A DNA stretch of 64,000 bases from Opitutia bacterium. Its GTDB lineage: Bacteria; Verrucomicrobiota; Verrucomicrobiia; Opitutales; Opitutaceae. A program made the position numbers and the translations under genes. The stretch covers positions 496,001 through 560,000 of the forward strand of contig JACPIT010000009.1 in assembly GCA_016187945.1 (NCBI GenBank). Direction: 5' to 3'. Each line of letters starts with the position of its first letter. Positions within the stretch are counted from its first letter, which is position 1. Under the pieces are notes generated by a model. That model was given only the letters and a program-made list of their open reading frames with translations. It was not told the origin of the DNA and made no database searches. This document shows, piece after piece, positions 1 to 64,000 of this stretch.

Positions 1-2
1 GC

Positions 3-875
3 GGCGGCCTCGTGCTGACGATCGGCACGGCGCGTCAGGTGCGCACGCAGCAGACCCTGATCGAAGATGGCAACCGCCGCGTCATCGGCGAGTGGCTGAA
101 CGCAAACGCCCAACCCGGCGATACGGTGTTCATGGAACCGCTCGGTTATATCGGCTACTTCTCCGGCCTGAGAACCTATGACTGGCCGGGCATGTCCTCC
201 GGCGAGATGGTCCGCGCGAAACTCGTGGTCGGCACGAACTGGGACGCGCTCGTCCGCTACCTCCAGCCAACGTGGCTCGTGCTCCGGCCCGACGGCATCG
301 GCGATCTCCCCGCGTTCTCACCCGACCTCGCCACCGCGAATTATCAATTCGTGCGCGAATTCAGCCGGTTCGACGACGTGCGCAGCGTCGACGTGCCCGG
401 CCGGGCCCTCCTCGAATTCGACGCGCGCTTCCGCGTCTATCATCTGAAAAAACCGACGCGCCACGACACCGACGGCATGGAAATCGCGAGTCCGTTTCCG
501 CCGAGCGTGCGCCAGATCGCGGGCGTGAGCGTGCAACTCGTGCACGCACCCGGCACGGTGGTGATCGACGTCCCGGCGAACGCGCACGTCGTCGCCGGCC
601 AGTTCGGATTTCCGCCCGACGCCATCGCGGGAGACCGCCCCACGGACGGCGCGACGTTCCGGATTTTTTGGACGGACGGATCGCGCCGCGTCGAGCTGTT
701 CAGTCGCGAACTTCAACCGAGTTCGCAGCCGGCCGAGCGCGCCCTGCAAAACTACCGGCTCGACCTGCCCGCCGCGCGACCAGGCAAGACCGCTCGCCTG
801 ACCTTCGAGACCGAACCCGGTCGCACCTCGACGAAGGACTGGACTTGCTGGAGTCGGCCGCAATTCGCGCCCTGA
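3..875 (+). CDS. C-terminal part of a GT39-like membrane protein with exoplasmic tail module (5' partial)
   Basis: The frame is open from the window edge, so the start lies upstream and only about 290 codons are visible. No clear membrane segment remains. The visible part resembles the soluble exoplasmic tail that follows the membrane bundle of GT39-like glycosyltransferases. From about base 540 it carries a beta-rich module with the landmarks HAPGTVV, TDGATFRIFW, SRELQP, PAERA and DWTCW. The same landmarks recur in the proteins at 879-3260, 3298-5661 and 19656-22229. The next gene starts 3 bases after the stop, so the two are probably co-transcribed. Assignment to the GT-C group rests on this tail and on context, because the catalytic part is outside the window. 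Confidence 0.7.
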   Translation, partial: GGLVLTIGTARQVRTQQTLIEDGNRRVIGEWLNANAQPGDTVFMEPLGYIGYFSGLRTYDWPGMSSGEMVRAKLVVGTNWDALVRYLQPTWLVLRPDGIGDLPAFSPDLATANYQFVREFSRFDDVRSVDVPGRALLEFDARFRVYHLKKPTRHDTDGMEIASPFPPSVRQIAGVSVQLVHAPGTVVIDVPANAHVVAGQFGFPPDAIAGDRPTDGATFRIFWTDGSRRVELFSRELQPSSQPAERALQNYRLDLPAARPGKTARLTFETEPGRTSTKDWTCWSRPQFAP

Positions 876-878
876 ATC

Positions 879-3260
879 ATGGCGAATTCCCCGCGCACCG
901 CTTCCGTCGTCATGCTCACGCTCCTCGCCGTCGGGCTGTGCGTCGGGACGTGGTGGCTGCGCGCGCCGGGCTTCGGTTTCAAGACGTGGAACGTCGACGA
1001 GGCGATCCACGCCAGCGTCGCGCGCACGCTGCTCGACGGCGGCGTGCTCTACCGCGACGCGGTCGATCAGCGCACGCCGCTGACCTACGTCGCGATGGCC
1101 GCCATCCTCGGCGTCGCCGGGACGGATAATCTCGCCGCCGTTCACGCCTGCCTCGCTGTCTTGATCGCCGCCACCGGCGCGCTGCTTTTTCTCGCCCTGC
1201 GCGGACGCGCCGGCGCCGCGGCGGCGGCGTGGGCCGCGGTGCTTTATCCGGCGCTCGCGACGGCGCTGTTCTACGTCGGCGACGCCAACGCCTTCGTCAC
1301 GGAATGGTTCGTCGCTTTCTTCGCCAGTGCGGCCGCGTGGTGTTTTTTCTCCGCCGCGCAACCGCGGAGCTTCCTCACCGGCGTCTGTGTCGCGCTGGCT
1401 TTCCTGTCGAAACAACCGGGCGCGCTCGATCTCGCCGCGCCCGCCGTCGTGCTCGCCCTCTGGCCCCGCCTCGCGGGAGAAAACCTCCGCCGCGACCGCG
1501 CGCTGCTCCGGCTGGCGGCCGGGGCCGCGCTGCCGGTGCTGCTCGTGCTGGCCTACTACGCCGCCCGCGGCGCGCTGGGCGACTTCGTCTTCTACACCTG
1601 GAGCTACAACGTTCGTTTCTACGGGCCGGCGATCGGCGCGGCGGACCGCGTCGCCACGGCCCTGCTGCCGTTTCAACTGCTCGCGACCGCGGCGCCGCTG
1701 TTGCTCGCGCTCGCGGTCGCCGGCGTTGCGACAGCGATTTCCCACCTCGTGCAGCGCGAGCCGACACCGACGGAGAAGCTGGGCAATCCCCTGCGGCTCT
1801 ACCTGCTGGTCTGGGGCCTGAGCGCAACCGTCGGCACAGCCGCGGGCGGTCGCGGATTCGACCACTACGCGATCCAGGTTCTCCCCGTGCTGTGCGCGGG
1901 CGCCGGGTGGGCGCTCGGCTGGCTCTCGTCGCAAGCGTTCGGGCGCGGCGTGTCGGGCCTCCGGCGCGTCGCGGCGACGCTCGCGCTCGTCGTCGTCGTC
2001 GTGCCGCTCGCCCGCGCCACCTGGCAGGCGCGCTCGCGCACGCTGCCCGTCGATCCGTCGTATCGCGCGGCGCGTTTCGTCGCGGAGCGCACCGCGCCCG
2101 ACGAACGCATCTTCGTGTGGGGCTACCATCCTGACATCTATCTCTTCGCCGATCGCGCGCCCGGCTCGCGCTTCGTCTACGCGTCGTTCCAGACCGGGCT
2201 GCTGCCCTGGACGAACGTCGCGCCCGAACGCGACACGCGCGACACCGAGGTGCCGGGAGCACTGGAGACGTTGCTGCGCGACCTGCAGGCGTCGCGCCCG
2301 ACCTTCATCGTCGATTGCAGCGCCGGCCCGAATCGGCATTGGCAAAAATACCCGCCGGCACGCTTCCCGGCGCTCGCGGCGTTCGTCGAGCGCAACTACG
2401 TCGCAGTCGAATCCGCCCAGTTCGTCGCCCAGGGTTTCCGGCTGTTCGCGATCCGGGACGAGTTCCGCCCGCACGTGCCCGAGCTGGCGGCCGCCCCGCG
2501 CGCCGCCGGCCGCAACGGCGAAATCGGCATTTTCTCCGCTGGCGATTCGTCGCGCGTCGTGCGCGTCGCCGCCGGCGACTCCGCCGGGAAACTCCGCCGC
2601 ATCGAGCTGCGCTCCGGCTCGCGCGTGCTGGGCTCGGTCACGCTCGCGCCGGGGGCGTCGCTGACGCTCGATTTTCCGCTGCCTGCCGATCTGGCCGGCC
2701 GCCCAGCGTCGCTCGTCGCCCGCGCGATCTGTAGCGACGGCGCGGTTTTCGAGAGCGCGCCGCACCTGACGGAGGCCGAGCCCGCGCCGCTCCCGCGCGG
2801 GCAACTCGCGGCGTTCGCCGTCCCACGCCTCGCCGAGCGGATCGTGCCCGAGGAAGTGATCGCGCAGTTCGGCGCGCAGGCGAGCGAGGAGGACGGGCAT
2901 CGGGTGTTCTTCGCGCATGCGCCGTCGACGCTTCGGTTCGTCGTCCCCGATTCCGTGGCTACGATCCGCGGCGAAATCGGCTTCCGGCCGGGCGCCTTCG
3001 CGGCGGACAACAAAACGCCGACGGACGGCGCGGAGTTCCAGGTGCGTTGCACCACGGCCGGCGGCGAAACCCGCGTGCTGTTCCGGCGCGTCCTGCATCC
3101 CACGATCGAGCCCGCGGATCGCGCGCCCGTCGCCTTCGCCGTCCCGTTGCCGCCGGGGGCCGCTCGGAGGATCGATCTGACGATTTCCGCGGGCCTCGCC
3201 GGCAGCCCGGCCAGCGACTGGACGTTCTGGCGCGACCTCGTTTTCGAAAATTCCCGCTAG
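879..3260 (+). CDS. GT39-like polytopic glycosyltransferase with C-terminal exoplasmic module
   Basis: This 793-residue protein has a hydrophobic first segment (about residues 9-28), then NVDEAIHA with the Asp40-Glu41 pair typical of the first exoplasmic loop of GT39/ArnT-like enzymes. About ten more membrane segments run to roughly residue 400. Such enzymes transfer a sugar from polyprenyl phosphate to an acceptor outside the inner membrane. The last 114 residues (680-793) form the shared beta-rich module (HAPSTLRF, TDGAEFQV, RRVLHP, PADRA, DWTFW). It lies 3 bases after the previous gene and 37 bases before the next. Donor and acceptor cannot be read from the sequence. Confidence 0.8.
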   Translation: MANSPRTASVVMLTLLAVGLCVGTWWLRAPGFGFKTWNVDEAIHASVARTLLDGGVLYRDAVDQRTPLTYVAMAAILGVAGTDNLAAVHACLAVLIAATGALLFLALRGRAGAAAAAWAAVLYPALATALFYVGDANAFVTEWFVAFFASAAAWCFFSAAQPRSFLTGVCVALAFLSKQPGALDLAAPAVVLALWPRLAGENLRRDRALLRLAAGAALPVLLVLAYYAARGALGDFVFYTWSYNVRFYGPAIGAADRVATALLPFQLLATAAPLLLALAVAGVATAISHLVQREPTPTEKLGNPLRLYLLVWGLSATVGTAAGGRGFDHYAIQVLPVLCAGAGWALGWLSSQAFGRGVSGLRRVAATLALVVVVVPLARATWQARSRTLPVDPSYRAARFVAERTAPDERIFVWGYHPDIYLFADRAPGSRFVYASFQTGLLPWTNVAPERDTRDTEVPGALETLLRDLQASRPTFIVDCSAGPNRHWQKYPPARFPALAAFVERNYVAVESAQFVAQGFRLFAIRDEFRPHVPELAAAPRAAGRNGEIGIFSAGDSSRVVRVAAGDSAGKLRRIELRSGSRVLGSVTLAPGASLTLDFPLPADLAGRPASLVARAICSDGAVFESAPHLTEAEPAPLPRGQLAAFAVPRLAERIVPEEVIAQFGAQASEEDGHRVFFAHAPSTLRFVVPDSVATIRGEIGFRPGAFAADNKTPTDGAEFQVRCTTAGGETRVLFRRVLHPTIEPADRAPVAFAVPLPPGAARRIDLTISAGLAGSPASDWTFWRDLVFENSR

Positions 3261-3297
3261 ACCGATCCCGGTCGAAAATTTATTCCCTCCCCCGTCC

Positions 3298-5661
3298 ATG
3301 ACTACGTCGGAGCCTTCAGTCCCTTCCCGTCCCCGCCCTGCAGATTGGGTGGCGCGCGCGTTCTTCTTCGTCCTGCTCGCACTCGTCATTTTCACGTTCC
3401 CGTTCGCGCCGGCCAACGAGCTCGACTCCTCGTGGCGCATGGTGCTCGGCCAGGCCTTTCACGATCGCCTGCAATTCGGCGTCGATATCGTGTTCACCTA
3501 CGGCCCGCTCGGATTCCTGATGGGGAAGACCTACACCGGTCTGTATTACAACACGTTCCTCGTCTGGCAGGCGGCGCAGGCGCTCGTCGTCGCCGCCCTG
3601 ATTTTCCGGCTGGGGCTGCGTCTGTCCTTTCACCGCCGCTACATCTACTTCGCGTTTTTCATCCTGCTCGGCGCCACCTATGAAGACGCCCTCCACCAGA
3701 TGGCGATCGGGCTGATGGGGTTCGAGCTGCTGCGGCGGCATGACGAGAAACTCCGCGTGCTGCCTGCGCTCTTCGCGGCGCTGTTTGCCGTGCTCGGCTT
3801 GGTCAAGTTCACGAACCTCATGCTCGCGACGGTGTTCGTGATCTGCGTCGCCGCGCTGCATCTCTGGCACCGGCGCCGCGCGGACGCGTTGTGGATCCTG
3901 GGCTGGGGCGCCGGCTCGTATCTGCTCGGCTGGGTGCTCTGTGGGCAAAATCTGCTGAACCTGCCGGACTATTTCTTCAACTCCTGGGAAATCAGCCAGG
4001 GCTACCAGGAAACGATGGGCATCCCCACGCCGCCGGAAGGTCTGATCGCCGGTCTCGTCACGGTCGGCTTGGTGCTCACGTATCTCGTGGGCTACGTCTC
4101 GCGACTCCAGGACCGCGCCCGCGCGATCGTCACGGCCGTGGCGTTTTGCGCCTACGTCCTGCTGAACTGGAAACACGGTTTCGTGCGCGCCGACGGGCAC
4201 ATGATCGGGTTTTTCTTCGTCGTGATGGTCCCGGCCGTGGCGTTTCCGGTCCTGCTCGGCGACGGTGACGGGCTTCGTCGCTGGCAGCGTGGGCTCACGG
4301 TGGCGCTGGCGGTCTCCTGCCTCGTGGGAGTCGGCGTCGCGATCCCGGGTCTGATGCGAGGCGTCCTCAACATCGCGCAGGAACGCGTCTTCGGCAACGC
4401 GGACAAGCTGCTCCATCCGGCCGAGTCCCGCGGCACCTACGACTACAAACTCCAAGTCGAGCAGACCTATTTCGATCTGCCGAAAGTCCGCGCCGTGGTC
4501 GGCCACGGCACGCTGGACGTCTTCGGCTTCGAGCTGGCCGTCGCGCTCTACAACAAATTCAACTACCACCCGCGCCCCGTCATCCAGAGCTACTCGGCCT
4601 ACCGCCCGCATCTGTCGCGCCTGAACCTCAAATTCTACTCCTCGGACCGCGCGCCGGAGTTCGTCCTGTTCAAGCTCCAGTCGATCGACCGGCGCCTCGT
4701 CACCTTCGACGACTCCGAGGTGCTCTCGCTCCTCCTGCACCGCTACGAATACGTCCTGACCGAACGCGGCCTCCAGCTCTGGCGCCGCAAGCCCGGCCCG
4801 TTCTCGCGCGGCTCCATCGCCCCGAAACCGATCCGCACCGTCGAGCTCGCGCCGGGCCAACCGTGCCTGACCGAGGATCTCGTCGACCGCCACCTGTGGG
4901 CCACGGTCGACCTGCGCCCCAGCCTGCTCGGCCGGCTCCGCGGCTTCCTCTACAAGCTGCCGATCGTCACCCTCCGGATCGAAACCACGCAGGGCGTGAA
5001 ACTCGACTATCGCATGCCGCTCCCGCAGGGGCGCACCGGCTTCATCGTCAACCCGATCGTCGAGGATCTCATGGGCTACATGAACTTCGCCGGCGGAAAA
5101 CCCGAACGCTTCCTGCGCTCGCTCACCGTCGTGCTCGAACCGGGCGATGAGGCATTCTTCGCCGACGGCTATCGCGTCACCCTCTCGGAGCTGCCCCCGT
5201 CGAACGCCGGACAGGAATTCTTCGCGCAGGAGGAACGGAATCTCTTCCGCATGTTCTCCGTCACGCCCGCTTCCTATTCGGCCATGACGCCCGTCTCGGA
5301 AGGCGTCATCGAAGGCAAACCCGTGATGGTCTTCCACGCCCCGAGCGAGCTGATCGTCAACGTGCCCGCCGGCGCGACGAAATTCGCCGGCGCGTTCGGC
5401 ATCCTCGAAGGCGCCTACACCAACGGCAACTCGACCGACGGCGCCATTTTCACCGCCACCTGGATTCGCGGCGCCGACGAGGTTCTCGTCCTCGAACAGG
5501 CGCTCGACCCCGTCCAACGCCTCAAAGACCGCGCGCTGCAAACCTTCGAAGTGAGCATTCCGCCCGGCGAAGGCGCCCGGCTCCGACTTCGCACCAACCC
5601 CGGACCCAATAGCAACTATGCCTGGGATTGGACGGCATGGACCGCACTCCGTTTCAAGTAA
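3298..5661 (+). CDS. Polytopic GT-C-like membrane protein with C-terminal exoplasmic module
   Basis: This 787-residue protein has a first membrane segment at about residues 20-37, then ANELDSSW (acidic Glu41 and Asp43), a plausible GT-C first-loop motif. Further membrane segments run to about residue 360. A long soluble part follows and ends in the shared module (residues 679-787: FHAPSELIV, STDGAIF, DRALQTF, DWTAW). The ATG at 3298 follows an AT-richer spacer and has no convincing Shine-Dalgarno sequence. The next gene overlaps its end by 44 bases in another frame. Membership of the GT-C superfamily is inferred from topology and motif; the sugar specificity is unknown. Confidence 0.75.
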   Translation: MTTSEPSVPSRPRPADWVARAFFFVLLALVIFTFPFAPANELDSSWRMVLGQAFHDRLQFGVDIVFTYGPLGFLMGKTYTGLYYNTFLVWQAAQALVVAALIFRLGLRLSFHRRYIYFAFFILLGATYEDALHQMAIGLMGFELLRRHDEKLRVLPALFAALFAVLGLVKFTNLMLATVFVICVAALHLWHRRRADALWILGWGAGSYLLGWVLCGQNLLNLPDYFFNSWEISQGYQETMGIPTPPEGLIAGLVTVGLVLTYLVGYVSRLQDRARAIVTAVAFCAYVLLNWKHGFVRADGHMIGFFFVVMVPAVAFPVLLGDGDGLRRWQRGLTVALAVSCLVGVGVAIPGLMRGVLNIAQERVFGNADKLLHPAESRGTYDYKLQVEQTYFDLPKVRAVVGHGTLDVFGFELAVALYNKFNYHPRPVIQSYSAYRPHLSRLNLKFYSSDRAPEFVLFKLQSIDRRLVTFDDSEVLSLLLHRYEYVLTERGLQLWRRKPGPFSRGSIAPKPIRTVELAPGQPCLTEDLVDRHLWATVDLRPSLLGRLRGFLYKLPIVTLRIETTQGVKLDYRMPLPQGRTGFIVNPIVEDLMGYMNFAGGKPERFLRSLTVVLEPGDEAFFADGYRVTLSELPPSNAGQEFFAQEERNLFRMFSVTPASYSAMTPVSEGVIEGKPVMVFHAPSELIVNVPAGATKFAGAFGILEGAYTNGNSTDGAIFTATWIRGADEVLVLEQALDPVQRLKDRALQTFEVSIPPGEGARLRLRTNPGPNSNYAWDWTAWTALRFK

Positions 5662-7870
5662 GCCGTCGCTGAACGCGGCGTCCGCCCGGCTCTGGCCGGC
5701 GCTCTGGGCCGTCGGCTCCGCCGCGCTCGTGCTGGCCGCCCGGCTGCGCGAGATCCGTCTCCACTCCGGCGCGGTGGCGATCAACGACCAGTGGAAGATC
5801 GAAGCCGCCGACCTCCTCGCCCCGTGGCTCGACGGCTCGCTCCGGCCGGCCGCGTTTTTCTCGCCGCATTTCGAGCATGTCCCGATGTGGACCCGACTGC
5901 TCGCCTGGCTCGAGATCGTCGTCACGGGCCGCTGGGATCCGTTCGTGCAGACCACCGTCAATGCCGCGCTGTTCGCGACGTTTTGCGCCGTGGTCGTCGG
6001 CTGGTTCGCCGGTCGCCTCCGCGCCTTTCCCGCGATTTTCGCCACCGCGGTGGTGCTCGGTCTCGCCACCCTGCCCTACGCCTGGGAGAACATCACTTGG
6101 GGTTTCCAGTCCCAATTTCCCCTCGCGCTCCTGTTTCTGTTCCTGCACGTCCGCGGCTCGTGGGAGCACGAGCCGGGCTCGCGGTCGTGGTGGTTCGCGC
6201 AAGCCGCCGGCGCCGCCGGCCTCTTCACGCTCGCCGGCATGTGGATGGCGCCGCTCGCCGTTCTTCTTTCCGCCCTGTGGACGCGGGGAGGTTTCTCGCG
6301 CTGGCTCTGGGTTCCGGCCGGCCTCACCGCCACCGGACTCGCAATCATCGCGGTCATCAAGGCCACCGCGCCCTCCTATGGCGCGTTCGCGCAAACCGCG
6401 AGTTCGCCGCTGCAATTTCTCCAGGCGTTCGTCGATCTGCTCGGCTGGCCCGCGGGTTGGCCGGGCGCCGTCGCGATCACGATGCTCCCCTTCGCGCTGC
6501 TGGCCTTTCAGCTCCGAGCCCGGCGCGAGGCGACGCCGTTCGACCGCGTCGTGCTCGCGCTCGGTTTCTGGGCCGTCGGTCAAGCCGCCGCGCTCGCCTT
6601 CGCCCGCGGCGCCGATTACAGCGGCTACGTGTCGCGCTACGGCGAACTGCTCGCCGTGCTCGTGCTCGCCAACGCCCTCGCGCTCGTCCGGCTGGGCACC
6701 GCGGGGCGGCGCGCTCGCTGCATGGGCGCGATCTTCGGAGTGGCGTGGACCACCGTCATCGGCCTCGGTCTGCACGATATTTCGACCGGCGGCCACACCG
6801 CGTATTTCCACGCCCACGCCGCCGAGCACAACCGCGCGCGCCTCGTCGCCGTGCAGGCCTACCTGGAGCGCCATGATCGCTCGCGGCTCGAACAACCCGC
6901 CACGCGCCGCGTCCTCTATCAGGACGTGAACCAAATCACGACGCTGCTCGATCGCCCCGCGTTCCGCGCGCTGCTGCCGCACGAAGTCGATCCGGCCAAC
7001 CCGCCCGATCTCGCCGGCCGCGCCGCGCGGGCGCTCCAACGCCACACCGGCGCCCTCGGCCTCGGCGCGCTCGGCCTGTTGCTCGCCGGCGCCGTCGGCG
7101 CCGCCGCGACGCGCCGGCCGAGCGAACCGCCCCCCGCCCTCGAGTGGCGGCGCGATCGCTGGCTTCCCCGCGGCGCGTTCGCTGTCGCCGCGGCCGCGGC
7201 CGCCGGGCTGTTCGCCTGGCCGCATCCGCTGACGTTCGACGCCGACGAACGCTGGCGTCTGTTTTTCCATCCGCCCGGCTCGGTCGGCCCGCTCGACTAC
7301 ACCATCGTCTCCGCCAATTCGGAACAACCCGCGGGAAGGCTCGCCGGCACCGCGCCCCTCTCGCCCGAACCGCTCCGCCATCAATTCGCCGGCACCGACG
7401 TCGACGGCCCCGGGTTCACCTGCACCGCCTGGAGCGAACCGTTCCCCATCGACGCGCCGTGGTTCATCTTGCCCCATGCCGGCTGGCCCATCGCCCACGG
7501 CAACGGCCTGCGCCTGCGCGTCGAGACCGCCGCCGGCCAGCTCGTTCAAGAAATCGGCTGCGCCAGCACGAATCCCCCGAACGTCGAATTCTCCGCGCTC
7601 GACGTCTCCGGCTTCGTCGGCCGCCGCGCCCGCGTCGTCCTTTACGACGGTCGCACCGAATCCGAAGGCTGGGTCGCCGCCGCCCCGCCGATCACTTCCG
7701 CCCACCCGGAACTGGCGCGCACCCTCTCGACGCGCTTCGCCCACGAGCGCCTCGCGCCGACGCATACCGCGCTGCTCTGGATCGCGACCGCGGCGCTGGT
7801 GGTCGGCTTGGCTGCTTCGACGCTGCCGCGGCCGGACGGCTCCGGGAAAAACATTTCCCGTCGCCAGTAG
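5618..7870 (+). CDS. Polytopic membrane protein, GT-C-like, with exoplasmic beta-rich region
   Basis: This 750-residue protein has about a dozen hydrophobic segments. Its first loop contains NDQWKIEAADLL, with an acidic residue where GT-C enzymes have theirs. After about residue 560 comes a soluble beta-rich stretch that is not the TDGA/DWTxW module of its neighbours, then a final membrane segment near residues 722-740. The ATG at 5618 lies inside the preceding gene. It is chosen because no other ATG or GTG occurs in frame before the first membrane segment, and the 44-base overlap fits translational coupling. It belongs to the first group of membrane glycosyltransferase-like genes. Function is inferred. 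Confidence 0.7.
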   Translation: MPGIGRHGPHSVSSKPSLNAASARLWPALWAVGSAALVLAARLREIRLHSGAVAINDQWKIEAADLLAPWLDGSLRPAAFFSPHFEHVPMWTRLLAWLEIVVTGRWDPFVQTTVNAALFATFCAVVVGWFAGRLRAFPAIFATAVVLGLATLPYAWENITWGFQSQFPLALLFLFLHVRGSWEHEPGSRSWWFAQAAGAAGLFTLAGMWMAPLAVLLSALWTRGGFSRWLWVPAGLTATGLAIIAVIKATAPSYGAFAQTASSPLQFLQAFVDLLGWPAGWPGAVAITMLPFALLAFQLRARREATPFDRVVLALGFWAVGQAAALAFARGADYSGYVSRYGELLAVLVLANALALVRLGTAGRRARCMGAIFGVAWTTVIGLGLHDISTGGHTAYFHAHAAEHNRARLVAVQAYLERHDRSRLEQPATRRVLYQDVNQITTLLDRPAFRALLPHEVDPANPPDLAGRAARALQRHTGALGLGALGLLLAGAVGAAATRRPSEPPPALEWRRDRWLPRGAFAVAAAAAAGLFAWPHPLTFDADERWRLFFHPPGSVGPLDYTIVSANSEQPAGRLAGTAPLSPEPLRHQFAGTDVDGPGFTCTAWSEPFPIDAPWFILPHAGWPIAHGNGLRLRVETAAGQLVQEIGCASTNPPNVEFSALDVSGFVGRRARVVLYDGRTESEGWVAAAPPITSAHPELARTLSTRFAHERLAPTHTALLWIATAALVVGLAASTLPRPDGSGKNISRRQ

Positions 7871-7981
7871 CGGGTCGCCGGACTACGTTTGTCTTCATGG
7901 GTAGCCGTGCCTCCCACCGCTTCCGAACGTTCCGTCTACACCTCCGCCACTGCCGCGCCGGCGCTGGCCGAGTGCCTGCCC

Positions 7982-8536
7982 ATGCCTGACCAACCGGAAA
8001 ACCGCCGCGATTTCGCCGGGCTCTATCGCGCCACCGTCGCGCCGTTGCGCCGCTATCTCGCGCGCCTCCTCCGCAACGAGGCCGAGGCCGAGGACATCGC
8101 GCACGACGCCTATCTGCGCGTTTACCCGACCGTCCAAAAAGACGCCGCGGAAAAACCCGAGGCGCTTCTCTACACGACCGCGCGCCGCCTCGCCATCAAC
8201 CGCCTGAAACGCCGCGCCATCTCGCCCATCGCGCCCGGCGAGGCGCCGATCGATCGCACCGCCGCCGCGCAGCCCGGCGTCGCCCAACAGGTCATCGCCC
8301 GCCAGGAACTCGCCCGCCTCGAAGCCGCCATCGCGCAACTCCCCGCCGGTTGCCGCGCCGTGCTGTTGCTGCGCAAGGTCGAGCTGCTCTCCCACGCCGA
8401 GATCGCCGACCGGCTCGGCATCGCGATCAGCACCGTCGAAAAACAACACGCACGCGCCCTGCGCCTCCTGCGCGCCGCGCTCGCCGACTCTCCGTCTCCC
8501 AACGCCACCGCCGTCACCCCGGAGGGCGTGTCATGA
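7982..8536 (+). CDS. ECF RNA polymerase sigma factor, FecI-like
   Basis: This 184-residue protein has sigma region 2 at about residues 10-75 (FAGLYRATVAPLRRYLARLL, EAEDIAHDAYLRV) and region 4 at about 110-165 (LPAGCRAVLLLRKVE, HAEIADRLGIAISTVEKQHA). This is the FecI type of ECF sigma factor. The ATG at 7982 gives the usual length; a longer frame from 7889 would add an unrelated tail. Its TGA overlaps the ATG of the FecR-like gene (ATGA), and a TonB-dependent receptor follows. In this arrangement the receptor, FecR and sigma factor form a surface-signalling chain that controls receptor expression. The inducing ligand cannot be read from the sequence. Confidence 0.9.
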   Translation: MPDQPENRRDFAGLYRATVAPLRRYLARLLRNEAEAEDIAHDAYLRVYPTVQKDAAEKPEALLYTTARRLAINRLKRRAISPIAPGEAPIDRTAAAQPGVAQQVIARQELARLEAAIAQLPAGCRAVLLLRKVELLSHAEIADRLGIAISTVEKQHARALRLLRAALADSPSPNATAVTPEGVS

Positions 8537-9534
8537 AACCGCATTCCGAAAAATTCGATCCCGCCGCCGACGAACAGGCCGCACTCTGGGCCGCCAAACT
8601 GGACGGCTCCGTTCTCACCGCCGACGAACGCACCGCGCTCGACGCCTGGCTCGAAGCCGCGCCGTCGCACCGCATCGCGCTCGCCGCGTATTGCCAATTT
8701 TCCGCCGACCTCGAACAGCAGTTGCCGTTGCTGGCAGGCATCCAGGGCTCGACGGCGGAAACCAACCGCGAGCTTACGACTGCCCGTCCGCGCCCTTGGT
8801 TGTCCCGTCCGCTATGGGTCGGGGCAATGCTGACCGCGGCCGCGGCAGCCGTCGCCGTGACCCTCTGGGTCGGACGCGCGCCGCGCGCCGAGACGCTGTC
8901 GGTCGCCACCGCCAGCGCCGAGCGCCACTCAGTCGCGCTCGCCGACGGCACGCGCGTCGAACTCAACGCCCACACGCAACTCTCCGCCACGCTCGGCCGT
9001 GACGAGCGCCGCGTGCGCCTCTCCGGCCAGGCGTTCTTCGCCGTCGCGAAAGACCCGTCGCGCCCGTTCTTCGTCGAAACCACCGGCGGCACCGTGCGCG
9101 TCACCGGCACGCAATTCGACGTGCGCACCGACGCCGCCGCACCGCTCCAAGTCACCGTGCTCGAAGGCTCCGTCCAAGTTCAGCCCGCCGGCGCCGCACC
9201 CGACGCGACGCGCGCGCTGAAGGCCGGCGATCAATACCGCCTCGGCGAAGTGCACGCGCTGGGCGCGAACGAAATCGACGCCGTCCTCGCCTGGCGCAAC
9301 GGCGAGATCGTCTTCAACCGCGCGCCGCTGCGCGACGTGCTCGCAGCCTTCGCCAAGCACCACGATCGCGCCATCGCCGTCTCGCCGGCCGCTGGCGAGC
9401 TGAAACTCGGCGGCCGCTTCAACCTGGACGATCTGCCGAAATTTCTCGAGCTGCTGCCGCAAGCGGTCCCGCAAATCATCGTGAAACGCGACGCGCACGG
9501 CACTGTGCAAGTCTCCCTCCGCGACGAGCGCTGA
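8533..9534 (+). CDS. FecR-type transmembrane sigma regulator
   Basis: This 333-residue protein has three parts. The N-terminal cytoplasmic part contains QAALWAAKLDG, LDAWLEAAPSH and RIALAAY, as in the FecR N-terminal domain that binds the sigma factor. A single membrane segment lies at about residues 94-113. The periplasmic FecR domain follows (SVALADGTRVELNAHT, VRLSGQAFFAVAKD, GTQFDVRT, VLEGSVQV), and the C-terminal part resembles a secretin/TonB short domain. The start is set by the four-base ATGA overlap with the sigma gene. It should relay a signal from the receptor encoded 3 bases downstream. Confidence 0.9.
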   Translation: MKPHSEKFDPAADEQAALWAAKLDGSVLTADERTALDAWLEAAPSHRIALAAYCQFSADLEQQLPLLAGIQGSTAETNRELTTARPRPWLSRPLWVGAMLTAAAAAVAVTLWVGRAPRAETLSVATASAERHSVALADGTRVELNAHTQLSATLGRDERRVRLSGQAFFAVAKDPSRPFFVETTGGTVRVTGTQFDVRTDAAAPLQVTVLEGSVQVQPAGAAPDATRALKAGDQYRLGEVHALGANEIDAVLAWRNGEIVFNRAPLRDVLAAFAKHHDRAIAVSPAAGELKLGGRFNLDDLPKFLELLPQAVPQIIVKRDAHGTVQVSLRDER

Positions 9535-9537
9535 CGC

Positions 9538-12500
9538 ATGCGCCGGCCCGCCGCTCTGTTCCGACGATTGGCCGCCGGCACGTTGTCGTGCGACGCGTCT
9601 TTCCGCGCGGTGGCCCGCGCGCACGCTGCCGCGTGCCTCGCCCTCGCGCTGGCCACGACGCTCACCGCCGCTCCCGTCGAACTGCACATCCCCGCGCAGC
9701 CGGCCGCGGACGCGCTGCTGGCCTTTTCGCAACAGGCGCACGTCGAAGTGCTCTTCGCTTTCGACGAGCTGAACATCGTCCATGCGCACGCGCTCGACGG
9801 CACGCTCGAACCGGACGTGGCGCTCGCCCGCCTGCTCGCCGAAAGCGGCTTCGCCGCGTTCCGCTATAGCGGCGACAAATACGTCGTCCGCTCCGTCCGC
9901 CAAGCCGCGGGCACGATCACGGGCCGGCTGCTGCTCGCGACGAGCGAGCCGGCCGCCGGCGTCACCGTCGCGCTCGCCGGCACGCGGCTCTCCGCCGTCA
10001 CGGACGCCAGCGGGCATTTCAGTTTTCCCTCCGTGCCCCCGGGCCGGCATCAGCTTTTTGCCAACGCCGCCGGCTGGCATCCGCTGCGGATCGACCACGT
10101 CGAAGTCGAGGCCGGCCGCATCTCGAAGCTCGACGACCAGCGCTTCCAACCCGCGCGCGAACTCGAAACCCTCGAGCCTTACGTCGTGGAAGGCCGCTCC
10201 GCGCGCCTGCGTCCGATCGACGACAGCGCCGCGCTGCTCGGCCCGCGCCGCGCCACCGGCAACCTCGACCTCCCGCGCGGCGAAAACGATGCCCTGCCCT
10301 TCACGATCTACACGCGCGAGCAGATCACGCGCAGCGGCGTGGTCGCGCTGAACGAATTTCTCCAGCGCGCCATCCTCGAGGGCGATGCCACCGCGCGCCC
10401 ACCGGAGCAGAGCGGCTCGTTCGACCTCAACGACGGGCTCGCGGGCAGCACCAATCTCAAGCTCCGCGGCTACGAGGAAAACGAAACCGTCATCCTCATC
10501 AACGGCCGCCGCCTCCCCGAAGTGCAGACGAGCGTGGGCCGCACCCAGCCGGCCGACGTGAACTTCATCCCGCTCTCGCTCATCCAGCAGGTCGAGGTGC
10601 TGCCGGCCTCCGCGTCGGCGATCTACAGCGGCAATCCCGTCGGCGGCGTGATCAACATCGTGCTCCGTCCCGACGTGACCGCCACCGAGGTCAACGCCAC
10701 CTACACCAACGCCACCGCCGGCTACGACGCGCCGCAAACCTCCTTCTCGCTTCAGCACGGCCAGTCGCTCCTCGACCATAAACTCCGCGTGCGGCTGAAC
10801 GCCGTGCTCACCGCCGTCGAGCCGCCCACCGAGACCGAACTCGGTTATCGTCGCCGCCGCGACGCCCGGCAGGCGATCGCCGCCGACTCGCTCTACCGCG
10901 CCACGCCGAACGTGCGCAGCGCGGACGGCACACCTCTCTTCGGCGCGGGAAGCGCAAGCTTCACATCCGTCGCGCCCGGCGCCGACGGACTCGGCGGACT
11001 CGCCGCCTTCAACGGCCGCGCCGGCGTCGCGCAGCGCGATTTCTACGACTCGCCGGCCGGCCTCTCCGCCTCTCCGCTCACGCTCGACTCGCCCTATGGT
11101 CGTCGCCAGCGCCGTCAGGCGTTTTTCGGCTCCGTGACCTACGACCCGTGGCCGTGGCTCCAGGTCGGCGTCGACGCGACGCACTCGCGCACCGTGATGA
11201 ACCGCGGCCTCGACGTGCTCACCGGCAATCTCACTCTCGCCGCCGCGTCGCCGCTGAATCCGCTCGGCCAGGACGTCGCGATCACCCTCGTCGAGACGGC
11301 GCCCCAACTCGGCGAAAACTACAGCGAGGCGCGCATCGATTTTTCCTCCGCCGTCGGTGGCCTTTTGCTCCGTCTGCCGCGCGATTGGCGGCTCTCGGCC
11401 GACGCTCAGGTGTCGCGCAACATCGTCAAATACCGCGGCCTCTCCGCCGCCGATCCGCAGCGCTGGCAGGCGCTGGTCGACCAAGGTCTCTACAACCCGC
11501 TGCGCGACACGCAGCGCTTCGTCCCGCCGCAGGCGTTCTACGACTCCGTGCTCGTCTACCGCGGCGGTCGCGACCGTTTCGTGACGCTCGGCGACTACCG
11601 CACGCTCGACGTCTCCGCGCGCGTCTCGAATCAGGAACTCACGCTGCCGACCGGTCGTGCGAGCATGATCGCCGGCGCGGACTACCGCCTGCTCAAGCTC
11701 GCCGACTACACCGAGCAAACCGTCTACGCCGACGGCTCGCCTGCCGCCGATCCGACGATTCGCGACGGCCGTCAGCTCGAGCGCTACAGCTTTTTCGCCG
11801 AGACGCAGGCGCCGCTCGTGCCGCGCCGCTGGTTGCCGAAATGGCTGCATGAAGTCGAAGCCGACGTCGCCGTGCGCTACATCGCCTCAGACCAGTCGAA
11901 CGAAGTGAACACCGTGCCGACGCTCGGCCTGAAGGCGGCGTTCGCCGGTGGCGTGACGTTTCGCGGCAGCGTGACCTCGTCGAAGCGCTTCCCCACGCCG
12001 CAGCTCAGCAAGCAGGTCTCCGCGCCCGGCGGTCCCGGCGGCGGCGTGAATCAGGAACTCATCGTCGATCCGCGCCGCAACGAATCCTACCTCGCGCAGA
12101 TCGACGACGACGTGAACATTTTCCTCCCGCCAGAGGACGCGATCACGCAGACCGCCGGTCTCGTCTTCGAGCGCGGCGACGAGCACCATTTTCGCGCCTC
12201 GCTCGACTTCATCGACACGCAGAAGACCAATGAAATCATCTCGCTCGACGCGAAGCAAACGCTCGCCCTCGAAACGCTTCTACCCGATCGCGTGCAACGC
12301 GCCGCGCCCGGCCCCGGCGAAACGGTCGGCCGCGTTACGCGCCTGATCGTCGGCAGCATCAACGCTTCCTCGCGCCACTCGCAAAACTGGACCCTCGCGT
12401 TCGACTACTCGTGGACCGGCGTGCTCGGCGGCACGCTCGAGGCGCGCGCACGCGGGCTTTATTACCAGCGCTACGAGCGACAAGTCTTCACCGGTTCGCC

Positions 12501-12897
12501 CACTGTCGATCAGCTCAACCATCCCGACGGCCTCGCTCCCGGCCTGCTGCGCTATCGTGCGAACTTCGGCGTCGGCTGGTCGAACCGCACCTATGGGTTC
12601 GGGCTCGACGGCCAGTATTTTCACGCGCGCCGCCTGCCGGCGGCCGACTGGGCCGCCCAAGGCAGCGACCGCGTGGCCGCGTATTGGCAGTTCGACGCCT
12701 ACGCGCAGGCCGATCTCATCCGCCTGCTTCGACTGAAGACGAAGCGTTACGGTCTGCGCGGTCAGCTCCGCGTGAACAATCTCTCGGACTTCGACTACCC
12801 GAAATATGCGAACGACGGCGCCGCCGCCGCCGGCGTGCAACCCTACGGCGACTGGCGCGGCCGCACCTATTCGCTCTCGGTGACCGCGACGTTCTGA
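9538..12897 (+). CDS. TonB-dependent outer membrane receptor with STN and carboxypeptidase-regulatory-like domains
   Basis: This 1119-residue protein has an export signal with a long N-region (hydrophobic core about residues 28-44). An STN domain follows (about 46-115: LHIPAQPAADALLAFSQQA). A carboxypeptidase-regulatory-like fold lies at about 120-200 (GTITGRLLLA, VTDASGHFSFP). The plug contains LKLRGYEENETVILINGRR and VEVLPASASAIYSGNPVGGV. A beta-barrel ends in a terminal Phe, as expected for barrel assembly. The STN domain and the adjacent sigma and FecR genes mark it as a signalling transducer. The substrate may be a siderophore, cofactor or carbohydrate; the polysaccharide neighbourhood does not settle this. 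Confidence 0.93.
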   Translation: MRRPAALFRRLAAGTLSCDASFRAVARAHAAACLALALATTLTAAPVELHIPAQPAADALLAFSQQAHVEVLFAFDELNIVHAHALDGTLEPDVALARLLAESGFAAFRYSGDKYVVRSVRQAAGTITGRLLLATSEPAAGVTVALAGTRLSAVTDASGHFSFPSVPPGRHQLFANAAGWHPLRIDHVEVEAGRISKLDDQRFQPARELETLEPYVVEGRSARLRPIDDSAALLGPRRATGNLDLPRGENDALPFTIYTREQITRSGVVALNEFLQRAILEGDATARPPEQSGSFDLNDGLAGSTNLKLRGYEENETVILINGRRLPEVQTSVGRTQPADVNFIPLSLIQQVEVLPASASAIYSGNPVGGVINIVLRPDVTATEVNATYTNATAGYDAPQTSFSLQHGQSLLDHKLRVRLNAVLTAVEPPTETELGYRRRRDARQAIAADSLYRATPNVRSADGTPLFGAGSASFTSVAPGADGLGGLAAFNGRAGVAQRDFYDSPAGLSASPLTLDSPYGRRQRRQAFFGSVTYDPWPWLQVGVDATHSRTVMNRGLDVLTGNLTLAAASPLNPLGQDVAITLVETAPQLGENYSEARIDFSSAVGGLLLRLPRDWRLSADAQVSRNIVKYRGLSAADPQRWQALVDQGLYNPLRDTQRFVPPQAFYDSVLVYRGGRDRFVTLGDYRTLDVSARVSNQELTLPTGRASMIAGADYRLLKLADYTEQTVYADGSPAADPTIRDGRQLERYSFFAETQAPLVPRRWLPKWLHEVEADVAVRYIASDQSNEVNTVPTLGLKAAFAGGVTFRGSVTSSKRFPTPQLSKQVSAPGGPGGGVNQELIVDPRRNESYLAQIDDDVNIFLPPEDAITQTAGLVFERGDEHHFRASLDFIDTQKTNEIISLDAKQTLALETLLPDRVQRAAPGPGETVGRVTRLIVGSINASSRHSQNWTLAFDYSWTGVLGGTLEARARGLYYQRYERQVFTGSPTVDQLNHPDGLAPGLLRYRANFGVGWSNRTYGFGLDGQYFHARRLPAADWAAQGSDRVAAYWQFDAYAQADLIRLLRLKTKRYGLRGQLRVNNLSDFDYPKYANDGAAAAGVQPYGDWRGRTYSLSVTATF

Positions 12898-12981
12898 ACC
12901 TCGCTGCACGCGGAACGAGACCCAAGATTCGTCTGGCCTCGCCTAAGCGGGATTGCTTCCGTTGCCGCTTCCATTTCTCCC

Positions 12982-14040
12982 ATGGCCAAGACCCTTCTTG
13001 TCACCGGCTCCTCCGGCCTCATCGGCTCGGAGGTGTGCGTCTACTTCGCCGCCCAAGGCTACACCGTCCACGGCGTCGACAACAACCAGCGCGCCGTCTT
13101 CTTCGGCCCGCAAGGTGACACCCGCTGGAACCAGCAGCGCCTCGCGAGCGAGCTCCGCGGCTTCCAGCATCACGAACTCGACATCCGCGACCGCGCCGGC
13201 GTGCTCGCCCTCGTCAAGCAGCTCAAGCCCGCCGTCATCGTCCACACCGCCGCGCAACCCTCCCACGATCGCGCGGCCGCGATTCCTTTCGACGATTTCG
13301 ACACCAACGCCGTCGGCACGCTCAATCTCCTCGAAGCCGCGCGCCAAGCGTGCCCCGAATCGCCCTTCGTGCACATGAGCACGAACAAGGTCTACGGTGA
13401 CGCGCCGAATTCCATCAAACTCACCGAACTCGAGACGCGCTGGGACTACGCCGATCCCGCCTACGCGCACGGCATCGCGGAGACCTTCACGATCGACCAG
13501 TCGAAACACTCGCTCTTCGGCGCTTCGAAAGTCGCCGCCGATGTGATGGTGCAGGAATACGGCCGCTACTTCAACCTGCCCACCTGCGCGCTGCGCGGCG
13601 GTTGCCTCACCGGCCCGAACCACAGCGGCGTCGAGCTCCACGGCTTCCTCAGCTACCTCGTGAAGTGCAACCTCGAGGGCCGCGAATACCGCGTCTTCGG
13701 CTACAAGGGCAAACAAGTCCGCGACAACATCCACTCGCTCGACGTCGCGCGCTTCATGGCCGCATTCGTCGCCGCTCCGCGCGCCGGCGAGGTCTACAAT
13801 CTCGGCGGCGGCAAGAACAACTCCTGCTCGATCCTCGAAGCCTTCGCGATCGCCGAGAAATTCTCCGACAAGAAACAGGTCTACACTTACGTCGACCAGA
13901 ACCGTGCCGGCGACCACATCTGCTATTACTCCGACCTGCGGAAAATGCGCGCGCACTACCCGAGCTGGGACATCACCCAGTCGCTCGAGGAGACGATCCG
14001 CCAGATCGTCGAGGCGTGGAAATCCCGCCCGAAGGCCTGA
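12982..14040 (+). CDS. NAD-dependent epimerase of the CDP-paratose 2-epimerase-like group
   Basis: This 352-residue extended SDR has a Rossmann motif TGSSGLIGS (8-16), Asp33 after strand 2, and the run STNKVYGD (133-140). The strings [10 protein letters not shown] and [19 protein letters not shown] resemble CDP-tyvelose/paratose 2-epimerase relatives. At the place of the catalytic Tyr-x-x-x-Lys the sequence reads FGASK (Phe179 to Lys183), so the usual Tyr is replaced by Phe. A role in NDP-sugar epimerisation for surface polysaccharide is inferred from family and neighbours. Its stop directly abuts the stop of the convergent gene on the minus strand. Confidence 0.8.
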
Positions 14041-14484
14041 TCAGCGTCCGCCGACGTAGATGACCGCGTAGCGCGTCGGCGGCGTGCGCCATTGCGCCCA
14101 CGTGCCGTCCCATTTGATCGCTGCACCCGCATAGTCCACATCGCCCGCCGCACCGCCGCGGAACGCCGCACGAGCCCGCACGATCGTCTTGCTTTTCGTC
14201 GGAGCGACGGCGACGTCCACCCGGCGCGAGAAGGTTTCGCCGAGATCGGTTTCATAGAAAAGGATCTTCCAGGTCTTTCCATCGTCGATCGAGTATTCCG
14301 CGTGCAGAAAGCCGAGGTGCTCACCGCCGCCAGTGTTGGTGCTCGCCGCAATCAGCAGCGACGCGGAGCCTCCGACCGACGCGTCGGCCGGCGCAACAAT
14401 TTGTAGCACGCGCTCGGCCGCTTGAGTCGCCGAGAGCGTCGCAAGGAAAAGCGCGAAAACAAGAAGACGGGAGAAAAAACGCAT
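14041..14484 (-). CDS. Small secreted protein of unknown function
   Basis: The 147-residue product starts at the ATG at 14484, placing a signal peptide (MRFFSRLLVFALFLATLSAT, then QAA) at the N-terminus. A start 7 codons further upstream (14505) is possible but puts charged residues first. The mature part is about 125 residues and looks beta-rich (VLQIVAPADASVGGSASLLI, AEYSIDDGKTWKILFY). The phrase YSIDDGKTW recalls sialidase/BNR-like or Ig-like extracellular folds, but this is only a resemblance. It is the only minus-strand gene before base 31647 and is convergent with the epimerase gene. No function is assigned. Confidence 0.7.
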   Translation of the reverse strand: MRFFSRLLVFALFLATLSATQAAERVLQIVAPADASVGGSASLLIAASTNTGGGEHLGFLHAEYSIDDGKTWKILFYETDLGETFSRRVDVAVAPTKSKTIVRARAAFRGGAAGDVDYAGAAIKWDGTWAQWRTPPTRYAVIYVGGR

Positions 14485-14522
14485 GACCCATTCATACACT
14501 CGCACGCCTGCTTCCGCTTCAA

Positions 14523-14549
14523 CCCCGAAATGTATTTTCGGGGATTTTT
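14523..14549. other. Perfect hairpin followed by a T run
   Basis: CCCCGAAA (14523-14530), a five-base loop TGTAT, and TTTCGGGG (14536-14543), followed by ATTTTT. The shape is that of an intrinsic terminator reading rightwards. However, it lies upstream of the minus-strand secreted-protein gene and before the plus-strand gene at 14686. It may stop read-through towards the YfhO-like gene, or be a repeat, since similar T-rich text follows at 50322. Confidence 0.45.
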
Positions 14550-14685
14550 CGGTTGGAGATTTCCCTCTTCACCTCGCCTGAAGGCTCTGTTTCCTTCGCC
14601 CGATGCTCGATTCAATCAGCGTTTCCAACGAAGCGGTTCCGTGCCGTGACGGCGCGAAGCCCCGTCAAGAACCGCAGCGCTGATC

Positions 14686-17600
14686 ATGCTGAATCCGACG
14701 ACTCACTGGATCGATCGACGCGCGCTGCTGTTCGCCGTTCTGCTGGCGATCGCCGCTGCTCTGCCTTCCGTCACGACCAGCGTCGAACACCGGGAGTTCT
14801 ACTTCTTCGACGTCACGCTGACTTCGACGTCTGTCGGCTCGACGCAGCTATTCTGGGACATCAGCGGCGGGTTCAACGAATACGATTCGTCGCGGCAACC
14901 GCTGAAAGCGGAGTCCACGCCCACCAATTACCGCTTCATGATCCCGATGGGACGGATCCGCGCGCTCCGCTTCGATCCGATCGACGGCGCCGGACTCTTC
15001 ACGTTCACGCGGGCGCAAATCGTCGATGCGCGCGGGCGCATCGTGAAGGTTTTCCGGCCCGAAGATATCCGACCGGTCGGCGGCGTCCTCCAAGTGTGGC
15101 GCGAAGGGCTGGTGCGGCACGTCTCGACCGATCCCGCTTCGAACGACCCCATCCTCGCTCTTCATCTCGATGCGCCGCTCGAACTCAAACCCGACATGGC
15201 TATCCGCTGGCGGCTCGGCTGGCCCGTGGCCTGGCCGATCCTCCTGCTCGGCGCATTGCTCTCGTTGCACCCGGTCGCACGCGGGTTGACCCGAGCGGCC
15301 GCGCGCACGCTGGCCCTCGCCGCCCGTCATCCTTTCGGAGCGATCTCACTCGCGGCCGCACTCGCCGTCGCGATCCAGTGTTCGCCCGTGATTTTTCAGG
15401 GACGAAGCTTTGCGTCAGCCAACAACGGCGGCCACATGCTCTATCAAGGCCTGCCGGCGTTGCCCGCCGACACCGACGACACCTCCACCAACACCGGCAG
15501 TTCCGACACCGGCGCGCTGCTCTTCCAGCACCTCTACTACCCGATGGTCCAACGCGACGCATTGCGCGCCGGCGAGTGGCCGCTCTGGAATCGCTACTCG
15601 CTTTGCGGCGAGCCGCTGCTCGGGCAAGGGCAGTCGATGTTCGGCGATCCGTTCAACTTCGTGACCATCGCGACGGATGGTGCCGGGTGGGCCTGGGACG
15701 TGCGATTCGTGATCGCGCGCTGGTTGCTCGCGGCCGCGCTCGGCGGGAGCGTCTGGCAGCTCACGCGCCACGCGGGCGCGTCGCTGCTGACGACGATCGG
15801 CGCCGGGTTCCTCGGCTTCTTCACCTATCGGCTCGTGCATCCCGCGAATTTCAGCGTCTGCTACGCGCCGCTCATTTTGTTTGCCTGGACCGGGATTTTG
15901 AAAGCCGCGACACCGCGCCGGCTCATCGGCTGGTTGCTCGCCCTCGTCGCCGCCAACTGGCTCACGATGACCAGCGGCACGGTCAAGGAAGCCTACATGC
16001 TGATGGTCGGCCTGAATTTCGCCGGCGTCGTGCTGGTGCTGATGCGGCCGGAATGCGCGGGCCGGCGCGCCATCGCGCTCGGCGCGGCTTGCGCGGCGGG
16101 CTTCGGCTTCGTGCTGCTCTCGGCGCCGCTGTGGATTTCGTTCCTGAGTGCGTGGGGCCATTCGATGACTGGCTACGACACACCGCACGCCGACACGCTG
16201 CGATGGGCGCATGTGATCGGTTTCTTCGACGATATATTCTATCGGCAGACGGCGAAGGAGGAGAACGTCGTCGCTCCCGCGCTGAACTTCCTCTTCCTCC
16301 TCGGCGTGCTGGCGTGGGCCACGCAACCTCGCCGCGACCGCACCGGCTGGGCGCTCGTGGTCGCCGCGCTGCCGCCGTTCGCTCTGGCCTTCGGCGTCGT
16401 GCCGCCGTTCGTGATCGAGAAGATCCCCTTCGTCGGCAACATCGTCCATGTCGGCAACACCTTCTCGTGCGTGCTCATGCCGCTCGTGGCCGTGCTCGGC
16501 GGTCTCGGCTTCCGCGCCGCGTGGGAGGACGCCACCCGCGCCGACGCGGCGAATGTTCCGCTCCGCATCGGGGTGGCGCTGGCGGCACTGCTCGCGCTCT
16601 ATTTCGCGACCACCACGCCATTCGCCAAGAGTCCGTTCTTCTCCGGCTACGCTCCGTCGCTCGTGCTCGCTGCCTCGATCTTGCCCTTCGGCTGGCAAGC
16701 GGCGCGCCACGAGCGGCTCTCGCTGGCCCCGCTCTGGGTAGCGCTCGTCCTCGGCGTGCCGCTGTTGCTGTGGCGGCACAGCCAATACCGGGAATCCGCC
16801 TTCCAGCGCTACACCTTCGTCCCCGGCCCCCGCTCCAACCTGCATGCTCCGTCGCCCGCCATCGCACTGCTCAAGGCGCATCAAACCGAACCCGGTCGGG
16901 CCAACGGCTGGGAATCCGTGCTCTACGCGTCCTACAACACCGTGCCTCGCCTCGAAGGAGTCTACGGCGTCGATGCCGTGCGCAGCCGCCACTACCACGA
17001 TCTCGCCGACGCGCTCGGACTCGAACGGGTCTGGAATTGGGATTGGCCGAACCGCGAGGCGCAATCTCGCGAACTCGTCCGCAAATACGATCTCTACAAC
17101 GTCACCCACTGGCTCGCCGCACCCGCGCCCGGCCCGCACGCGATCGCAGGACTGAACCAGATCGGCCGCGCCGATCTCGACGTCTACGCGAGTCCGACGG
17201 CTTGGCCACGCGCGTTTTTCTGCAGCCAGATAACCGGCTACGCACGCCCAGCAGATTTCGCACGCCTATTGATGGAAAGCGACGGACGTCCGTTCGTGGC
17301 GGTCCAGGACTCCGAGCGCATGTCGGGCAAAGCGCTGCCGCATTCCATCCCCAACCCAACCCGGGATATTCAACCCGCCCGCGCCTACCGCCTCGAGCCG
17401 AACTCCACACGCTTTACCCTCGACGCCCCGCGCGCCGGCGTCGCCGTGCTCACCGAGACTTATTACCTCGATGACTTCGAGGTCACCCTCAACGGCCAGC
17501 GCGTGGACTATTTCCGCGTGAACCACGCCTTCAAGGGCGTCGAGATTCCCGCCGCCGGCACCTACGAAATCACCTTCCGCTATTGGCCCAAGCACTTCAC

Positions 17601-17700
17601 CGCGGCCTTGTGGTGCGGTCTTGCCGGCGCAGTGTTTCTCACGTTGGGTGCCGTGCGGCTGTCGCGCGTCCGTTTTCCCGACGCCGCCGTGCCTTCATGA
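14686..17700 (+). CDS. YfhO-like polytopic membrane protein with N-terminal exoplasmic domain
   Basis: This 1004-residue protein has a first membrane segment at residues 12-27. A beta-rich exoplasmic region follows (to about residue 175), then a membrane bundle from about 182 to 700. It carries the YfhO-type string GEWPLWNRYSLCGEPLLGQG in its large loop. A soluble part (about 705-970) and a final membrane segment near 975-992 complete it. YfhO-family proteins are GT-C-like and are linked to lipid-linked-sugar glycosylation of cell-wall polymers in some bacteria. The stop overlaps the start of a DPM1-like GT2 gene (ATGA), so the pair probably acts together: the GT2 makes polyprenyl-phosphate sugar and this protein uses it. 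The substrate is unknown. Confidence 0.8.
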   Translation: MLNPTTHWIDRRALLFAVLLAIAAALPSVTTSVEHREFYFFDVTLTSTSVGSTQLFWDISGGFNEYDSSRQPLKAESTPTNYRFMIPMGRIRALRFDPIDGAGLFTFTRAQIVDARGRIVKVFRPEDIRPVGGVLQVWREGLVRHVSTDPASNDPILALHLDAPLELKPDMAIRWRLGWPVAWPILLLGALLSLHPVARGLTRAAARTLALAARHPFGAISLAAALAVAIQCSPVIFQGRSFASANNGGHMLYQGLPALPADTDDTSTNTGSSDTGALLFQHLYYPMVQRDALRAGEWPLWNRYSLCGEPLLGQGQSMFGDPFNFVTIATDGAGWAWDVRFVIARWLLAAALGGSVWQLTRHAGASLLTTIGAGFLGFFTYRLVHPANFSVCYAPLILFAWTGILKAATPRRLIGWLLALVAANWLTMTSGTVKEAYMLMVGLNFAGVVLVLMRPECAGRRAIALGAACAAGFGFVLLSAPLWISFLSAWGHSMTGYDTPHADTLRWAHVIGFFDDIFYRQTAKEENVVAPALNFLFLLGVLAWATQPRRDRTGWALVVAALPPFALAFGVVPPFVIEKIPFVGNIVHVGNTFSCVLMPLVAVLGGLGFRAAWEDATRADAANVPLRIGVALAALLALYFATTTPFAKSPFFSGYAPSLVLAASILPFGWQAARHERLSLAPLWVALVLGVPLLLWRHSQYRESAFQRYTFVPGPRSNLHAPSPAIALLKAHQTEPGRANGWESVLYASYNTVPRLEGVYGVDAVRSRHYHDLADALGLERVWNWDWPNREAQSRELVRKYDLYNVTHWLAAPAPGPHAIAGLNQIGRADLDVYASPTAWPRAFFCSQITGYARPADFARLLMESDGRPFVAVQDSERMSGKALPHSIPNPTRDIQPARAYRLEPNSTRFTLDAPRAGVAVLTETYYLDDFEVTLNGQRVDYFRVNHAFKGVEIPAAGTYEITFRYWPKHFTAALWCGLAGAVFLTLGAVRLSRVRFPDAAVPS

Positions 17701-18461
17701 GTCGTCCGTCGCCCAACTTCCCGCCGCTGCCCGCTGTCCCCAAGCTCTCCATCGTCGTGCCGGCGTTCAACGAGCGTGCCACCATCACCGCGGCCCTCGA
17801 TGCCATCACCGCCAAGCGCATCGCGGGCTGGGAAGTCGAGGTCATCATCGTCGAAAGCAATTCCACCGACGGCACACGTGCCCTCGTGCTGCCCTACGGC
17901 CAGTTGCCGCACGTGAAACTGATCCTCGAGGAGCGCGCCCGCGGCAAAGGACACGCGGTCCGCAACGGCTTCCGCCACGTCACCGGCGACGTCGTGCTCA
18001 TCCAGGACGCCGATCTCGAATACGATCTCGCCGACTACGAGGCGCTGCTCGCGCCGTTCCAAGCCGGCACGCACACCTTCGTGCTCGGCTCGCGCCACGG
18101 CGGCTCCCGCTGGTTCATCCGCAAAATGGACGAGCAGGCGCTGCACGCGTTCGCACTGAACGCCGGCCACTGGTTCTTCACCGCGCTCATCGACGTCTCG
18201 CTCGGCCTCTCGCTGCGCGATCCGTTCACGATGTATAAGGTCTTTCGTCGCGAGTGCCTCGACGGGCTGACCTTCGAGGCCAACCGCTTCGACTTCGACT
18301 GGGAACTGCTGATCAAGCTCGTGCGCAAAGGCCATGTGCCGGTCGAAATCCCCGTCCGCTACGCCTCGCGCTCGTTCAAGGAAGGCAAAAAGGTCTCCAT
18401 GTTCCGCGACCCGCCGCAGTGGCTCTGGGCGTGGGCGAAGTTCCGGTTCCAGCGCCTCTGA
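17697..18461 (+). CDS. GT2 glycosyltransferase, dolichol-phosphate-mannose-synthase-like
   Basis: This 254-residue soluble GT-A enzyme begins KLSIVVPAFNERATITAALD. VIIVESNSTDGT replaces the usual DDGS version, and GKGHAVRNGF and LIQDADLEYDLADY supply the DxD-type metal site seen in DPM1-like enzymes. Such enzymes transfer a hexose from an NDP-sugar to a polyprenyl phosphate on the cytoplasmic face. The ATG at 17697 overlaps the TGA of the upstream YfhO-like gene. There is no C-terminal membrane segment, unlike GtrB. The sugar cannot be predicted. Confidence 0.88.
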   Translation: MSRPSPNFPPLPAVPKLSIVVPAFNERATITAALDAITAKRIAGWEVEVIIVESNSTDGTRALVLPYGQLPHVKLILEERARGKGHAVRNGFRHVTGDVVLIQDADLEYDLADYEALLAPFQAGTHTFVLGSRHGGSRWFIRKMDEQALHAFALNAGHWFFTALIDVSLGLSLRDPFTMYKVFRRECLDGLTFEANRFDFDWELLIKLVRKGHVPVEIPVRYASRSFKEGKKVSMFRDPPQWLWAWAKFRFQRL

Positions 18462-18465
18462 AGCG

Positions 18466-18512
18466 AGCCGGCAGCGAGCGCCCAACGCGCCGCGCGGCGC
18501 GCCGGCTTTTTG
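18466..18512 (+). terminator. Probable intrinsic terminator after the GT2 gene
   Basis: AGCCGGC (18466-18472) pairs with GCCGGCT (18501-18507). The intervening GC-rich sequence can fold further (GCGCC/GGCGC), and TTTTT follows at 18507-18511. It begins 4 bases after the GT2 stop codon. The long GC-rich loop makes it less than ideal. Confidence 0.55.
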
Positions 18513-18516
18513 CCCT

Positions 18517-18554
18517 TACTTAAACTTCAACTTCCACCCTAAACTGATTTTCGC
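18517..18554. repeat. Family A repeat (TTCAACNT-type) before an epimerase start
   Basis: The text is built from CTTAAACTTCAACTTC and CACCCTAAACTGATTTTC. It closely matches 24086-24117, including the final TAAAC(C/T)GATTTTC. It ends just before the ATG at 18555, so it forms the whole leader of that gene and leaves no Shine-Dalgarno sequence. Confidence 0.75.
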
Positions 18555-19622
18555 ATGAAAATCCTCATCACCGGCATCTGCGGCTTCGTCGGCAGCACCC
18601 TCGCGCGCGAACTCGCGGCGGCCGGCCACCGCGTCACCGGTTTCGACAACTTCATCCGCCCCGGCAGCGAGACGAACCGCGAGCCGCTGGAAAAACTCGG
18701 CGTGCGCGTGCTCATCGCCGATCTGCGCGACGCCGCGGCGATGGACGCGTTGCCGGAGTGCGACTTCGTCGTCGACGCCGCGGCCAATCCGAGCGTGCTG
18801 GCCGGCGTCGACGGCAAGACAAGTTCGCGTGAACTCGTGGACCACAACCTCACCGGCACGATCAACGTCCTCGAATACTGCAAGGTGCGCAAAGCCGGCT
18901 TCGTCCTGCTGAGCACGAGCCGCGTCTACTCGATCGCGCCGCTGGCCGCGCTGCCGGTCGCGGTGCAGCGCGAGGCCTTCGTGCCCGACGCGAGCCGCGC
19001 GCTGCCGCCGCACTTGAGCGCGGCGGGGCTGACCGAGGATTTCTCGACCGGAGCGCCGATCTCGCTCTACGGCGCCACCAAGCTCGCGTCCGAGGCGATG
19101 GCCCTCGAATACGGCGAGACGTTCGGCTTCCCGGTGTTCGTCAACCGCTGTGGCGTGCTGGCGGGCGCGGGGCAGTTCGGCCGCGCGGATCAGGGGATCT
19201 TCGCCTACTGGATCAACGCCTGGCTGCGGAAACGTCCGCTGAAATACCTCGGCTTCGGCGGGCTCGGCCATCAGGTGCGCGACTGCCTGCACCCGCACGA
19301 CCTCGTGCCGCTGCTCGAACAGCAATTCCGCGCCGGCAAACTCGCCGCGGCCGACCGGCTCGCGAACCTTTCCGGCGGCGCGGCGTCGGCGATGTCGCTC
19401 AAGCAGCTCAGCGATTGGTGCACCGCCCGCTTCGGTCCGCACGCGGTCGTGCAAGACGGCACGCCGCGACCGTTCGACATCTCCTGGATCGTGCTCGACC
19501 ACGCCAAAGCCACGCGTCTCTGGAACTGGCGGCCCGCCACTCCGACGCTGGCGATCCTGGAAGAAATCGCGCGCCACGCCGAAGCCCATCCGGGCTGGCT
19601 GGAGTTGTCGGCTCCGCGCTGA
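18555..19622 (+). CDS. NAD-dependent epimerase/dehydratase (extended SDR)
   Basis: This 355-residue protein has the Rossmann motif TGICGFVGS (6-14), Asp31 after strand 2, and STSRVYS (120-126). The catalytic Tyr172-x-x-x-Lys176 occurs as YGATK. The strings VNRCGVLAGAGQFGRADQG and GFGGLGHQVRDCLHPHDL resemble CDP-paratose 2-epimerase relatives, like the gene at 12982, but here the catalytic Tyr is intact. It probably acts on a nucleotide sugar for the adjacent glycosyltransferases. The leader is a family A repeat. The next gene starts 33 bases downstream. Confidence 0.85.
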   Translation: MKILITGICGFVGSTLARELAAAGHRVTGFDNFIRPGSETNREPLEKLGVRVLIADLRDAAAMDALPECDFVVDAAANPSVLAGVDGKTSSRELVDHNLTGTINVLEYCKVRKAGFVLLSTSRVYSIAPLAALPVAVQREAFVPDASRALPPHLSAAGLTEDFSTGAPISLYGATKLASEAMALEYGETFGFPVFVNRCGVLAGAGQFGRADQGIFAYWINAWLRKRPLKYLGFGGLGHQVRDCLHPHDLVPLLEQQFRAGKLAAADRLANLSGGAASAMSLKQLSDWCTARFGPHAVVQDGTPRPFDISWIVLDHAKATRLWNWRPATPTLAILEEIARHAEAHPGWLELSAPR

Positions 19623-19655
19623 CAACATTTCCCACTCCGCGGTGCGACACCCGAC

Positions 19656-22229
19656 ATGAGGATGGTAGAATTCTTCCGTTGGTTGGACGGGCATCCGGTC
19701 GCCTATTGGGCGGCCGCTGGCACCGCCACGGCTGCGCTTGCGACCGCCGCTTTCGCCACGCCGCGCGCGCGCGCGTCGTCAACCGCGATCCCGCCGAAGG
19801 TGCGCACCTGGCTATTCCCGCTCCTCCTTTTTCTCGCGCTGCTGGCCTGGCGATGGCCGACGATGCTCTGCGCCGATGAACTCAACACCGATGAAAGCCA
19901 GTTCATCGCCGGCGCACTGACACTGCAGCACGATCCGGTGTTCTGGCGCTCCGTCGACGGCATGACCGCCGGACCACTCGTATATTACAGTTTGCTGCTG
20001 CTCAAACTGGCTGGACCGCCCCTGGATTATTTCACGGCGCGACTGTTTGCGCTGGTCCTTCTGTGGGCCAGCCTGTGGTTGATCTACCGCTTGCTTCGTC
20101 AGAACTACGGGGAATGGGCGGGAAGACTCGGCGTGCTCCCGGGCACACTGCTGATCGCCTCGGTCACCGCACTCGACCTCCAGCAGTTCTCATCCGAAAT
20201 CGTTTCTTTGCCGATCGTCGCGCTGGTGCTGACATTGGTTTCCGGCGACCTCGCGGCGTTCTCGCGTCGTCGCGCGGCGCTGGCCGGCTTGCTCGCCGGT
20301 CTGCTGCCGTGGGCAAAATTACAGGCGGCCCCCATCGGAGCCGTCCTGATCGTGGCAGGACTCGTGCGACTGGCGCAGGCCGCGAAACTGGACCGCCGCG
20401 AAAAGTGTCTTCGCGCCGCCGCACTGACTGGAGGCACCCTCGTTCCGGCCGTCGTTTTCGCCATCGTCACCTGGCAGGCCGGGGTCTGGTCGATATTTTT
20501 CGACTGCTACATCCTGCACAACCTTTACTATTCAAATCTCGCGGCGCGCACCGGCACGTGGGCGGAATACTTTCTGAACGACTCGTCGATCTATGGCGTG
20601 CTTGGCTGCCTCGGACTTTCGGTGGCAGTCGCGATTGCAGGACTTTCGCGCTGGAGGGAGGCCCGGCCAGTGTTCCGCCTCGGAGCGCCGCTGGCTCTGG
20701 CGGCGCTTTTTTGCATCATCTATCCTGGACGGGCGTTTCTGCACTATGCGTTTCTTCTCGTTGTGCCGGTGGTCGCTTGGACGGGCGCGGCTGTCGGTGA
20801 ACTCTGCCGCGACGACAGATGGAAAACTCGCGCCGGTCTTGTCGCAATTTTGGGCGCCGAACTGGCCGTCCTGCTCGGCTTTCGCGCGCTGGCTCCCATC
20901 CCGATCATGATCGGCCAGCTCGCAGAGCACTGGCAGCGTCCTCGCTCCGTCGCCGGCAACATCATCGCGTTGATCGCGCGCCCCGGCGAACGCCTGGCGG
21001 TGTGGGGCTGGTATGCGGAAGCGTTCGTCATGAACCATCTGACTCAGGGAACCCGCAGTGCCTACAGTGTTTGGAGTATCACCGATAATCCGCGACGCGC
21101 GGCGTATCGTCGCATCTTCCTCGAGGATTTCGTTCGGAATCGTCCGGAGGTCTTTGCCGACTCCGTGGGAGCCAACTCGATCTTTTTCCACGATCGCCTG
21201 CAAGACGCACACGAGACCTTCCCTGCGCTGGCCGAGGTTGTGCGCCGGGACTACGCCCTCGTGCAAGACTTGGGGTATCTGCGCATTTATGCCCGGCGCG
21301 ATCTCATGGCCAGTCGCCGGATCACGATGACGGCAGTGCGGGATGCCATCGTCAACGGACGTCAGTTCACCTGGGTGCAGCACTCGATCGCGCCAGAAAA
21401 CCTCGGTCGGATTTTTGGCACGCATTTCTACGCCGACGAACGGTTCAATGGCCTGCTGCTGCTCCCGCCGCGCGAAGTCATCTGGAAATTGCATGGAGAC
21501 GAAAGAGAAATCTACTTCGACTGCGGCTACTATCCTACCGCACTCCAACAGGCCGAGGGCGATGGAACAGAGTTCGTGATCGAACTGGCGGCGGCGGACG
21601 GATCCCGCCGCACCCTCCGTTCCTTCGTGATCGATCCGGCGCATCGCCCTGCCGACCGGGCTCCACGCACGATCCATGTGCCGCTCCCTCCCTACGGGCC
21701 TGAAAGCCGTTTTATCATTCGCACGACACCTGGTCACGACAACTACGATGCGTGGGACTGGGCGTATATCTCGAATGTGAAGTTCGTGCGCAGCCCCGAA
21801 TTCACGTTCCGTCAGTTTCCGGGGTTCAACCGCATGCCCTCTTTTGCGGTCGCACCCCTCGCCGGAATTCTGACCGAACCCAAGGATCCGACCCTCCTGC
21901 TGCATGCACCCAGCGAATTCGAATACTGCCTGCGCGGCGGTGAGCGGCGGCTTGAAATGACTTTCGGGTTTCTCGATCGGACCGTAAATATACCCGAGGG
22001 GACCGATGGAGCGACGTTTTCGGTCCAGCTAATAAACCCCGCCGGCTCCGCGGCCACGCTCGCCACGCGAAATCTTCAACCCACCCGTTCCGCCGCCGAC
22101 CGCGGCCCCCAGATCTGGCGGATAGAACTCCCCCCGGTTGTTTCCGGCACCAAACTTAAGGTGCTCATCGATCCCAACGGCAGCAATGCTTACGATTGGA
22201 CCTACGTCTCCGAGCTCCAACTCTACTAA
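19656..22229 (+). CDS. GT39-like membrane glycosyltransferase with two tandem exoplasmic modules
   Basis: In this 857-residue protein the first-loop motif NTDESQF carries Asp79-Glu80, the acidic pair of GT39 enzymes. Membrane segments run to about residue 420 and a soluble region follows. Two copies of the shared module end the protein. The first (about 598-712) is diverged, with GDGTEFVIEL, DPAHRPADRAP and AWDWAY. The second (749-857) has LHAPSEFEY, EGTDGATFSV, RNLQP, AADRG and YDWTY. Other carriers in the window have one copy. It sits between an epimerase gene and a GT2 gene that could supply its lipid-linked donor. The start at 19656 is followed by another ATG at 19662. Confidence 0.8.
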   Translation: MRMVEFFRWLDGHPVAYWAAAGTATAALATAAFATPRARASSTAIPPKVRTWLFPLLLFLALLAWRWPTMLCADELNTDESQFIAGALTLQHDPVFWRSVDGMTAGPLVYYSLLLLKLAGPPLDYFTARLFALVLLWASLWLIYRLLRQNYGEWAGRLGVLPGTLLIASVTALDLQQFSSEIVSLPIVALVLTLVSGDLAAFSRRRAALAGLLAGLLPWAKLQAAPIGAVLIVAGLVRLAQAAKLDRREKCLRAAALTGGTLVPAVVFAIVTWQAGVWSIFFDCYILHNLYYSNLAARTGTWAEYFLNDSSIYGVLGCLGLSVAVAIAGLSRWREARPVFRLGAPLALAALFCIIYPGRAFLHYAFLLVVPVVAWTGAAVGELCRDDRWKTRAGLVAILGAELAVLLGFRALAPIPIMIGQLAEHWQRPRSVAGNIIALIARPGERLAVWGWYAEAFVMNHLTQGTRSAYSVWSITDNPRRAAYRRIFLEDFVRNRPEVFADSVGANSIFFHDRLQDAHETFPALAEVVRRDYALVQDLGYLRIYARRDLMASRRITMTAVRDAIVNGRQFTWVQHSIAPENLGRIFGTHFYADERFNGLLLLPPREVIWKLHGDEREIYFDCGYYPTALQQAEGDGTEFVIELAAADGSRRTLRSFVIDPAHRPADRAPRTIHVPLPPYGPESRFIIRTTPGHDNYDAWDWAYISNVKFVRSPEFTFRQFPGFNRMPSFAVAPLAGILTEPKDPTLLLHAPSEFEYCLRGGERRLEMTFGFLDRTVNIPEGTDGATFSVQLINPAGSAATLATRNLQPTRSAADRGPQIWRIELPPVVSGTKLKVLIDPNGSNAYDWTYVSELQLY

Positions 22230-22334
22230 CTGCCGCCACGACGACTGACGGCCCTTGTCCCGAAAACGTGACGAGCGGGCGTAGAAGTGACTTGCCCGCC
22301 CACGTCCAGCTATGCCGATATCCAACGCGCTCGT

Positions 22335-23084
22335 ATGCCCTCCGCACCGCTTCATCTCTTCTCGATCGTCATCCCCGCGCGGGACGAGCAAGACTCGCTG
22401 CCGCCGACGCTCACGGACATCTACGAGACACTCACGCGCGAAGGCGTGCCGCACGAGATCGTCGTCGTCGACGACGGCAGTCGTGACCGGACGTGGACGG
22501 TGTTGCAGGAGCTGAAACAAAAAATTCCGACGCTCGCGCCCGTCCAGAATCCCGGCCCGCACGGCTTCGGCCGCGCCGTCGTCTACGGCCTCAACCACAT
22601 GAAAGGCGACGCGTGCGCCATCATGATGGCCGATGCCTCCGATTCGCCCGCCGACGCCGTGAAATACTGGCGCCTGCTCAACGCCGGCTGGGATTGCGCC
22701 TTCGGCAGCCGCTTCGTGAAAGGCGGCGAAGTCATCGACTACCCGCGCGTGAAGCTCTTCGTGAACCGCCTCGCAAATTTTCTCGTGCGAATCGGCTTCA
22801 ACATCCCGCTCAACGACACGACCAACGCCTTCAAGGCCTACCGCCGCACCGTCATCGACGGCTGCCGGCCGTTCCTCGCGCCGCATTTCAACCTCACCGT
22901 CGAGATTCCACTCAAGGCCATCGTCCGCGGCTACACGTGGACCGTCATGCCGATCTCCTGGCGCAATCGCAAATACGGCGAGGCCAAGCTCAAGATCAAG
23001 GAAATGGGCAGCCGCTACTTTTTCATCTGCGCCTACGTCTGGCTCGAAAAATATTTCAGCCGCGGCGACTACCGGAAAAAGTGA
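22335..23084 (+). CDS. GT2 glycosyltransferase, polyprenyl-phosphate sugar synthase-like
   Basis: This 249-residue enzyme begins LFSIVIPARDEQDSLPPTL, then has EIVVVDDGSRDRTW (the nucleotide-binding DDGS motif) and IMMADASDSP at the metal site. FGSRFVKGG and DTTNAFKAYRR are typical of DPM1-like enzymes. It has no membrane helices. The ATG at 22335 sits right before the conserved start of the fold; the longer frame from 22287 adds an unrelated leader. It lies between a GT39-like gene and an RmlD-like gene, consistent with loading a sugar onto a polyprenyl carrier for the membrane enzyme. Confidence 0.87.
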   Translation: MPSAPLHLFSIVIPARDEQDSLPPTLTDIYETLTREGVPHEIVVVDDGSRDRTWTVLQELKQKIPTLAPVQNPGPHGFGRAVVYGLNHMKGDACAIMMADASDSPADAVKYWRLLNAGWDCAFGSRFVKGGEVIDYPRVKLFVNRLANFLVRIGFNIPLNDTTNAFKAYRRTVIDGCRPFLAPHFNLTVEIPLKAIVRGYTWTVMPISWRNRKYGEAKLKIKEMGSRYFFICAYVWLEKYFSRGDYRKK

Positions 23085-23147
23085 GCGTTTTCGCTCTCAA
23101 AACCGCGTGTTGACGCCCGCCGCGCGCGTCTGTCTCGTAGCCGCTCC

Positions 23148-24020
23148 ATGATTTACCTGCTCGGAGGTTCCGGTTACGTCGGCCACGCTTATCAAGCGCT
23201 GCTCGCGCGCAAGAGCATCCCGTTTCGCAATCTGCGCCGGGCCGAAGTCAACTACGCCGATCGCGCCACGCTCACCGAGCTCCTCCGCCGCGAGAAACCC
23301 GACTTCCTGATCAACGCCGCCGGCTACACCGGCAAGCCCAACGTCGACGCCTGCGAGCTGCACAAATCCGAGTGCCTCGACGGCAACGCCGTCCTCCCCG
23401 GCACGGTCGCCCTCGCCTGCGCCGACGCCGGCATCCCGTGGGGCCATGTCTCGTCCGGCTGCATCTACACCGGCGCGCGCACCGACGGCTCCGGCTTCAC
23501 CGAGACCGATACGCCGAACTTTTCCTTCCGCACCAACAACTGCTCGTTCTACTCCGGCACCAAGGCGCTCGGCGAAGAAGTCCTCGCCGACAAACCCAGC
23601 GTCTACGTCTGGCGCCTGCGCATCCCCTTCAACGAAGTCGACAGCCCGCGCAACTACCTCACGAAACTCATGCGCTACGCCACGCTGCTCGAGGCGACGA
23701 ACTCGATCTCGCAACTCGACGAATTCGTCGCCGCGACCTTCGCTTGCTGGGAGAACCGCGTGCCCTTCGGCACCTACAACGTCACCAACCCCGGCGCGAT
23801 CACGACCCACGAAGTCGTCGCACTCATCCGCCAGACCGGCGTCTCGAACAAGAACTTCGTCTTCTTCAAAGACGAGGCCGACTTCATGCAAAAAGCCGCG
23901 AAGACCCCGCGCTCCAACTGCGTGATGGACTCCGCCAAACTCGCCTCCGTCGGCATCCGCATGACCGAGGTCCACGAAGCCGTCGAACGCGACCTGCGCC
24001 GCTGGCGCAGCGCCAGTTGA
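23148..24020 (+). CDS. RmlD-like NDP-sugar reductase/epimerase (sugar nucleotide-binding SDR)
   Basis: In this 290-residue protein the N-terminus MIYLLGGSGYVGHAY carries the nucleotide-binding glycines. LINAAGYTGKPNVDACE matches the RmlD-type pattern (INAAAYT...D.AE), and the catalytic site is Tyr135-SGT-Lys139. dTDP-4-dehydrorhamnose reductases have this layout, but this subgroup may use another nucleotide sugar, so rmlD is not assigned. The last codons GCC AGT TGA merge into a family A repeat, which supplies the stop; RmlB ends the same way. Confidence 0.8.
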   Translation: MIYLLGGSGYVGHAYQALLARKSIPFRNLRRAEVNYADRATLTELLRREKPDFLINAAGYTGKPNVDACELHKSECLDGNAVLPGTVALACADAGIPWGHVSSGCIYTGARTDGSGFTETDTPNFSFRTNNCSFYSGTKALGEEVLADKPSVYVWRLRIPFNEVDSPRNYLTKLMRYATLLEATNSISQLDEFVAATFACWENRVPFGTYNVTNPGAITTHEVVALIRQTGVSNKNFVFFKDEADFMQKAAKTPRSNCVMDSAKLASVGIRMTEVHEAVERDLRRWRSAS

Positions 24021-24117
24021 GGTCAAAGGTTTAGGTTGAAGCAACCAACACCCCGAACGTCTCTGCTCTTCCTTTCCGCGGCTCCTCAACTTCAACCTTC
24101 AACCTAAACCGATTTTC
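24017..24117. repeat. Inverted pair of family A repeats with a short spacer
   Basis: The left arm (24017-24041) contains GTTGAGGTCAAAGG and TTTAGGTTGAAG. The right arm (24083-24117) contains CTCAACTTCAACCTTC and AACCTAAACCGATTTTC. They are inverted relative to each other and separated by about 40 bases. The left arm provides the TGA of the RmlD-like gene. The same arrangement with a longer spacer flanks the four-helix gene at 25362. Confidence 0.75.
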
Positions 24118-24127
24118 AGAGTAAAGA

Positions 24128-24149
24128 TCCCCGGAGCAAGCTCCGGGGC
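24128..24149. repeat. Perfect hairpin, repeat-like
   Basis: CCCCGGAGC AA GCTCCGGGG forms a nine-base-pair perfect stem with a two-base loop. No T run follows, so it is more likely a palindromic repeat unit than a terminator. A second, related imperfect palindrome (GAAGCAAGCTTC, 24223-24234) occurs just before the rmlB start. Confidence 0.55.
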
Positions 24150-24255
24150 ATTTGAAAAGACCTCTGCAAACCCGTTCGAGCCCCATGCAATCCACACTCA
24201 ATCCCGTTCTGCCGACCAAGCCGAAGCAAGCTTCAGGGTATCGGACCCACAGCGA

Positions 24256-25338
24256 ATGAACACCGGCGGCGCCGGCTTCATCGGTTCCAACTTCATCCGC
24301 CAGCGCCTGCTCGAGCAGGGCTCTCAGCCCTCAGCTCTCAACTCTCAACTTGAGAAGCTCGTCAACCTCGACGCCCTCACTTACGCCGGTAACCCCGCCA
24401 ACCTCGCCGACCTCGCGCACGACCCGCGCTACGTTTTTGCGCACGGCGACATCGGCGACGCCACTCTCGTCGCGCGCCTGCTCGCCGAGCACGAGATCGA
24501 CGCCGTGGTGAACTTCGCCGCCGAGTCCCACGTCGACCGCTCGATCGATTCCCCCGAGCCATTCATCCAGACCAACGTCGTCGGCACGCTCCGCCTGCTC
24601 AACTGCGCCAAACAATACTGGGCCAAACTCGCCGAGCCGAAAAAGAGCGCGTTCCGTTTCCTCCACGTCTCGACCGACGAAGTCTACGGCTCGCTCAAGC
24701 CCGGCGCGCCCGCCTTCACCGAGGATCACAACTTCGAGCCCAACTCGCCCTACGCCGCCTCGAAGGCCGCCAGCGACCACCTCGTCCGCGCCTACCAGCA
24801 CACCTACGGCTTCCCGACCCTCACGACCAACTGCTCGAACAACTACGGCCCGTATCACTTCCCCGAGAAGCTCATCCCGCTGATGATCCTCAACGCCCTC
24901 GAGGGAAAATCGCTCCCCGTCTACGGCGACGGCATGCAAATCCGCGACTGGCTCTACGTCGAAGATCACGCCGCCGCGATCTGGTCCGTCCTCCGCGGCG
25001 GCCGCACCGGCGAGACCTACAACATCGGCGGCTGGAACGAAAAACCGAACATCGAAATCGTGAAAACCATCTGCGCGCTCCTCGACCAGAAATCCCCGCG
25101 CGCCGACGGCCAGAGTTACACGAAACAAATCACCTACGTCCAGGACCGCCCCGGCCACGACCGCCGCTACGCGATCGACGCGACCAAGATCCACCGCGAA
25201 CTCGGCTGGAAACCCGCCGAAACCTTCGCCACCGGCATCGAGAAAACCGTCGACTGGTATCTTGCGCACCGCGCCTGGGCCGCGGATATCACGGCCACGC
25301 GCTACGCGCGGCAGCGCCTGGGCGCCGCGGCCAGTTGA
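24256..25338 (+). CDS. rmlB: dTDP-glucose 4,6-dehydratase with truncated first strand
   Basis: The 360-residue product converts dTDP-glucose to dTDP-4-keto-6-deoxyglucose. Clear signatures are [11 protein letters not shown] (3-13), [17 protein letters not shown] (139-145), Tyr166-AAS-Lys170, [18 protein letters not shown] and [12 protein letters not shown]. Two oddities stand out. First, the protein begins MNTGGAG where family members begin MKILVTGGAG, so the hydrophobic first strand is missing. No upstream in-frame start restores it; upstream codons read RVSDPQR. Second, residues 22-33 ([12 protein letters not shown]) are encoded by an inserted repeat in the loop before strand 2. The stop comes from a family A repeat. 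The enzyme may be impaired, or the start region may hold a sequence error. Confidence 0.88.
24320..24352. repeat. In-frame repeat insertion inside rmlB (family A')
   Basis: The text GCTCTCAGCCCTCAGCTC, then TCAACTCTCAACTT, encodes [11 protein letters not shown]. The same repeat occurs inside purD at 59299-59329 (CTCTCAGCCCTCAACTC). In both enzymes it falls at a surface loop and keeps the frame. Confidence 0.8.
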
Positions 25339-25360
25339 GGTTGAAGGTTGAGGTTTAGGC
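25333..25360. repeat. Family A repeat, left flank of four-helix gene
   Basis: AGTTGAGGTTGAAGG followed by TTGAGGTTTAGGCG. It includes the TGA stop of rmlB and ends just before the ATG of the next gene. It is inverted relative to the copy at 25726-25757 on the other side of that gene. Confidence 0.75.
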
Positions 25361-25361
25361 G

Positions 25362-25718
25362 ATGAACTCCGACGGCGAAACGTTCGAACAACTCGAAGTT
25401 TGGCGCCGCGCTCAGGCTTTGAGCATCGAGGTCTATCGCGCCCACGCCGAATGCCGCGACTGGGGCTTTCGCGACCAAATCACTCGGGCCGGAAACAGCA
25501 TTGCCGACAACATCGCTGAAGGCGCCGAGCGCAGCGGCAAGGCCGAGTTCAAACAGTTTTTGAGTTACGCCAAAGGCTTTGCAGGTGAAACCCGCTCACA
25601 GATGTTGCGCGCCATAGCTCTCGCCTACATCACAGAGGAGCGAGGTCGGGCCTTGGTGGACGAGCTTCGCCGTATCTCGCGCATGATTCACGCCCTCATT
25701 CAAAGCCTCGATCGCTGA
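25362..25718 (+). CDS. Four-helix-bundle protein (S23/23S rRNA intervening-sequence protein family)
   Basis: This 118-residue, mostly helical protein has [58 protein letters not shown] and [10 protein letters not shown], the pattern of the S23/four-helix-bundle family. Family members are found in 23S rRNA intervening sequences and as stand-alone genes; the molecular role is unclear, and Avd of diversity-generating retroelements has a related fold. Here the gene interrupts rmlB and rmlA and is flanked by inverted family A repeats. Its TGA overlaps the rmlA ATG (TGATG). No reverse transcriptase or rRNA is nearby, so a retroelement role is not supported. Confidence 0.88.
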
Positions 25719-26638
25719 TGACCTCTCCTCAACCTAAACCCTCAACCTCAACCGGCACGATTTCCCGCAAGGGAATCGTGCTCGCCGGCGGTTCGGGGAC
25801 GCGCCTCTACCCGCTCACCATCGCGATCTCAAAGCAGCTCATGCCGGTCTACGACAAGCCGATGATCTACTATCCGCTGTCGGTGCTCATGCTCGCCGGC
25901 ATCCGCGAGATCCTGATCATCTCCACGCCGCAGGATCTCCCGCTCTTCCGCCGCCTGCTCGACGACGGCTCGCAGTTCGGCGTGAAGTTCAGCTACGCCG
26001 AACAGCCGCGCCCCGAAGGCCTCGCGCAAGCCTTCACCATCGCCGCCGACACCGGCTTCCTCACCGGCCGCGAGCCCTCCGCCCTCGTGCTCGGCGACAA
26101 CCTTTTCTACGGCGCCGAGTTCGTCGGCTCCCTCGACGAAGCCACGAAACGCACCGCGGGCGCCACGATCTTCGGCTACCACGTCGCCAACCCAACCGCC
26201 TACGGCGTCGTCGAATTCGCGAAGGACGGCCGCGTCGTTTCGCTCGAGGAAAAACCGAAGCAGCCGAAATCCAACTACGCCGTCCCCGGCCTCTATTTCT
26301 ACGACGAGCAAGTCGTCCCGCTCGCCCGCGCCCTCAAGCCCTCCCCACGCGGCGAACTCGAGATCACCGACCTCAACCGCCTCTACCTCGAACGCAACGC
26401 GCTCCACGTCGAACTCTTCGGCCGCGGCACCGCGTGGCTCGACACCGGCACGCACGACTCGCTGATGCAGGCCGCGCAATTCGTCGAAGTCCTCGAAAAC
26501 CGCACCGGCCTGAAGATCGCCTGCCTCGAAGAGATCGCGTTCAAGCAAGGCTGGATCGATCGCGCCGGCCTCGAAGCGAACATCCAGAAACTCGGCAAGT
26601 CCTCCTACGGCGACTACCTCCGCCGCCTGCTGAGCTGA
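25718..26638 (+). CDS. rmlA: Glucose-1-phosphate thymidylyltransferase
   Basis: This 306-residue protein catalyses dTTP plus glucose-1-phosphate to dTDP-glucose, the first step before RmlB. Signatures are [17 protein letters not shown] (18-34), [27 protein letters not shown] and [15 protein letters not shown]. Family members usually begin within a few residues of KGIVLAGG. Here 17 extra residues ([13 protein letters not shown]...) precede it and are encoded mainly by the family A repeat at 25726-25757. The ATG overlaps the stop of the four-helix gene, so both start codon and leader seem to come from the inserted element. RmlC is not in the window. Confidence 0.95.
25726..25757. repeat. Family A repeat, right flank of four-helix gene, inside rmlA
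   Basis: CCTCAACCTAAACCC then TCAACCTCAACCGG, inverted relative to 25333-25360. It is translated as part of the RmlA leader ([10 protein letters not shown]). Confidence 0.75.
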
Positions 26639-26681
26639 CGGCGATCGCCACCGTTCCGGCGGCGACGTTTCCCGATTCGCA

Positions 26682-26758
26682 TTTGTAGGGGCGCAGTCTT
26701 GCTGCGCCCTTGTGCGACTGCGGTATGGGTCGGGACGCACCAACCCTGCGCCCCTACC
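26682..26758. repeat. REP-like inverted repeat (TGTAGGGGCGCAG type)
   Basis: TTTGTAGGGGCGCAGTC and TTGCTGCGCCCTTG form the left part, which can fold on itself. CACCAACCCTGCGCCCCTAC is the inverted right arm. The 200-base gap between rmlA and the next gene otherwise holds nothing recognisable. A half copy lies at 32742-32768. Confidence 0.7.
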
Positions 26759-26838
26759 GGAGCACACCCGCAGCTCAGGCTCGACCGCCTCGGCGCGTTG
26801 TCCTTGAGTGACGCCGCCGCGATCACGCTTCCGGCTGC

Positions 26839-28992
26839 ATGTCGAATCGCCCCTCCCTCCAGTCACGAAGCTGGTTCCTAGCGCTGCTCCTCGCGGGCGC
26901 CACATGGCTGGCCGTCATGGCGGTGTTCGGCCGCTGGTCGTGGAGCGATTGGTCCGCGCCGCACTGGCTCGAAGGCGATCCGCTCGAAGTCTACGCCCGC
27001 GTCCAGATCGCCGCCGAGCAGCCGTGGCAGGCGCTCGCGTCCTTCGCTCACCCTGCGCGGCTCGGCGCGCCGTTCGGCGCCGACTGGAGCGGCTACACCG
27101 TGCCCGACCGGCTCGTGTTCGTGCTCACCGGACAACTCAGCCGCGCCACCGGCCTCGTCGCCGCCGCGCAACTCGTCAGCGCGCTCGGCTTCGTGCTCAA
27201 CGCCGTCTCGTTTTTCCTTTGCGCCCGCTGGCTCGGCCGCCGCTGGGAATGGGCCGCGGCCTTCGCGCTCGGCTTCGCGTTCTGCAACTACAACCTCCGC
27301 TGGGGCGTCACGCTCAGCCTCGCGCAAACCTTCACGCTGCCGCCGCTCGTGCTGCTCTGCGGTTACGCCGCCCGCCCCGCCCCCGCCTCGCCGCGCCCAC
27401 GCTGGCTCGCACTCGGCGCCGCCCTCGCGCTCTGGCTCGGCCTCGGCAATCCCTACCTCGCGTTCTTCGCCGGCGTAGTCGGCAGCGGCGCACTGACGCT
27501 GGCGTTCGCGCGCCGGGCGCCGCGCGCGCGTCTCGCGCCGTTGGTCTGTTTTCTCGCCGTCCTCACGCTCACGTTCGTCGCCGCCAACCTCCACTACGCG
27601 CTGGCGCACTGGCGCGGCGCGGATTCCGCGGCGCTCGCGCGCGACCTGAGCGACTTTTCGCGCTACGCGCTGCGTCCGCTCGAATGGATCGTGCCGCCGG
27701 GCGATCATCGCGTCGGCGCGCTCGCCGCGATCGGACGCACTTACCAGGCGTCGCGCGGCGCCGGCGAATTTTTCTACAACTACCTCGGCCTGCTCGGTGC
27801 CGCCGGACTTTTTTGGGCGGTCGCCGCATCGGCGCGGCGCGCGGCGCGTTTTCCGCTCCGCCAGTCGGTGCTGCTCGGCCTGCTCTGGCTGCTGCTGTTC
27901 GGTCTGCCGCACGGCCTCAACTCCTGGCTCGGCGCGCTCGGGCTCGACGTGTTTCGCGCGAGCACGCGCATCGGCGTCTTCGCCGCCGTGTGGATCGGCT
28001 TCTTCCTCGCCGCGCGCGCCGCTCGCGTCACGCACGCCTGGCCGCGCGCGGCGAGCATCGCGCTGGCGCTCGGCACGGCAGTTTTTCTCGTCTGGGAACA
28101 AACGCCGAATCTCGCCGCGCGCGCGCCGCGCGAAGCCAACGCCCGCCGCGCCCGCGCCTACCGCGATCTCGGGGCCGAAATCGAGCGCACGCTGCCCGCC
28201 GGCGCGAAAGTTTTCCAGTTGCCCGCCGCGCCATTTCCCGAAGCCGGCCGCATCGTCGCGATGCCGGACTACGAGCACCTGCTGCCGATGCTCGCCACGC
28301 GCACGCTGCGCTTTTCCTTCGGCCACCTCCGCACCTCCCCGGCGCACCGCTGGGAAAACCATGTCGCGCGCCTCCCGGCCGAACAACTCGTCGCCGCGCT
28401 GCAAGAAGCCGGGTTCGCTCTGCTCTGGATCGACCGGCGTGGTTTCGCGGACGAAGCCGTCGCCCTCGTCGTCCGGCTCCGCGCCGCCGGACTCGCCGAG
28501 CTGAGCGTTCCGCCCGAGCTCCCGCTGAGCCTGTTCCGGCTCGCGCCCGTCGCGACGCCGCGATTGCCCGATCTCGACGACCCGCGCCTGCAAGAGCCCT
28601 GGAATCCCGCCGCGAGCGCCGACGCGCGTCCGCTGCTGCTGGCCTTGCGCGGCTGGTATCCGCCGGAACGCGCGCCCGATCGCGCCTGGCGCTGGGCCGC
28701 GCGCGAAGCGCAGCTCGGCCTCTGGCTCGATGGCGGAGCGCGGCGCGTGCGCCTCCAGTTCGCCGTGAGCGGCCCCGCGAGTTCCCAGCTCCGCCTTCTC
28801 GCCGGCGAAACGGAAATCTGGCGCGGCACGCTCCACGACGGCCCCGCGCAACCGCACGAAGCGCTCGTCACACTGCCGTCCGGCCTGACGACGCTCATGT
28901 GGCGGTTCGACGGCCGGACGTTCCGTCCCGGCGGCGCCGACCCGCGTGAGCTGGGTTTCATGGTTGAAAACCTCCGCGCCTCTGCTCCCTAA
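26839..28992 (+). CDS. Large polytopic GT-C-like membrane protein
   Basis: In this 717-residue protein the first membrane segment is at about residues 12-31, then WLEGDPLEVYARV supplies acidic residues (Glu45, Asp47) in the first exoplasmic loop. About ten membrane segments run to residue 420. The soluble C-terminal half includes FSFGHLRTSPAHRWEN and ends with a beta-rich tail from about 610 (GWYPPERAPDRAWRWAAREA, then RELGFMVENL). That tail differs from the TDGA/DWTxW module. Twelve bases separate it from the next glycosyltransferase gene. A lipid-linked-sugar transferase role is inferred from topology and context. Confidence 0.75.
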   Translation: MSNRPSLQSRSWFLALLLAGATWLAVMAVFGRWSWSDWSAPHWLEGDPLEVYARVQIAAEQPWQALASFAHPARLGAPFGADWSGYTVPDRLVFVLTGQLSRATGLVAAAQLVSALGFVLNAVSFFLCARWLGRRWEWAAAFALGFAFCNYNLRWGVTLSLAQTFTLPPLVLLCGYAARPAPASPRPRWLALGAALALWLGLGNPYLAFFAGVVGSGALTLAFARRAPRARLAPLVCFLAVLTLTFVAANLHYALAHWRGADSAALARDLSDFSRYALRPLEWIVPPGDHRVGALAAIGRTYQASRGAGEFFYNYLGLLGAAGLFWAVAASARRAARFPLRQSVLLGLLWLLLFGLPHGLNSWLGALGLDVFRASTRIGVFAAVWIGFFLAARAARVTHAWPRAASIALALGTAVFLVWEQTPNLAARAPREANARRARAYRDLGAEIERTLPAGAKVFQLPAAPFPEAGRIVAMPDYEHLLPMLATRTLRFSFGHLRTSPAHRWENHVARLPAEQLVAALQEAGFALLWIDRRGFADEAVALVVRLRAAGLAELSVPPELPLSLFRLAPVATPRLPDLDDPRLQEPWNPAASADARPLLLALRGWYPPERAPDRAWRWAAREAQLGLWLDGGARRVRLQFAVSGPASSQLRLLAGETEIWRGTLHDGPAQPHEALVTLPSGLTTLMWRFDGRTFRPGGADPRELGFMVENLRASAP

Positions 28993-29004
28993 ACTCGCTG
29001 CACC

Positions 29005-30660
29005 GTGTTCCTGCCCGACGAAAAATCCGCCGTTGATGCGCGCACCGCGCCGCCCCCCCACCGGCCCCGCCGCGCGCGCTACGCCGGGCTCTTCCCCGAC
29101 GAGACGACGCAGGATTCCTACTGGATTCGTGAACAAGCGACGCTCGCGCTGCCGGCGCTGAAGCGCGACGGAGAACTCGTCGTCGAAGGCACGTTGCTCG
29201 CTCCGGCGGCCGGCGACGCCACGAGCGCCGGCGAACTCGGCCTCGCGCTCCGGCTCGACGGCCGGCTCGTCGCGCACACCGACCGCCTGCCGTCCGGCGA
29301 TTTTCAGTTCCGCGTCCCGCTCGCCGTCGCGCCGGCCGCCGGCGGACATCGGCTGGAGCTCACGCTCCTCGGCGCCCGCTTCAGCAACGCGCTCGCCTGG
29401 CTCGGCCGCATCAGCGGGCTGCCTTTCCTGCAGGTGTGGCGCCGGCAGGCGCGCAACCGCCGGCTGCGCATCCGCCGCGTGCTCGCGCACGGCGAGGCGC
29501 TCTTCGACTTCGCGAACCGCGCCTCGCCGTGGAACCGCGCCTTCGGTCGCGACGAGCTGCAAGTCGGCCTGAATCTTGTCGGCTATTTTCGCGCCGACCT
29601 CGGCATCGGCGAGTCGGTGCGCTGTGCCGCGCGCGCAGCGGACGCCGCCGGGCTGCCCACGGCGCTGCTCGACCTGCGTTTGCCGTGCAAGAACCCGATG
29701 ACGGACGATTCGTTCGCCGCGCGCCTCCAGAGCGCGAATCCCCATCCGGTCAACGTCGTCCACGTCGACGCGCCCGGCATGCGCGATCTCGAACACCACC
29801 ACGGCGCCGGATTTTTTCGCGGCAAATACACGGTCGGTTACTGGGCCTGGGAGCTGCCGGAATTTCCCGACGCGTGGATCGAATACGCGGACTTCTGCGA
29901 CGAGGTGTGGGCGCCCTCGCATTTCGTCGCCGACGCCATCGCCGCGAAAGTGCCCGTGCCGGTGCTCGCCATGCCGCACGCGATCTCGTTCGCGCGACCG
30001 TCGGGCGATTGCCGCGCGAAGTTCGGGCTGCCCCGCGAACAGTTCCTGTTTCTCTTCCTCTACGACCTGAATTCCTACTCGGAGCGGAAAAACCCCGCCG
30101 CAGTGCTCGAGGCATTCCGCCGCTCCGGCCTCGCCGGTCACGGCGCGGCGCTCGTCATCAAGGTCCACAACGCCGCCGCCAATCCTGCGGATTTCGCCCG
30201 GCTCCAGCGGGCCGCCGCCGAGTTGGCCGGCACCACGCTCATCAACGCCACGCTTTCGCGCGCCGAAATCTACGAGCTCGAGAGCGCGTGCGATTGTTTC
30301 GTGTCGCTACATCGCTCGGAAGGCTTCGGCCTCGCGGTCGCGGAGAGCATGTTCCTCGGCAAGCCGGTGATTTCGACCGACTGGTCGGCGACCGCCGAGT
30401 TCGTCACCGCCGAAAACGCCTGCCCGGTGCACTGCCGCCTCGTGGAGCTCGACCGCCACCACGGCCCCTACGCGAAAGGCCAGATCTGGGCCGACGCCGA
30501 TCTCGACCATGCCGCCGAGCATATGCGCCGCCTCGCGGGCGATCCCGCGCTCTGCGCCCGGCTCGGCGCCGCCGCGCAGCGCACGATCGCGGAACGCTTC
30601 TCGCCCGCCGCGATCGGCGCGCGCTACCGGCAGCGTCTGCACGCCATCGCGAGCTGGTGA
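29005..30660 (+). CDS. GT4-family glycosyltransferase with N-terminal beta-rich domain (GTG start)
   Basis: The start is the GTG at 29005; the product has 551 residues. Residues about 25-125 form a beta-rich domain (GLFPDETTQDSYWIREQATL, LGLALRLDGRLVAHTD). After about 175 comes a GT-B fold with GYFRADLGIGESVRCAARAA, VNVVHVDAPGM, GYWAWELPEFP, DEVWAPSHFV and YDLNSYSERKNP. The acidic motif is SEGFGLAVAESMFLGKPVI. GT4 enzymes use NDP-sugars in the cytoplasm. The N-terminal domain is unusual for a soluble GT4. The next gene follows after 6 bases. Confidence 0.87.
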   Translation: MFLPDEKSAVDARTAPPPHRPRRARYAGLFPDETTQDSYWIREQATLALPALKRDGELVVEGTLLAPAAGDATSAGELGLALRLDGRLVAHTDRLPSGDFQFRVPLAVAPAAGGHRLELTLLGARFSNALAWLGRISGLPFLQVWRRQARNRRLRIRRVLAHGEALFDFANRASPWNRAFGRDELQVGLNLVGYFRADLGIGESVRCAARAADAAGLPTALLDLRLPCKNPMTDDSFAARLQSANPHPVNVVHVDAPGMRDLEHHHGAGFFRGKYTVGYWAWELPEFPDAWIEYADFCDEVWAPSHFVADAIAAKVPVPVLAMPHAISFARPSGDCRAKFGLPREQFLFLFLYDLNSYSERKNPAAVLEAFRRSGLAGHGAALVIKVHNAAANPADFARLQRAAAELAGTTLINATLSRAEIYELESACDCFVSLHRSEGFGLAVAESMFLGKPVISTDWSATAEFVTAENACPVHCRLVELDRHHGPYAKGQIWADADLDHAAEHMRRLAGDPALCARLGAAAQRTIAERFSPAAIGARYRQRLHAIASW

Positions 30661-30666
30661 GGCGCC

Positions 30667-31650
30667 ATGCAGGTCTCGTTCATCGTCCCGCTGTTCAACG
30701 GCCTCGCCTACACGCAGGACTGCCTGCGCACGCTCCGCGCCACGCTGCCCGCCGGCCTCGCGCACGAGATCGTCTTCGTCGACGACGGCTCGACCGACGG
30801 CACGCGCACCTGGCTGGCAACGCTCGGCGCGCCCTGCCGCGTCGTCTTGAACGAAAAAAATCTCGGTTTCGCCGGCGCGTGCAACCGCGGCGCGGCCGCC
30901 GCGCGCGGCGAATTTCTTTTTTTCCTCAACAACGACCTCGTCCTGCCGCCGGGGTGGTTTGCACCGATGTTCCGCGCCCTCCGCCGGCTGCCGCGCGCGG
31001 GACTCGTCGGCAACGTCCAGCGCCACGCGACGACCGGAGCGCTCGACCACGCCGGGATCCGCTTCGACGCGAAAGCCAAGCCCGAGCACGACACGGCGCG
31101 CCCGTGGCTCTGGCGCCTCGCCGGCTTCCGCCCCGTGCCGGCGGTGACGGGCGCGTGCCTCGCCGTGCGCCGCGCGGTGTGGGAGCGGCTCGGCGCCTTC
31201 GACCCGGCCTTCCGCAACGGCGGCGAGGATGTCGATCTGGCGTTTCGCGCGCGCGCGGCGGGCTTTCGCAACTACGTCGTGCTGCGCAGCGTCGTGCGCC
31301 ACCACGTCAGCGTCTCGGTCGGCCGCAAGCTGAACGACGAGCGCAACTCGCATCTGCTCATGCAGCGCTGGCTCGAAGCGACGGTGTCGCTCGCCGCGCC
31401 CGCGTGGAGCCGCCGCTACCTGGAGGCGCACTGGGACGAGCCGCGCGATTTTCACGCCCCGCTCGCGCGCCAGGCGTTTTTTCAGTGTCTGTTTCCTGCG
31501 CTTGCTCCCGGCGACCTTGTGCAGTTGGGCGTCCGCCACGCGATCCGCCACGAGTTCGAGCGCTGGCGCCTGTTACTCGCCGGCGGCGGGGAGGCGACCA
31601 CCCCTGCGTTTCCACGCGGCCCCCGCGAGCCGCGCGCCGCCGTGCTTTAG
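30667..31650 (+). CDS. GT2 glycosyltransferase, rhamnosyltransferase-like
   Basis: This 327-residue GT-A enzyme starts VSFIVPLFNGLAYTQDCLRT. EIVFVDDGSTDGT binds the nucleotide, LFFLNNDLVLPPGW is the metal-binding NND variant, and FRNGGEDVDLAFRARAAGF carries the ED base and ridge motif of polysaccharide GT2 enzymes. It probably adds a sugar to the growing repeat unit or glycan chain in the cytoplasm. Its stop overlaps by 3 bases that of the convergent GtrB-like gene. Confidence 0.9.
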   Translation: MQVSFIVPLFNGLAYTQDCLRTLRATLPAGLAHEIVFVDDGSTDGTRTWLATLGAPCRVVLNEKNLGFAGACNRGAAAARGEFLFFLNNDLVLPPGWFAPMFRALRRLPRAGLVGNVQRHATTGALDHAGIRFDAKAKPEHDTARPWLWRLAGFRPVPAVTGACLAVRRAVWERLGAFDPAFRNGGEDVDLAFRARAAGFRNYVVLRSVVRHHVSVSVGRKLNDERNSHLLMQRWLEATVSLAAPAWSRRYLEAHWDEPRDFHAPLARQAFFQCLFPALAPGDLVQLGVRHAIRHEFERWRLLLAGGGEATTPAFPRGPREPRAAVL

Positions 31651-32585
31651 CCGCCGCGCTCCACGTCGCGCACGACCGATTGCGGTCGCCGGTTGATCGT
31701 CAGAAACATCCGTCCGATATATTCGCCAATCAGGCCAAGCATCACGAGCTGCGTGCCGGAAAACACGAGCAGAGCGCCCATCAGCGAGCCCCAGCCGTAG
31801 GCCGGTCCGTGATCGATGTAGCGCAAATAAAAAATCGCCGCGAGACCGGCGAGGCCGGCCGCGGCCATCAGGAGCCCGAGCAACGTCGCGATGCGCAGCG
31901 GCATCACGGAAAAATTCACAAACGTGCTCGCCCACAACCGCAGCAGGCGGCGCAGCGTGTAGCCGCTCTGTCCCGCCTCGCGCGCGCGGTGCTGCACCTC
32001 GAGCGAACCGATGCTCTGCGTCACTTGGAGCAGCAACCCGTCGATGTAGGGAAACGGCCCGTCGTGCGCGCCGACTTCTCTCGCCGCAAACGCGCTCACG
32101 CACCGGAAACTCGAGAGATAGAATCCCTTCGGTTTATCGAGGACGTAGTCGGTCAGGCGGTTGGTGAACCAGCTCCCGAAATTGCGGAAGAGAGAATGTT
32201 CCTTCTGCTCGTAATGTCCGTAAACGACGTCGAGCTCGCTGCGCTTCGCGTGCTCCCAGAGCCGCACGGCTTCCGCCGGCGGATTCTGCCCGTCGTCGTC
32301 GAGGTTCACGATATGCGCGCCCCGAGCGTGGCGGTAGCCCGTCAGCACGGCGTTGTGCTCGCCGAAATTCCGCGCGTGGTTGATGAACACGATCGGCACG
32401 CGAGCCTCGCCCACGAGTTCGCGGCAGACGGCTGAGGTCTCGTCGCGGCTGCCGTCGTTCACGAGGACGATTTCATGCCCGCCGACGATCGGCAGCATCT
32501 CGATCTCTTTCACGAGCGGCCGAATGGTCGCGGCACTGTAATAAAGGGGAATGACGAAACTAAGCGCAGGCTGCGCGTGGGACAT
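31647..32585 (-). CDS. GtrB/ArnC-like GT2 with two C-terminal membrane helices
   Basis: The 312-residue product starts at the ATG at 32585. The catalytic part begins LSFVIPLYYSAATIRPLVKE, with EIVLVNDGSRDET and IVNLDDDGQNPPAEAVRLWE. Two membrane segments follow (about 228-256 and 264-290), then a short basic tail. This is the layout of polyprenyl-phosphate glycosyltransferases such as GtrB and ArnC, which make lipid-linked monosaccharides for GT-C enzymes. It is the third such enzyme in the window and the only one with its own membrane anchors. A promoter in 32586-32764 is likely but not obvious. Confidence 0.9.
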   Translation of the reverse strand: MSHAQPALSFVIPLYYSAATIRPLVKEIEMLPIVGGHEIVLVNDGSRDETSAVCRELVGEARVPIVFINHARNFGEHNAVLTGYRHARGAHIVNLDDDGQNPPAEAVRLWEHAKRSELDVVYGHYEQKEHSLFRNFGSWFTNRLTDYVLDKPKGFYLSSFRCVSAFAAREVGAHDGPFPYIDGLLLQVTQSIGSLEVQHRAREAGQSGYTLRRLLRLWASTFVNFSVMPLRIATLLGLLMAAAGLAGLAAIFYLRYIDHGPAYGWGSLMGALLVFSGTQLVMLGLIGEYIGRMFLTINRRPQSVVRDVERGG

Positions 32586-32741
32586 GGGGTGACCGGGTGT
32601 GCGGTGCGCCAAGCCACCACAGCGCCCGCACGCTGTCAACGTCCCGCGCCCGGCGGCGCGCGCCATACGGGAAACGACATTCCGTTTCGATCGTTCGGCG
32701 CGCCATCCTGCCGCGCCCGCATGACGCGCCGCGAACGAACG

Positions 32742-32768
32742 AAGGGTGCAGCAAGACCGCGCCCCTAC
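32742..32768. repeat. Half copy of the REP-like repeat, supplies a stop codon
   Basis: AAGGGTGCAGCAAGACCGCG then CCCCTAC. This is the reverse complement, with two differences, of the left arm at 26684-26710. On the minus strand it provides the TAG that ends the methyltransferase gene. Confidence 0.7.
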
Positions 32769-33490
32769 GCTCGCGCGACCGCGAGCAGCGAGCTGCCAAA
32801 GGGGAACACGTTGCCCGCCGCCAGCCAGCGGCGCTCGAGCTTCATCAGCGCATCGAACGCGCCTTCCACCGCCGCCGGATACAGGCGCACGTCGCTCTCG
32901 CCCTCGCCCGCCGGAAAAACCTTCCGCCGCAGCACGGCGAGCGGAAACGGCAGCGCGTTCCAGTAAGTCAGGTGCAGCGGTCGCCACCCCGCTCCGCGCA
33001 GCAGGTCGGCCAGCTCGCCGCGCGTGTAGCGCCGCAAATTCCCCACCTGCCGGTCGTGGTAGGAATACAGCCATTGAAACGCCGGCATCGTCAGCACGAG
33101 CGTGCCACCTGGCTTGAGCACCCGGCGAAACTCAGCGAGCGCGCGCGCCGGGTTCGGCACCTGGCAGAGCACGTCGCACGACACGATCGCGGAATACGAA
33201 CTGGCGCCGAACGGCATCTGCTCGACCGAGCCCTCGAGCACCAGCGCGCCGGTGCGCTCCCGCGTCAGCTCGCACGCGAGCGGCGAGAGGTCGAGCCCGG
33301 CGAGCCGCCAGCCGCGCTCGGTTTTTCGCAGCGCGCGCAGCAATCCGCCCGTGCCGCATCCGGCGTCGAGCACCGCCGCGCCGGGAGCCGCCGCGCCGCA
33401 CAGCGCCGCCGCCACGTTCCGATGCAGCGCGCGGTAATACCACATGACATCCTCGACCTCGGCCATCTTGCGGTGTTCCTCGGGCAGCAT
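32765..33490 (-). CDS. Class I SAM-dependent methyltransferase
   Basis: This 241-residue protein has SAM motif I VLDAGCGTGGLLRAL (40-54), an acidic end of strand 2 (AGLDLSPLACEL), GSVEQMPF, and the post-motif AEFRRVLKPGGTLVLTMPAF. It resembles the UbiE/Methyltransf_11 group, with an added C-terminal region (RRKVFPAGEGESDVRLYP). The ATG at 33490 or the one at 33466 could start it. The stop codon TAG is part of a REP-like repeat. It probably methylates a sugar or lipid intermediate of the locus; the substrate is unknown. Confidence 0.8.
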   Translation of the reverse strand: MLPEEHRKMAEVEDVMWYYRALHRNVAAALCGAAAPGAAVLDAGCGTGGLLRALRKTERGWRLAGLDLSPLACELTRERTGALVLEGSVEQMPFGASSYSAIVSCDVLCQVPNPARALAEFRRVLKPGGTLVLTMPAFQWLYSYHDRQVGNLRRYTRGELADLLRGAGWRPLHLTYWNALPFPLAVLRRKVFPAGEGESDVRLYPAAVEGAFDALMKLERRWLAAGNVFPFGSSLLAVARA

Positions 33491-33595
33491 CGCTCCGTAG
33501 ATGCGGGATTCGCCGCCCAGCGCAAGGCCCGGAATGCGGTCCGCGCAAAGCGGATTGCGCTCCGCCCGGTCGTCACCACAACGTCGCAGCCGTTC

Positions 33596-34336
33596 ATGCA
33601 CCTGCGCTCGACGAAAAAACATTGGGAGCGATTCGCCCGCACCGACCCGTTCTGGGCCGTGCTGACCGACGGCGAGCGGAAGGGCAACCGCTGGACCGAG
33701 GAGGATTTCTTCCGCACCGGCGTCGACTCGGTGCGCGACGAACTCGCCGGCGTGCGGGAGGCGTGCCCCGATCTGCGCCTTGGCTCCGCGCTCGACTTCG
33801 GCTGCGGCGTCGGCCGGCTCACGCAGGCGCTGGCGGAACATTTCCAGCACGTCACGGGCGTCGATATTTCGGACGAGATGCTGACCCACGCCCGGCGTTT
33901 CAACCGCCACGGCGAGCGCGTGCGCTACCTGCTCAACACGTCCGACAATCTCCGGCAATTGGCGGACAACTCGTTCGATTTCGTCTACAGCGTCATCACG
34001 CTGCAGCACATGGAGCCGGTTTTCGCGCGGCGCTACATCGCGGAATTCGTGCGCGTCGCCGCGCCGGGCGGCGTCATTCTTTTTCAAATTCCCTCGGTGA
34101 GCGTGCGCCACACGCCGCGCCCGTTTACACTCTGGCCCGACACGCTGCTCAAGCGCCTCTATCGCGACCTGCGCCGGAAACTCGCCGCCGATCCGATCAT
34201 GGAGATGCACGGCATCCCGCGAGCGGAGATCGAAGCGCTCCTCGCCGCGAGCGGCGCGCGCCTGATCCGCAGTTACCGCTACGACGCCGCCGGCACGACC
34301 ATCGAGAGCTGGGGCTACCTCGCGCGCAAACTCTAG
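33596..34336 (+). CDS. Class I SAM-dependent methyltransferase
   Basis: The 246-residue product starts at the ATG at 33596; a longer frame upstream runs through antisense sequence. SAM motif I is ALDFGCGVGRLTQAL (65-79), then VTGVDISDEMLTHARRFN, DFVYSVITLQHM and VRVAAPGGVILFQIPS. The N-terminal MHLRSTKKHWERFARTDPFW is typical of methyltransferases found in polysaccharide loci. It is divergent from the other methyltransferase (105 bases apart), so the two may share a promoter region. It ends with a 4-base overlap with the convergent membrane protein gene. Confidence 0.82.
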   Translation: MHLRSTKKHWERFARTDPFWAVLTDGERKGNRWTEEDFFRTGVDSVRDELAGVREACPDLRLGSALDFGCGVGRLTQALAEHFQHVTGVDISDEMLTHARRFNRHGERVRYLLNTSDNLRQLADNSFDFVYSVITLQHMEPVFARRYIAEFVRVAAPGGVILFQIPSVSVRHTPRPFTLWPDTLLKRLYRDLRRKLAADPIMEMHGIPRAEIEALLAASGARLIRSYRYDAAGTTIESWGYLARKL

Positions 34337-35970
34337 CGTTCGTTCGGCCCGAGCAGCCGCTGCACGTCGAGGCGGAAATTATGGACCGCGAACGCGAGCG
34401 CGCGCGGATCGCCCGCCACGGTCAACGGCGGCGCGTCGGTCGCGAACGACAGCTCGTTTCGACCGGGTTGGAGCACGACCTCGGTGAGCGACGCAGCCAC
34501 CTGTCCGTGCGTCGGCACGGTCGTCTGCCAGATTTGCTCGCCGTTCACCGCGATCTCGATCGTCCGCGGCAAAGTGCTCGTCAACCCGAACCGCAGCCGC
34601 ACGGCCACCGGTGAGGCATGCGGATTCGTAACCTCGACGATCGCGTCGCCCGCCGCCCACGTCCAATAGCCCGAGCCGCCGCGCTCCGTCTGGTGCCACG
34701 TGCGGCCGAACTTCGCGTTAAAACCGGCCCCGGTCGAGCTCTCGAGCAGGCGCGACGACCCGCCGAAAACCAAGCCTTCGCTCTGCGGCGCGCGCAGCAC
34801 CGACGGCGCACCGAGCAGCGTGAGATTGCCGACGATCAACACCGCCAGCCACGCCCGCCCGCGCGGCACGAGGACGTTGAACGCGAGTTGCATCGGCAGC
34901 AGCACGCGCGAGGCAGCGCCCGGATAGCCCTCCCACACCGCGTCGCCGAGAAACACCATCAGCAACGCGAACGACGCGCCGACGCGCCACCAAGCCTCCT
35001 GCCAGCGCGGTCGCGCCACGAAGAACAGAAACTGCGCCGTCAGCGCGACCATCATCAACAAACTCCACACCGGCCCCGGCACGTCCGCCGTCGTGTCCGG
35101 CAGCGTGTCGAACACTTCGCGCCATTTATGAACGTAGGCCACGAACGGCAGCGCGAAGTTGCGCGCGCCGGCGTCCGCCGCCGGTCCGACGCGCAGCGAA
35201 ATGTAGACCAGCCACGCCGCGAGCGGCGCCGCAATCAGCAGGCCGCGCCCCGCGGCCACGAGCCAGCGCCGCCACGGCCTAAGCTCCGTCGGCGCGAACA
35301 CCGCGGCGCCGAGCAGGTTCGTCTCCTTCGCCAGACCGTTCACCGCGAGCACCGCCAGCGCCCAGCCCGGCCGGTTCCGCTCGTAGAGCAGGAAGCCGAC
35401 CGCGAGCAGCAGCAGGCTCGGGCCGTCCGTCAGCGCGTTGCGCACGCTCACGCACAAGCCGAATGACAACAGCACGCCGGCCCAGCGGAAAAAATTCTCC
35501 CACGATCGCGGCGGGAACCAATGCAGCAGCACCACCGCGAGCAACAGCCACGCCGCGGCGTTCAGCACCGCGAACGCCTGCAGGATCGCCCCCGGCTCGC
35601 CGAAGCCGAACGCGTAGGCCAGCAGCGGCAGCAGAATGCGCCGCGCCCGATACGGCAGGCTGTCGACGGCGTTCCGGAGTTGCTTGTTTTGCAGCGACGG
35701 GTCCATCGCGATCTGCACGTAATACTGCGCATCGTAGCCGTCGGACCCCTTTTCCACGTAGTAATCGAGCTTCCGCACCTTGCTGAGCCGCGAGTCCTCG
35801 AGGTGCGCGCCGAACGCGATCAGGTAGCTGAAGCCTTTCCCCGGCAGATAAAATTGGCTGAACGTCCAAACGAACAGCGCCAGGAGCGCGGCGAAAGCGC
35901 ACGACACCGCGACCGACAGATTGCGCCGCTCAAACCAGCCGGAAAATTGCCGCCACATTCCGCGCATCAC
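34333..35970 (-). CDS. Polytopic membrane protein, GT-C-like, with C-terminal beta-rich tail
   Basis: In this 545-residue protein one membrane segment lies at about residues 20-40, then a loop with KGSDGYDAQYYVQIAMD (Asp77, Asp80). A G-Y-D-x-Q-Y/F motif marks a group of hypothetical polysaccharide-locus membrane proteins. About eight more membrane segments run to residue 400. The C-terminal 130 residues are beta-rich (GYWTWAAGDAIVEVTNPHA, EIAVNGEQIWQTTV) and differ from the TDGA module. A GT-C role is inferred. Its start lies 94 bases from the divergent gene at 36065. Confidence 0.72.
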   Translation of the reverse strand: MMRGMWRQFSGWFERRNLSVAVSCAFAALLALFVWTFSQFYLPGKGFSYLIAFGAHLEDSRLSKVRKLDYYVEKGSDGYDAQYYVQIAMDPSLQNKQLRNAVDSLPYRARRILLPLLAYAFGFGEPGAILQAFAVLNAAAWLLLAVVLLHWFPPRSWENFFRWAGVLLSFGLCVSVRNALTDGPSLLLLAVGFLLYERNRPGWALAVLAVNGLAKETNLLGAAVFAPTELRPWRRWLVAAGRGLLIAAPLAAWLVYISLRVGPAADAGARNFALPFVAYVHKWREVFDTLPDTTADVPGPVWSLLMMVALTAQFLFFVARPRWQEAWWRVGASFALLMVFLGDAVWEGYPGAASRVLLPMQLAFNVLVPRGRAWLAVLIVGNLTLLGAPSVLRAPQSEGLVFGGSSRLLESSTGAGFNAKFGRTWHQTERGGSGYWTWAAGDAIVEVTNPHASPVAVRLRFGLTSTLPRTIEIAVNGEQIWQTTVPTHGQVAASLTEVVLQPGRNELSFATDAPPLTVAGDPRALAFAVHNFRLDVQRLLGPNER

Positions 35971-35983
35971 GCGAGGCCTCGAT

Positions 35984-36009
35984 CCCGCCTCGTCCGTGCG
36001 GGGTTTTTT
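35984..36009 (+). terminator. Weak terminator-like or attenuator hairpin
   Basis: CCCGC (35984-35988) pairs with GCGGG (35998-36002), and TTTTTT follows. It lies in the divergent intergenic space, just before the plus-strand gene at 36065, where an attenuator or read-through block is possible. The stem is only five pairs. Confidence 0.3.
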
Positions 36010-36064
36010 GTTTGAGCCATTTTCGCAAACAATGGCAGCTTAGCCCGCTCGACAACGCAAAAGA

Positions 36065-37567
36065 ATGCACCTCCTTCGCCGCCTCCAATCCACGGTCTCG
36101 ACGGCGTCCGGCATTCTCCTCCTCGTCGGGCTGGTCGCGTTCGGCAGCTACGCCTACTTTTGCTGGCGCAACACCTGGACGATGCCGGGCGGCGCCGACT
36201 CCTCCGGCTACTTCAACCTCGCGCGCTGCCTCGAGCGCGGCGAGATCCACGCGCCGGCGCGGCCGATCGAAGGCCTGCCGCCCCGCGCGCTGCCGTCGTT
36301 CGCCTACGTGCCGCTCGGATTCCAGCCCGACCACAACGGCGCGACGATGACTCCGACCTACCCGCTCGGCGTGCCGGCGGCGTTTCTGGCCGGCGCAAAA
36401 TGCTTCGGCTGGTTCTACGGCCCCGACCTCGTGCTGTGGCTGCACACGCTCGCCGGCGTGTGGTTCACCTATGCGCTCGCGCGCCAAGCCGGAGCGCAAA
36501 CCGCCGGAGCGATGATCGCTGCGACCGCACTGGCGGTGTCGCCGCTCTATTTGAACTTCGCCCTGCAAGCCATGAGCGACGTGCCGGCGCTCACCTGGGC
36601 CGCCGGCGCGCTGTGGCTCGCCGGGCGGCGCACGAAAACGTCGGCCGCACTCGCCGGGCTGGCGTTCGGCTTCGCGGTGCTGGTCCGCCCGTCGAACGCC
36701 CTGCTGCTGCCGGCACTGGTCGTCGCTCTCGGTTGGAGTTGGCGGCGCCTGCTGGCGTTCGGGCTCGGCGGATTGCCGATGGGCGTCGCCTTCCTGGGTT
36801 TCAACCGCGCCGCTTACGGATCGCCGTTCGTCACCGGCTACGGCGACATCGGCTCGCTGATGCGCTGGGCGCACGTCCCGATCACGAGCGCGCACTACGG
36901 CCGCTGGCTTCCCGTCCTGCTTTCGCCGCTGGTCGTCCTCGTGCTGGCGTGGCCGTGGCTGATGCGCTCCGGCCGGCGGGCCGCGATCGTGCACGCCCTC
37001 GCCGCCGCGCCGCTGCTCGTGTTCTACGCCTTCTACTATCACACGCACGAAACGTGGTGGTATCTGCGCTTCGTCCTGCCGGTTTTTCCGTCGCTGATCG
37101 TGCTCGCAACGCTCGGCGGCGAGCGGCTGGTCGCGAAGATCCCCTCGCTGGCCGCGCGCGGGGTTCTGGCCGCGGCGTGCCTGGCCATCGTCGTCGCCAA
37201 CGGCGTGGCATGGAGCGCCCATTTCGGCGTCCGCAGCGCCGGACGCAACGAGCGCATCTATCCCGCCGCCGTCGCCCTCGCGCGAAACCTCCCGGCGAAC
37301 GCCGTGCTGGTGGCGATGCAGACCAGCGGCGCGCTTTTCTACGGCACCGATCGCATCGTCGTTCGCTGGGACACGCTCGAAGGTGCCTGGCCGCGAATCC
37401 GCGACGCGGCCCGCGCCGCCGGCCGGCCGATCTACGCCGTGTTTTTCGAGTTCGAGGTGAAGGAGGCTTTCGTGGACGACAAGACGCCCGGCGATTGGGA
37501 AAAACTCCACCAGCAACAAGACTTCTCGATCTGGCGGCTCCGGACGGAGCCCGCCCCCGCGCGTTGA
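36065..37567 (+). CDS. GT39-like polytopic membrane protein
   Basis: In this 500-residue protein the first membrane segment is at about residues 17-34, then MPGGADSSGYFNLARCLERG with Asp45 in the first exoplasmic loop. PTYPLGVPAAFLAG and the LNFALQAMSDVPALTWAAGA loop resemble GT39/PMT-like proteins. About nine membrane segments run to residue 370, followed by a short soluble tail (about 130 residues) without the beta-rich module of its relatives. The next gene starts 3 bases after the stop. Lipid-linked donor use is inferred. Confidence 0.78.
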   Translation: MHLLRRLQSTVSTASGILLLVGLVAFGSYAYFCWRNTWTMPGGADSSGYFNLARCLERGEIHAPARPIEGLPPRALPSFAYVPLGFQPDHNGATMTPTYPLGVPAAFLAGAKCFGWFYGPDLVLWLHTLAGVWFTYALARQAGAQTAGAMIAATALAVSPLYLNFALQAMSDVPALTWAAGALWLAGRRTKTSAALAGLAFGFAVLVRPSNALLLPALVVALGWSWRRLLAFGLGGLPMGVAFLGFNRAAYGSPFVTGYGDIGSLMRWAHVPITSAHYGRWLPVLLSPLVVLVLAWPWLMRSGRRAAIVHALAAAPLLVFYAFYYHTHETWWYLRFVLPVFPSLIVLATLGGERLVAKIPSLAARGVLAAACLAIVVANGVAWSAHFGVRSAGRNERIYPAAVALARNLPANAVLVAMQTSGALFYGTDRIVVRWDTLEGAWPRIRDAARAAGRPIYAVFFEFEVKEAFVDDKTPGDWEKLHQQQDFSIWRLRTEPAPAR

Positions 37568-37570
37568 TCG

Positions 37571-38743
37571 ATGCTGCTCCTCGACGCCAGCCACACCAGC
37601 CACACGCGCGCGCAGACCGGCATCCAGCGCGTGGTGCGGTCGCTGTTCGCGGAACTGGAGAAACGCGGCACAGTCGCGCCCATCTGTTTCGATCCGCACG
37701 AACGGGCCTGGCGCACGCTGGACGCCGGCGAACTCGCGCGCCTGCGCGACCGCGGCGGCGCCGCCGGCTCGCGCGGCGCGAAGTGGACGCTCGCGCAGAA
37801 GATCGCCGGCCACACGCGGCGGCTCGTCGGCGCGAAGTCGACCCTCCCGCCCGCGCGAGGCCTGCTCGTGCCGGAGCTGTTCGGGGCGCAGGCCGGCGCG
37901 CAACTCGAGACGCTGTTCGCCCGCGCAGGCGGTCCGCGCGTCGCGGTGTTTCACGACGCGATCGGCCTGAAATTCCCCGAGCTGACGCCGCCCGCGACCG
38001 TCGCCCGCCTGCCCGCCTACCTGGCCGAGCTCGCCGCGTTCGACGGCGTCGCGGCGGTTTCGGAAGACTCGGCCGCGAGCCTGCGCGAGTGGTGGCAATG
38101 GTCCGGCGTCGCCCGCCCGCCGCCCGTGCAGGCGATCGCGCTCGGCGTCGGCGATTCTGGCGTAATACGCCATTTTCCCTCTGAAACCTCCGCGCCGCCG
38201 CGCGTGCTCTGCGTGAGCACGATCGAGGGACGCAAGAACCACGCCGCGCTGCTCGACGCCGCCGAGACGCTCTGGCGCGACGGACTCGCGTTCGAGCTCG
38301 AACTCGTCGGCCTGCCGCGCGCGGACACGGCCGCGGCCGCGCTCGCGCGCATCGCGGAGCTGCAACGCGCGGGCCGGCCACTTCAGGCGCACGGCGCCGT
38401 TTCCGACGCGGCCCTGCGCGCCGCCTACGCACGCTGCGCGTTCACCGTCTATCCGTCGCTGATCGAGGGCTTCGGCCTGCCCGTGCTCGAAAGCCTGCAG
38501 CATGGGCGCCCGTGCGTCTGCTCCGCGCACGGCGCGCTCGGCGAGGCCGCGCGCGGCGGAGGCACGCTCGCGCTCGAGTCGGTCGACGCGCCCGCGCTCG
38601 CCGAAGCGATGCGGCGCCTGCTCACCGAGCCGACGCTCGCGACCGAGCTGGCGACGCAGGCGCGCGCGCGCAAGCTTCGCTCGTGGAGCGATTACGCGAG
38701 CGACTTGCTCGGCTGGATGGAATCGCTCCCGCGGCACGACTGA
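37571..38743 (+). CDS. GT4-family glycosyltransferase with a repeat-derived segment
   Basis: In this 390-residue GT-B enzyme the N-terminus LLLDASHTSHTRAQTGIQRV is typical of mannosyltransferases acting on polysaccharide intermediates. VAVFHDAIGLKFPEL, VLCVSTIEGRKNH and YPSLIEGFGLPVLESLQHG are hallmarks of GT4. Residues about 196-205 (SGVIRHFPSE) are encoded by the palindrome TGGCGTAATACGCCA and its extension, which recurs at 51471 and 51539. It lies between the two Rossmann halves, just before the donor-binding domain. It follows the GT39-like gene by 3 bases. Confidence 0.88.
   Translation: MLLLDASHTSHTRAQTGIQRVVRSLFAELEKRGTVAPICFDPHERAWRTLDAGELARLRDRGGAAGSRGAKWTLAQKIAGHTRRLVGAKSTLPPARGLLVPELFGAQAGAQLETLFARAGGPRVAVFHDAIGLKFPELTPPATVARLPAYLAELAAFDGVAAVSEDSAASLREWWQWSGVARPPPVQAIALGVGDSGVIRHFPSETSAPPRVLCVSTIEGRKNHAALLDAAETLWRDGLAFELELVGLPRADTAAAALARIAELQRAGRPLQAHGAVSDAALRAAYARCAFTVYPSLIEGFGLPVLESLQHGRPCVCSAHGALGEAARGGGTLALESVDAPALAEAMRRLLTEPTLATELATQARARKLRSWSDYASDLLGWMESLPRHD
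38158..38173. repeat. Palindromic repeat TGGCGTAATACGCCA inside a GT4 gene
   Basis: A perfect palindrome (TGGCGTA A TACGCCA) followed by TTTTCCCTCTGAAA. Copies at 51471-51487 and 51539-51555 show it is a dispersed element and not GT4 sequence. Confidence 0.7.
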
Positions 38744-38802
38744 CGATCGGGCTTTGCGGTTGCCAACACCGGCGTTTCTCCGCGTAGTCGGCGGCGGATA
38801 TC

Positions 38803-39999
38803 ATGGCCCTGTCCCTCTTTACCAAGACCAAGAAAGCGATCATCGAGCGCGCGAAAGACGACTACGCGACGAAGATGCGTCTGAAATACAAGCCCTACTA
38901 CCACGCGATGGAGTCGCAACAGGGCACGCACATCAAGCTCCAGGGGCGCGACATGATCATGCTCTCGAGCAACGATTATCTCGGCCTGTCGTTCCACCCG
39001 AAGGTGATCGAGGCCGCCGGCGCGGCCCCGAAGAAATGGGGCACGAGCACGACCGGCGCACGCATCTCGAACGGCTCGCGCGCCTACCACGTCGAACTCG
39101 AGGAAAAACTCGCCGCGTTCCTCGGCCGCGAGGCGTGCCACATCAGCGTCGCCGGCTACGTTTCCTGCTGCTCGGCCGTCGCGACCTTTGCGCAGAAGGG
39201 CGACACGATCGTCGCGGACAAAAACATCCACTCGTGCCTCTGGGACGGCGTGAGGCTGTCGATGGCCGCCGTCGAACGCTTCAGCCACAACAACCCGGAA
39301 GACCTCCGCCAGGTGTTGAAGAGCATTCCGTTCAGCACCCCGAAAATGCTCGTCGTCGAGGGCGTCTACTCGATGGAAGGCCACATCTGCCGCCTGCCCG
39401 AGATCGCGCAGCTCGGCGAAGAGGCCGGCTGCTTCACCGTGCTCGACGATGCCCATGGCTTCGGCGTGCTCGGCCGCCACGGCCGCGGCACGGTCGACCA
39501 TTTCAAGCTCAACGACAAGGTCGACATCGTGTGCGGCTCGATGTCGAAATCGCTCGCGAGCACCGGCGGCTACGTCGCGGGCGGCAAGGATCTCATCGAG
39601 TATCTCCGCACGAATTCGAAGCAGACGCTCTTCAGCGCGGCCATCAGCCCGAGCATGGCGGCGACCGCGTCGGCATCGCTCGACATCATGCAAAGCGAGC
39701 CGCAGCACCTCGAACGCCTCTGGCGAAACACGCGCCGCTACCGGGAAATGCTCAAGGGTCTCGGCCTCGACACGTGGGACAGCGAAACGCCCGCGGTGCC
39801 GATCGTGCTCGGCTCGAAGGAACTCGTTTACCGGTTTTGGCAGGCGCTGCTCGACAAAGGTGTGTTCACCGTCATGTCGATCGCGCCCGCCGTGCCGCCC
39901 GGCAAGGATCTCATTCGCACGGCCGTCTCCGCGCTGCACAGCGACGAGGATCTCGAAAAAATCCACGCCGCGATGGCCCATGCGGTGAAGCAAATGTGA
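38803..39999 (+). CDS. Alpha-oxoamine synthase family PLP enzyme (AONS/KBL/serine-palmitoyltransferase-like)
   Basis: This 398-residue fold-type I PLP enzyme has SSNDYLGLSFHPKVIEA, NIHSCLWDG (His143 stacks on PLP), LDDAHGFGVLGRHGRG (Asp215, His218) and SMSKSLASTGGYVAGG, where Lys249 binds PLP. Members join an acyl thioester to an amino acid: glycine C-acetyltransferase, 8-amino-7-oxononanoate synthase and serine palmitoyltransferase. No bio genes are nearby, whereas an ACP, ketosynthase, SDR and lipid glycosyltransferase lie 3-8 kb downstream. A sphingoid-base-like role is therefore suggested but not shown. It starts 59 bases after the GT4 gene. Confidence 0.85.
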   Translation: MALSLFTKTKKAIIERAKDDYATKMRLKYKPYYHAMESQQGTHIKLQGRDMIMLSSNDYLGLSFHPKVIEAAGAAPKKWGTSTTGARISNGSRAYHVELEEKLAAFLGREACHISVAGYVSCCSAVATFAQKGDTIVADKNIHSCLWDGVRLSMAAVERFSHNNPEDLRQVLKSIPFSTPKMLVVEGVYSMEGHICRLPEIAQLGEEAGCFTVLDDAHGFGVLGRHGRGTVDHFKLNDKVDIVCGSMSKSLASTGGYVAGGKDLIEYLRTNSKQTLFSAAISPSMAATASASLDIMQSEPQHLERLWRNTRRYREMLKGLGLDTWDSETPAVPIVLGSKELVYRFWQALLDKGVFTVMSIAPAVPPGKDLIRTAVSALHSDEDLEKIHAAMAHAVKQM

Positions 40000-40040
40000 G
40001 GTAGCACGCCTCGCGCGCCCGCTGGTCCGCGGCGCCCGCA

Positions 40041-40120
40041 TTGTAGGAGCGGCTTTACGCCGCGATTCGTGCGCTGCGCGTGCCGCGTTCGCATCGCGGC
40101 ATAAAGCCGCTCCTGCAGTT
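40041..40120. repeat. REP-like inverted pair, family D copy 1
   Basis: TTGTAGGAGCGGCTTTACGC then CGCGATTCG; inverted arm GCATCGCGGCATAAAGCCGC then TCCTGCAG. It fills most of the 144-base gap between the convergent oxoamine synthase and GT4 genes. Confidence 0.8.
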
Positions 40121-40143
40121 CACGCGCTGCTTCGAGCCGCCGC

Positions 40144-41184
40144 TTACCGCAACTCCGCGAGCAACGCCTCACCCGCTTGTTTCCACGTCGGCAGCGGTCG
40201 CGTCACGGCTTCGGCGCGCAATCGCTGCTGTAACGCCGCGTCGCCGAGCACGGCGCGCAATTTCGCCGTCCAGTCCGCGAGATCGTTCACGCGCGCGGTC
40301 ACGCAGCCGCCAGCATCGGTCAACTCGCGCAGCACCGGCAGATCGCTGCACACGGCCGGCACGCCGCGCCACAGCGCCTCGATCACCGGCAGGCCGCAGC
40401 CTTCGGCGATCGTGGTGAAAACCACTGCGCGCGCCGCGCCGTAGAGTTCGCGGAGCTTCGCGTCGCTCGCCGCGAGATGCAGATGCAGGCGCGGCTCGCG
40501 TTTCGCGGTCGCCTTGATCTTGCGCACGATCGGTTCGCCAAAATGCGGATTCATCCGCCCGACGATGTGCAGATCGAAATCGATGCCGTCCGACCACAGC
40601 GCCTCCGCCACGTCGACCAGGAACGCCTGATTCTTCCGTGGCTCGACGATGCCGACGCACAGCAGCGACGCGCGCGACGCGAGCGGCGGCGCCGTGGTCG
40701 TGCGCGGTGAGGTGTCGAAATCGGCGCCCAACTCGACGCGGTCGATGCGCGCCCGCACGGGCGCGCCCTGCCAGCGCCAGAAGCCGGTGAGTTCGTCGCG
40801 GACGTAGTCCGAGATCGCCCACACGCGATCGAAGCCCGCGAGGATTTTCATGTAATCCGCGTGGCGCTGCACGCTCTGCGGCCAGGTGATGTGCGGGAAC
40901 TTCAGCGGGATCGCGTCGGCGAAAATCGCGCCCAGCCGGCACGGCCGCGCCGCCACGAACTCGCGAAATCCCGGCCGCTCCGCGCCGCTGAAAAGCTCGA
41001 CGGTCAGCAGCCAGTCCTCCGCGCGAAAGGCGATCGGCCCGCCACTTTCGCCGACGAAGCGCCCGCCTTTCCAGCTCACGAGATGCGCCGCACCGTCGAG
41101 CGCGCCGAGCACGCGCGCGCTCACGCGCGTGAGGCCGGACTTGTGGCGCGCAGCGCCCATTTTCGTGACGTCGTAGTAGATCAT
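40144..41184 (-). CDS. GT4-family glycosyltransferase
   Basis: The 346-residue product starts at the ATG at 41184 (MIYYDVTKMGAARHKSGLTR); a start at 41226 would add 14 non-conserved residues. IFADAIPLKFPHITWP, VWAISDYVRDEL, LLCVGIVEPRKNQAFLVDVA and TTIAEGCGLPVIEALWRGVP are GT4 features. It resembles the GT4 at 37571 in its DxS/H-DAI-KFP layout, and both seem to belong to the same mannosyltransferase-like subgroup. Substrate unknown. REP-like repeats lie on both sides. Confidence 0.87.
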   Translation of the reverse strand: MIYYDVTKMGAARHKSGLTRVSARVLGALDGAAHLVSWKGGRFVGESGGPIAFRAEDWLLTVELFSGAERPGFREFVAARPCRLGAIFADAIPLKFPHITWPQSVQRHADYMKILAGFDRVWAISDYVRDELTGFWRWQGAPVRARIDRVELGADFDTSPRTTTAPPLASRASLLCVGIVEPRKNQAFLVDVAEALWSDGIDFDLHIVGRMNPHFGEPIVRKIKATAKREPRLHLHLAASDAKLRELYGAARAVVFTTIAEGCGLPVIEALWRGVPAVCSDLPVLRELTDAGGCVTARVNDLADWTAKLRAVLGDAALQQRLRAEAVTRPLPTWKQAGEALLAELR

Positions 41185-41226
41185 CGGAGCCGGCCTTCCA
41201 AGCGCACCGCCGAACGTGGGGAGCAA

Positions 41227-41301
41227 CTGTAGCGGCGGTCTATGGCCGCCGGCCGACCGTCACGCCGATTCCGTCGGCGGTCATAGACCGCCGCTACAGA
41301 T
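41227..41301. repeat. REP-like inverted repeat (TGTAGCGGCGGTCTATGGCCG type)
   Basis: CTGTAGCGGCGGTCTATGGC and CGCCGGCC are followed by the inverted arm CGGCGGTCATAGACCGCCGC then TACAG. It lies between two minus-strand GT4 genes. Confidence 0.75.
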
Positions 41302-41323
41302 AAGGAGATAGACCGGGGCGCGT

Positions 41324-42541
41324 TCATCGATGCCGTGCGGCGCGCTCGAACCACTCGATGAGACGCGCGGTGTTTTGACGGGCGTCGTAGTTCTCCTCGA
41401 CCCAGGCGCGCGCGTTACGGCGGAGCGTCTCGGCGAGCGCGTCGTCGCCGGCGAGGCGCTCGAGCGCGACTTTCCAGGCGAGCGGCACATCGACGTCGGC
41501 AACGAGACCGGTGCGCTCTGGTTGCACGGCCTCGGTCGTCGCCGACACGGGCGAGCTGACGACGAGCACGCCGGCGGCCATCGCCTCCGGGATGACGTTC
41601 GGCAAGCCGTCGCGATCGCCGCTGGGCGCGACGACACCGGTGTGCAGCAGCACGTCGGCCCACGCGAGTTCGAGCCAGATTTTCTCGTGCGGCAGTTGTC
41701 CGAGAAAACTCACCTGCCGATCGACGCCGAGTTCCGCCGCGAGGGTGCGCAGTTCGCCGGCGAGCGGACCGCTGCCGACTATACGCGCCTCGAACGCGAA
41801 CCCTGCGCCGCGCAGTGCCGCGTAGATGCGGAGTTGGCGATCGAGGCCTTTCTTCTCCACGAGGCGGGCGATGCAGAGCAGGCGCAGCGGACGGCGCGGC
41901 GAGCGCAGTTTTTTGAATGACGGAAATTCGGCGAGGCCGCGGCGGATGGTGACGATCTTCCCCGGCGCGATGCCGCGCTCGATCAGGAACTGCCGGCCGG
42001 TGTCGGTGGAAGTCTGCACGAAGCGCGCGAGGCGGAGTTTTTCGAGCAGCCACCAATCGCCGCCGTGCTCGTAGAGATCGTAGGCGTGCGCGCCGCAGGA
42101 GAAGGGGAGGCCGAGGATGCGCCACAGCAACCAGCCGGCAGTCGCCGGAGCGCCGGCCCACGCGCCGTGCACGAGGTCGGGCGGATCGCGGCGGAACTCG
42201 CGGTAGAAACAGCCGGCGAAGCCGGCGCCGAGCATGTTTTCCCAGAAGTTCAGCCACGCCGGCGGCGCGCGCATGATCACGCCTTCGAAGAGATCGCGCA
42301 CGATGCGCGGACGGCGCACGCAGTTCCACGGGATCGTGAACAGAAAAAGCGGCACGAGCTTCCAGAGGTTGAAGCGCCGCACCGGACGTCCGCGGAACTC
42401 GCCACCGCCGCCGAAGAGCGAGTAGAGCCGCACGTCGACGCCGTGGTCGAGCAGCGCCGCGACGTCGCGCTGGAGGAACGTCTCCGAGGTTTTCGGAAAC
42501 GTCGTGAAGAGGAACGCGACTTTGAGCGGACGGGACGGCAC
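41324..42541 (-). CDS. GT4-family glycosyltransferase (probable GTG start)
   Basis: The GTG at 42541 gives a 405-residue product beginning VPSRPLKVAFLFTTFPKTSE, which fits the family. Another GTG lies at 42562, and the first in-frame ATG at 42703 would read through a REP repeat. Features are FPKTSETFLQRDVAALLDHG, DLVHGAWAGAPATAGWLLWR, LLCIARLVEKKGLDRQLRI and APSGDRDGLPNVIPEAMAAGV, as in colanic-acid/WcaL-type GT4 enzymes. It likely extends a polysaccharide or glycolipid headgroup. It is separated from the next upstream minus-strand gene by a 285-base repeat-bearing gap. Confidence 0.85.
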   Translation of the reverse strand: MPSRPLKVAFLFTTFPKTSETFLQRDVAALLDHGVDVRLYSLFGGGGEFRGRPVRRFNLWKLVPLFLFTIPWNCVRRPRIVRDLFEGVIMRAPPAWLNFWENMLGAGFAGCFYREFRRDPPDLVHGAWAGAPATAGWLLWRILGLPFSCGAHAYDLYEHGGDWWLLEKLRLARFVQTSTDTGRQFLIERGIAPGKIVTIRRGLAEFPSFKKLRSPRRPLRLLCIARLVEKKGLDRQLRIYAALRGAGFAFEARIVGSGPLAGELRTLAAELGVDRQVSFLGQLPHEKIWLELAWADVLLHTGVVAPSGDRDGLPNVIPEAMAAGVLVVSSPVSATTEAVQPERTGLVADVDVPLAWKVALERLAGDDALAETLRRNARAWVEENYDARQNTARLIEWFERAARHR

Positions 42542-42653
42542 GGTCGCCGATGAAGTAGCCACGAAGCGGCGCGAAGGGACACAAAAAAGAGGCGGCTCCG
42601 GCGCGAGCGCGCAATCATCGGCGGGCGCGCGACGGAGCGGACCGGCTCGACCA

Positions 42654-42739
42654 ATTGCAGGAGCGGCTTTACGCCGCGATTCGTTCGAGCGCGGCGAACG
42701 CACCGCAGCAATCGCGGCGTAAAGCCGCTCCTACAATTT
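42654..42739. repeat. REP-like inverted pair, family D copy 2
   Basis: ATTGCAGGAGCGGCTTTACG then CCGCGATTCG; inverted arm GCAATCGCGGCGTAAAGCCG then CTCCTACAAT. The rest of the 42542-42826 gap holds only GC-rich sequence and part of another repeat (AGTAGCGCGGCGCTTTAGCC). Confidence 0.8.
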
Positions 42740-42826
42740 CCGCGAACGCGGGTTCAGAGTAGCGCGGCGCTTTAGCCCGCGTCGGTGGATTGTCAGCGCG
42801 AGCCGAAGCGCCGCGCCACCTTACGC

Positions 42827-44071
42827 TCACTCCTCGCTCCAGCCGGGAGACGAGCCGCCGGTTTTGCGTTGGGACGGCGGGAAGGCGCGGGGCGTGAGCT
42901 TCACGCCGGCGGCTTCGGCGCCGAGGTCGACGAGTTCGGCGACGACCGTCGTCGGATTTTCGTCGTAGCGGAGAGCGAGGAAGCGCTCGCGGAGAGCGCG
43001 GTAGCGTTGCGGTTTTTCCATCCACTCGGCGACGATGTCGGCGAAGTCGTCGGCGTTGCGCACGAGTTCGGCGGCGTCGGCGTTGCGGAAGAATTTCACC
43101 GTCAGTTCCTCCTGCGGCATGATGCCGCCGATGGCGTTGAAGACGATCGGGCACTCGAAGTGCAGCGCCTTCGCGCAAGTGGTCGTGCCGCCGCGCGTGA
43201 CGATCGCGTCGCTGACCTGGAGCAGCAGGTGCACGTCTTCGGAGAAGCCATCGACGAAGACTTCAAGCTCCGGGTGCTCGTTGCGCCAGTGGACGACTTC
43301 GTTGTAGGCCTCGCGGTTCTTGCCGCAAATGACGATGGCCTGCACGCGATCGCCGTAGGGCAGCAGCTTCGGGAGGAGCTCGAGATGGTTGTTGGCGCCG
43401 TTGCCGCCGGTCGCGAGGAAGAAGGTGAAGCGGTCGGCCGAGAGTTCGAGCGTGTCGACGAGAAAGTCGCGTTTGGCGCTGGCGGTTTTCAGCACCTCGA
43501 GGTGCGCGCGCGGGCGCATGAGGTGGCCGCGCACGCGCGAGCGCTCGCGCGGCATGCCGAGTTTCACGGCGTAGTCGCGGGCGGTGGGCGTGCGCGAGAT
43601 GTAGAGGTCGGCGGTGGGCTCGACCCAGTTGACGCTGTAGCCGAAGCCGCCGGAGAACTCGCCGCAGTAGGTGGCGCAGCGGACGCGGTTGGCGCCGAGG
43701 AGCTTGCGCGCGAGTTGGAAATAGCCGCGGTTGAGGCAGTCGTGGACGCTGAAGATCAGGTGCGGGCGGTAGTCGAGCAGCACCTTCTCGTAGTAGCGGC
43801 GGCCCCACGAAACCGAGCGGCGGTTCACGAGGCTGAGCAGCTCGACGAAGAGGAAGAACGCCTTGTGGACCCACGGAGATTTTTTCTGGATCCAGTTGTA
43901 GAACTCGACGCCCCAGCGGAAAAACGTGGAGGATTTTTCGAGCATTTGCTCGATACGCACGTCGACGTCGCGGCGGTAGAGCTCGAAGCACCACTCGGCG
44001 AAGGCCTGCGCGCGCGCGTCGTGGCCCGCGCCGGTCGAGGAGGTGAGGATGAGGATGCGGACGCGCGCCAT
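42827..44071 (-). CDS. MGDG-synthase/GT28-like glycosyltransferase
   Basis: This 414-residue GT-B enzyme has RILILTSSTGAGHDARAQA, the GAGH motif (14-17) of MGDG synthases and UDP-glucosyl-diacylglycerol synthases. PHLIFSVHDCLNRG, FLATGGNGANNHLELLPKLL and RGGTTTCAKALHFECPIVFN form the donor-site region. Members transfer a sugar from a UDP-sugar to a lipid acceptor at the membrane. It is the last gene of the minus-strand set ACP-hotdog, ketosynthase, SDR and this enzyme, one base after the SDR stop. This suggests it glycosylates the lipid made by the others. Confidence 0.83.
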   Translation of the reverse strand: MARVRILILTSSTGAGHDARAQAFAEWCFELYRRDVDVRIEQMLEKSSTFFRWGVEFYNWIQKKSPWVHKAFFLFVELLSLVNRRSVSWGRRYYEKVLLDYRPHLIFSVHDCLNRGYFQLARKLLGANRVRCATYCGEFSGGFGYSVNWVEPTADLYISRTPTARDYAVKLGMPRERSRVRGHLMRPRAHLEVLKTASAKRDFLVDTLELSADRFTFFLATGGNGANNHLELLPKLLPYGDRVQAIVICGKNREAYNEVVHWRNEHPELEVFVDGFSEDVHLLLQVSDAIVTRGGTTTCAKALHFECPIVFNAIGGIMPQEELTVKFFRNADAAELVRNADDFADIVAEWMEKPQRYRALRERFLALRYDENPTTVVAELVDLGAEAAGVKLTPRAFPPSQRKTGGSSPGWSEE

Positions 44072-44072
44072 G

Positions 44073-44891
44073 TCAGAGATCGAAATACTTCGCGACGATG
44101 CGGCGGCGCAGGGCCAGCGAGCCGAAGCGCGCGAGGAACGGGCTCACGACGGCCTGGAAAAAACGCCCGGTGCGCACCGTGCCGCTGCGACCGCGCGCGA
44201 GGGCGCGGCGGAGCGCTCCGGCGGCGTGCGCGGGCGCCGGGCCGCTCGCCATCAAGCGGTGAAAGGCCGCCCAAACGCGTTCCTGTTGCGCATCGGGCAA
44301 TTTTTCGGGGCGCGTCACAGCGCCTTCGAAATCGGTGCGATAATCGCCGGGGCGGAAATCGATCACGATCACGCCGGTGCCGGCGGTCTCGAACATCAGG
44401 CTCTCGTTCAGCGCGCTGAGGCCGGACTTCACGACGTTGTAGGTCGCCTGGTAGGGCATGGGAAACTCGGCGGCGAGCGACGAGATGTTCACGAGCGCGC
44501 CGCGTTTACGCGCGAGCATGCCGCGGAGCGCGGCGTGCGAGAGGCGCGCGGTGTTCACGAGCATGACCTCGAGTTGACGCTGCCAGAGCGCGAAGTCGGT
44601 TTCGGCGAAGCCGCCGAAGGCGCCGAAACCGGCGTTGTTGACCACGATGTCGAAGCCGCCGGCGGCGCGCTCCGTTTCGAGAAAAACCTGCTCGGCCGCG
44701 GCGCCGTCGCCGAGTTCGAGCGCGACGGCGTGGAAGCGCTCGCGCGGCGCGAGGCGGCGCGGGTCGCGCGCGGTGCCCCAGACTTCGACGCCTTCGCCCA
44801 GGAGCATTTCGGCAAACGCATGGCCGAGGCCCGTGCTCGCGCCGGTGACGAAGGCGGTGCGGTATCGCGACGAAAGCGGGGCGGCGCTCAT
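44073..44891 (-). CDS. Short-chain dehydrogenase/reductase, classical type
   Basis: In this 272-residue protein the cofactor motif TGASTGLGHAF (16-26), NNAG (85-88), the catalytic Ser in NISS (135-138) and Tyr151-NVV-Lys155 are all present. Arg residues after strand 2 (TARDPRRL) favour NADPH. The C-terminal extension (VVSPFLARFGSLALRRRIVA) is basic and hydrophobic and may touch the membrane, as in ketosphinganine reductases. In this setting it could reduce a 3-ketoacyl-ACP or a ketosphingoid intermediate; sequence alone does not decide. It lies 8 bases after the ketosynthase gene. Confidence 0.85.
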   Translation of the reverse strand: MSAAPLSSRYRTAFVTGASTGLGHAFAEMLLGEGVEVWGTARDPRRLAPRERFHAVALELGDGAAAEQVFLETERAAGGFDIVVNNAGFGAFGGFAETDFALWQRQLEVMLVNTARLSHAALRGMLARKRGALVNISSLAAEFPMPYQATYNVVKSGLSALNESLMFETAGTGVIVIDFRPGDYRTDFEGAVTRPEKLPDAQQERVWAAFHRLMASGPAPAHAAGALRRALARGRSGTVRTGRFFQAVVSPFLARFGSLALRRRIVAKYFDL

Positions 44892-44899
44892 GCAGCGGC

Positions 44900-46162
44900 T
44901 CAGACGCTCTTGAACACGAGGGCGACGTTCGCGCCGCCGAAGCCGCTGCTGTTGCTCAAGACGACGTTCGGACGATTCGGGAGCGTGGAGCGGATGATGT
45001 TCAACCCGTCGCAGGCGGGATCGAGATTCGAGATGTGCGCCGAGCCGGGCATGAAACCTTCGCGCATCGCCACGGCGCAGAATGCCGCCTCCATCGCGCC
45101 GGCGAGCGAAAGACCGTGGCCGGTGAGCGCCTTCGTGCTGCTGATCGCGGGGCGCGTCGGCGAGTTGTGGCCGAAGATCGTCTTGAGCGCCCGCGCTTCC
45201 GAGAGATCGCCGATGGGCGTCGAGGTGGCGTGAGCGTTCACGTAGTCGACTTGGTCGGGCGTGATGTCGGCGGCGTTGAAGGCATTTTCGATCGCCACGC
45301 ACAGGCCGGTGCCTTCGGGGTGCGAGATGGCGACGTTGTGGCCGTCGGAGGCCTGGCCCCAGCCGGCGACTTCGCAATAAACCTTGGCGCCGCGGCGTTC
45401 GACTTCCTCCTCGTTTTCGAGCACGACGACCGTCGCGCCACCGGTGCCGACGAAGCCGTCGCGCGCGACGTCGAACGGGCGCGACGCGATCGCGGGGTCG
45501 GTTTGCACGGACAGCGCGCGCATGCCGGCGAACGGGAGGATGCTCTCGACGTTGCCGTCCTCGGCGCCGACCACGAACATGCGTTTCTGCCGGCCGAGTG
45601 AGATCTCGTCGAAGGCGAAACCGAGCGCGTGCGCCGACGATGCGCAGGCGGACGAGAAGCCGGTGGACGCGCCCTTGATCTTGAAATGCGAGACGAGGTT
45701 GAAATTCACCGTGCCCGAGATCGAGGCGACGATGCCGAGCGGCTGGCAGCGCATGACGCCGAACTTGCGGAGGCGCTCGAGATAATAGCCGAGCAGAAAC
45801 GGCGAACCGCCCGACGCGGCGTAGAGGCCGGTGTGATTGTTCGAGATGTCGGCTTCGGAGAGTTTCGCGTCTTCGAGGGCCTGGAGCATCGCGCAATAGG
45901 CGTAGACGCCGTGCGGGGCCATGCCGCGGAGGAGTTCGCGGCGGATGCTGTAGCGCGCGGGGAAGATCCAGTCTTCCGCGTCGGTGGTGTCGGTCTGGAA
46001 ATCCTTGATCGGCGCCGCGACCTTGACCGGGACGTCCGGTTTTTGAAACGGCGGGTAAAGCACCATGCCGTGGCGCAAGTCGCGCAGGCTCTCCGTGACG
46101 GTGGCGAGATCGTTGCCGATGCTCGTGATGAAGCCGACGCCGGTGATGTAGACTTTGCGCAT
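44900..46162 (-). CDS. Beta-ketoacyl-ACP synthase, FabB/FabF-like
   Basis: This 420-residue thiolase-fold condensing enzyme has the C-H-H triad: Cys173 in SSACASSAHAL, His311 in VNAHATSTPIGD and His349 in TKALTGHGLSLAGA, with Lys344. The start MRKVYITGVGFITSIGN is standard for KAS I/II. FAGMRALSVQTDPAIASRPF matches the gatekeeping loop region. It elongates acyl-ACP with malonyl-ACP. Its neighbours (ACP-hotdog fusion, SDR and a lipid glycosyltransferase, and no fabD, fabH or fabG set) suggest a dedicated secondary lipid system rather than housekeeping fatty acid synthesis. Confidence 0.92.
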   Translation of the reverse strand: MRKVYITGVGFITSIGNDLATVTESLRDLRHGMVLYPPFQKPDVPVKVAAPIKDFQTDTTDAEDWIFPARYSIRRELLRGMAPHGVYAYCAMLQALEDAKLSEADISNNHTGLYAASGGSPFLLGYYLERLRKFGVMRCQPLGIVASISGTVNFNLVSHFKIKGASTGFSSACASSAHALGFAFDEISLGRQKRMFVVGAEDGNVESILPFAGMRALSVQTDPAIASRPFDVARDGFVGTGGATVVVLENEEEVERRGAKVYCEVAGWGQASDGHNVAISHPEGTGLCVAIENAFNAADITPDQVDYVNAHATSTPIGDLSEARALKTIFGHNSPTRPAISSTKALTGHGLSLAGAMEAAFCAVAMREGFMPGSAHISNLDPACDGLNIIRSTLPNRPNVVLSNSSGFGGANVALVFKSV

Positions 46163-46325
46163 GGTTGAGGTCAGGTGCGCCGCCGCGCCGAGGCGGGCGA
46201 CGGAATCGGAGCACTCAAAGGCGTTTCGCGGGACCGGTCAACAGGCCGGTGCGGGCGCGGGGCAACCTCGGGCGTCGCGCGGGAGCGGCGCAGCGGATTC
46301 GCGGGCACGGGGCGGCGGGACGCGC

Positions 46326-47279
46326 TCAGGCGTTGACCGCGGCGGCTTCGGTGCCGTTGTTCTCGATCTGCTTGCCGATGGCGTCCGCGGGCGCCGCGAC
46401 GGCGGCGGGCTGGGCGACTTCCTCGGCGAAGGCGAAGGTCAGCGTGATTTCTTCGGCGATGGCGGCTTTTTCCTGACCGACGCGGATCTGGCCCTCGAAC
46501 GTGGCGAGCGGGAGCTTCAGGCGCTTCGGCTTGATCGACAGGCTGAGGACGTCGCCCGGGCGGCAGACGCGGTGGCAGCGGACGCCTTCGCAGGAGGTGA
46601 AGAAAATCATCTTCGGGTCGACCGTCTTGCCGGCTTCGCCGATCTGGGCCTCGAGGAGGAAAAGCACGCCGAGCTGGCCGAGCGCTTCGAGCATGATCGA
46701 GGCGGGCAGCACGGGGTTGTCCTTGAAGTGGCCCTGGAGGAAAAATTCCTGGCCGCTGATCTTGTATTTGGCGTTGGCGCCGTGCGCGCTGACGGAGGCC
46801 TCGCTCAGGAACAGGAACGGCGGCTGGATCGGCATCACGGAAGCGATCTGCTCGATCGGGAGAAACTTGGTCGGCTTCGGCAGCGGGAGGCCGCGGACCT
46901 TGCACTCGATGAACGTCTTCACGTCGCCGACGGTGCGGAGGTGGCGGAGTTCCTCGTTGTTGATCGACATCTGGAGGACGTCTTCGACGAGGATGACGAT
47001 CTCCATCATCGTCAGCGAATCGATGCCGAGATCCTCGATGATGCGCAGGTCGTCGTCCGCATCCTTCAGTTTGGCCCGGAGGTCGGGTTCGACGAAGCGT
47101 TCGATAATTCCGAGGACGATGGCGGGCAGATGCTCGGTGTTGCCGGTCTTGCGAAATTGGGCCGCCGCCTCGTAGGTCGCCGCGGAGCAACGCTTCAAGG
47201 CCTCACGAAGGTTTGCATCATCCTCGGGAGTAAACGGTTTGAGCTGGAATCCCGAAGGACTGTTAACTGCCTGTGCCAT
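46326..47279 (-). CDS. Acyl carrier protein fused to a FabA/FabZ-like hotdog domain
   Basis: In this 317-residue protein residues about 50-130 form an ACP with the phosphopantetheine site in DLGIDSLTMMEIV (Ser88). Residues about 138-290 form a hotdog dehydratase-like domain with FLQGHFKDNPVLPASIMLEA, containing the catalytic-type His184 and Glu198. The usual Pro-Gly of FabZ is Pro-Ala here (192-193). An Ala-rich tail ends the protein. ACP and FabZ are normally separate proteins; a fusion would keep the acyl chain at the dehydratase. It is first in the minus-strand lipid gene set; a 163-base gap with no gene precedes the ketosynthase. Confidence 0.85.
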   Translation of the reverse strand: MAQAVNSPSGFQLKPFTPEDDANLREALKRCSAATYEAAAQFRKTGNTEHLPAIVLGIIERFVEPDLRAKLKDADDDLRIIEDLGIDSLTMMEIVILVEDVLQMSINNEELRHLRTVGDVKTFIECKVRGLPLPKPTKFLPIEQIASVMPIQPPFLFLSEASVSAHGANAKYKISGQEFFLQGHFKDNPVLPASIMLEALGQLGVLFLLEAQIGEAGKTVDPKMIFFTSCEGVRCHRVCRPGDVLSLSIKPKRLKLPLATFEGQIRVGQEKAAIAEEITLTFAFAEEVAQPAAVAAPADAIGKQIENNGTEAAAVNA

Positions 47280-47438
47280 TTGGGAAGAATTAGGTGAACG
47301 TGGATAAGACTGTAAACCCTAAAAACCTCCGGCGTCGGGGCCGAAGGGCTACCGTTAAGGACAGCGAAGTCCGGTAAAGCCTCCATTAATAATTCGCTGG
47401 CGGCACACGCGCCCCTCAGCGTAAACCGAACCCTCCGC
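47280..47438. promoter_or_regulatory. AT-richer divergent promoter region
   Basis: This 159-base space lies between the divergent ACP-hotdog and GT4 genes and is clearly richer in A and T than its surroundings. Runs such as CCATTAATAATTCGC (47384-47398) and GGGTTTACAG (minus strand, near 47313) could hold -10-like elements. No clear -35/-10 pair was identified, so promoters are inferred from position. Confidence 0.4.
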
Positions 47439-48593
47439 ATGCCCGACTCAGCCAAGCCGCGCCTCGTGACCGTCACCCACGAGTTTTTCCCGCACCGCGG
47501 CGGCATCGCGGTTTACACGGCCGAAATGGCCGCGGCCGCCAGCCGGCTCGGCTACGCGGTCGAAGTCTGGGCCCCGCGCCTGCCGAAGGGCGTCGCGGAG
47601 CCCGCGTGGCCGTTTCAGGTTAACCGCCTGAACATCGACGGTTCGCATAGCCTGCTCAACCAGTGGCGCATGGCGCGCCACCTCCTCGCCCATCGCGAGC
47701 ATTGGGAGGATACGTTGGTCTACGTCCCCGAGCCCGGCCCGCTCCTGTCGATGCTGTTCCTGCAATTCTTCGATATCCTGCCGCCCGGGAAGCTCTTCAT
47801 CACGCTCCACGGCTCCGAAATCCTGAAACTCGCCCTGCGCCCGCTGATGCGTGCGAGCGCCCGACGGCTCTTCCAGCGCGCCGACCGCATCAGCGTGGTC
47901 AGCCGTTACGCCCAGCGTCTCCTGGTCGATCTGTTCCCGAACACCGCCCCGAAAGTCGTCCTCACACCGGGCGCTCTCCGGGCCGATTTCGCGCAGGCAA
48001 AGCTCCCCGCTCCGCGCACACCGGGCGAACGCGTCGTGCTCCTGACCGTCGCCCGCATCCACCCGCGCAAGGGCCAGCTCCGCGTCCTCGAAGCCCTCAA
48101 AGCCCTCCCCTCCCCGCTCCGCGCCCGCCTCGAATACTGGATCGTCGGCGGACACGGCAAAGAAAACTACGAGCCCGCCCTCCGCGCCGCCGCCGCCGAT
48201 GCCGGTTTCCCGGTGAAATTTTTCGGGGATGTCCCCGATGCCGACCTCCGGCCGATCTACGAGCGCGCCGACATCTTCGCCATGACGAGCATGCCGCACA
48301 AGCTGAGCATCGAGGGCTTCGGCCTCGTCTACCTTGAAGCCGGCGCGCATGGCCTGCCCGTCGTCGCGCACGCCATCGGCGGCGTGCCCGAAGCCGTGAT
48401 CGACGGCGAGACCGGCCTCCTCGTCCCGCCCGACGACTCCGCCGCGCTCACCACCGCCTTCGCGCGGCTCCTCACCGACCCCGCGCTCTGCCGCCGCCTC
48501 GGCGCCGCCGGCCAGGCGCGCGCACTCAGCCACACCTGGGACGCCGCCGCGTTCACCTTGTTCGGAAAACCCGCCGCGCCCGCCGCCAACTGA
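47439..48593 (+). CDS. GT4-family glycosyltransferase, PimB-like
   Basis: In this 384-residue GT-B enzyme the N-terminal LVTVTHEFFPHRGGIAVYTA, LFITLHGSEILKLALRPLM, LLTVARIHPRKGQLRVLEAL and SIEGFGLVYLEAGAHGLPVV are typical of the PimB/PimC-like and other lipid-directed GT4 groups. It lies beside the lipid operon and divergent from it, so action on a lipid acceptor is plausible but not proven. The thioesterase gene follows after 6 bases. Confidence 0.88.
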   Translation: MPDSAKPRLVTVTHEFFPHRGGIAVYTAEMAAAASRLGYAVEVWAPRLPKGVAEPAWPFQVNRLNIDGSHSLLNQWRMARHLLAHREHWEDTLVYVPEPGPLLSMLFLQFFDILPPGKLFITLHGSEILKLALRPLMRASARRLFQRADRISVVSRYAQRLLVDLFPNTAPKVVLTPGALRADFAQAKLPAPRTPGERVVLLTVARIHPRKGQLRVLEALKALPSPLRARLEYWIVGGHGKENYEPALRAAAADAGFPVKFFGDVPDADLRPIYERADIFAMTSMPHKLSIEGFGLVYLEAGAHGLPVVAHAIGGVPEAVIDGETGLLVPPDDSAALTTAFARLLTDPALCRRLGAAGQARALSHTWDAAAFTLFGKPAAPAAN

Positions 48594-48599
48594 TCTCCG

Positions 48600-49007
48600 A
48601 TGATCGTCTCCCGCTCTCCAATCCGCCCCCGCTACGCCGAAACCGACATGATGGGCGTCGTCTATCACGGCAACTACCTCGCGTGGTTCGAGGACGGCCG
48701 CACGCAGCTCCTCCGCGAACAAGGCCTCGTCTACCGCGACCTCGAAGCTCAAGGCTACCTGCTCCCCGTGATCGAAGTCGGCGCGAAATACCTCCGCCCC
48801 GCGCTCTACGACGACGACCTCACCGTCATCACCACGCTCGCCGAAAAACCGCTGCTGCGCATCCGCCTCGACTACGAAGTGAGGCGCGGCGACGAGCTGC
48901 TCGTCACCGGTTTCACCGTCCACAGTTTCATCAACAAAAAAGGCGAACCCGTCCGCCCGCCCCCCGTCTTCGCCGAGCGCATGCGCGAACTCTTCGCGGC
49001 GAAGTAG
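48600..49007 (+). CDS. Acyl-CoA/ACP thioesterase, YbgC/4HBT hotdog family
   Basis: This 135-residue, single-hotdog protein has YAETDMMGVVYHGNYLAWFE with Asp16 in the active-site position of 4-hydroxybenzoyl-CoA thioesterases. YLRPALYDDDLTVIT and KPLLRIRLDYEVRRGDELLV continue the fold. It hydrolyses acyl thioesters. Next to a ketosynthase/ACP set, it could release or edit the acyl chain, but YbgC-like proteins are also general. Its stop TAG is the start of a palindromic repeat (GTAGGGCCGGCTTCAGCCGG). Confidence 0.88.
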   Translation: MIVSRSPIRPRYAETDMMGVVYHGNYLAWFEDGRTQLLREQGLVYRDLEAQGYLLPVIEVGAKYLRPALYDDDLTVITTLAEKPLLRIRLDYEVRRGDELLVTGFTVHSFINKKGEPVRPPPVFAERMRELFAAK

Positions 49008-49446
49008 GGCCGGCTTCAGCCGGCCCAGTTGGGTTCACCTTCGCTGGCTCGATGCGCGAACGAGCGCCGAGCAGGCCGGTCGCAGACCACAGTCATCCGA
49101 CGGCGCACCCGATTCCGGGCGCCAACTTCGTATCCTGTCATTCGGAGCCGGACTCATGCAGCCCCGATTTCCCTCTGAAATTCCGAGAATGAAAAGTGAG
49201 AGGGTGGGCCAGCCCGCTAGCGGGCGCCCAAGGAGCGCGAGCAAGCTCGCTGGCCCACTGGCAACTGCATGATCCCGGCGGAGCGCAGCGAAGTCTAGCC
49301 GCAGGCTGGTTTGACATCCACGCGTGCGAATCCTGCATCGCGCCCGAACACGTGGATCCTTCGCTTCGCTCAGGACCACACGCCAAGGGAGACCAAAACG
49401 AGTTCTTGTCGGACGGCTGCCGGTCGCAGACCGGCCTCCACCCGCC
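49008..49446. repeat. Repeat-rich intergenic region without a gene
   Basis: This 439-base stretch holds several palindromic or repeat segments: GGGCCGGCTTCAGCCGGCCC (49007-49026); TGGGCCAGCCCGCTAGCGGG with the inverted GAGCAAGCTCGCTGGCCCAC (49206-49258); GTGGATCCTTCGCTTCGCTC (49351-49370); and two copies of CCGGTCGCAGACC, at 49076 and 49429. No supported coding sequence was seen on either strand. Repeat elements seem to have accumulated between two converging genes. Confidence 0.7.
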
Positions 49447-50634
49447 CTACTCGTATTCCGCCAGCACCGTGGCATCCGCCTCCGCCGCACGCGCCGCCGC
49501 CAGCAACTCGCCCGCCTGCTCGCCCGCGAGCTTCCGCGCCGCCCACACCGCGTGCGCCCGCACCAGTGGCAATTCGTGTGCCGCGAGCTTCACGAGCTGC
49601 GGCACGAGCGACCCGTCGCCGGAATTCCCCGCCACGACGCACGCGTTGCGCAGCAGGCCGGACAACTTCAGGCGCTTCACCGCCGTCCGACGGAACACCG
49701 CCGCAAACCGCTCCGGCGTCATCTCGAGCAGTTCCCGCAACGTCAGCTCCGTGAGTTCCTCGCGCGCCACGAGCAGCGTTTTGCGCCCCTCGCGCGCGAA
49801 ACGGTTCCACGGGCACACCTCCAGGCACACGTCGCAGCCATAGACGCGCGCGCCGATGCCCGCGCGCAGCCCGCGCGGGATCGCGCCCTTGTTCTCGATC
49901 GTCTGGTAGGAAATGCAGCGCCGCGCATCGACGACGCCCGGCGCCACGATCGCCGCCGTCGGACACGCCTCGACGCACCGCGTGCATTTGCCGCACAGCA
50001 ACCCCGCCGGCTCGTCGCCGCTCGCGCGCGCGACGTCTGGCCGCAGCGGCGCATCCGGCTCGATCGCCACGCGCGTCAAAATCGCCGAGAGAAACAACCA
50101 GTTCCCGAATTCGCGCGAGATGAGCAGGCCGTTCTTCCCGCGAAACCCGACGCCCGCGCGCGCCGCGAACCCCCGCTCCAGCACCGGCCCTGTGTCGGTG
50201 TAGTAGCGGTAGTCGGTCGCCGCCACGCCGCAAAACTCCTCCAGCACCCGTCCCGCCGCCCCGAGCCCCGGCTTGATCGTGTCGTGATAATCCTCGTGCA
50301 ACGCGTAGCGCGCCCACGTGGCATTTTCGGTTGGGGATTTTCGATTCTCGATTCGGGTTTCGAGCGCGTCGCTCCCCCGGTAGTTCACGCCGAGCACGAT
50401 CACGCTCCGCGCGCCCTCGAGCACGAGCGATGCATCGCCGCGCTTCTCGACGGTGCGCTCCATCCAAGCCATGTCGGCGTGCATTCCCGCCGCGAACCAC
50501 GCGCGCAAGGCCGCGCCGCCCGCCGGCGCCGCAGAGGCGAAACGCACGACGTCGAAGCCGAGCGCGAGCAGCCGCCGCCGCAACTCCTCGCGGCGCTCGC
50601 CCGCGAGCGGCGCGGACTGCGCGAGCGCGTTCAT
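49447..50634 (-). CDS. queG: Epoxyqueuosine reductase with an in-frame repeat insertion
   Basis: This 395-residue protein performs the last step of queuosine tRNA modification, using cobalamin and two 4Fe-4S clusters. The clusters are seen in CGKCTRCVEACPT (214-226) and CDVCLEVCPW (267-276). YTDTGPVLERGFAARAGVGF, GKNGLLISREFGNWLF and C-terminal HEAT-like helices match QueG. Residues 93-105 (TRIENRKSPTENA) are encoded by a repeat (50322-50361) that resembles the sequence before glyA. They fall between ...VNYRG and WARYALHEDYH, a surface loop. The start ATG at 50634 overlaps the aroK stop (ATGA). Confidence 0.93.
   Translation of the reverse strand: MNALAQSAPLAGERREELRRRLLALGFDVVRFASAAPAGGAALRAWFAAGMHADMAWMERTVEKRGDASLVLEGARSVIVLGVNYRGSDALETRIENRKSPTENATWARYALHEDYHDTIKPGLGAAGRVLEEFCGVAATDYRYYTDTGPVLERGFAARAGVGFRGKNGLLISREFGNWLFLSAILTRVAIEPDAPLRPDVARASGDEPAGLLCGKCTRCVEACPTAAIVAPGVVDARRCISYQTIENKGAIPRGLRAGIGARVYGCDVCLEVCPWNRFAREGRKTLLVAREELTELTLRELLEMTPERFAAVFRRTAVKRLKLSGLLRNACVVAGNSGDGSLVPQLVKLAAHELPLVRAHAVWAARKLAGEQAGELLAAARAAEADATVLAEYE
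50322..50361. repeat. In-frame repeat insertion inside queG (family B)
   Basis: GCATTTTCGGTTGGGGATTT then TCGATTCTCGATTCGG. On the minus strand it reads as AATCGAGAATCGAAAATCCC, similar to the units at 61310-61350. It adds about 13 residues to QueG. Confidence 0.75.
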
Positions 50635-51173
50635 GCTGTCGGCCGCCAGTCGCGCGCTTCCTGCCGATAGACACGCAGGACGTGCGAGACGATTTCCCGC
50701 AACGGCCGCGAGTCCGTGAGGATCATCGTCCCCGCACGTCGGTAGATCGCCTCGCGCGCCGCGTAGAGGGTGCGCAGTTTCTCCTCGCGATTCTCGCCCG
50801 CGAGCAACGGCCGGTTGTTCGCCCGCGATGTGCGCTCGAGGATCGTCGCCAGCGACGCGTGCAGGCAGATCACGACGCCGCGCGATTTCAACAGGTCGAG
50901 CATCCCGTCCGCCACGATCAACCCGCCGCCGCACGACACCACGCAGCCCTCCGTCGGATGACCGCTCGCGATGAACTCGCGCTCCAGCGCGCGAAACGCC
51001 GGCTCGCCCTGCTCCGCGAAAATCTGCGGGATCGCTTTGCCCTGCACCCGCTCGATCTCGTGGTCCACGTCGAGCAGCGTGTAGTCGAGCGTGCGCGCCG
51101 CTTGCCGGCCGACCGTGCTCTTGCCGGTGCCGGCGAAACCCACGAGGTAGAGGTTGACGCGGGGCGCATCCAT
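50631..51173 (-). CDS. aroK: Shikimate kinase
   Basis: In this 180-residue protein the Walker A motif GFAGTGKST (12-20), DVDHEIERVQGKAIPQIFAE (the D-x-D shikimate region), GEPAFRALEREFI and SCGGGLIV are standard for AroK. RANNRPLL covers the lid arginine region. It phosphorylates shikimate for aromatic amino acid synthesis. The ATG at 51173 gives the normal length, although the frame stays open upstream through a C-rich tract. It is translationally coupled to queG by ATGA. Confidence 0.93.
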   Translation of the reverse strand: MDAPRVNLYLVGFAGTGKSTVGRQAARTLDYTLLDVDHEIERVQGKAIPQIFAEQGEPAFRALEREFIASGHPTEGCVVSCGGGLIVADGMLDLLKSRGVVICLHASLATILERTSRANNRPLLAGENREEKLRTLYAAREAIYRRAGTMILTDSRPLREIVSHVLRVYRQEARDWRPTA

Positions 51174-51688
51174 CTCGCCGAACGAACACCCCCGGCGCCC
51201 GCGGCGCAAGGCCGGGCTGCGTCGCGCCCCGCCCGGCGCCGAAGAACGCGCCGCCGCCCCCGAGCGCTGCGCCCGCGCCATCGCCGCTCGCACACAAACC
51301 CCGCCCGCTCCCCCGCCTGCGCCACCTCCACGCCCACACCCGCGTCCACCGCCACACCGCCACCACGTTCCGCCCTCCGTTCCACCCCACGTCAGCCCAC
51401 CGCACTCAGCGGCCACCCCGTCGCCGCCCCACCTCGCCGCCGCCCCATAGCCCCATCGCCGGAATAATTCATGGCGTAATACGCCATATCTGCGACGAGC
51501 TCCACTGAAGATTCCGGCCCGCTTCTCTCCGCTCGATTTATGGCGTATTACGCAATTTTGGCGGACGGTGCCGAAGCGGGGCAAGCGCGGGTGGCGGCGG
51601 GGGCGATTCGCTTGCGGGTAGCAGGGCGGCGGTTGGCACGCGCACTTCGCTCTCGGCATCGCGCGGCGTTTTGCCAACCCTCGCGCGC
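51174..51688. other. Gene-free stretch with a C-rich tract and a palindromic repeat pair
   Basis: Bases 51285-51460 are strongly C-rich and G-poor on the plus strand (for example CCGCCCGCTCCCCCGCCTGC), so the minus strand, which carries the aroK leader, is G-rich. Next comes the palindrome ATGGCGTAATACGCCAT (51471-51487) and a related copy at 51539-51555. No coding sequence is supported here, though frames stay open because of composition. It contains the promoter regions of aroK and of the threonine aldolase gene. Confidence 0.6.
51471..51555. repeat. Paired palindromic repeats of the TGGCGTA-TACGCC family
   Basis: The first copy, ATGGCGTAATACGCCAT, is perfect. The second, ATGGCGTATTACGCAAT (51539-51555), differs at the end. 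The spacer is about 50 bases. The same palindrome lies inside the GT4 gene at 38158. Confidence 0.7.
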
Positions 51689-52744
51689 ATGTCCGTCGTT
51701 CCGCCCGACTACACGTTCGCCAGCGACAACACCGCCGGCATCGCGCCGGAAGCACTCGCGGCCCTCACCGCCGCCAACGCCGCCACAACGCCGTCCTACG
51801 GCAGCGACCCGTGGACCGCGCGCGCGAAGCAACTCGTCCGCGACGTGTTCGAGACCGATTGCGAAGTGTTCTTCGTCTTCAACGGCACCGCCGCCAATTC
51901 GCTGGCGCTCGCACAATTTTGCCGGAGCTACCAGAGCGTCATCTGCCACGAGTGCTCGCACGTCGATACCGACGAGTGCAGCGCGCCGGAATTTTTCATC
52001 GGCGGCGGCAAAGTCATCACGGTCGCCGGGCCGGCCTGCAAACTGCGCCCCGCCGACATCGCGCCGGTTTTCGCGCGTGGTCACGGCGTGCATTATCCGA
52101 AGCCGGGCGCGCTCTCGCTCACGCAAGCGACCGAGTGGGGCACGCTCTACACGCCGGACGAGGTGCGCGCCGTCGCCGACCTCGCGCACGCGCACGGGCT
52201 CGCCGTGCAGATGGACGGCGCGCGTTTCGCCAACGCCGCCGCCGCCCTCGCCGCACGCGGCGCCGCGCCCGCCGACTTCACCTGGCGCGCCGGCGTCGAC
52301 GCGCTCAGCTTCGGCGGCACGAAAAACGGCATGCACACGACCGAGCTCGTCGTGTTTTTCCGCTCGGAACACGCGCGCGAGTTCGAATATCGCGTGAAGC
52401 AGAGCGCGCAACTCGCCTCGAAGCAGCGTTTCGCCGCCGCGCAGTGGTGCGGCATGCTCGAAAGCGGCGCCTGGCTGCGTCACGCCGCGCATGCGAACGC
52501 GATGGCGCAGCGTCTCGCCTCCGCGCTGCGCACCGCCGGCGGCCGGATGACGCTCGCGCCGGAAGCGAACGGCGTCTTCCTCGAACTCACGCCGGCGCAC
52601 GCCGACGCGCTCGCGGCACGCGGCTGGCAATTCTACCGCTTCATCGGCGAGAGCGGTTACCGCTTGATGTGTTCGTGGGCGACCGCGCCGGAAACGGTCG
52701 ATCGCTTCGCGGCGGATTTTGCCGCGGTGCTCGCGGCGAGGTGA
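51689..52744 (+). CDS. L-threonine aldolase family PLP enzyme
   Basis: The 351-residue product starts at the ATG at 51689 (MSVVPPDYTFASDNTAGIAP); a start at 51671 is possible. FNGTAANSLALAQF, SHVDTDECSAPEFF, MDGARFANAAAALAA and LSFGGTKNGMHTTE contain the PLP-site Asp, Arg and Lys of low-specificity threonine aldolases. These split threonine (or beta-hydroxy amino acids) to glycine and an aldehyde. It is transcribed away from aroK. A family D repeat follows it. Confidence 0.9.
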   Translation: MSVVPPDYTFASDNTAGIAPEALAALTAANAATTPSYGSDPWTARAKQLVRDVFETDCEVFFVFNGTAANSLALAQFCRSYQSVICHECSHVDTDECSAPEFFIGGGKVITVAGPACKLRPADIAPVFARGHGVHYPKPGALSLTQATEWGTLYTPDEVRAVADLAHAHGLAVQMDGARFANAAAALAARGAAPADFTWRAGVDALSFGGTKNGMHTTELVVFFRSEHAREFEYRVKQSAQLASKQRFAAAQWCGMLESGAWLRHAAHANAMAQRLASALRTAGGRMTLAPEANGVFLELTPAHADALAARGWQFYRFIGESGYRLMCSWATAPETVDRFAADFAAVLAAR

Positions 52745-52790
52745 GCGCAAGCGCGTAGCGAGCCGCGCCTCATCGGGCCATCGCGGCGAA

Positions 52791-52893
52791 TTGTAGGAGC
52801 GGCTTTACGCCGCGATTGGTTCGCGGCGCGCGCAGCGCTCGGATCGCGGCGGCCGCATCGCTGCAATCGCGGCGTAAAGCCGCTCCTACAGTT
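52791..52893. repeat. REP-like inverted pair, family D copy 3
   Basis: TTGTAGGAGCGGCTTTACGC then CGCGATTGG; inverted arm GCAATCGCGGCGTAAAGCCG then CTCCTACAG. Both arms are nearly identical to copies 1 and 2. It lies between two convergent genes, next to the terminator at 52933. Confidence 0.82.
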
Positions 52894-52925
52894 GCCGGTT
52901 GCGAACTACTGGGGATTCGCGCGCC

Positions 52926-52958
52926 CAAACAAAAACGCCCTCCGGTCGGGAGGGCGTT
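52926..52958 (-). terminator. Strong intrinsic terminator of the FKBP gene
   Basis: Read on the minus strand: AACGCCCTCCC, a short loop, GGAGGGCGTT, then TTTGTTTGG. The ten-pair GC-rich stem and T run lie 35 bases after the FKBP stop codon. This is the clearest terminator in the window. Confidence 0.85.
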
Positions 52959-52992
52959 CGTGATTTCGGAAAGATTCTCGCGCGAGGGCGGC

Positions 52993-53847
52993 TTACTTCT
53001 TCGCCTCGGGCTGCTCGGTCGGCGCATCGGCGACGCCGAACACTTCGACTTCGAAAATCAGCGTCGCAGCGGGCGGGACGCCGGGCGCGCCGTCGTCGCC
53101 GTAAGCGAGATGCGGCGGCACGTAGAGGCGCCACTTGGAGCCGACCGCCATGTTCTTGAGCGCGAGGATGAGGCCCTCGGGGGCGTTCGTGCCCGACTTC
53201 ACGAGCACGTCGACCGGCTCGGGAATGCCGCCGCCCTGCTGCTGCTGGAGCGTGGACTCGAAAACCTGGCCGTTGGTGAAGGCGCCGATGAGGTGGATCT
53301 TGGCGAGCTGGCCTTCCTTCGCGATCTGGCCCTTGCCTTCCTTCACGACTTCGTAGCGGAGGCCGTTCGAGCCGGGGAGTTCCTTCACGTTCTTGTTTTC
53401 CTTCGCGAGCTTGACGAAGAACTCCGAGGTGTTCGCGCGGTTGGCTTCGCGGATCTTGCCGAGGAGCGTTTGCTGCTTCTTGCCCATCATGGCGCGAATC
53501 TGCTCGTTCATCTGCTTGCCGTCGTAGTCGAGGTTCTTGCCCTGCACGGCTTCGCTCATGCCCTTGGCGATCGCCTCGATGTTGGCCGGCGTGAACTCGA
53601 GTTCCCGCAGGTTGTTCTGCACGGCGAGCAACCAGCCGTAGGTTTCCATCATCTGCGCCTCGGTATACGTGACCGGAGCCGTGCTCGGAGCGGCGGGCTG
53701 CTGCGCCGGGGCCTGCGCAGCGGGTTGCTGCGCGCCGGCGCCGACTTGCGGGAGTTCAAATTTGACCGGGTTCTGCTGCTGCGCAGACGCGGCGACCAGC
53801 AGGCCGAGGGAGGCGATGCCTGCGCTGAGTTTGGAGGTGAATTTCAT
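52993..53847 (-). CDS. FKBP-type peptidyl-prolyl isomerase, exported
   Basis: The 284-residue product starts at the ATG at 53847, with signal peptide MKFTSKLSAGIASLGLLVAA then SAQQ. A Gln/Pro/Ala-rich linker (about 25-58) follows. A helical FKBP N-terminal dimerisation-like domain lies at about 60-150. The C-terminal FKBP fold follows, with FTNGQVFEST, PVDVLVKSG, ALKNMAVGSKWRLYVPPHLA and YGDDGAPGVPPAATLIFEVE. It is similar to periplasmic FkpA/Mip. It helps fold exported or outer-membrane proteins. It ends at a strong terminator and is divergent from the LOG-domain gene. Confidence 0.92.
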   Translation of the reverse strand: MKFTSKLSAGIASLGLLVAASAQQQNPVKFELPQVGAGAQQPAAQAPAQQPAAPSTAPVTYTEAQMMETYGWLLAVQNNLRELEFTPANIEAIAKGMSEAVQGKNLDYDGKQMNEQIRAMMGKKQQTLLGKIREANRANTSEFFVKLAKENKNVKELPGSNGLRYEVVKEGKGQIAKEGQLAKIHLIGAFTNGQVFESTLQQQQGGGIPEPVDVLVKSGTNAPEGLILALKNMAVGSKWRLYVPPHLAYGDDGAPGVPPAATLIFEVEVFGVADAPTEQPEAKK

Positions 53848-54035
53848 TGAGGGATGTGGCCCCCGGTTGGGAACGGCCCGGGGACTTTGCGCCGTGAAAA
53901 GCGAGACGTTGCGGAGCCCGCTCGGAAAAATCAACCCCTTTGGCGGCCATTTTCCCTCGGGCGCCGCCCGACATCGGAACGGTGAATAGCGCGGGCTTGT
54001 CAGGTCGCGACGCCGTCATCACCCTCGCCAATCCC

Positions 54036-55949
54036 ATGAACGAAAACCAATTCTGGCACAGCACCGACGGCCAGATTTTGACGGTGAAGACGAAGAACGG
54101 CGGCGACGCCGTCGGCCTGACGCTTGCGTTCTGGCCGCGGCACCCGGCGGAAATGGAATTCCTGAAGGCGCATCTCGCCGAGCTGCAGTTCACCGAACGC
54201 TCGTCGCTCGCCCGCATCGGCATCGAGATGCTCGCGCAAGGCGCACCCGTCGTCGACGGCCACCGCCTCCTCCTCGAAGTCCAGTCGTCGCTCTACGACC
54301 CCAGTTTTCCGAACACCGCGTATTGGAAAAAACTCCTGCGCCCCGGCGTCCCCGCGGGTCGTCTCTTCTACGCGCCCGCCGCCGCCAAGCTCTCGTCGAC
54401 CGAGATCTGGGACGCTGTGCAGCAAAACGTGCTCAAGCTCCCGCACACGACCTCGATCGACTCGCAGGGCCGCGTCTTTTTCACGCCGCACGCCGTCAGC
54501 TACACGCTCAGCCCGCGCCTGCAGCGCCTGAACTTCGAGCACATCGTCAGCGGCTACGCCGGCCGCAGTTTCATCGACAAGGTCCAGATCCGCCACGACG
54601 CCTCGCCGCTCGCGATTCCGCCGCGCTCGGGCATCCTCACGAGTTGCTCGATGTATCTGAAGGAGCACTTCGTCGTCCTCAACCCCGGCGAGGGCAACTT
54701 CGGCCTCCACACCAGCGCCGTGCTGCTCGATCCGGTAAAAACGTTCGGCACGAACGTCATGTTGGAAATCTACAACAAGGGCGATCAACCCGTCGTGAAC
54801 CCGATGGTGTCCGTCGAAGTCTTCCGCAGCCCGCCGCCCGAGGACGTCGAATTCAAATCGCTCACCAAGCGCCGCACGCGCCTGCTCTCGACGGTTTCCT
54901 CGCTCTACAAGTGCCTCGACGACTTCCCCGCCGTCGACACCGGCGGCGCGAAGCCGAAGACGAAAATCACTGTTCGCGGCCAGAGCGCCACGATGTCGAA
55001 CCGCGCCGTGCTCGTGCGCGCCAACGACGACGACCTCAAGAAGCTCCTCGACGGCGGCCCTTGTCCGCTCGGCGCGCACACCATGATCGAGGCGCTCGAC
55101 AGCGCGCCCGCCGACGCCGACACGCTCGTCGTCGACTACTTCCCCGACCTCCTCGAGCACATGGAGCTCATCACGCGCCTCGGCGACGTGAAACTGAAGC
55201 GCGTCATCTTCCGCCGCGCCTCGCGCACGCACGGCTATTTCCTCTCGAGCAACGCCCACGCCCGCCTCGACACCTTCAACTCCCTCGGCATCCCCGTCTA
55301 CTGGCACGACGAGATGACGAACGACATCTACCTCCACACCTACAAGAAGGACCACGGCTTCTTCGTGCGCGAGGAGATGGCGAAAAAATTCCAGGAGAGC
55401 CCGATCCTCGCGTTCTACGGCTCCGCCGCGCAACTCGACGCCAACGACACCGCGCGCATTTCCTCGCTCGTCGAGAAACTCGGCACCTTCATCGGCCCGA
55501 ACATCGGCGTGCTCACCGGTGGCGGCGGCGGCGTCATGCGCCTCGCCACCGAGACCGCCCGCTCGAAAGGCGCGCTCACCGGCGCATGCTTCCTCGAACT
55601 CGAGGCGCAACCGCCCGAGCTCGGCGTGGATTTCTTCAACACGTTCCAGGAAACCTCGCGGCACTTCCGCCAAAAATGGTTCGAGGTCGCGGATTTTTGC
55701 ATCTTCAACGTCGGCGGCGTCGGCACGCTCGAGGAGATCGGCATCGAGCTCTGCAACCTCAAGCTCGGCATCCGCCCGCGCACGCCCTACGTGTTCTTCG
55801 GCTCCGGTTTCTGGAAAGACCTCGAGAAACAGCTCGCGCTCATGATCCGCGAGAAACGCGCCCCCGCGTGGATGAAAGACTACGTCCTCTTCTCCGAAGA
55901 CCCCGACGAAGTCCTCCGCTTCTACCGCAAGACGCTGCAGGTGCTCTGA
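54036..55949 (+). CDS. Large protein with C-terminal LOG-like Rossmann domain
   Basis: The 637-residue product starts at the ATG at 54036; an in-frame start at 53940 would add 32 residues across the promoter region. The last 180 residues have ILAFYGSAAQL, GVLTGGGGGVMRLATETARS and CIFNVGGVGTLEEIGIELCN, the LOG/Rossmann nucleotide-binding pattern. The usual PGGxGTxxE is VGGVGTLEE here. LOG proteins are often nucleoside-monophosphate phosphoribohydrolases. The first 450 residues match nothing I recognise; they are beta-rich in part and contain a patch that looks like a second Rossmann-like domain (about 320-450). Function unknown. Confidence 0.8.
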   Translation: MNENQFWHSTDGQILTVKTKNGGDAVGLTLAFWPRHPAEMEFLKAHLAELQFTERSSLARIGIEMLAQGAPVVDGHRLLLEVQSSLYDPSFPNTAYWKKLLRPGVPAGRLFYAPAAAKLSSTEIWDAVQQNVLKLPHTTSIDSQGRVFFTPHAVSYTLSPRLQRLNFEHIVSGYAGRSFIDKVQIRHDASPLAIPPRSGILTSCSMYLKEHFVVLNPGEGNFGLHTSAVLLDPVKTFGTNVMLEIYNKGDQPVVNPMVSVEVFRSPPPEDVEFKSLTKRRTRLLSTVSSLYKCLDDFPAVDTGGAKPKTKITVRGQSATMSNRAVLVRANDDDLKKLLDGGPCPLGAHTMIEALDSAPADADTLVVDYFPDLLEHMELITRLGDVKLKRVIFRRASRTHGYFLSSNAHARLDTFNSLGIPVYWHDEMTNDIYLHTYKKDHGFFVREEMAKKFQESPILAFYGSAAQLDANDTARISSLVEKLGTFIGPNIGVLTGGGGGVMRLATETARSKGALTGACFLELEAQPPELGVDFFNTFQETSRHFRQKWFEVADFCIFNVGGVGTLEEIGIELCNLKLGIRPRTPYVFFGSGFWKDLEKQLALMIREKRAPAWMKDYVLFSEDPDEVLRFYRKTLQVL

Positions 55950-55953
55950 GTAG

Positions 55954-55972
55954 CGCCGATCTCCGATCGGCG
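55954..55972. repeat. Perfect short palindrome after the LOG gene
   Basis: CGCCGATC TCC GATCGGCG forms an eight-pair stem with a three-base loop, four bases after the TGA. No T run follows. The remaining gap to 56177 is GC-rich, with TGGAGGGCCGAGC and GGACCTCCA as possible repeat arms; no gene is seen there. Confidence 0.55.
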
Positions 55973-56177
55973 GCGGAAAACTGCGCCGCGAGTCACACGT
56001 CCGAATAGCTGGAGGGCCGAGCCCCCGCGAGCCGCGAACGCGGCTCCGTCTACGCACCCTTCGGCCTCGCCGGGCACGGACCTCCATTTGTCCCTCGATC
56101 CTCGGAAGTCCGACGCGCGATCGCCGGCGGGGCCCCCAAAGCCCGACCGGCTCCTTACGCTGAAAGGCACAGCCGAC

Positions 56178-56855
56178 TCACCGAGTCGTCGATGCCAGAT
56201 CCTTCGCCATCGCGAGCAGCCCATCCATTGTTCTGGCGTCGATCACGCAACCCCAACTCCCGTCCGCTCCGCGCCGGAACGGCAGGCGATCCTTACGCGT
56301 CCCGGGCAGTCGCAACAGCATCACGTCGGCGCCTTGCGGCTCCATCACCGCCGCATCGAGCACATCCGCGCTCGGGAAAGGGCTCATTTGCGCCGCCAAC
56401 ATCACGAACGACGCCACCATTTCGTCCGCCGACTTCCATTGGCCACGCCCCGCGGATGGCAAGTTCGCGTAAAACGCCTCCGCTTTCGCCTGCGCCTGCG
56501 GCTCCGGTTGCACGAGGCCCTTCAGCGCCTCCACATCCGCGCGATCGCAGCACCAGGCGAGCGTCTGGAGCGTCGCCCGTGCGCTCGCCCGGCCTTCGTT
56601 GCGATACTCCTCGATCTTCCGCGCCGCCGCCTCGGCCGGTTTCGCGCGGGAGGTGTGAACCGTCTCGCTCGCCGCTGGCGCGACCCGCGCCGTGGCTGTC
56701 GCCTGCCGCCGGTAAGCCTCGCCACGCAAGCGGTTGTTTTCGCTGCGCAGACGACGGATTTCACCATCCTGTTGTTTCTGGCGATAGGTCAGTCCTCCCG
56801 TCGTGAGCGTTGCCGCCACGACGGCCACACCGACGATCCATTTGAAAATTTTCAT
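56178..56855 (-). CDS. Membrane-anchored protein similar to the tail of the adjacent sigma factor
   Basis: This 225-residue protein has one N-terminal membrane segment (about 7-24), a coiled coil (GEIRRLRSENNRLRGEAYRR), an Ala-rich linker and an extracytoplasmic domain from about residue 92 (TLQTLAWCCDRADVEALKGL, ADEMVASFVMLAAQMSPFPS). The order membrane segment, coil, linker and domain, and parts of the sequence, resemble residues 233-483 of the sigma factor encoded 3 bases upstream. The two genes are surely co-transcribed. It may be a partner or regulator of that sigma factor. No known family is assigned. Confidence 0.75.
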   Translation of the reverse strand: MKIFKWIVGVAVVAATLTTGGLTYRQKQQDGEIRRLRSENNRLRGEAYRRQATATARVAPAASETVHTSRAKPAEAAARKIEEYRNEGRASARATLQTLAWCCDRADVEALKGLVQPEPQAQAKAEAFYANLPSAGRGQWKSADEMVASFVMLAAQMSPFPSADVLDAAVMEPQGADVMLLRLPGTRKDRLPFRRGADGSWGCVIDARTMDGLLAMAKDLASTTR

Positions 56856-56858
56856 GAC

Positions 56859-58310
56859 TCAGGGCGAAGTCGCCGGCGTTTTGTTCAACCGGGCCAGAGT
56901 TTCGCTGTTCAGGATGCCGGGCAGTCCTCGCACGCCGGCTTCGGGCAACACGTATTTCCAACCGGACTCCGTGAGCTGATACTCGTGCGTGTTGCGGTCC
57001 GAGCCCACGCGGCGCGACGCCGCTCGCCCGGGCGCGATCTCCACGACCGTCATGAACCGCTCCATCATTTCCGCCGTCGGCGGCGGCGCCTCGAGACACG
57101 ACGCGGCGAGCAGCATCCCGAAGAGTTTTTCCGGCGTCGGATACTGCGCGCGGACTTCCTCCGGCATCCCGGCGAGCACCGCCTGCGCGGCCTCCCGCGC
57201 CTTCGGGTCGAAGCAGACGATTTTCGCAAATTCGTCCGGGTCGCACACGTCGCCGGCCCAAGCGAAAGTTAGCGCGGCATCGAGCGGAGTCGCGATGCCG
57301 TGATTGCGGTGCCCGCGCGCGGTGACCTCGCCAGCCGCCGCAGCCACCGATTTCGCGGCGCTTCCCGCCGCTGCACCGGTTCGGCTCGCTTGCCGCTGCT
57401 CCATCGCGCGCGCGATTGCCGTCGCGGTCGTCGCGTATTCGCTCGCGACCGCTGCCGTCTCGCTCGCGGGTGCGCCCGCCGCGGTGGCGCGGGTGAGCTT
57501 CGCGTTCTCCGCGCGGAGCGATTCGAGTTCAGGGTCACGATCCCGGGCCACGGAGGTCCACACGACAGTCGTGAGACCCACGGCAACCAGCGCGCTGAGC
57601 GCCGAAGCAGCAACTTTGTTCATAAGAAAAAACGTCACGGCGCTCGCGACCGCTCCCGCTGGCGCGGCCGCCAACGCCGCCGCCGACACGCTCGCGGCCA
57701 CGCCCGCCGGCGCCGCGACCAGCGGCTGATTCGCCAGCAACACGCCCAGCGCCGCCGTCGTCGACGTGACGCCTCGCCGCGCGAGCACGCCGCGCAACTT
57801 GTCGAGCGCGCGCTCCGTGCGCCGCCGCGCGGCGTCCTCGCGCAAGCCGAGCCGCGCGCCCGCGTCGGCGAACGTCAGTCCGGAAAAATGGCGCAGCAAC
57901 ACCAACTCACGGTCGCGCGCGGGCAATTCGTCGAGCGCCGCGTCGAGCACGGGACGCAATTGCTCCCACGGCACCGCGGGTTCGGAATCGGGCGTCGGAT
58001 CGGTCATGGCGGTGAGTTCCCGGCCGAGTTTTTCGCGGCGCATCTCGCCGCGCAGCGCATCGATCGCCGCGTAGCGCGTGCTGCGATGCAACCAGCCGAT
58101 CAGCACGGGATGATCCACCAGCGGCGCCGCCTTGCGGGCGAGATCGCAGAAGACGCGTTGCGTGATTTCCTCGGCGAGATGCGCGCGCCCGTTCGCCCGC
58201 CGCAGCGCCGCCGCGTAAACCACATCGACGTGTCGGCGCACCAATTCGGTGAACGCGCCCTCGTCGCGGCACTGGAGGTAGGAGCGGAGTAGTTCGGCAT
58301 CGTTCGACAT
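56859..58310 (-). CDS. ECF-type sigma factor fused to a membrane segment and an extracytoplasmic domain
   Basis: In this 483-residue protein sigma region 2 is at about 8-95 (ELLRSYLQCRDEGAFTELVR, RAHLAEEITQRVFCDLARKA, WLHRSTRYAAIDALRGE). Region 4 is at about 117-178 (ALDELPARDRELVLLRHFSG, REDAARRRTERALDKLRG). An Ala-rich hydrophobic stretch and a membrane segment (about 233-251) follow, then a coiled coil (LESLRAENAKLT) and an outer domain to the end (PLDAALTFAWAGD, EMMERFMTVVEIAPG). It is a sigma factor tethered to the membrane, apparently without a separate anti-sigma. The next gene encodes a look-alike of its outer part. Confidence 0.85.
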   Translation of the reverse strand: MSNDAELLRSYLQCRDEGAFTELVRRHVDVVYAAALRRANGRAHLAEEITQRVFCDLARKAAPLVDHPVLIGWLHRSTRYAAIDALRGEMRREKLGRELTAMTDPTPDSEPAVPWEQLRPVLDAALDELPARDRELVLLRHFSGLTFADAGARLGLREDAARRRTERALDKLRGVLARRGVTSTTAALGVLLANQPLVAAPAGVAASVSAAALAAAPAGAVASAVTFFLMNKVAASALSALVAVGLTTVVWTSVARDRDPELESLRAENAKLTRATAAGAPASETAAVASEYATTATAIARAMEQRQASRTGAAAGSAAKSVAAAAGEVTARGHRNHGIATPLDAALTFAWAGDVCDPDEFAKIVCFDPKAREAAQAVLAGMPEEVRAQYPTPEKLFGMLLAASCLEAPPPTAEMMERFMTVVEIAPGRAASRRVGSDRNTHEYQLTESGWKYVLPEAGVRGLPGILNSETLARLNKTPATSP

Positions 58311-58444
58311 GCGGCTTCACTCACTAACCGCGCGCCGCCGCGAAAGCGGACAAAATTTCTCTCGCCGCGCGTATCATTTCGCCGCCGCGTCATGCGCATC
58401 CGCGGGCTGGACGTGGCTCGTTGGACGTGTCCATCTGTCCGCCT

Positions 58445-59785
58445 GTGGCTAACGATCGCCTTCCCTCCTCCGTCCTCGTCGTCGGTTCCGGCGGGCGCGA
58501 GCATGCGCTCGTGCGCTCGCTGCTCGCATCGCCCGCGCAGCCGCGCGTGATTTGCGCGCCGGGCAACGCCGGCATCGCGCAGGACGTGACGTGCGTCGCT
58601 GTCGCCGCCGACAACGTCGTGGGCCTCGTCGAACTCGCGCAGCGCGAGCGCGTCGAGTTCGTCGTCGTCGGCCCCGAAGTGCCGCTCTCACTCGGCCTCG
58701 TCGACGCGCTCACGAAGGTCGGCATCCCCGCCTACGGCCCCAAAGCCGACGGCGCGCGCCTCGAAGCGTCGAAGGTTTTCACGAAGCAGATTCTGCTGAA
58801 GTATAAAATCCCGACCGCGCCCGCCGGCATCTTCACCGAAGTCACGCCCGCGCTCGACTTCGTGCGCCGTCGCGGCGCGCCGATCGTCATCAAGGCCGAC
58901 GGCCTCGCCGCCGGCAAAGGCGTCGTCGTCGCGCAAACCCTCGCCGAAGCCGAAGCCGCCGTGCACGACATGCTCGCGGGAAACAAATTCGGCTCCGCCG
59001 GCAGCCAGATTCTCGTCGAGGATTGCATGTTCGGCGACGAGACCTCGCTGCTCGTCGTCGTCTCGGGTCGCGACTACGTCATCCTCCCCGTCTCGCAGGA
59101 CCACAAGCGCGTCGGCGACGGCGACACCGGTCCGAACACCGGCGGCATGGGCACCTACTCGCCCGCCGAGGTCGTCACACCCGAGTTGCTCGCGCGCATC
59201 GACCGCGAGATCGTCCGCCCGTCCGTCGACGCGATCGCGAGCGAAGGCATCGATTTCCGCGGCACGCTCTTCATCGGCATCATGCTCTGCTCGCCGGACT
59301 CTCAGCCCTCAACTCTCAACTCTCAGCCCGGCACGGCGACCGCCGTGCCGAAAGTCCTCGAATACAACACCCGCTTCGGCGACCCCGAGACGCAAGTCGT
59401 GCTCCCGCGTCTGAAAACCGACCTGCTCACGCTGCTCTGGCGCGCCGCCAAGGGTCAGCTCGCCGGCACGCAACTCGAGGTGCGCCCCGAGGCCGCGCTC
59501 TGCGTCGTCGTCGCGGCGAAGGGTTATCCGGAAAAATTTCCCAAAGGCGACGTCATCACGTTCCCCGCGCAGCTCCCGCCCGCCACGACGATCTTCCACG
59601 CCGGCACCGCGAAGAACGCCGCCGGCGAGATCGTCACGAACGGCGGACGCGTTCTCGGCGTGACGGCGCTCGCGCCGACGCTGCGCGAAGCCGCCGACCG
59701 CGCTTACGCGGCGTGCGACGCGATTCAGTGCGCCTCGAAATATTTCCGCCGCGACATCGGCGCGCGCCAGCTCAACCGCCGATGA
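58445..59785 (+). CDS. purD: Phosphoribosylamine-glycine ligase with repeat insertion (GTG start likely)
   Basis: The GTG at 58445 gives 446 residues beginning VANDRLPSSVLVVGSGGREH; GTG 58427 and TTG 58421 are other options. PurD joins phosphoribosylamine and glycine in purine synthesis. Signatures are VGSGGREHALVRSLL, KADGLAAGKGVVVAQTLAEA, EDCMFGDETSLLVV, SQDHKRVGDGDTGPNTGGMG and RFGDPETQVVLPRL. Between GIML and VLEYN, where the family has a short turn, an insertion reads CSPDSQPSTLNSQPGTATAV. Most of it is encoded by the repeat at 59299-59329 that also occurs in rmlB. The stop overlaps the next start (ATGA). Confidence 0.95.
   Translation: MANDRLPSSVLVVGSGGREHALVRSLLASPAQPRVICAPGNAGIAQDVTCVAVAADNVVGLVELAQRERVEFVVVGPEVPLSLGLVDALTKVGIPAYGPKADGARLEASKVFTKQILLKYKIPTAPAGIFTEVTPALDFVRRRGAPIVIKADGLAAGKGVVVAQTLAEAEAAVHDMLAGNKFGSAGSQILVEDCMFGDETSLLVVVSGRDYVILPVSQDHKRVGDGDTGPNTGGMGTYSPAEVVTPELLARIDREIVRPSVDAIASEGIDFRGTLFIGIMLCSPDSQPSTLNSQPGTATAVPKVLEYNTRFGDPETQVVLPRLKTDLLTLLWRAAKGQLAGTQLEVRPEAALCVVVAAKGYPEKFPKGDVITFPAQLPPATTIFHAGTAKNAAGEIVTNGGRVLGVTALAPTLREAADRAYAACDAIQCASKYFRRDIGARQLNRR
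59299..59329. repeat. In-frame repeat insertion inside purD (family A')
   Basis: ACTCTCAGCCCTCAACTCTC then AACTCTCAGCCC; translated DSQPSTLNSQP. Nearly identical to 24320-24352 in rmlB (SQPSALNSQ). Confidence 0.82.
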
Positions 59786-60540
59786 ACTTCCGCCACGCCG
59801 CGCTCCCGGCCCTCTTGCGCCTTCGACAAAATTCGCGCATGCGCGTGCTCGCACTTCTGCTCGCCGTCGTCGCTCCTCTGCCCGCCGTCGCCGCGGACGC
59901 GGCGAGCCCTGCGCCGTCCGCCGCTGCCGCACCCGCCCTCGCGGCGAAAGCCGACGCTTCCGAGCCGTTCGATCTCGGCGAAGGCCTCGGCTACCTGCGC
60001 GCGCACCGCGTCGCCGATGCGTTGCCCGTGCTCGAGCGCGCGATGACCTCGGGCCAGGCGCTCGTGCTCGACCTGCGCTTCGCCACCGCCGCGAAATCCG
60101 ACGCTCCGGCGCTGGCCCTCGCGCTCGCGCAGCGCGCGCCGGCCGCACCGTTGTTCGTCCTCGTTTCGCCGCAAACGCCGGCGATGCTCACGTCCGCGCT
60201 GGCGGGATTGCGTCCGCCGGCGCTCACACTCGGTGTCGACGGCTCGCTGCCCTCCCCAGCCGTCGTCGTCGCCCAACCGGCCGATGTCGACCGCCGCGCC
60301 TACGACGCGCTCGAGAGTGGCATGCCGCTCGGGGCGCTCATCACGGGCAAGATCGAGAAGGAGCGTTTCGACGAGGCCGAACTCGTGAAGGAATTCGAAC
60401 ACGGCAACCCCAACGCCGCTCCGCCCGCCGATCCCGATCCGAGCCAGCCGGCCGCCGAGAAAGCGCCCGTTCTCACCGACCGCGTGCTCCAACGCGCCGT
60501 GCACCTACACCGCGCGCTGCTGGCGTTGAAACGTAACTGA
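59782..60540 (+). CDS. Exported protein of unknown function
   Basis: The 252-residue product starts at the ATG at 59782, which overlaps the purD stop. The ATG at 59839 (MRVLALLLAVVAPLPAVAAD) would give a cleaner signal peptide and is also plausible. The mature part has an Ala/Pro-rich stretch and a fold with GEGLGYLRAHRVADALPVLE, ALVLDLRFATAAKSDAPALA and APLFVLVSPQTPAMLTSALA. The LDLR string recalls an alpha/beta domain. I do not recognise the family. Probably coupled to purD in translation. Confidence 0.72.
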   Translation: MNFRHAALPALLRLRQNSRMRVLALLLAVVAPLPAVAADAASPAPSAAAAPALAAKADASEPFDLGEGLGYLRAHRVADALPVLERAMTSGQALVLDLRFATAAKSDAPALALALAQRAPAAPLFVLVSPQTPAMLTSALAGLRPPALTLGVDGSLPSPAVVVAQPADVDRRAYDALESGMPLGALITGKIEKERFDEAELVKEFEHGNPNAAPPADPDPSQPAAEKAPVLTDRVLQRAVHLHRALLALKRN

Positions 60541-60546
60541 TGCTCG

Positions 60547-60622
60547 TGGCGGCAAGGTGGAACGCGTTGACCTCAACGCGTTCGGGGCATGAGCGCATTG
60601 GGGTCAATGCGCTCCACCCACG
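60547..60622. repeat. REP-like inverted repeat (GTGGAACGCGTTGACCTCAACG type)
   Basis: GCAAGGTGGAACGCGTTGAC and CTCAACGCG form the left hairpin; GCGCATTGGGGTCAATGCGC then TCCACC the right one. It lies in the 209-base gap before the phosphatase gene. Confidence 0.68.
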
Positions 60623-60749
60623 GCACGATCCACGACGCGAGCGCAAACGCGCGACGCACCCCGGCCGGAGCCTTTCGTCCGGTGACGCGGCTCGTCCGCC
60701 CTTTGGCTTGCAGCGAGCCTTTTAGTGCTTACCGCTTGGCGGACTCTTC

Positions 60750-61286
60750 ATGCCCGACTCCGGCCACATCATCGTCGTCTGCACGGCAAACATCTGCCGC
60801 AGCCCCATGGCCGAAGGTTTGCTCGCCCACGCCCTTGCGGCCGAAGATGGGCCGTTGAAAAACCTGAACGTCGTCTCCGCCGGCGTCGCCGCCCGCCCCG
60901 GCGAGCGCGTTTCCGAAAACTCCGTCATCGCGCTGAAAAAAGTCGGCATCGACATCGCCGGCCACCGCGCCCGCCCGCTCACGCAGGACATGCTCAACCG
61001 TGCGCTCGTCGTCCTCTGCATGACCGAGTCGCACCGCAGCCTGATCGAGCTCCAAGCCGCGCCCGTGCCGCCGCGCCTGCATCTATTCCGCGAGTTCGTC
61101 GCCGGCGACGCTCCCCGCGAGATCGCCGACCCGTTCGGCGGTCCGCTGAAACTCTACGAACTCAGCCGCGACGAGATGGTCGAGGCGATCCCGAGCCTCA
61201 TCGGCCACCTGAAAACCCTCGTGCCGCCGCCCGAGCCCCCCACCGCCGCTCCGGCTCCCGCGTCGCCCGCCCCTCCGGCCAAGTAA
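60750..61286 (+). CDS. Low-molecular-weight protein-tyrosine phosphatase family protein
   Basis: In this 178-residue protein the P-loop [13 protein letters not shown] gives Cys11 and Arg17 (C-x5-R), and the general-acid Asp127 lies in [21 protein letters not shown] and [16 protein letters not shown] are typical of the family. Such phosphatases act on phosphotyrosine (for example Wzb with the Wzc kinase) or on phosphoarginine. A Pro/Ala-rich tail (about 157-178) is unusual. No tyrosine kinase is in the window, so the partner is unknown. glyA follows after a family B repeat. Confidence 0.9.
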
Positions 61287-61309
61287 GCCACGCCGCTTTC
61301 CCGCAATTT

Positions 61310-61350
61310 TCCGGAAATCCAAAATCGAGAATCCAAAATCGAAAATCATT
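61310..61350. repeat. Tandem family B repeat before glyA
   Basis: Units AATCCAAAATCGAG, AATCCAAAATCGAA and AATCATT occur in a row, directly before the ATG at 61352. A related copy is inserted in queG. The units form the whole leader of glyA, with no Shine-Dalgarno sequence. Confidence 0.75.
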
Positions 61351-61351
61351 C

Positions 61352-62620
61352 ATGTCCCTCAACGCCGCCTCCCTCGCCCAACTCGATCCCGCCCTGCACG
61401 CCGCCATCGCCGGCGAACTCAAGCGCCAGCAGCACCACATCGAGCTAATCGCGTCCGAGAACTTCACCTACCCCGCCGCAATGGAAGCGCAGGGCAGCGT
61501 GCTCACGAACAAATACGCCGAAGGTTATCCCGCCAAGCGCTGGTATGGCGGCTGCGAGCAAGTCGACATCGTCGAGACGCTCGCCATCGAGCGCGCGAAG
61601 CAGCTCTTCGGCGCCGAGCACGCCAACGTCCAGCCGCACTCCGGCGCGCAGGCCAACACCGCCGTCTACGCCGCCGTCCTCCAGCCCGGCGACAAGGTTC
61701 TCGGCATGAACCTCAGCCACGGCGGCCACCTCACGCACGGCAACCCGGCCAACTTCTCCGGCAAGCTCTACGCGTTCTGCCAATACGGCGTGCGCGAGGA
61801 CAACGGCCTCATCGACTACGACGAGCTCGCCGCCGTCGCCCAGCGCGAGAAGCCCAAGATGATCACCGTCGGCGCCTCCGCCTACTCGCGCACGATCGAC
61901 TTCGCGCGCATGGGCGAGATCGCCCGCAGCGTCGGGGCGTTCCTCTTCGCCGACATCGCGCACATCGCCGGCCTCGTCGCGTCGGGCCATCACCCGTCGC
62001 CGGTGCCGCACGCGGATTTCGTCACCACCACGACGCACAAGACTCTCCGCGGTCCGCGCGGCGGCCTCATCCTTTGCCGCGCGGCGCACGCGAAGGCGAT
62101 CGACTCCGCCGTGTTCCCCGGCACGCAGGGCGGCCCGCTCATGCACGTCATCGCCGCCAAGGCCGTGTGCTTCGGCGAGGCGCTGAAGCCCGAGTTCAAA
62201 ACCTACTCCGGCCACGTCGTGAAAAACGCGAAGGCCCTCGCCGACGCGATGGTCGCACGCGGCTACAAGATCGTCTCCGGCACGACCGACAACCACCTCA
62301 TGCTCGTCGATCTCCGCGCCAAGTTGCCCAACCTCACGGGCAAGGTCGCGCAGGAGACGCTCGATAAGGCCAACATCACCTGCAACAAGAACACCGTGCC
62401 GTTCGAGACGCGCTCGCCGTTCCAGGCCTCCGGCATCCGCCTCGGCTCGCCGGCGATGACGACCCGCGGCTTCAAGGAAGCGGACTTCCAGCAGGTCGCC
62501 GAGCTGATCGACCGCGTCCTCGTCGCCATCGGCACCGAAGCCGAGGCCGCGACGCTCGCGGACGTGAAGGCCAAGGTCGTCGCGCTCACGAGCAAGTTCC
62601 CGCTGCCTTACCACGCTTGA
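61352..62620 (+). CDS. glyA: Serine hydroxymethyltransferase
   Basis: This 422-residue protein converts serine and tetrahydrofolate to glycine and 5,10-methylene-tetrahydrofolate. [60 protein letters not shown] and [14 protein letters not shown] contain the PLP residues; Lys230 is the Schiff-base lysine. [20 protein letters not shown] and [15 protein letters not shown] complete the match. The ATG at 61352 is at the conserved family start and directly follows the family B repeat. Nothing unusual in the enzyme itself. Confidence 0.97.
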
Positions 62621-62631
62621 AAACCTTCCGA

Positions 62632-62718
62632 AGGTAGGGCGGGACCGCTGGGCCCGCCGCGAAATACGCCAAGCGGGCATCCACGAACGGCGCGCCCGGC
62701 GGTCGCGCCCTACCTCGG
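62632..62718. repeat. REP-like inverted repeat (GGTAGGGCGGGACC type)
   Basis: GGTAGGGCGGGACCGCTGGG and CCCGCCGCGAAATACG form the left arm; CGCGCCCGGCGGTCGCGCCC then TACC the right arm. It fills the 110-base gap between glyA and the sensor gene. Confidence 0.65.
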
Positions 62719-62730
62719 AGACGCTCTCTG

Positions 62731-64000
62731 ATGGAAAAACCCGCCGCGCTGTCGGCACTCGTCGCCCATCGCCGCGCGCTCGTCGCCGCGGTGGTGGCCG
62801 TGGGCGTGACCTTTTCCGCAGTCGGCTGGTGGTTCGTCCGCAACACCGAGGAACGTCGCATCGAAGCGACGTTCCAGCGCCGCTCGGCCGTGCAAGTGCG
62901 GCTCGCGCGCGAGCGCCTGCAGTTGCACGAAGAAGTCGCCCGCGGCCTGCGCGCCTACCTCGAGAACTCCGACAACGTCACGGAAGCGGACTTCGCCGCC
63001 TACACGCGTCCGCTGCTCGAGCGCCTGCCGGCCGCGCGCGTCTTCGAGTGGGCGCCGCGAGTGCCGCGCGCGCAACGCCGCGACTTTGAAGCGGCGCAGG
63101 CCGCCGCGCATGCCGGATTTCGCCTCTGGGAGCGCGACGTCGCCGGCCAGATCGGCACGCCCGCGATCGCCGCGCGCGAGCGCGACGAATATTGGCCCAT
63201 CGCGTTCATCGAGCCCGTCGGCGGAAACGAGGCCACGCTCGGCTTCGATCTGTTTTCGAGCACCATCACACGCCCGATGCTCGACGCTGCGCGCGCCACG
63301 CGCCAGATGCGAGCGAGCCCCCAGGTGCGGCTCATCCGCACGCGCGACAAGGACCGCGGCGCCGGCGTGATTTTCATCACGCCCGTGTTTCGCGCCGCCG
63401 CCGCCAACGCCGCCTCTGATGGCTTCATCGGTTTCATCCAGTCGATCTTCTCCGTCGATTTCCTGCTGAAACAAATTCACGCCGAAGCGCCGGACGACGC
63501 GCTCGACCTCGCCTACTTCGACGACAGCGCGCAGTTCGAGCATCTGAAACTCCTCTACGCGCACATCGGCAGCCACGAATACAGCGGCAGTCGCGACGCC
63601 GCGCCCTCCGCGATCACGGCGCCGCGATTTCCCGCGCCCGGAACGGAGGCGGTGAGCGAGACGTTCACGGTCGGCGGCCGCGCGTGGCGCCTCGTCGTCG
63701 CGCCGAATCCAGCGTGGGTCGCACAGCAGCGCACGACCGTGCCGTGGCTCGTGCTCGGCGTGCTGCTGGCGTTCACCGCGCTCGCCGCGCTGCTGACGCA
63801 CGCGCTGCTCTCGCGCACCGCCCGCATCGAGAGCGAGGTCGCGCTGCGCACCGCGGAACTCGCCGAGAGCGAACGCCGCCTCGCCTCGCTGCTCTCCGAC
63901 ATGCCCGGCGCCGCCTACCGCTCGGAGCCGCGCGAACCGTTTCGCACGACCTTCGCGAGCGAAGGCATCAAGGCGCTCTCCGGCTACGCGCCCGAGGATT
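62731..64000 (+). CDS. CHASE-domain sensor protein with PAS (3' partial)
   Basis: The visible part is 423 residues and runs off the window. After a membrane segment (about 16-35, LVAAVVAVGVTFSAVGWWFV) comes a CHASE domain (about 75-270). Its landmarks are VFEWAPRVPRAQRRDFEAA, YWPIAFIEPVGGNEATLGFD and FITPVFRAAAANAASDGFIG. A second membrane segment (about 334-356), a short coiled coil and the start of a PAS domain (LLSDMPGAAYRSEP) follow. CHASE proteins sense small extracytoplasmic ligands and pass the signal to a kinase, cyclase or GGDEF output, which lies beyond the window. Confidence 0.88.
   Translation, partial: MEKPAALSALVAHRRALVAAVVAVGVTFSAVGWWFVRNTEERRIEATFQRRSAVQVRLARERLQLHEEVARGLRAYLENSDNVTEADFAAYTRPLLERLPAARVFEWAPRVPRAQRRDFEAAQAAAHAGFRLWERDVAGQIGTPAIAARERDEYWPIAFIEPVGGNEATLGFDLFSSTITRPMLDAARATRQMRASPQVRLIRTRDKDRGAGVIFITPVFRAAAANAASDGFIGFIQSIFSVDFLLKQIHAEAPDDALDLAYFDDSAQFEHLKLLYAHIGSHEYSGSRDAAPSAITAPRFPAPGTEAVSETFTVGGRAWRLVVAPNPAWVAQQRTTVPWLVLGVLLAFTALAALLTHALLSRTARIESEVALRTAELAESERRLASLLSDMPGAAYRSEPREPFRTTFASEGIKALSGYAPED

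Follow-up and report, generated by a model that had tools for sequence, protein, structure and literature searches.

The 64,000-nucleotide window analysed here, from an Opitutia bacterium, contains an rml operon in which a small gene lies between rmlB and rmlA. The upstream host gene, rmlB (24256-25338, plus strand), encodes a protein of the dTDP-glucose 4,6-dehydratase type (Pfam GDP_Man_Dehyd/Epimerase), and the downstream host gene, rmlA (25718-26638, plus strand), encodes a nucleotidyl transferase (Pfam NTP_transferase). The gene between them (25362-25718, plus strand) codes for a 118-residue member of the four-helix-bundle S23, or 23S rRNA-intervening-sequence protein, family (Pfam 23S_rRNA_IVP, PF05635; E 1.5e-28), with structural relatives in the PDB (2gsc and 2rld, five chains each). 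The first-pass annotation had placed it between inverted arms at 25333-25360 and 25726-25757, an arrangement that is confirmed here with refined boundaries. The left arm (25330-25362, plus strand) is a tandem run of 6-7-nt units of the TTGAGG(T) type reading inward, and the right arm (25724-25756, plus strand) of CCTCAA/CCTAAA units, which are the left arm inverted. At 33 nt each and 85% complementary, the arms form the longest inverted repeat listed in the 3-kb region, and their alignment score of 41 compares with a maximum of 25 among 200 single-base shuffles. The predicted RNA fold pairs the two arms with each other (z -2.36; 0 of 100 shuffles equally good), and no Rfam covariance model matched 23900-25900 at up to E 1. 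The enclosed gene is that of S23; neither a transposase nor any catalytic protein was found within the element, which does not sit within an rRNA gene, and inspection of the rmlB|rmlA junction by eye revealed no evident target-site duplication.

The arms are shared with the coding sequences on either side. The rmlB TGA (25336-25338) falls inside the left arm, the S23 stop overlaps the rmlA start (25718) as TGATG, and the right arm supplies the codons of an RmlA leader, all as originally read. RmlA in relatives with an empty junction starts at MNRKG, without this leader. The contention that the element rewired the operon is thus borne out, since the rmlB stop together with the RmlA start and leader all lie within it.

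Six of the seven S23 matches in this genome are flanked by inverted arms, and each arm pair differs in sequence. It had been suggested that the other S23 genes would carry the same arms, and that armless copies would speak against a mobile unit. Five of the six others are indeed framed, but their arm sequences differ, and what they have in common is only the design in units of 6-7 nt. A wider survey covered 162 S23 loci, comprising 53 from the genus, 29 from other genera (the high-scoring ones among the matches listed) and 80 across phyla (the best 80 of 577 relatives). The genus set represents 54 of the 55 matches above the Pfam cut-off, counting a broken gene found in two pieces once, as L141; it leaves out G064:C30 and five matches below the cut-off. 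Arm scores at or above the 99th percentile of controls were obtained for 32 of the 53 genus loci, 22 of the 29 from other genera and 53 of the best 80 of 577 across phyla, with only 8 of these 80 reaching the 99.9th percentile. Of the S23 flanks, 52% and 50% contained arrays of 7-nt units, versus 1.9% and 3.1% of control stretches, and the excess falls at period 7 and at double that period. Both arms were periodic at 87 of the 162 loci, and 26 had no periodic arm at the threshold. Across the 87, the heptamer distance from arm to arm was 0.173 when read inverted, 0.547 when read direct and 0.505 against other elements, with the inverted reading closer than the direct in 84. Cyanobacterial plasmid S23 genes (8 of 33 plasmid records, 120 nt on each side) had arrays on at least one side in seven of eight cases. 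Together, these comparisons establish that inverted 7-nt arrays often frame S23 genes of many phyla, and that each element has one heptamer common to both arms, reading inward and mostly unlike those of other elements.

Left arrays, moreover, are seen from these sequences usually to start within a few nucleotides of the upstream stop. This codon lay at most 15 nt from the array in 60 of 85 loci, on a search that began 150 nt ahead of the left array and ran to 10 nt beyond its far end. The downstream-neighbour set retained 70 of 75, five antisense frames having been dropped. Two further candidate features were rejected. Hairpin register does not appear to be conserved, with an in-register identity of 0.811 versus 0.797 for shuffled units and p<0.05 in 2% of the 57 elements (of 87) kept for the test. 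A stop-codon design, by which the arms would block incoming and pass outgoing translation, suits rmlB/rmlA but shows no enrichment over shuffled heptamers.

The rmlB|rmlA junction is empty in several relatives, so the alternative of a junction shared by all of them without an empty site did not materialise; other relatives hold a related element there, or an S23 gene of a different lineage whose arms also differ. S23 is present in 5 of 13 genomes at an ABC ATPase|permease junction and absent from 8, and occupancy differs within two near sister pairs, between G067 (present) and G066 (absent; ATPase identity 0.97, permease 0.96) and between G062 (present) and G063 (absent; 0.94 and 0.95). The murB|ddl junction contains geneless hairpins in some relatives and none in others, and TGAA occurs at both ends in three of five filled junctions, although neither stop nor start can be lost there. 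The same junction is accordingly found empty or occupied among relatives, and from this comparison of genomes we infer that the element moves. In addition, three S23 proteins that are 74-83% identical and share one heptamer occupy pheS|pheT, gyrB|gyrA-type and gatA|gatB junctions. The initial view of gene plus arms as a mobile unit of about 425 bases draws support from occupancy at two junctions, from the differences between sister genomes and from similar elements in three unrelated operons. The S23 gene and its two inverted arrays probably constitute one IVS-like mobile element of ~425 nt, situated outside rRNA at stop/start junctions of protein operons.

Vertical inheritance nonetheless contributes to the pattern. 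Among the 121 of 162 loci kept for comparing proteins with heptamers (by array score, length and absence of a stop), S23 identity and heptamer were correlated (Mantel r -0.264). Common neighbours were found in 32 of the 36 S23 pairs with at least 0.70 identity, so that vertical inheritance accounts for much of the pattern and for part of the Mantel correlation; in L173/L176, one of the four remaining pairs, the heptamers differ (0.52). The 76 pairs of at least 0.55 identity flagged as lying in different neighbourhoods had a mean heptamer distance of 0.423 versus 0.50-0.53 below 0.5 identity. A "code" between protein and heptamer was rejected, as the Mantel signal is largely orthology and the pairs from different neighbourhoods support it weakly. 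Such retention of neighbours by close S23s would suit a resident regulator, in which S23 binds arrays that serve as RNA signals where operon genes meet and tunes translation coupling or mRNA processing between partner genes, under old vertical inheritance with losses. The predicted pairing of the arms in RNA fits this account, as does the strong purifying selection on the S23 protein that is evident from dN/dS values of 0.02-0.18 (10 pairs) and that counts towards the mobile element too. Elements also lie between subunit or pathway partners, as seen where both neighbours were annotated (20 of the 80 across-phyla loci, chosen by stepping down the list and not at random), and S23 is codirectional with both neighbours at 48 of 68 scored across-phyla loci; the count within the own family (32 of 79) is probably unreliable on account of antisense open frames in GC-rich DNA. 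Heptamers of Xanthomonas and Nostoc are likewise mostly transcribed and near start and stop codons, according to the available text of PMC4692102. Against a regulator stand the close relatives that manage without the element, the occupation of rmlB|rmlA by another S23 lineage and the recurrence of one S23 type with one heptamer in three unrelated operons. Identities at the ATPase|permease junction also disagree: relative to this genome, G062 and G068 score 0.56 and 0.81 for S23, 0.95 and 0.91 for the ATPase and 0.74 and 0.74 for the permease, such that the ATPase places G062 above G068 and S23 the reverse, in a comparison of identity values, not trees, with host proteins trimmed. On balance, we consider a resident regulator unlikely.

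The arrays also occur apart from S23 genes. A geneless hairpin of the same kind lies between an rmlD-like gene and rmlB (24012-24110; arms about 24012-24041 and 24084-24110), with the stop of the rmlD-like gene (24018-24020) within its arm. The rmlD|rmlB gap measures about 7-17 nt in five relatives, and one relative (L085) has a hairpin of other sequence there. The inverted pair at 24017-24117 had been proposed as an empty or decayed form of the element. It is a real geneless relative, but its descent from a decayed S23 copy is not supported, as the loops of nine geneless GATTTTC hairpins are unlike the S23 gene of L004, which has the same arms. Geneless hairpins as S23 deletion derivatives were rejected, because these loops do not match each other either. 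Solo arrays include one in frame inside rmlB (24320-24350, plus strand), where five relatives with the same rmlB type have a stretch shorter by 7 residues (21 nt), two of the GATTTTC type (50336-50362, plus strand; 61315-61347, minus strand), the heptamer of this genome's element L004, and one of the CTCTCAA type (59301-59325, plus strand), the heptamer of element L001. Genome-wide totals are 7 for S23 matches and 95 for arrays of two heptamers, and all 14 inverted pairs of these heptamers within 500 nt are of one polarity. Solo arrays, and hairpins that lack a gene but have this polarity, are thereby documented in the sequence as dispersed features. Another heptamer, AGGAGTC, is not dispersed and was found only at S23 loci.

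These observations might instead suggest that the arrays are the primary spreaders, through a tandem-repeat process dependent on host replication or another factor, with S23 genes as passengers between two arrays. Genome G004 carries 37.5 arrays per Mb despite having no S23 match (G000 and G003 carry 32.5), which also tells against a model built on S23 alone, solo arrays exist, some of them in frame within open frames, and the nine loops resemble neither one another nor the L004 gene. Array-led spread is, however, at odds with S23 framing far above chance in distant phyla, with the contents of the 14 inverted pairs, an S23 gene in two of them and short loops in the others, and with the other two S23-free genomes sampled, which had no arrays in 0.35 Mb; we hold it to be as improbable as the resident regulator. 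The number of arrays was also rejected as a proxy for S23, for GATTTTC fits, CTCTCAA does not (18 matches in G065, which lacks such S23 arms), and G004 contradicts it.

Far less plausible is a reverse-transcriptase-dependent retroelement in which S23 acts on an RNA copy in the manner of Avd. Avd and S23 (2GSC) are treated as structurally related in the available text of PMC10053308, and the element is presumably co-transcribed with the operon, yet there is no RVT_1 match in this genome despite its S23 matches and arrays, and one in just 3 of 13 genus genomes. The median pI of S23 is a neutral 6.6, not basic, on which ground an Avd-like basic nucleic-acid binder was rejected, and a retroelement in this genus is largely refuted. 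A chance or artefactual origin, to which simple-sequence-like arms beside a small gene and the better-than-shuffled alignment of mismatched flank pairs from different S23 elements might point, is not viable on present data, given controls at only 2-3%, an S23 excess at the heptamer period and its double, and the near-uniform preference for the inverted reading.

If the preferred reading of an IVS-like mobile element holds, the element would enter tight stop/start junctions, where insertion is harmless, and would be covered by transcription of the host operon, owing its persistence or spread in part to conservation of the genes on either side. Under the mechanism that seems most likely, the S23 protein would recognise the heptamer arrays of its own element through the repeated motif instead of exact hairpin pairing. 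It may then join the two ends of the element, leaving the strand work to host recombination or replication, and slippage or copying between arms could homogenise the arrays. Geneless hairpins are proposed to be non-autonomous users of this machinery. Stand-alone S23 genes are annotated in many bacteria with, to our knowledge, no known role, and heptamer repeats have been treated as a subject apart, under the headings of quadruplex, regulatory or plasticity sequences. Were the two parts of one element, the predicted ligand of S23 would be its own heptamer, the repeats would likewise gain a predicted partner, and the IVS of 23S rRNA would become one case of a general element. Placement between partner genes (rmlB|rmlA, cysD|cysN, pheS|pheT) further bears on operon tolerance of insertions. 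More tentatively, and with somewhat less than even confidence, S23 and its inverted arrays could represent a distinct and very widespread mobile class without transposase or reverse transcriptase, at core-operon stop/start junctions, with a private heptamer and both arms rewritten together, of which the 23S rRNA IVS, cyanobacterial tandem heptamers, Xanthomonas GGGAATC and TAACTGA would all be faces.

Several known systems resemble the element in part. Avd of diversity-generating retroelements is, in the text available from PMC10053308, a structural relative of S23, but this genome is without an RVT_1 match. An insertion sequence and its MITE likewise have short inverted ends common to gene-bearing and geneless copies, and empty sites in relatives; here, however, no transposase lies inside, and the ends are tandem arrays that differ between elements. 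The G-rich 7-nt units of Xanthomonas (GGGAATC) and Nostoc (GGGGA(C/T)T) are also alike, although described as quadruplex-forming repeats; two Xanthomonas genomes have 70 and 75 convergent inverted pairs, and, between aligned ORFs, sense-strand heptamers favour sites no more than 50 bp from stop codons and antisense-strand heptamers sites equally close to ORF starts, with no mention of S23 in the available text (PMC4692102). TAACTGA arrays of Beggiatoaceae, cyanobacteria and Bacteroidetes are mostly intergenic heptamers, many ending just before start codons, but they are described as direct repeats and have been proposed to act in translation, and the portion of the paper available does not mention S23 or four-helix proteins (PMC4679880). 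The closest counterpart is the S23-coding IVS of Coxiella burnetii, which, as far as its available description goes, comprises an S23 ORF in 428 nt (about 425 nt here), terminal inverted repeats that pair in a 28-bp stem, and tandem heptamers preceding that ORF, is carried in a host transcript and is sporadic in bacteria; it resides within rRNA, whereas the present element lies between protein genes, and such IVS are cut out by RNase III (PMC4990558).

The S23 gene of the window (25362-25718; 118 aa; Pfam 23S_rRNA_IVP, E 1.5e-28) lies between rmlB (24256-25338) and rmlA (25718-26638) and is framed by an inverted repeat with its left arm at 25330-25362 and its right arm at 25724-25756. These 33-nt arms are 85% complementary, represent the longest inverted repeat listed in the 3-kb region, and are composed of 6-7-nt units (TTGAGG, TTGAAGG and TTTAGG). 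The arms also pair in the RNA fold of this stretch (z -2.36). As described in the first-pass annotation, the left arm holds the rmlB stop codon, the rmlA start overlaps the S23 stop (TGATG), and the right arm is translated as an RmlA leader; RmlA starts MNRKG in relatives with an empty junction.

The same genome contains seven PF05635 matches, and inverted arms frame six of them, comprising every match above the family cut-off. The arms of each are of different sequence, with units AGTTGAG (L001), GATTTTC (L004), CCAAACG (L005) and GCTCCAA (L006), the window element's own sequence (L002), and a TCTTTCTCTTAA-type run in which a unit length of seven is not clear (L003). A search of the flanks of the seventh match, which falls below the cut-off, found no comparable inverted pair. 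The proposal that arm-gene-arm units recur at unrelated loci thus holds for the design of the element and fails for the sequence of its arms. Inverted CACGGAT-type repeats of a different kind adjoin a weakly S23-like match in locus L007, around 1300-1450.

This framing extends well beyond a single genome. S23 matches were found in 51 of the 61 genomes sampled from the GTDB family. Against random intervals (99th percentile 30, maximum 42), the arm score reached the 99th percentile at 32/53 genus loci and 22/29 loci of other genera, and exceeded the maximum at 16/53 and 10/29, respectively. Named genomes were scanned as well, and the 80 best of the 577 relatives come from Verrucomicrobiota, Planctomycetota, Pseudomonadota, Bacteroidota, Acidobacteria, Elusimicrobia, Clostridia and others as well as a bin labelled archaeon; of these 80, 53 reached the 99th percentile of their own control and eight its 99.9th. 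By best periodic segments, 7-nt arrays occur in 52% and 50% of S23 flanks versus 1.9% and 3.1% of control stretches. Period 14 is likewise elevated (42% and 42%), the phylum-wide set shows a slight rise at periods 8 and 15 (10% and 7%), and the remaining periods tested between 4 and 15 appear in at most 5% of S23 flanks. Seven of eight fetched cyanobacterial plasmid S23 genes also carry arrays on at least one side, with units including AGTAGGG, AACAGGG, AAAAGGG and AGTCAGA; one does not.

Across 162 S23 loci, periodic arms were detected on both sides in 87, on one side in 49 and on neither in 26 at the threshold used, the last class including some that resemble arrays with indels (e.g., L123, L218). 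In the 87 elements, the arm-to-arm heptamer distance is 0.173 when read inward versus 0.547 when both arms are read the same way, the inverted reading being the closer in 84, and the distance to other elements is 0.505. On the inward strand, G exceeds C in 143 of the 174 arms.

An empty rmlB/rmlA junction, the form to be sought in relatives if the element had been inserted, was indeed found. The 13 genomes of the genus (own included) contain 11 strong rmlA orthologues; of these, five lack an element, with gaps of ~4-13 nt in L083, L086, L089 and L092, and of ~48 nt in L087, where rmlB is of another type. L085 contains a ~200-nt spacer without S23, and L088 has no rmlB upstream. The S23s of the window and L084 are related, with arms that agree inside each element and differ between them. 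The S23s of L090 and L091 belong to a different lineage and have different arms; since their rmlB type differs as well, these elements could have arrived together with the operon. At the site of L004, an ABC ATPase/permease junction (gene names read from sequence) readable in 13/13 genomes, five have an element between the stop and start codons and eight have no S23, with gaps of 6 to ~110 nt. Occupancy differs even within near pairs: G067 is occupied and G066 is not (identity 0.97 for the ATPase, 0.96 for the permease), and likewise G062 is occupied and G063 is not (0.94 and 0.95). Identities to the own genome in G067, G068, G071 and G062 are 0.82, 0.81, 0.73 and 0.56 for S23, 0.95, 0.91, 0.88 and 0.95 for the ATPase, and 0.72, 0.74, 0.75 and 0.74 for the permease; by these pairwise values, the G062 S23 appears far too diverged relative to its flanking genes. 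The murB/ddl junction (names from translation; 11 genomes matched) has a stop/start overlap (ATGA or GTGA) in four, geneless inverted arrays with differing repeats in five, own included, and spacers without clear arrays in two. Three S23s, 74-83% identical, share AGTAGCG-type arms in three different junctions, namely pheS/pheT (L066), the gyrase/topoisomerase IV B and A subunits (L067) and gatA/gatB (L074). Neighbours are nevertheless common to 32 of the 36 S23 pairs with at least 0.70 identity, and flanking proteins are clearly homologous in 35 inspected pairs; such shared neighbours speak against frequent movement.

Upstream stops, sought within 150 nt of the left array, lie within 15 nt of it in 60/85 elements, and the distance between the right array and the downstream start is 15 nt or less in 34/81. 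Across phyla, neighbours include PAPS_reduct (CysD-type; 7/71 upstream), GTP_EFTU (CysN-type; 7/70 downstream), nucleotide-sugar enzymes and ribonucleotide reductase small chains. Twenty of the 80 loci were annotated on both sides, with gene names interpreted from Pfam matches, and 14 of these 20 elements split apparent partners: rmlB/rmlA (L156, L176, L190), cysD/cysN (L198, L200), metK/ahcY (L169), two methylmalonyl-CoA mutase chains (L218), pyruvate dehydrogenase E1/E2 (L222), membrane-fusion protein/AcrB (L204), thiolase/acyl-CoA dehydrogenase (L193), PGK/pyruvate kinase (L232), two CofH/MqnC-type genes (L186), SLBB protein/Wzz (L214) and Nuo genes (L179). Two are ambiguous (L166, L183), and in four a Pfam match is lacking for one neighbour or for both (L162, L172, L209, L228). 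Because operon neighbours are commonly related, a preference for junctions between partner genes is only suggestive. Placements in two publications fit this pattern: in a cyanobacterium, an S23 gene separates cmr3 from cmr2 (PMC3936711), and in Flavobacterium columnare one separates guanylate kinase from a nicotinate nucleotide adenylyltransferase (PMC5524665).

Arrays are also found apart from S23 genes. GATTTTC, the L004 heptamer, occurs 95 times in 49 arrays of the own genome (reversed control pattern, 0). The three further genomes whose S23s have GATTTTC arms contain 19, 24 and 7 copies, G062 (with GATTGCG arms on its S23 at the ABC ATPase/permease junction) contains 22, and the other eight contain 0-4. 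CTCTCAA occurs 66 times in 46 arrays of the own genome (control, 14) and elsewhere 18, 14, 10, 8, 7 and 1 times, plus six zeros, with no clear relation to S23 type. AGGAGTC occurs three times in 13 genomes, always at S23 loci (L110 and L122, in the latter 81 nt past the S23 match). Inverted pairs less than 500 nt apart have S23-element polarity in 10/10 and 4/4 cases, two of these 14 being S23 elements. Nine geneless GATTTTC hairpins were compared by their loops (41-178 nt), which bear no likeness to one another or to the L004 S23. In the window, a geneless hairpin follows the rmlD-like gene (24012-24110), at a site with gaps of ~7-17 nt in five relatives and a hairpin of different sequence in L085. 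A solo array (24320-24350) lies in frame inside rmlB, lengthening it by 7 residues relative to five relatives with the same rmlB type, and is reminiscent of coding-sequence insertions by palindromic elements; further solo arrays occur in long open frames (SQLSTLN). In 400 kb sampled from each, G000, G003 and G004 have 32.5, 32.5 and 37.5 arrays per Mb. Since G004 has no S23 match, heptamer arrays can occur in a genome where no S23 is found; G055 and G044, likewise without a match, had no arrays in 185 and 163 kb sampled. The many G004 arrays (L258-L277) include one of 147 nt with a GTCATTG-type unit (L261), and a TTGAGAG/ATGAGAG array in G003 (L289, 18466-18698) reaches 233 nt, far above the usual length. 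Geneless hairpins of different species at the same junction, rmlD/rmlB or murB/ddl (L085, L355, L356, L357, L362), have different repeats, with arms agreeing within each, so that the two arms of a hairpin seem to be rewritten together. By eye, a REP-like palindrome recurs in the murB/ddl loops L354, L355 and L356, two of which carry GTGGGAGCGGCTTTACGCCGC and the third a variant.

S23 itself is under purifying selection, with dN/dS of 0.02-0.18 in ten pairs (dS above 1 in seven), and the protein must therefore do something. The conserved feature, a heptamer in inverted arrays, suggests that something reads the motif. As S23 is the sole protein carried by the element, it is the favoured reader: it would bind its own arrays, while host machinery would perform the strand work. 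The relatives of S23 with solved structures, 2gsc and 2rld, each contain five chains. A conserved hairpin register, a stop-codon design of the arms, a basic-charged S23 protein and reverse transcription as the mechanism were each considered and are not supported by the data.

In the open-licence literature, no title among the matches listed links S23 to heptamers outside rRNA. The accessible text of two heptamer papers does not contain "S23" (PMC4692102; PMC4679880), nor does that of a report on CPR bacteria, where S23 ORFs also lie within rRNA insertions, contain "heptamer" (PMC11270868). The Xanthomonas and Nostoc heptamers share with S23-element arrays their geometry relative to start and stop codons, and in Xanthomonas they occur as convergent pairs (PMC4692102); many TAACTGA repeats end immediately before start codons (PMC4679880). 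A close counterpart is the Coxiella IVS, which already combines an S23 ORF, a 28-bp terminal stem and heptamers within 428 nt, the tandem heptamers preceding the ORF and the first of them holding an RNase III site (PMC4990558). The window element lies outside rRNA, unlike an IVS, and so membership is not claimed; in structure, it resembles one.
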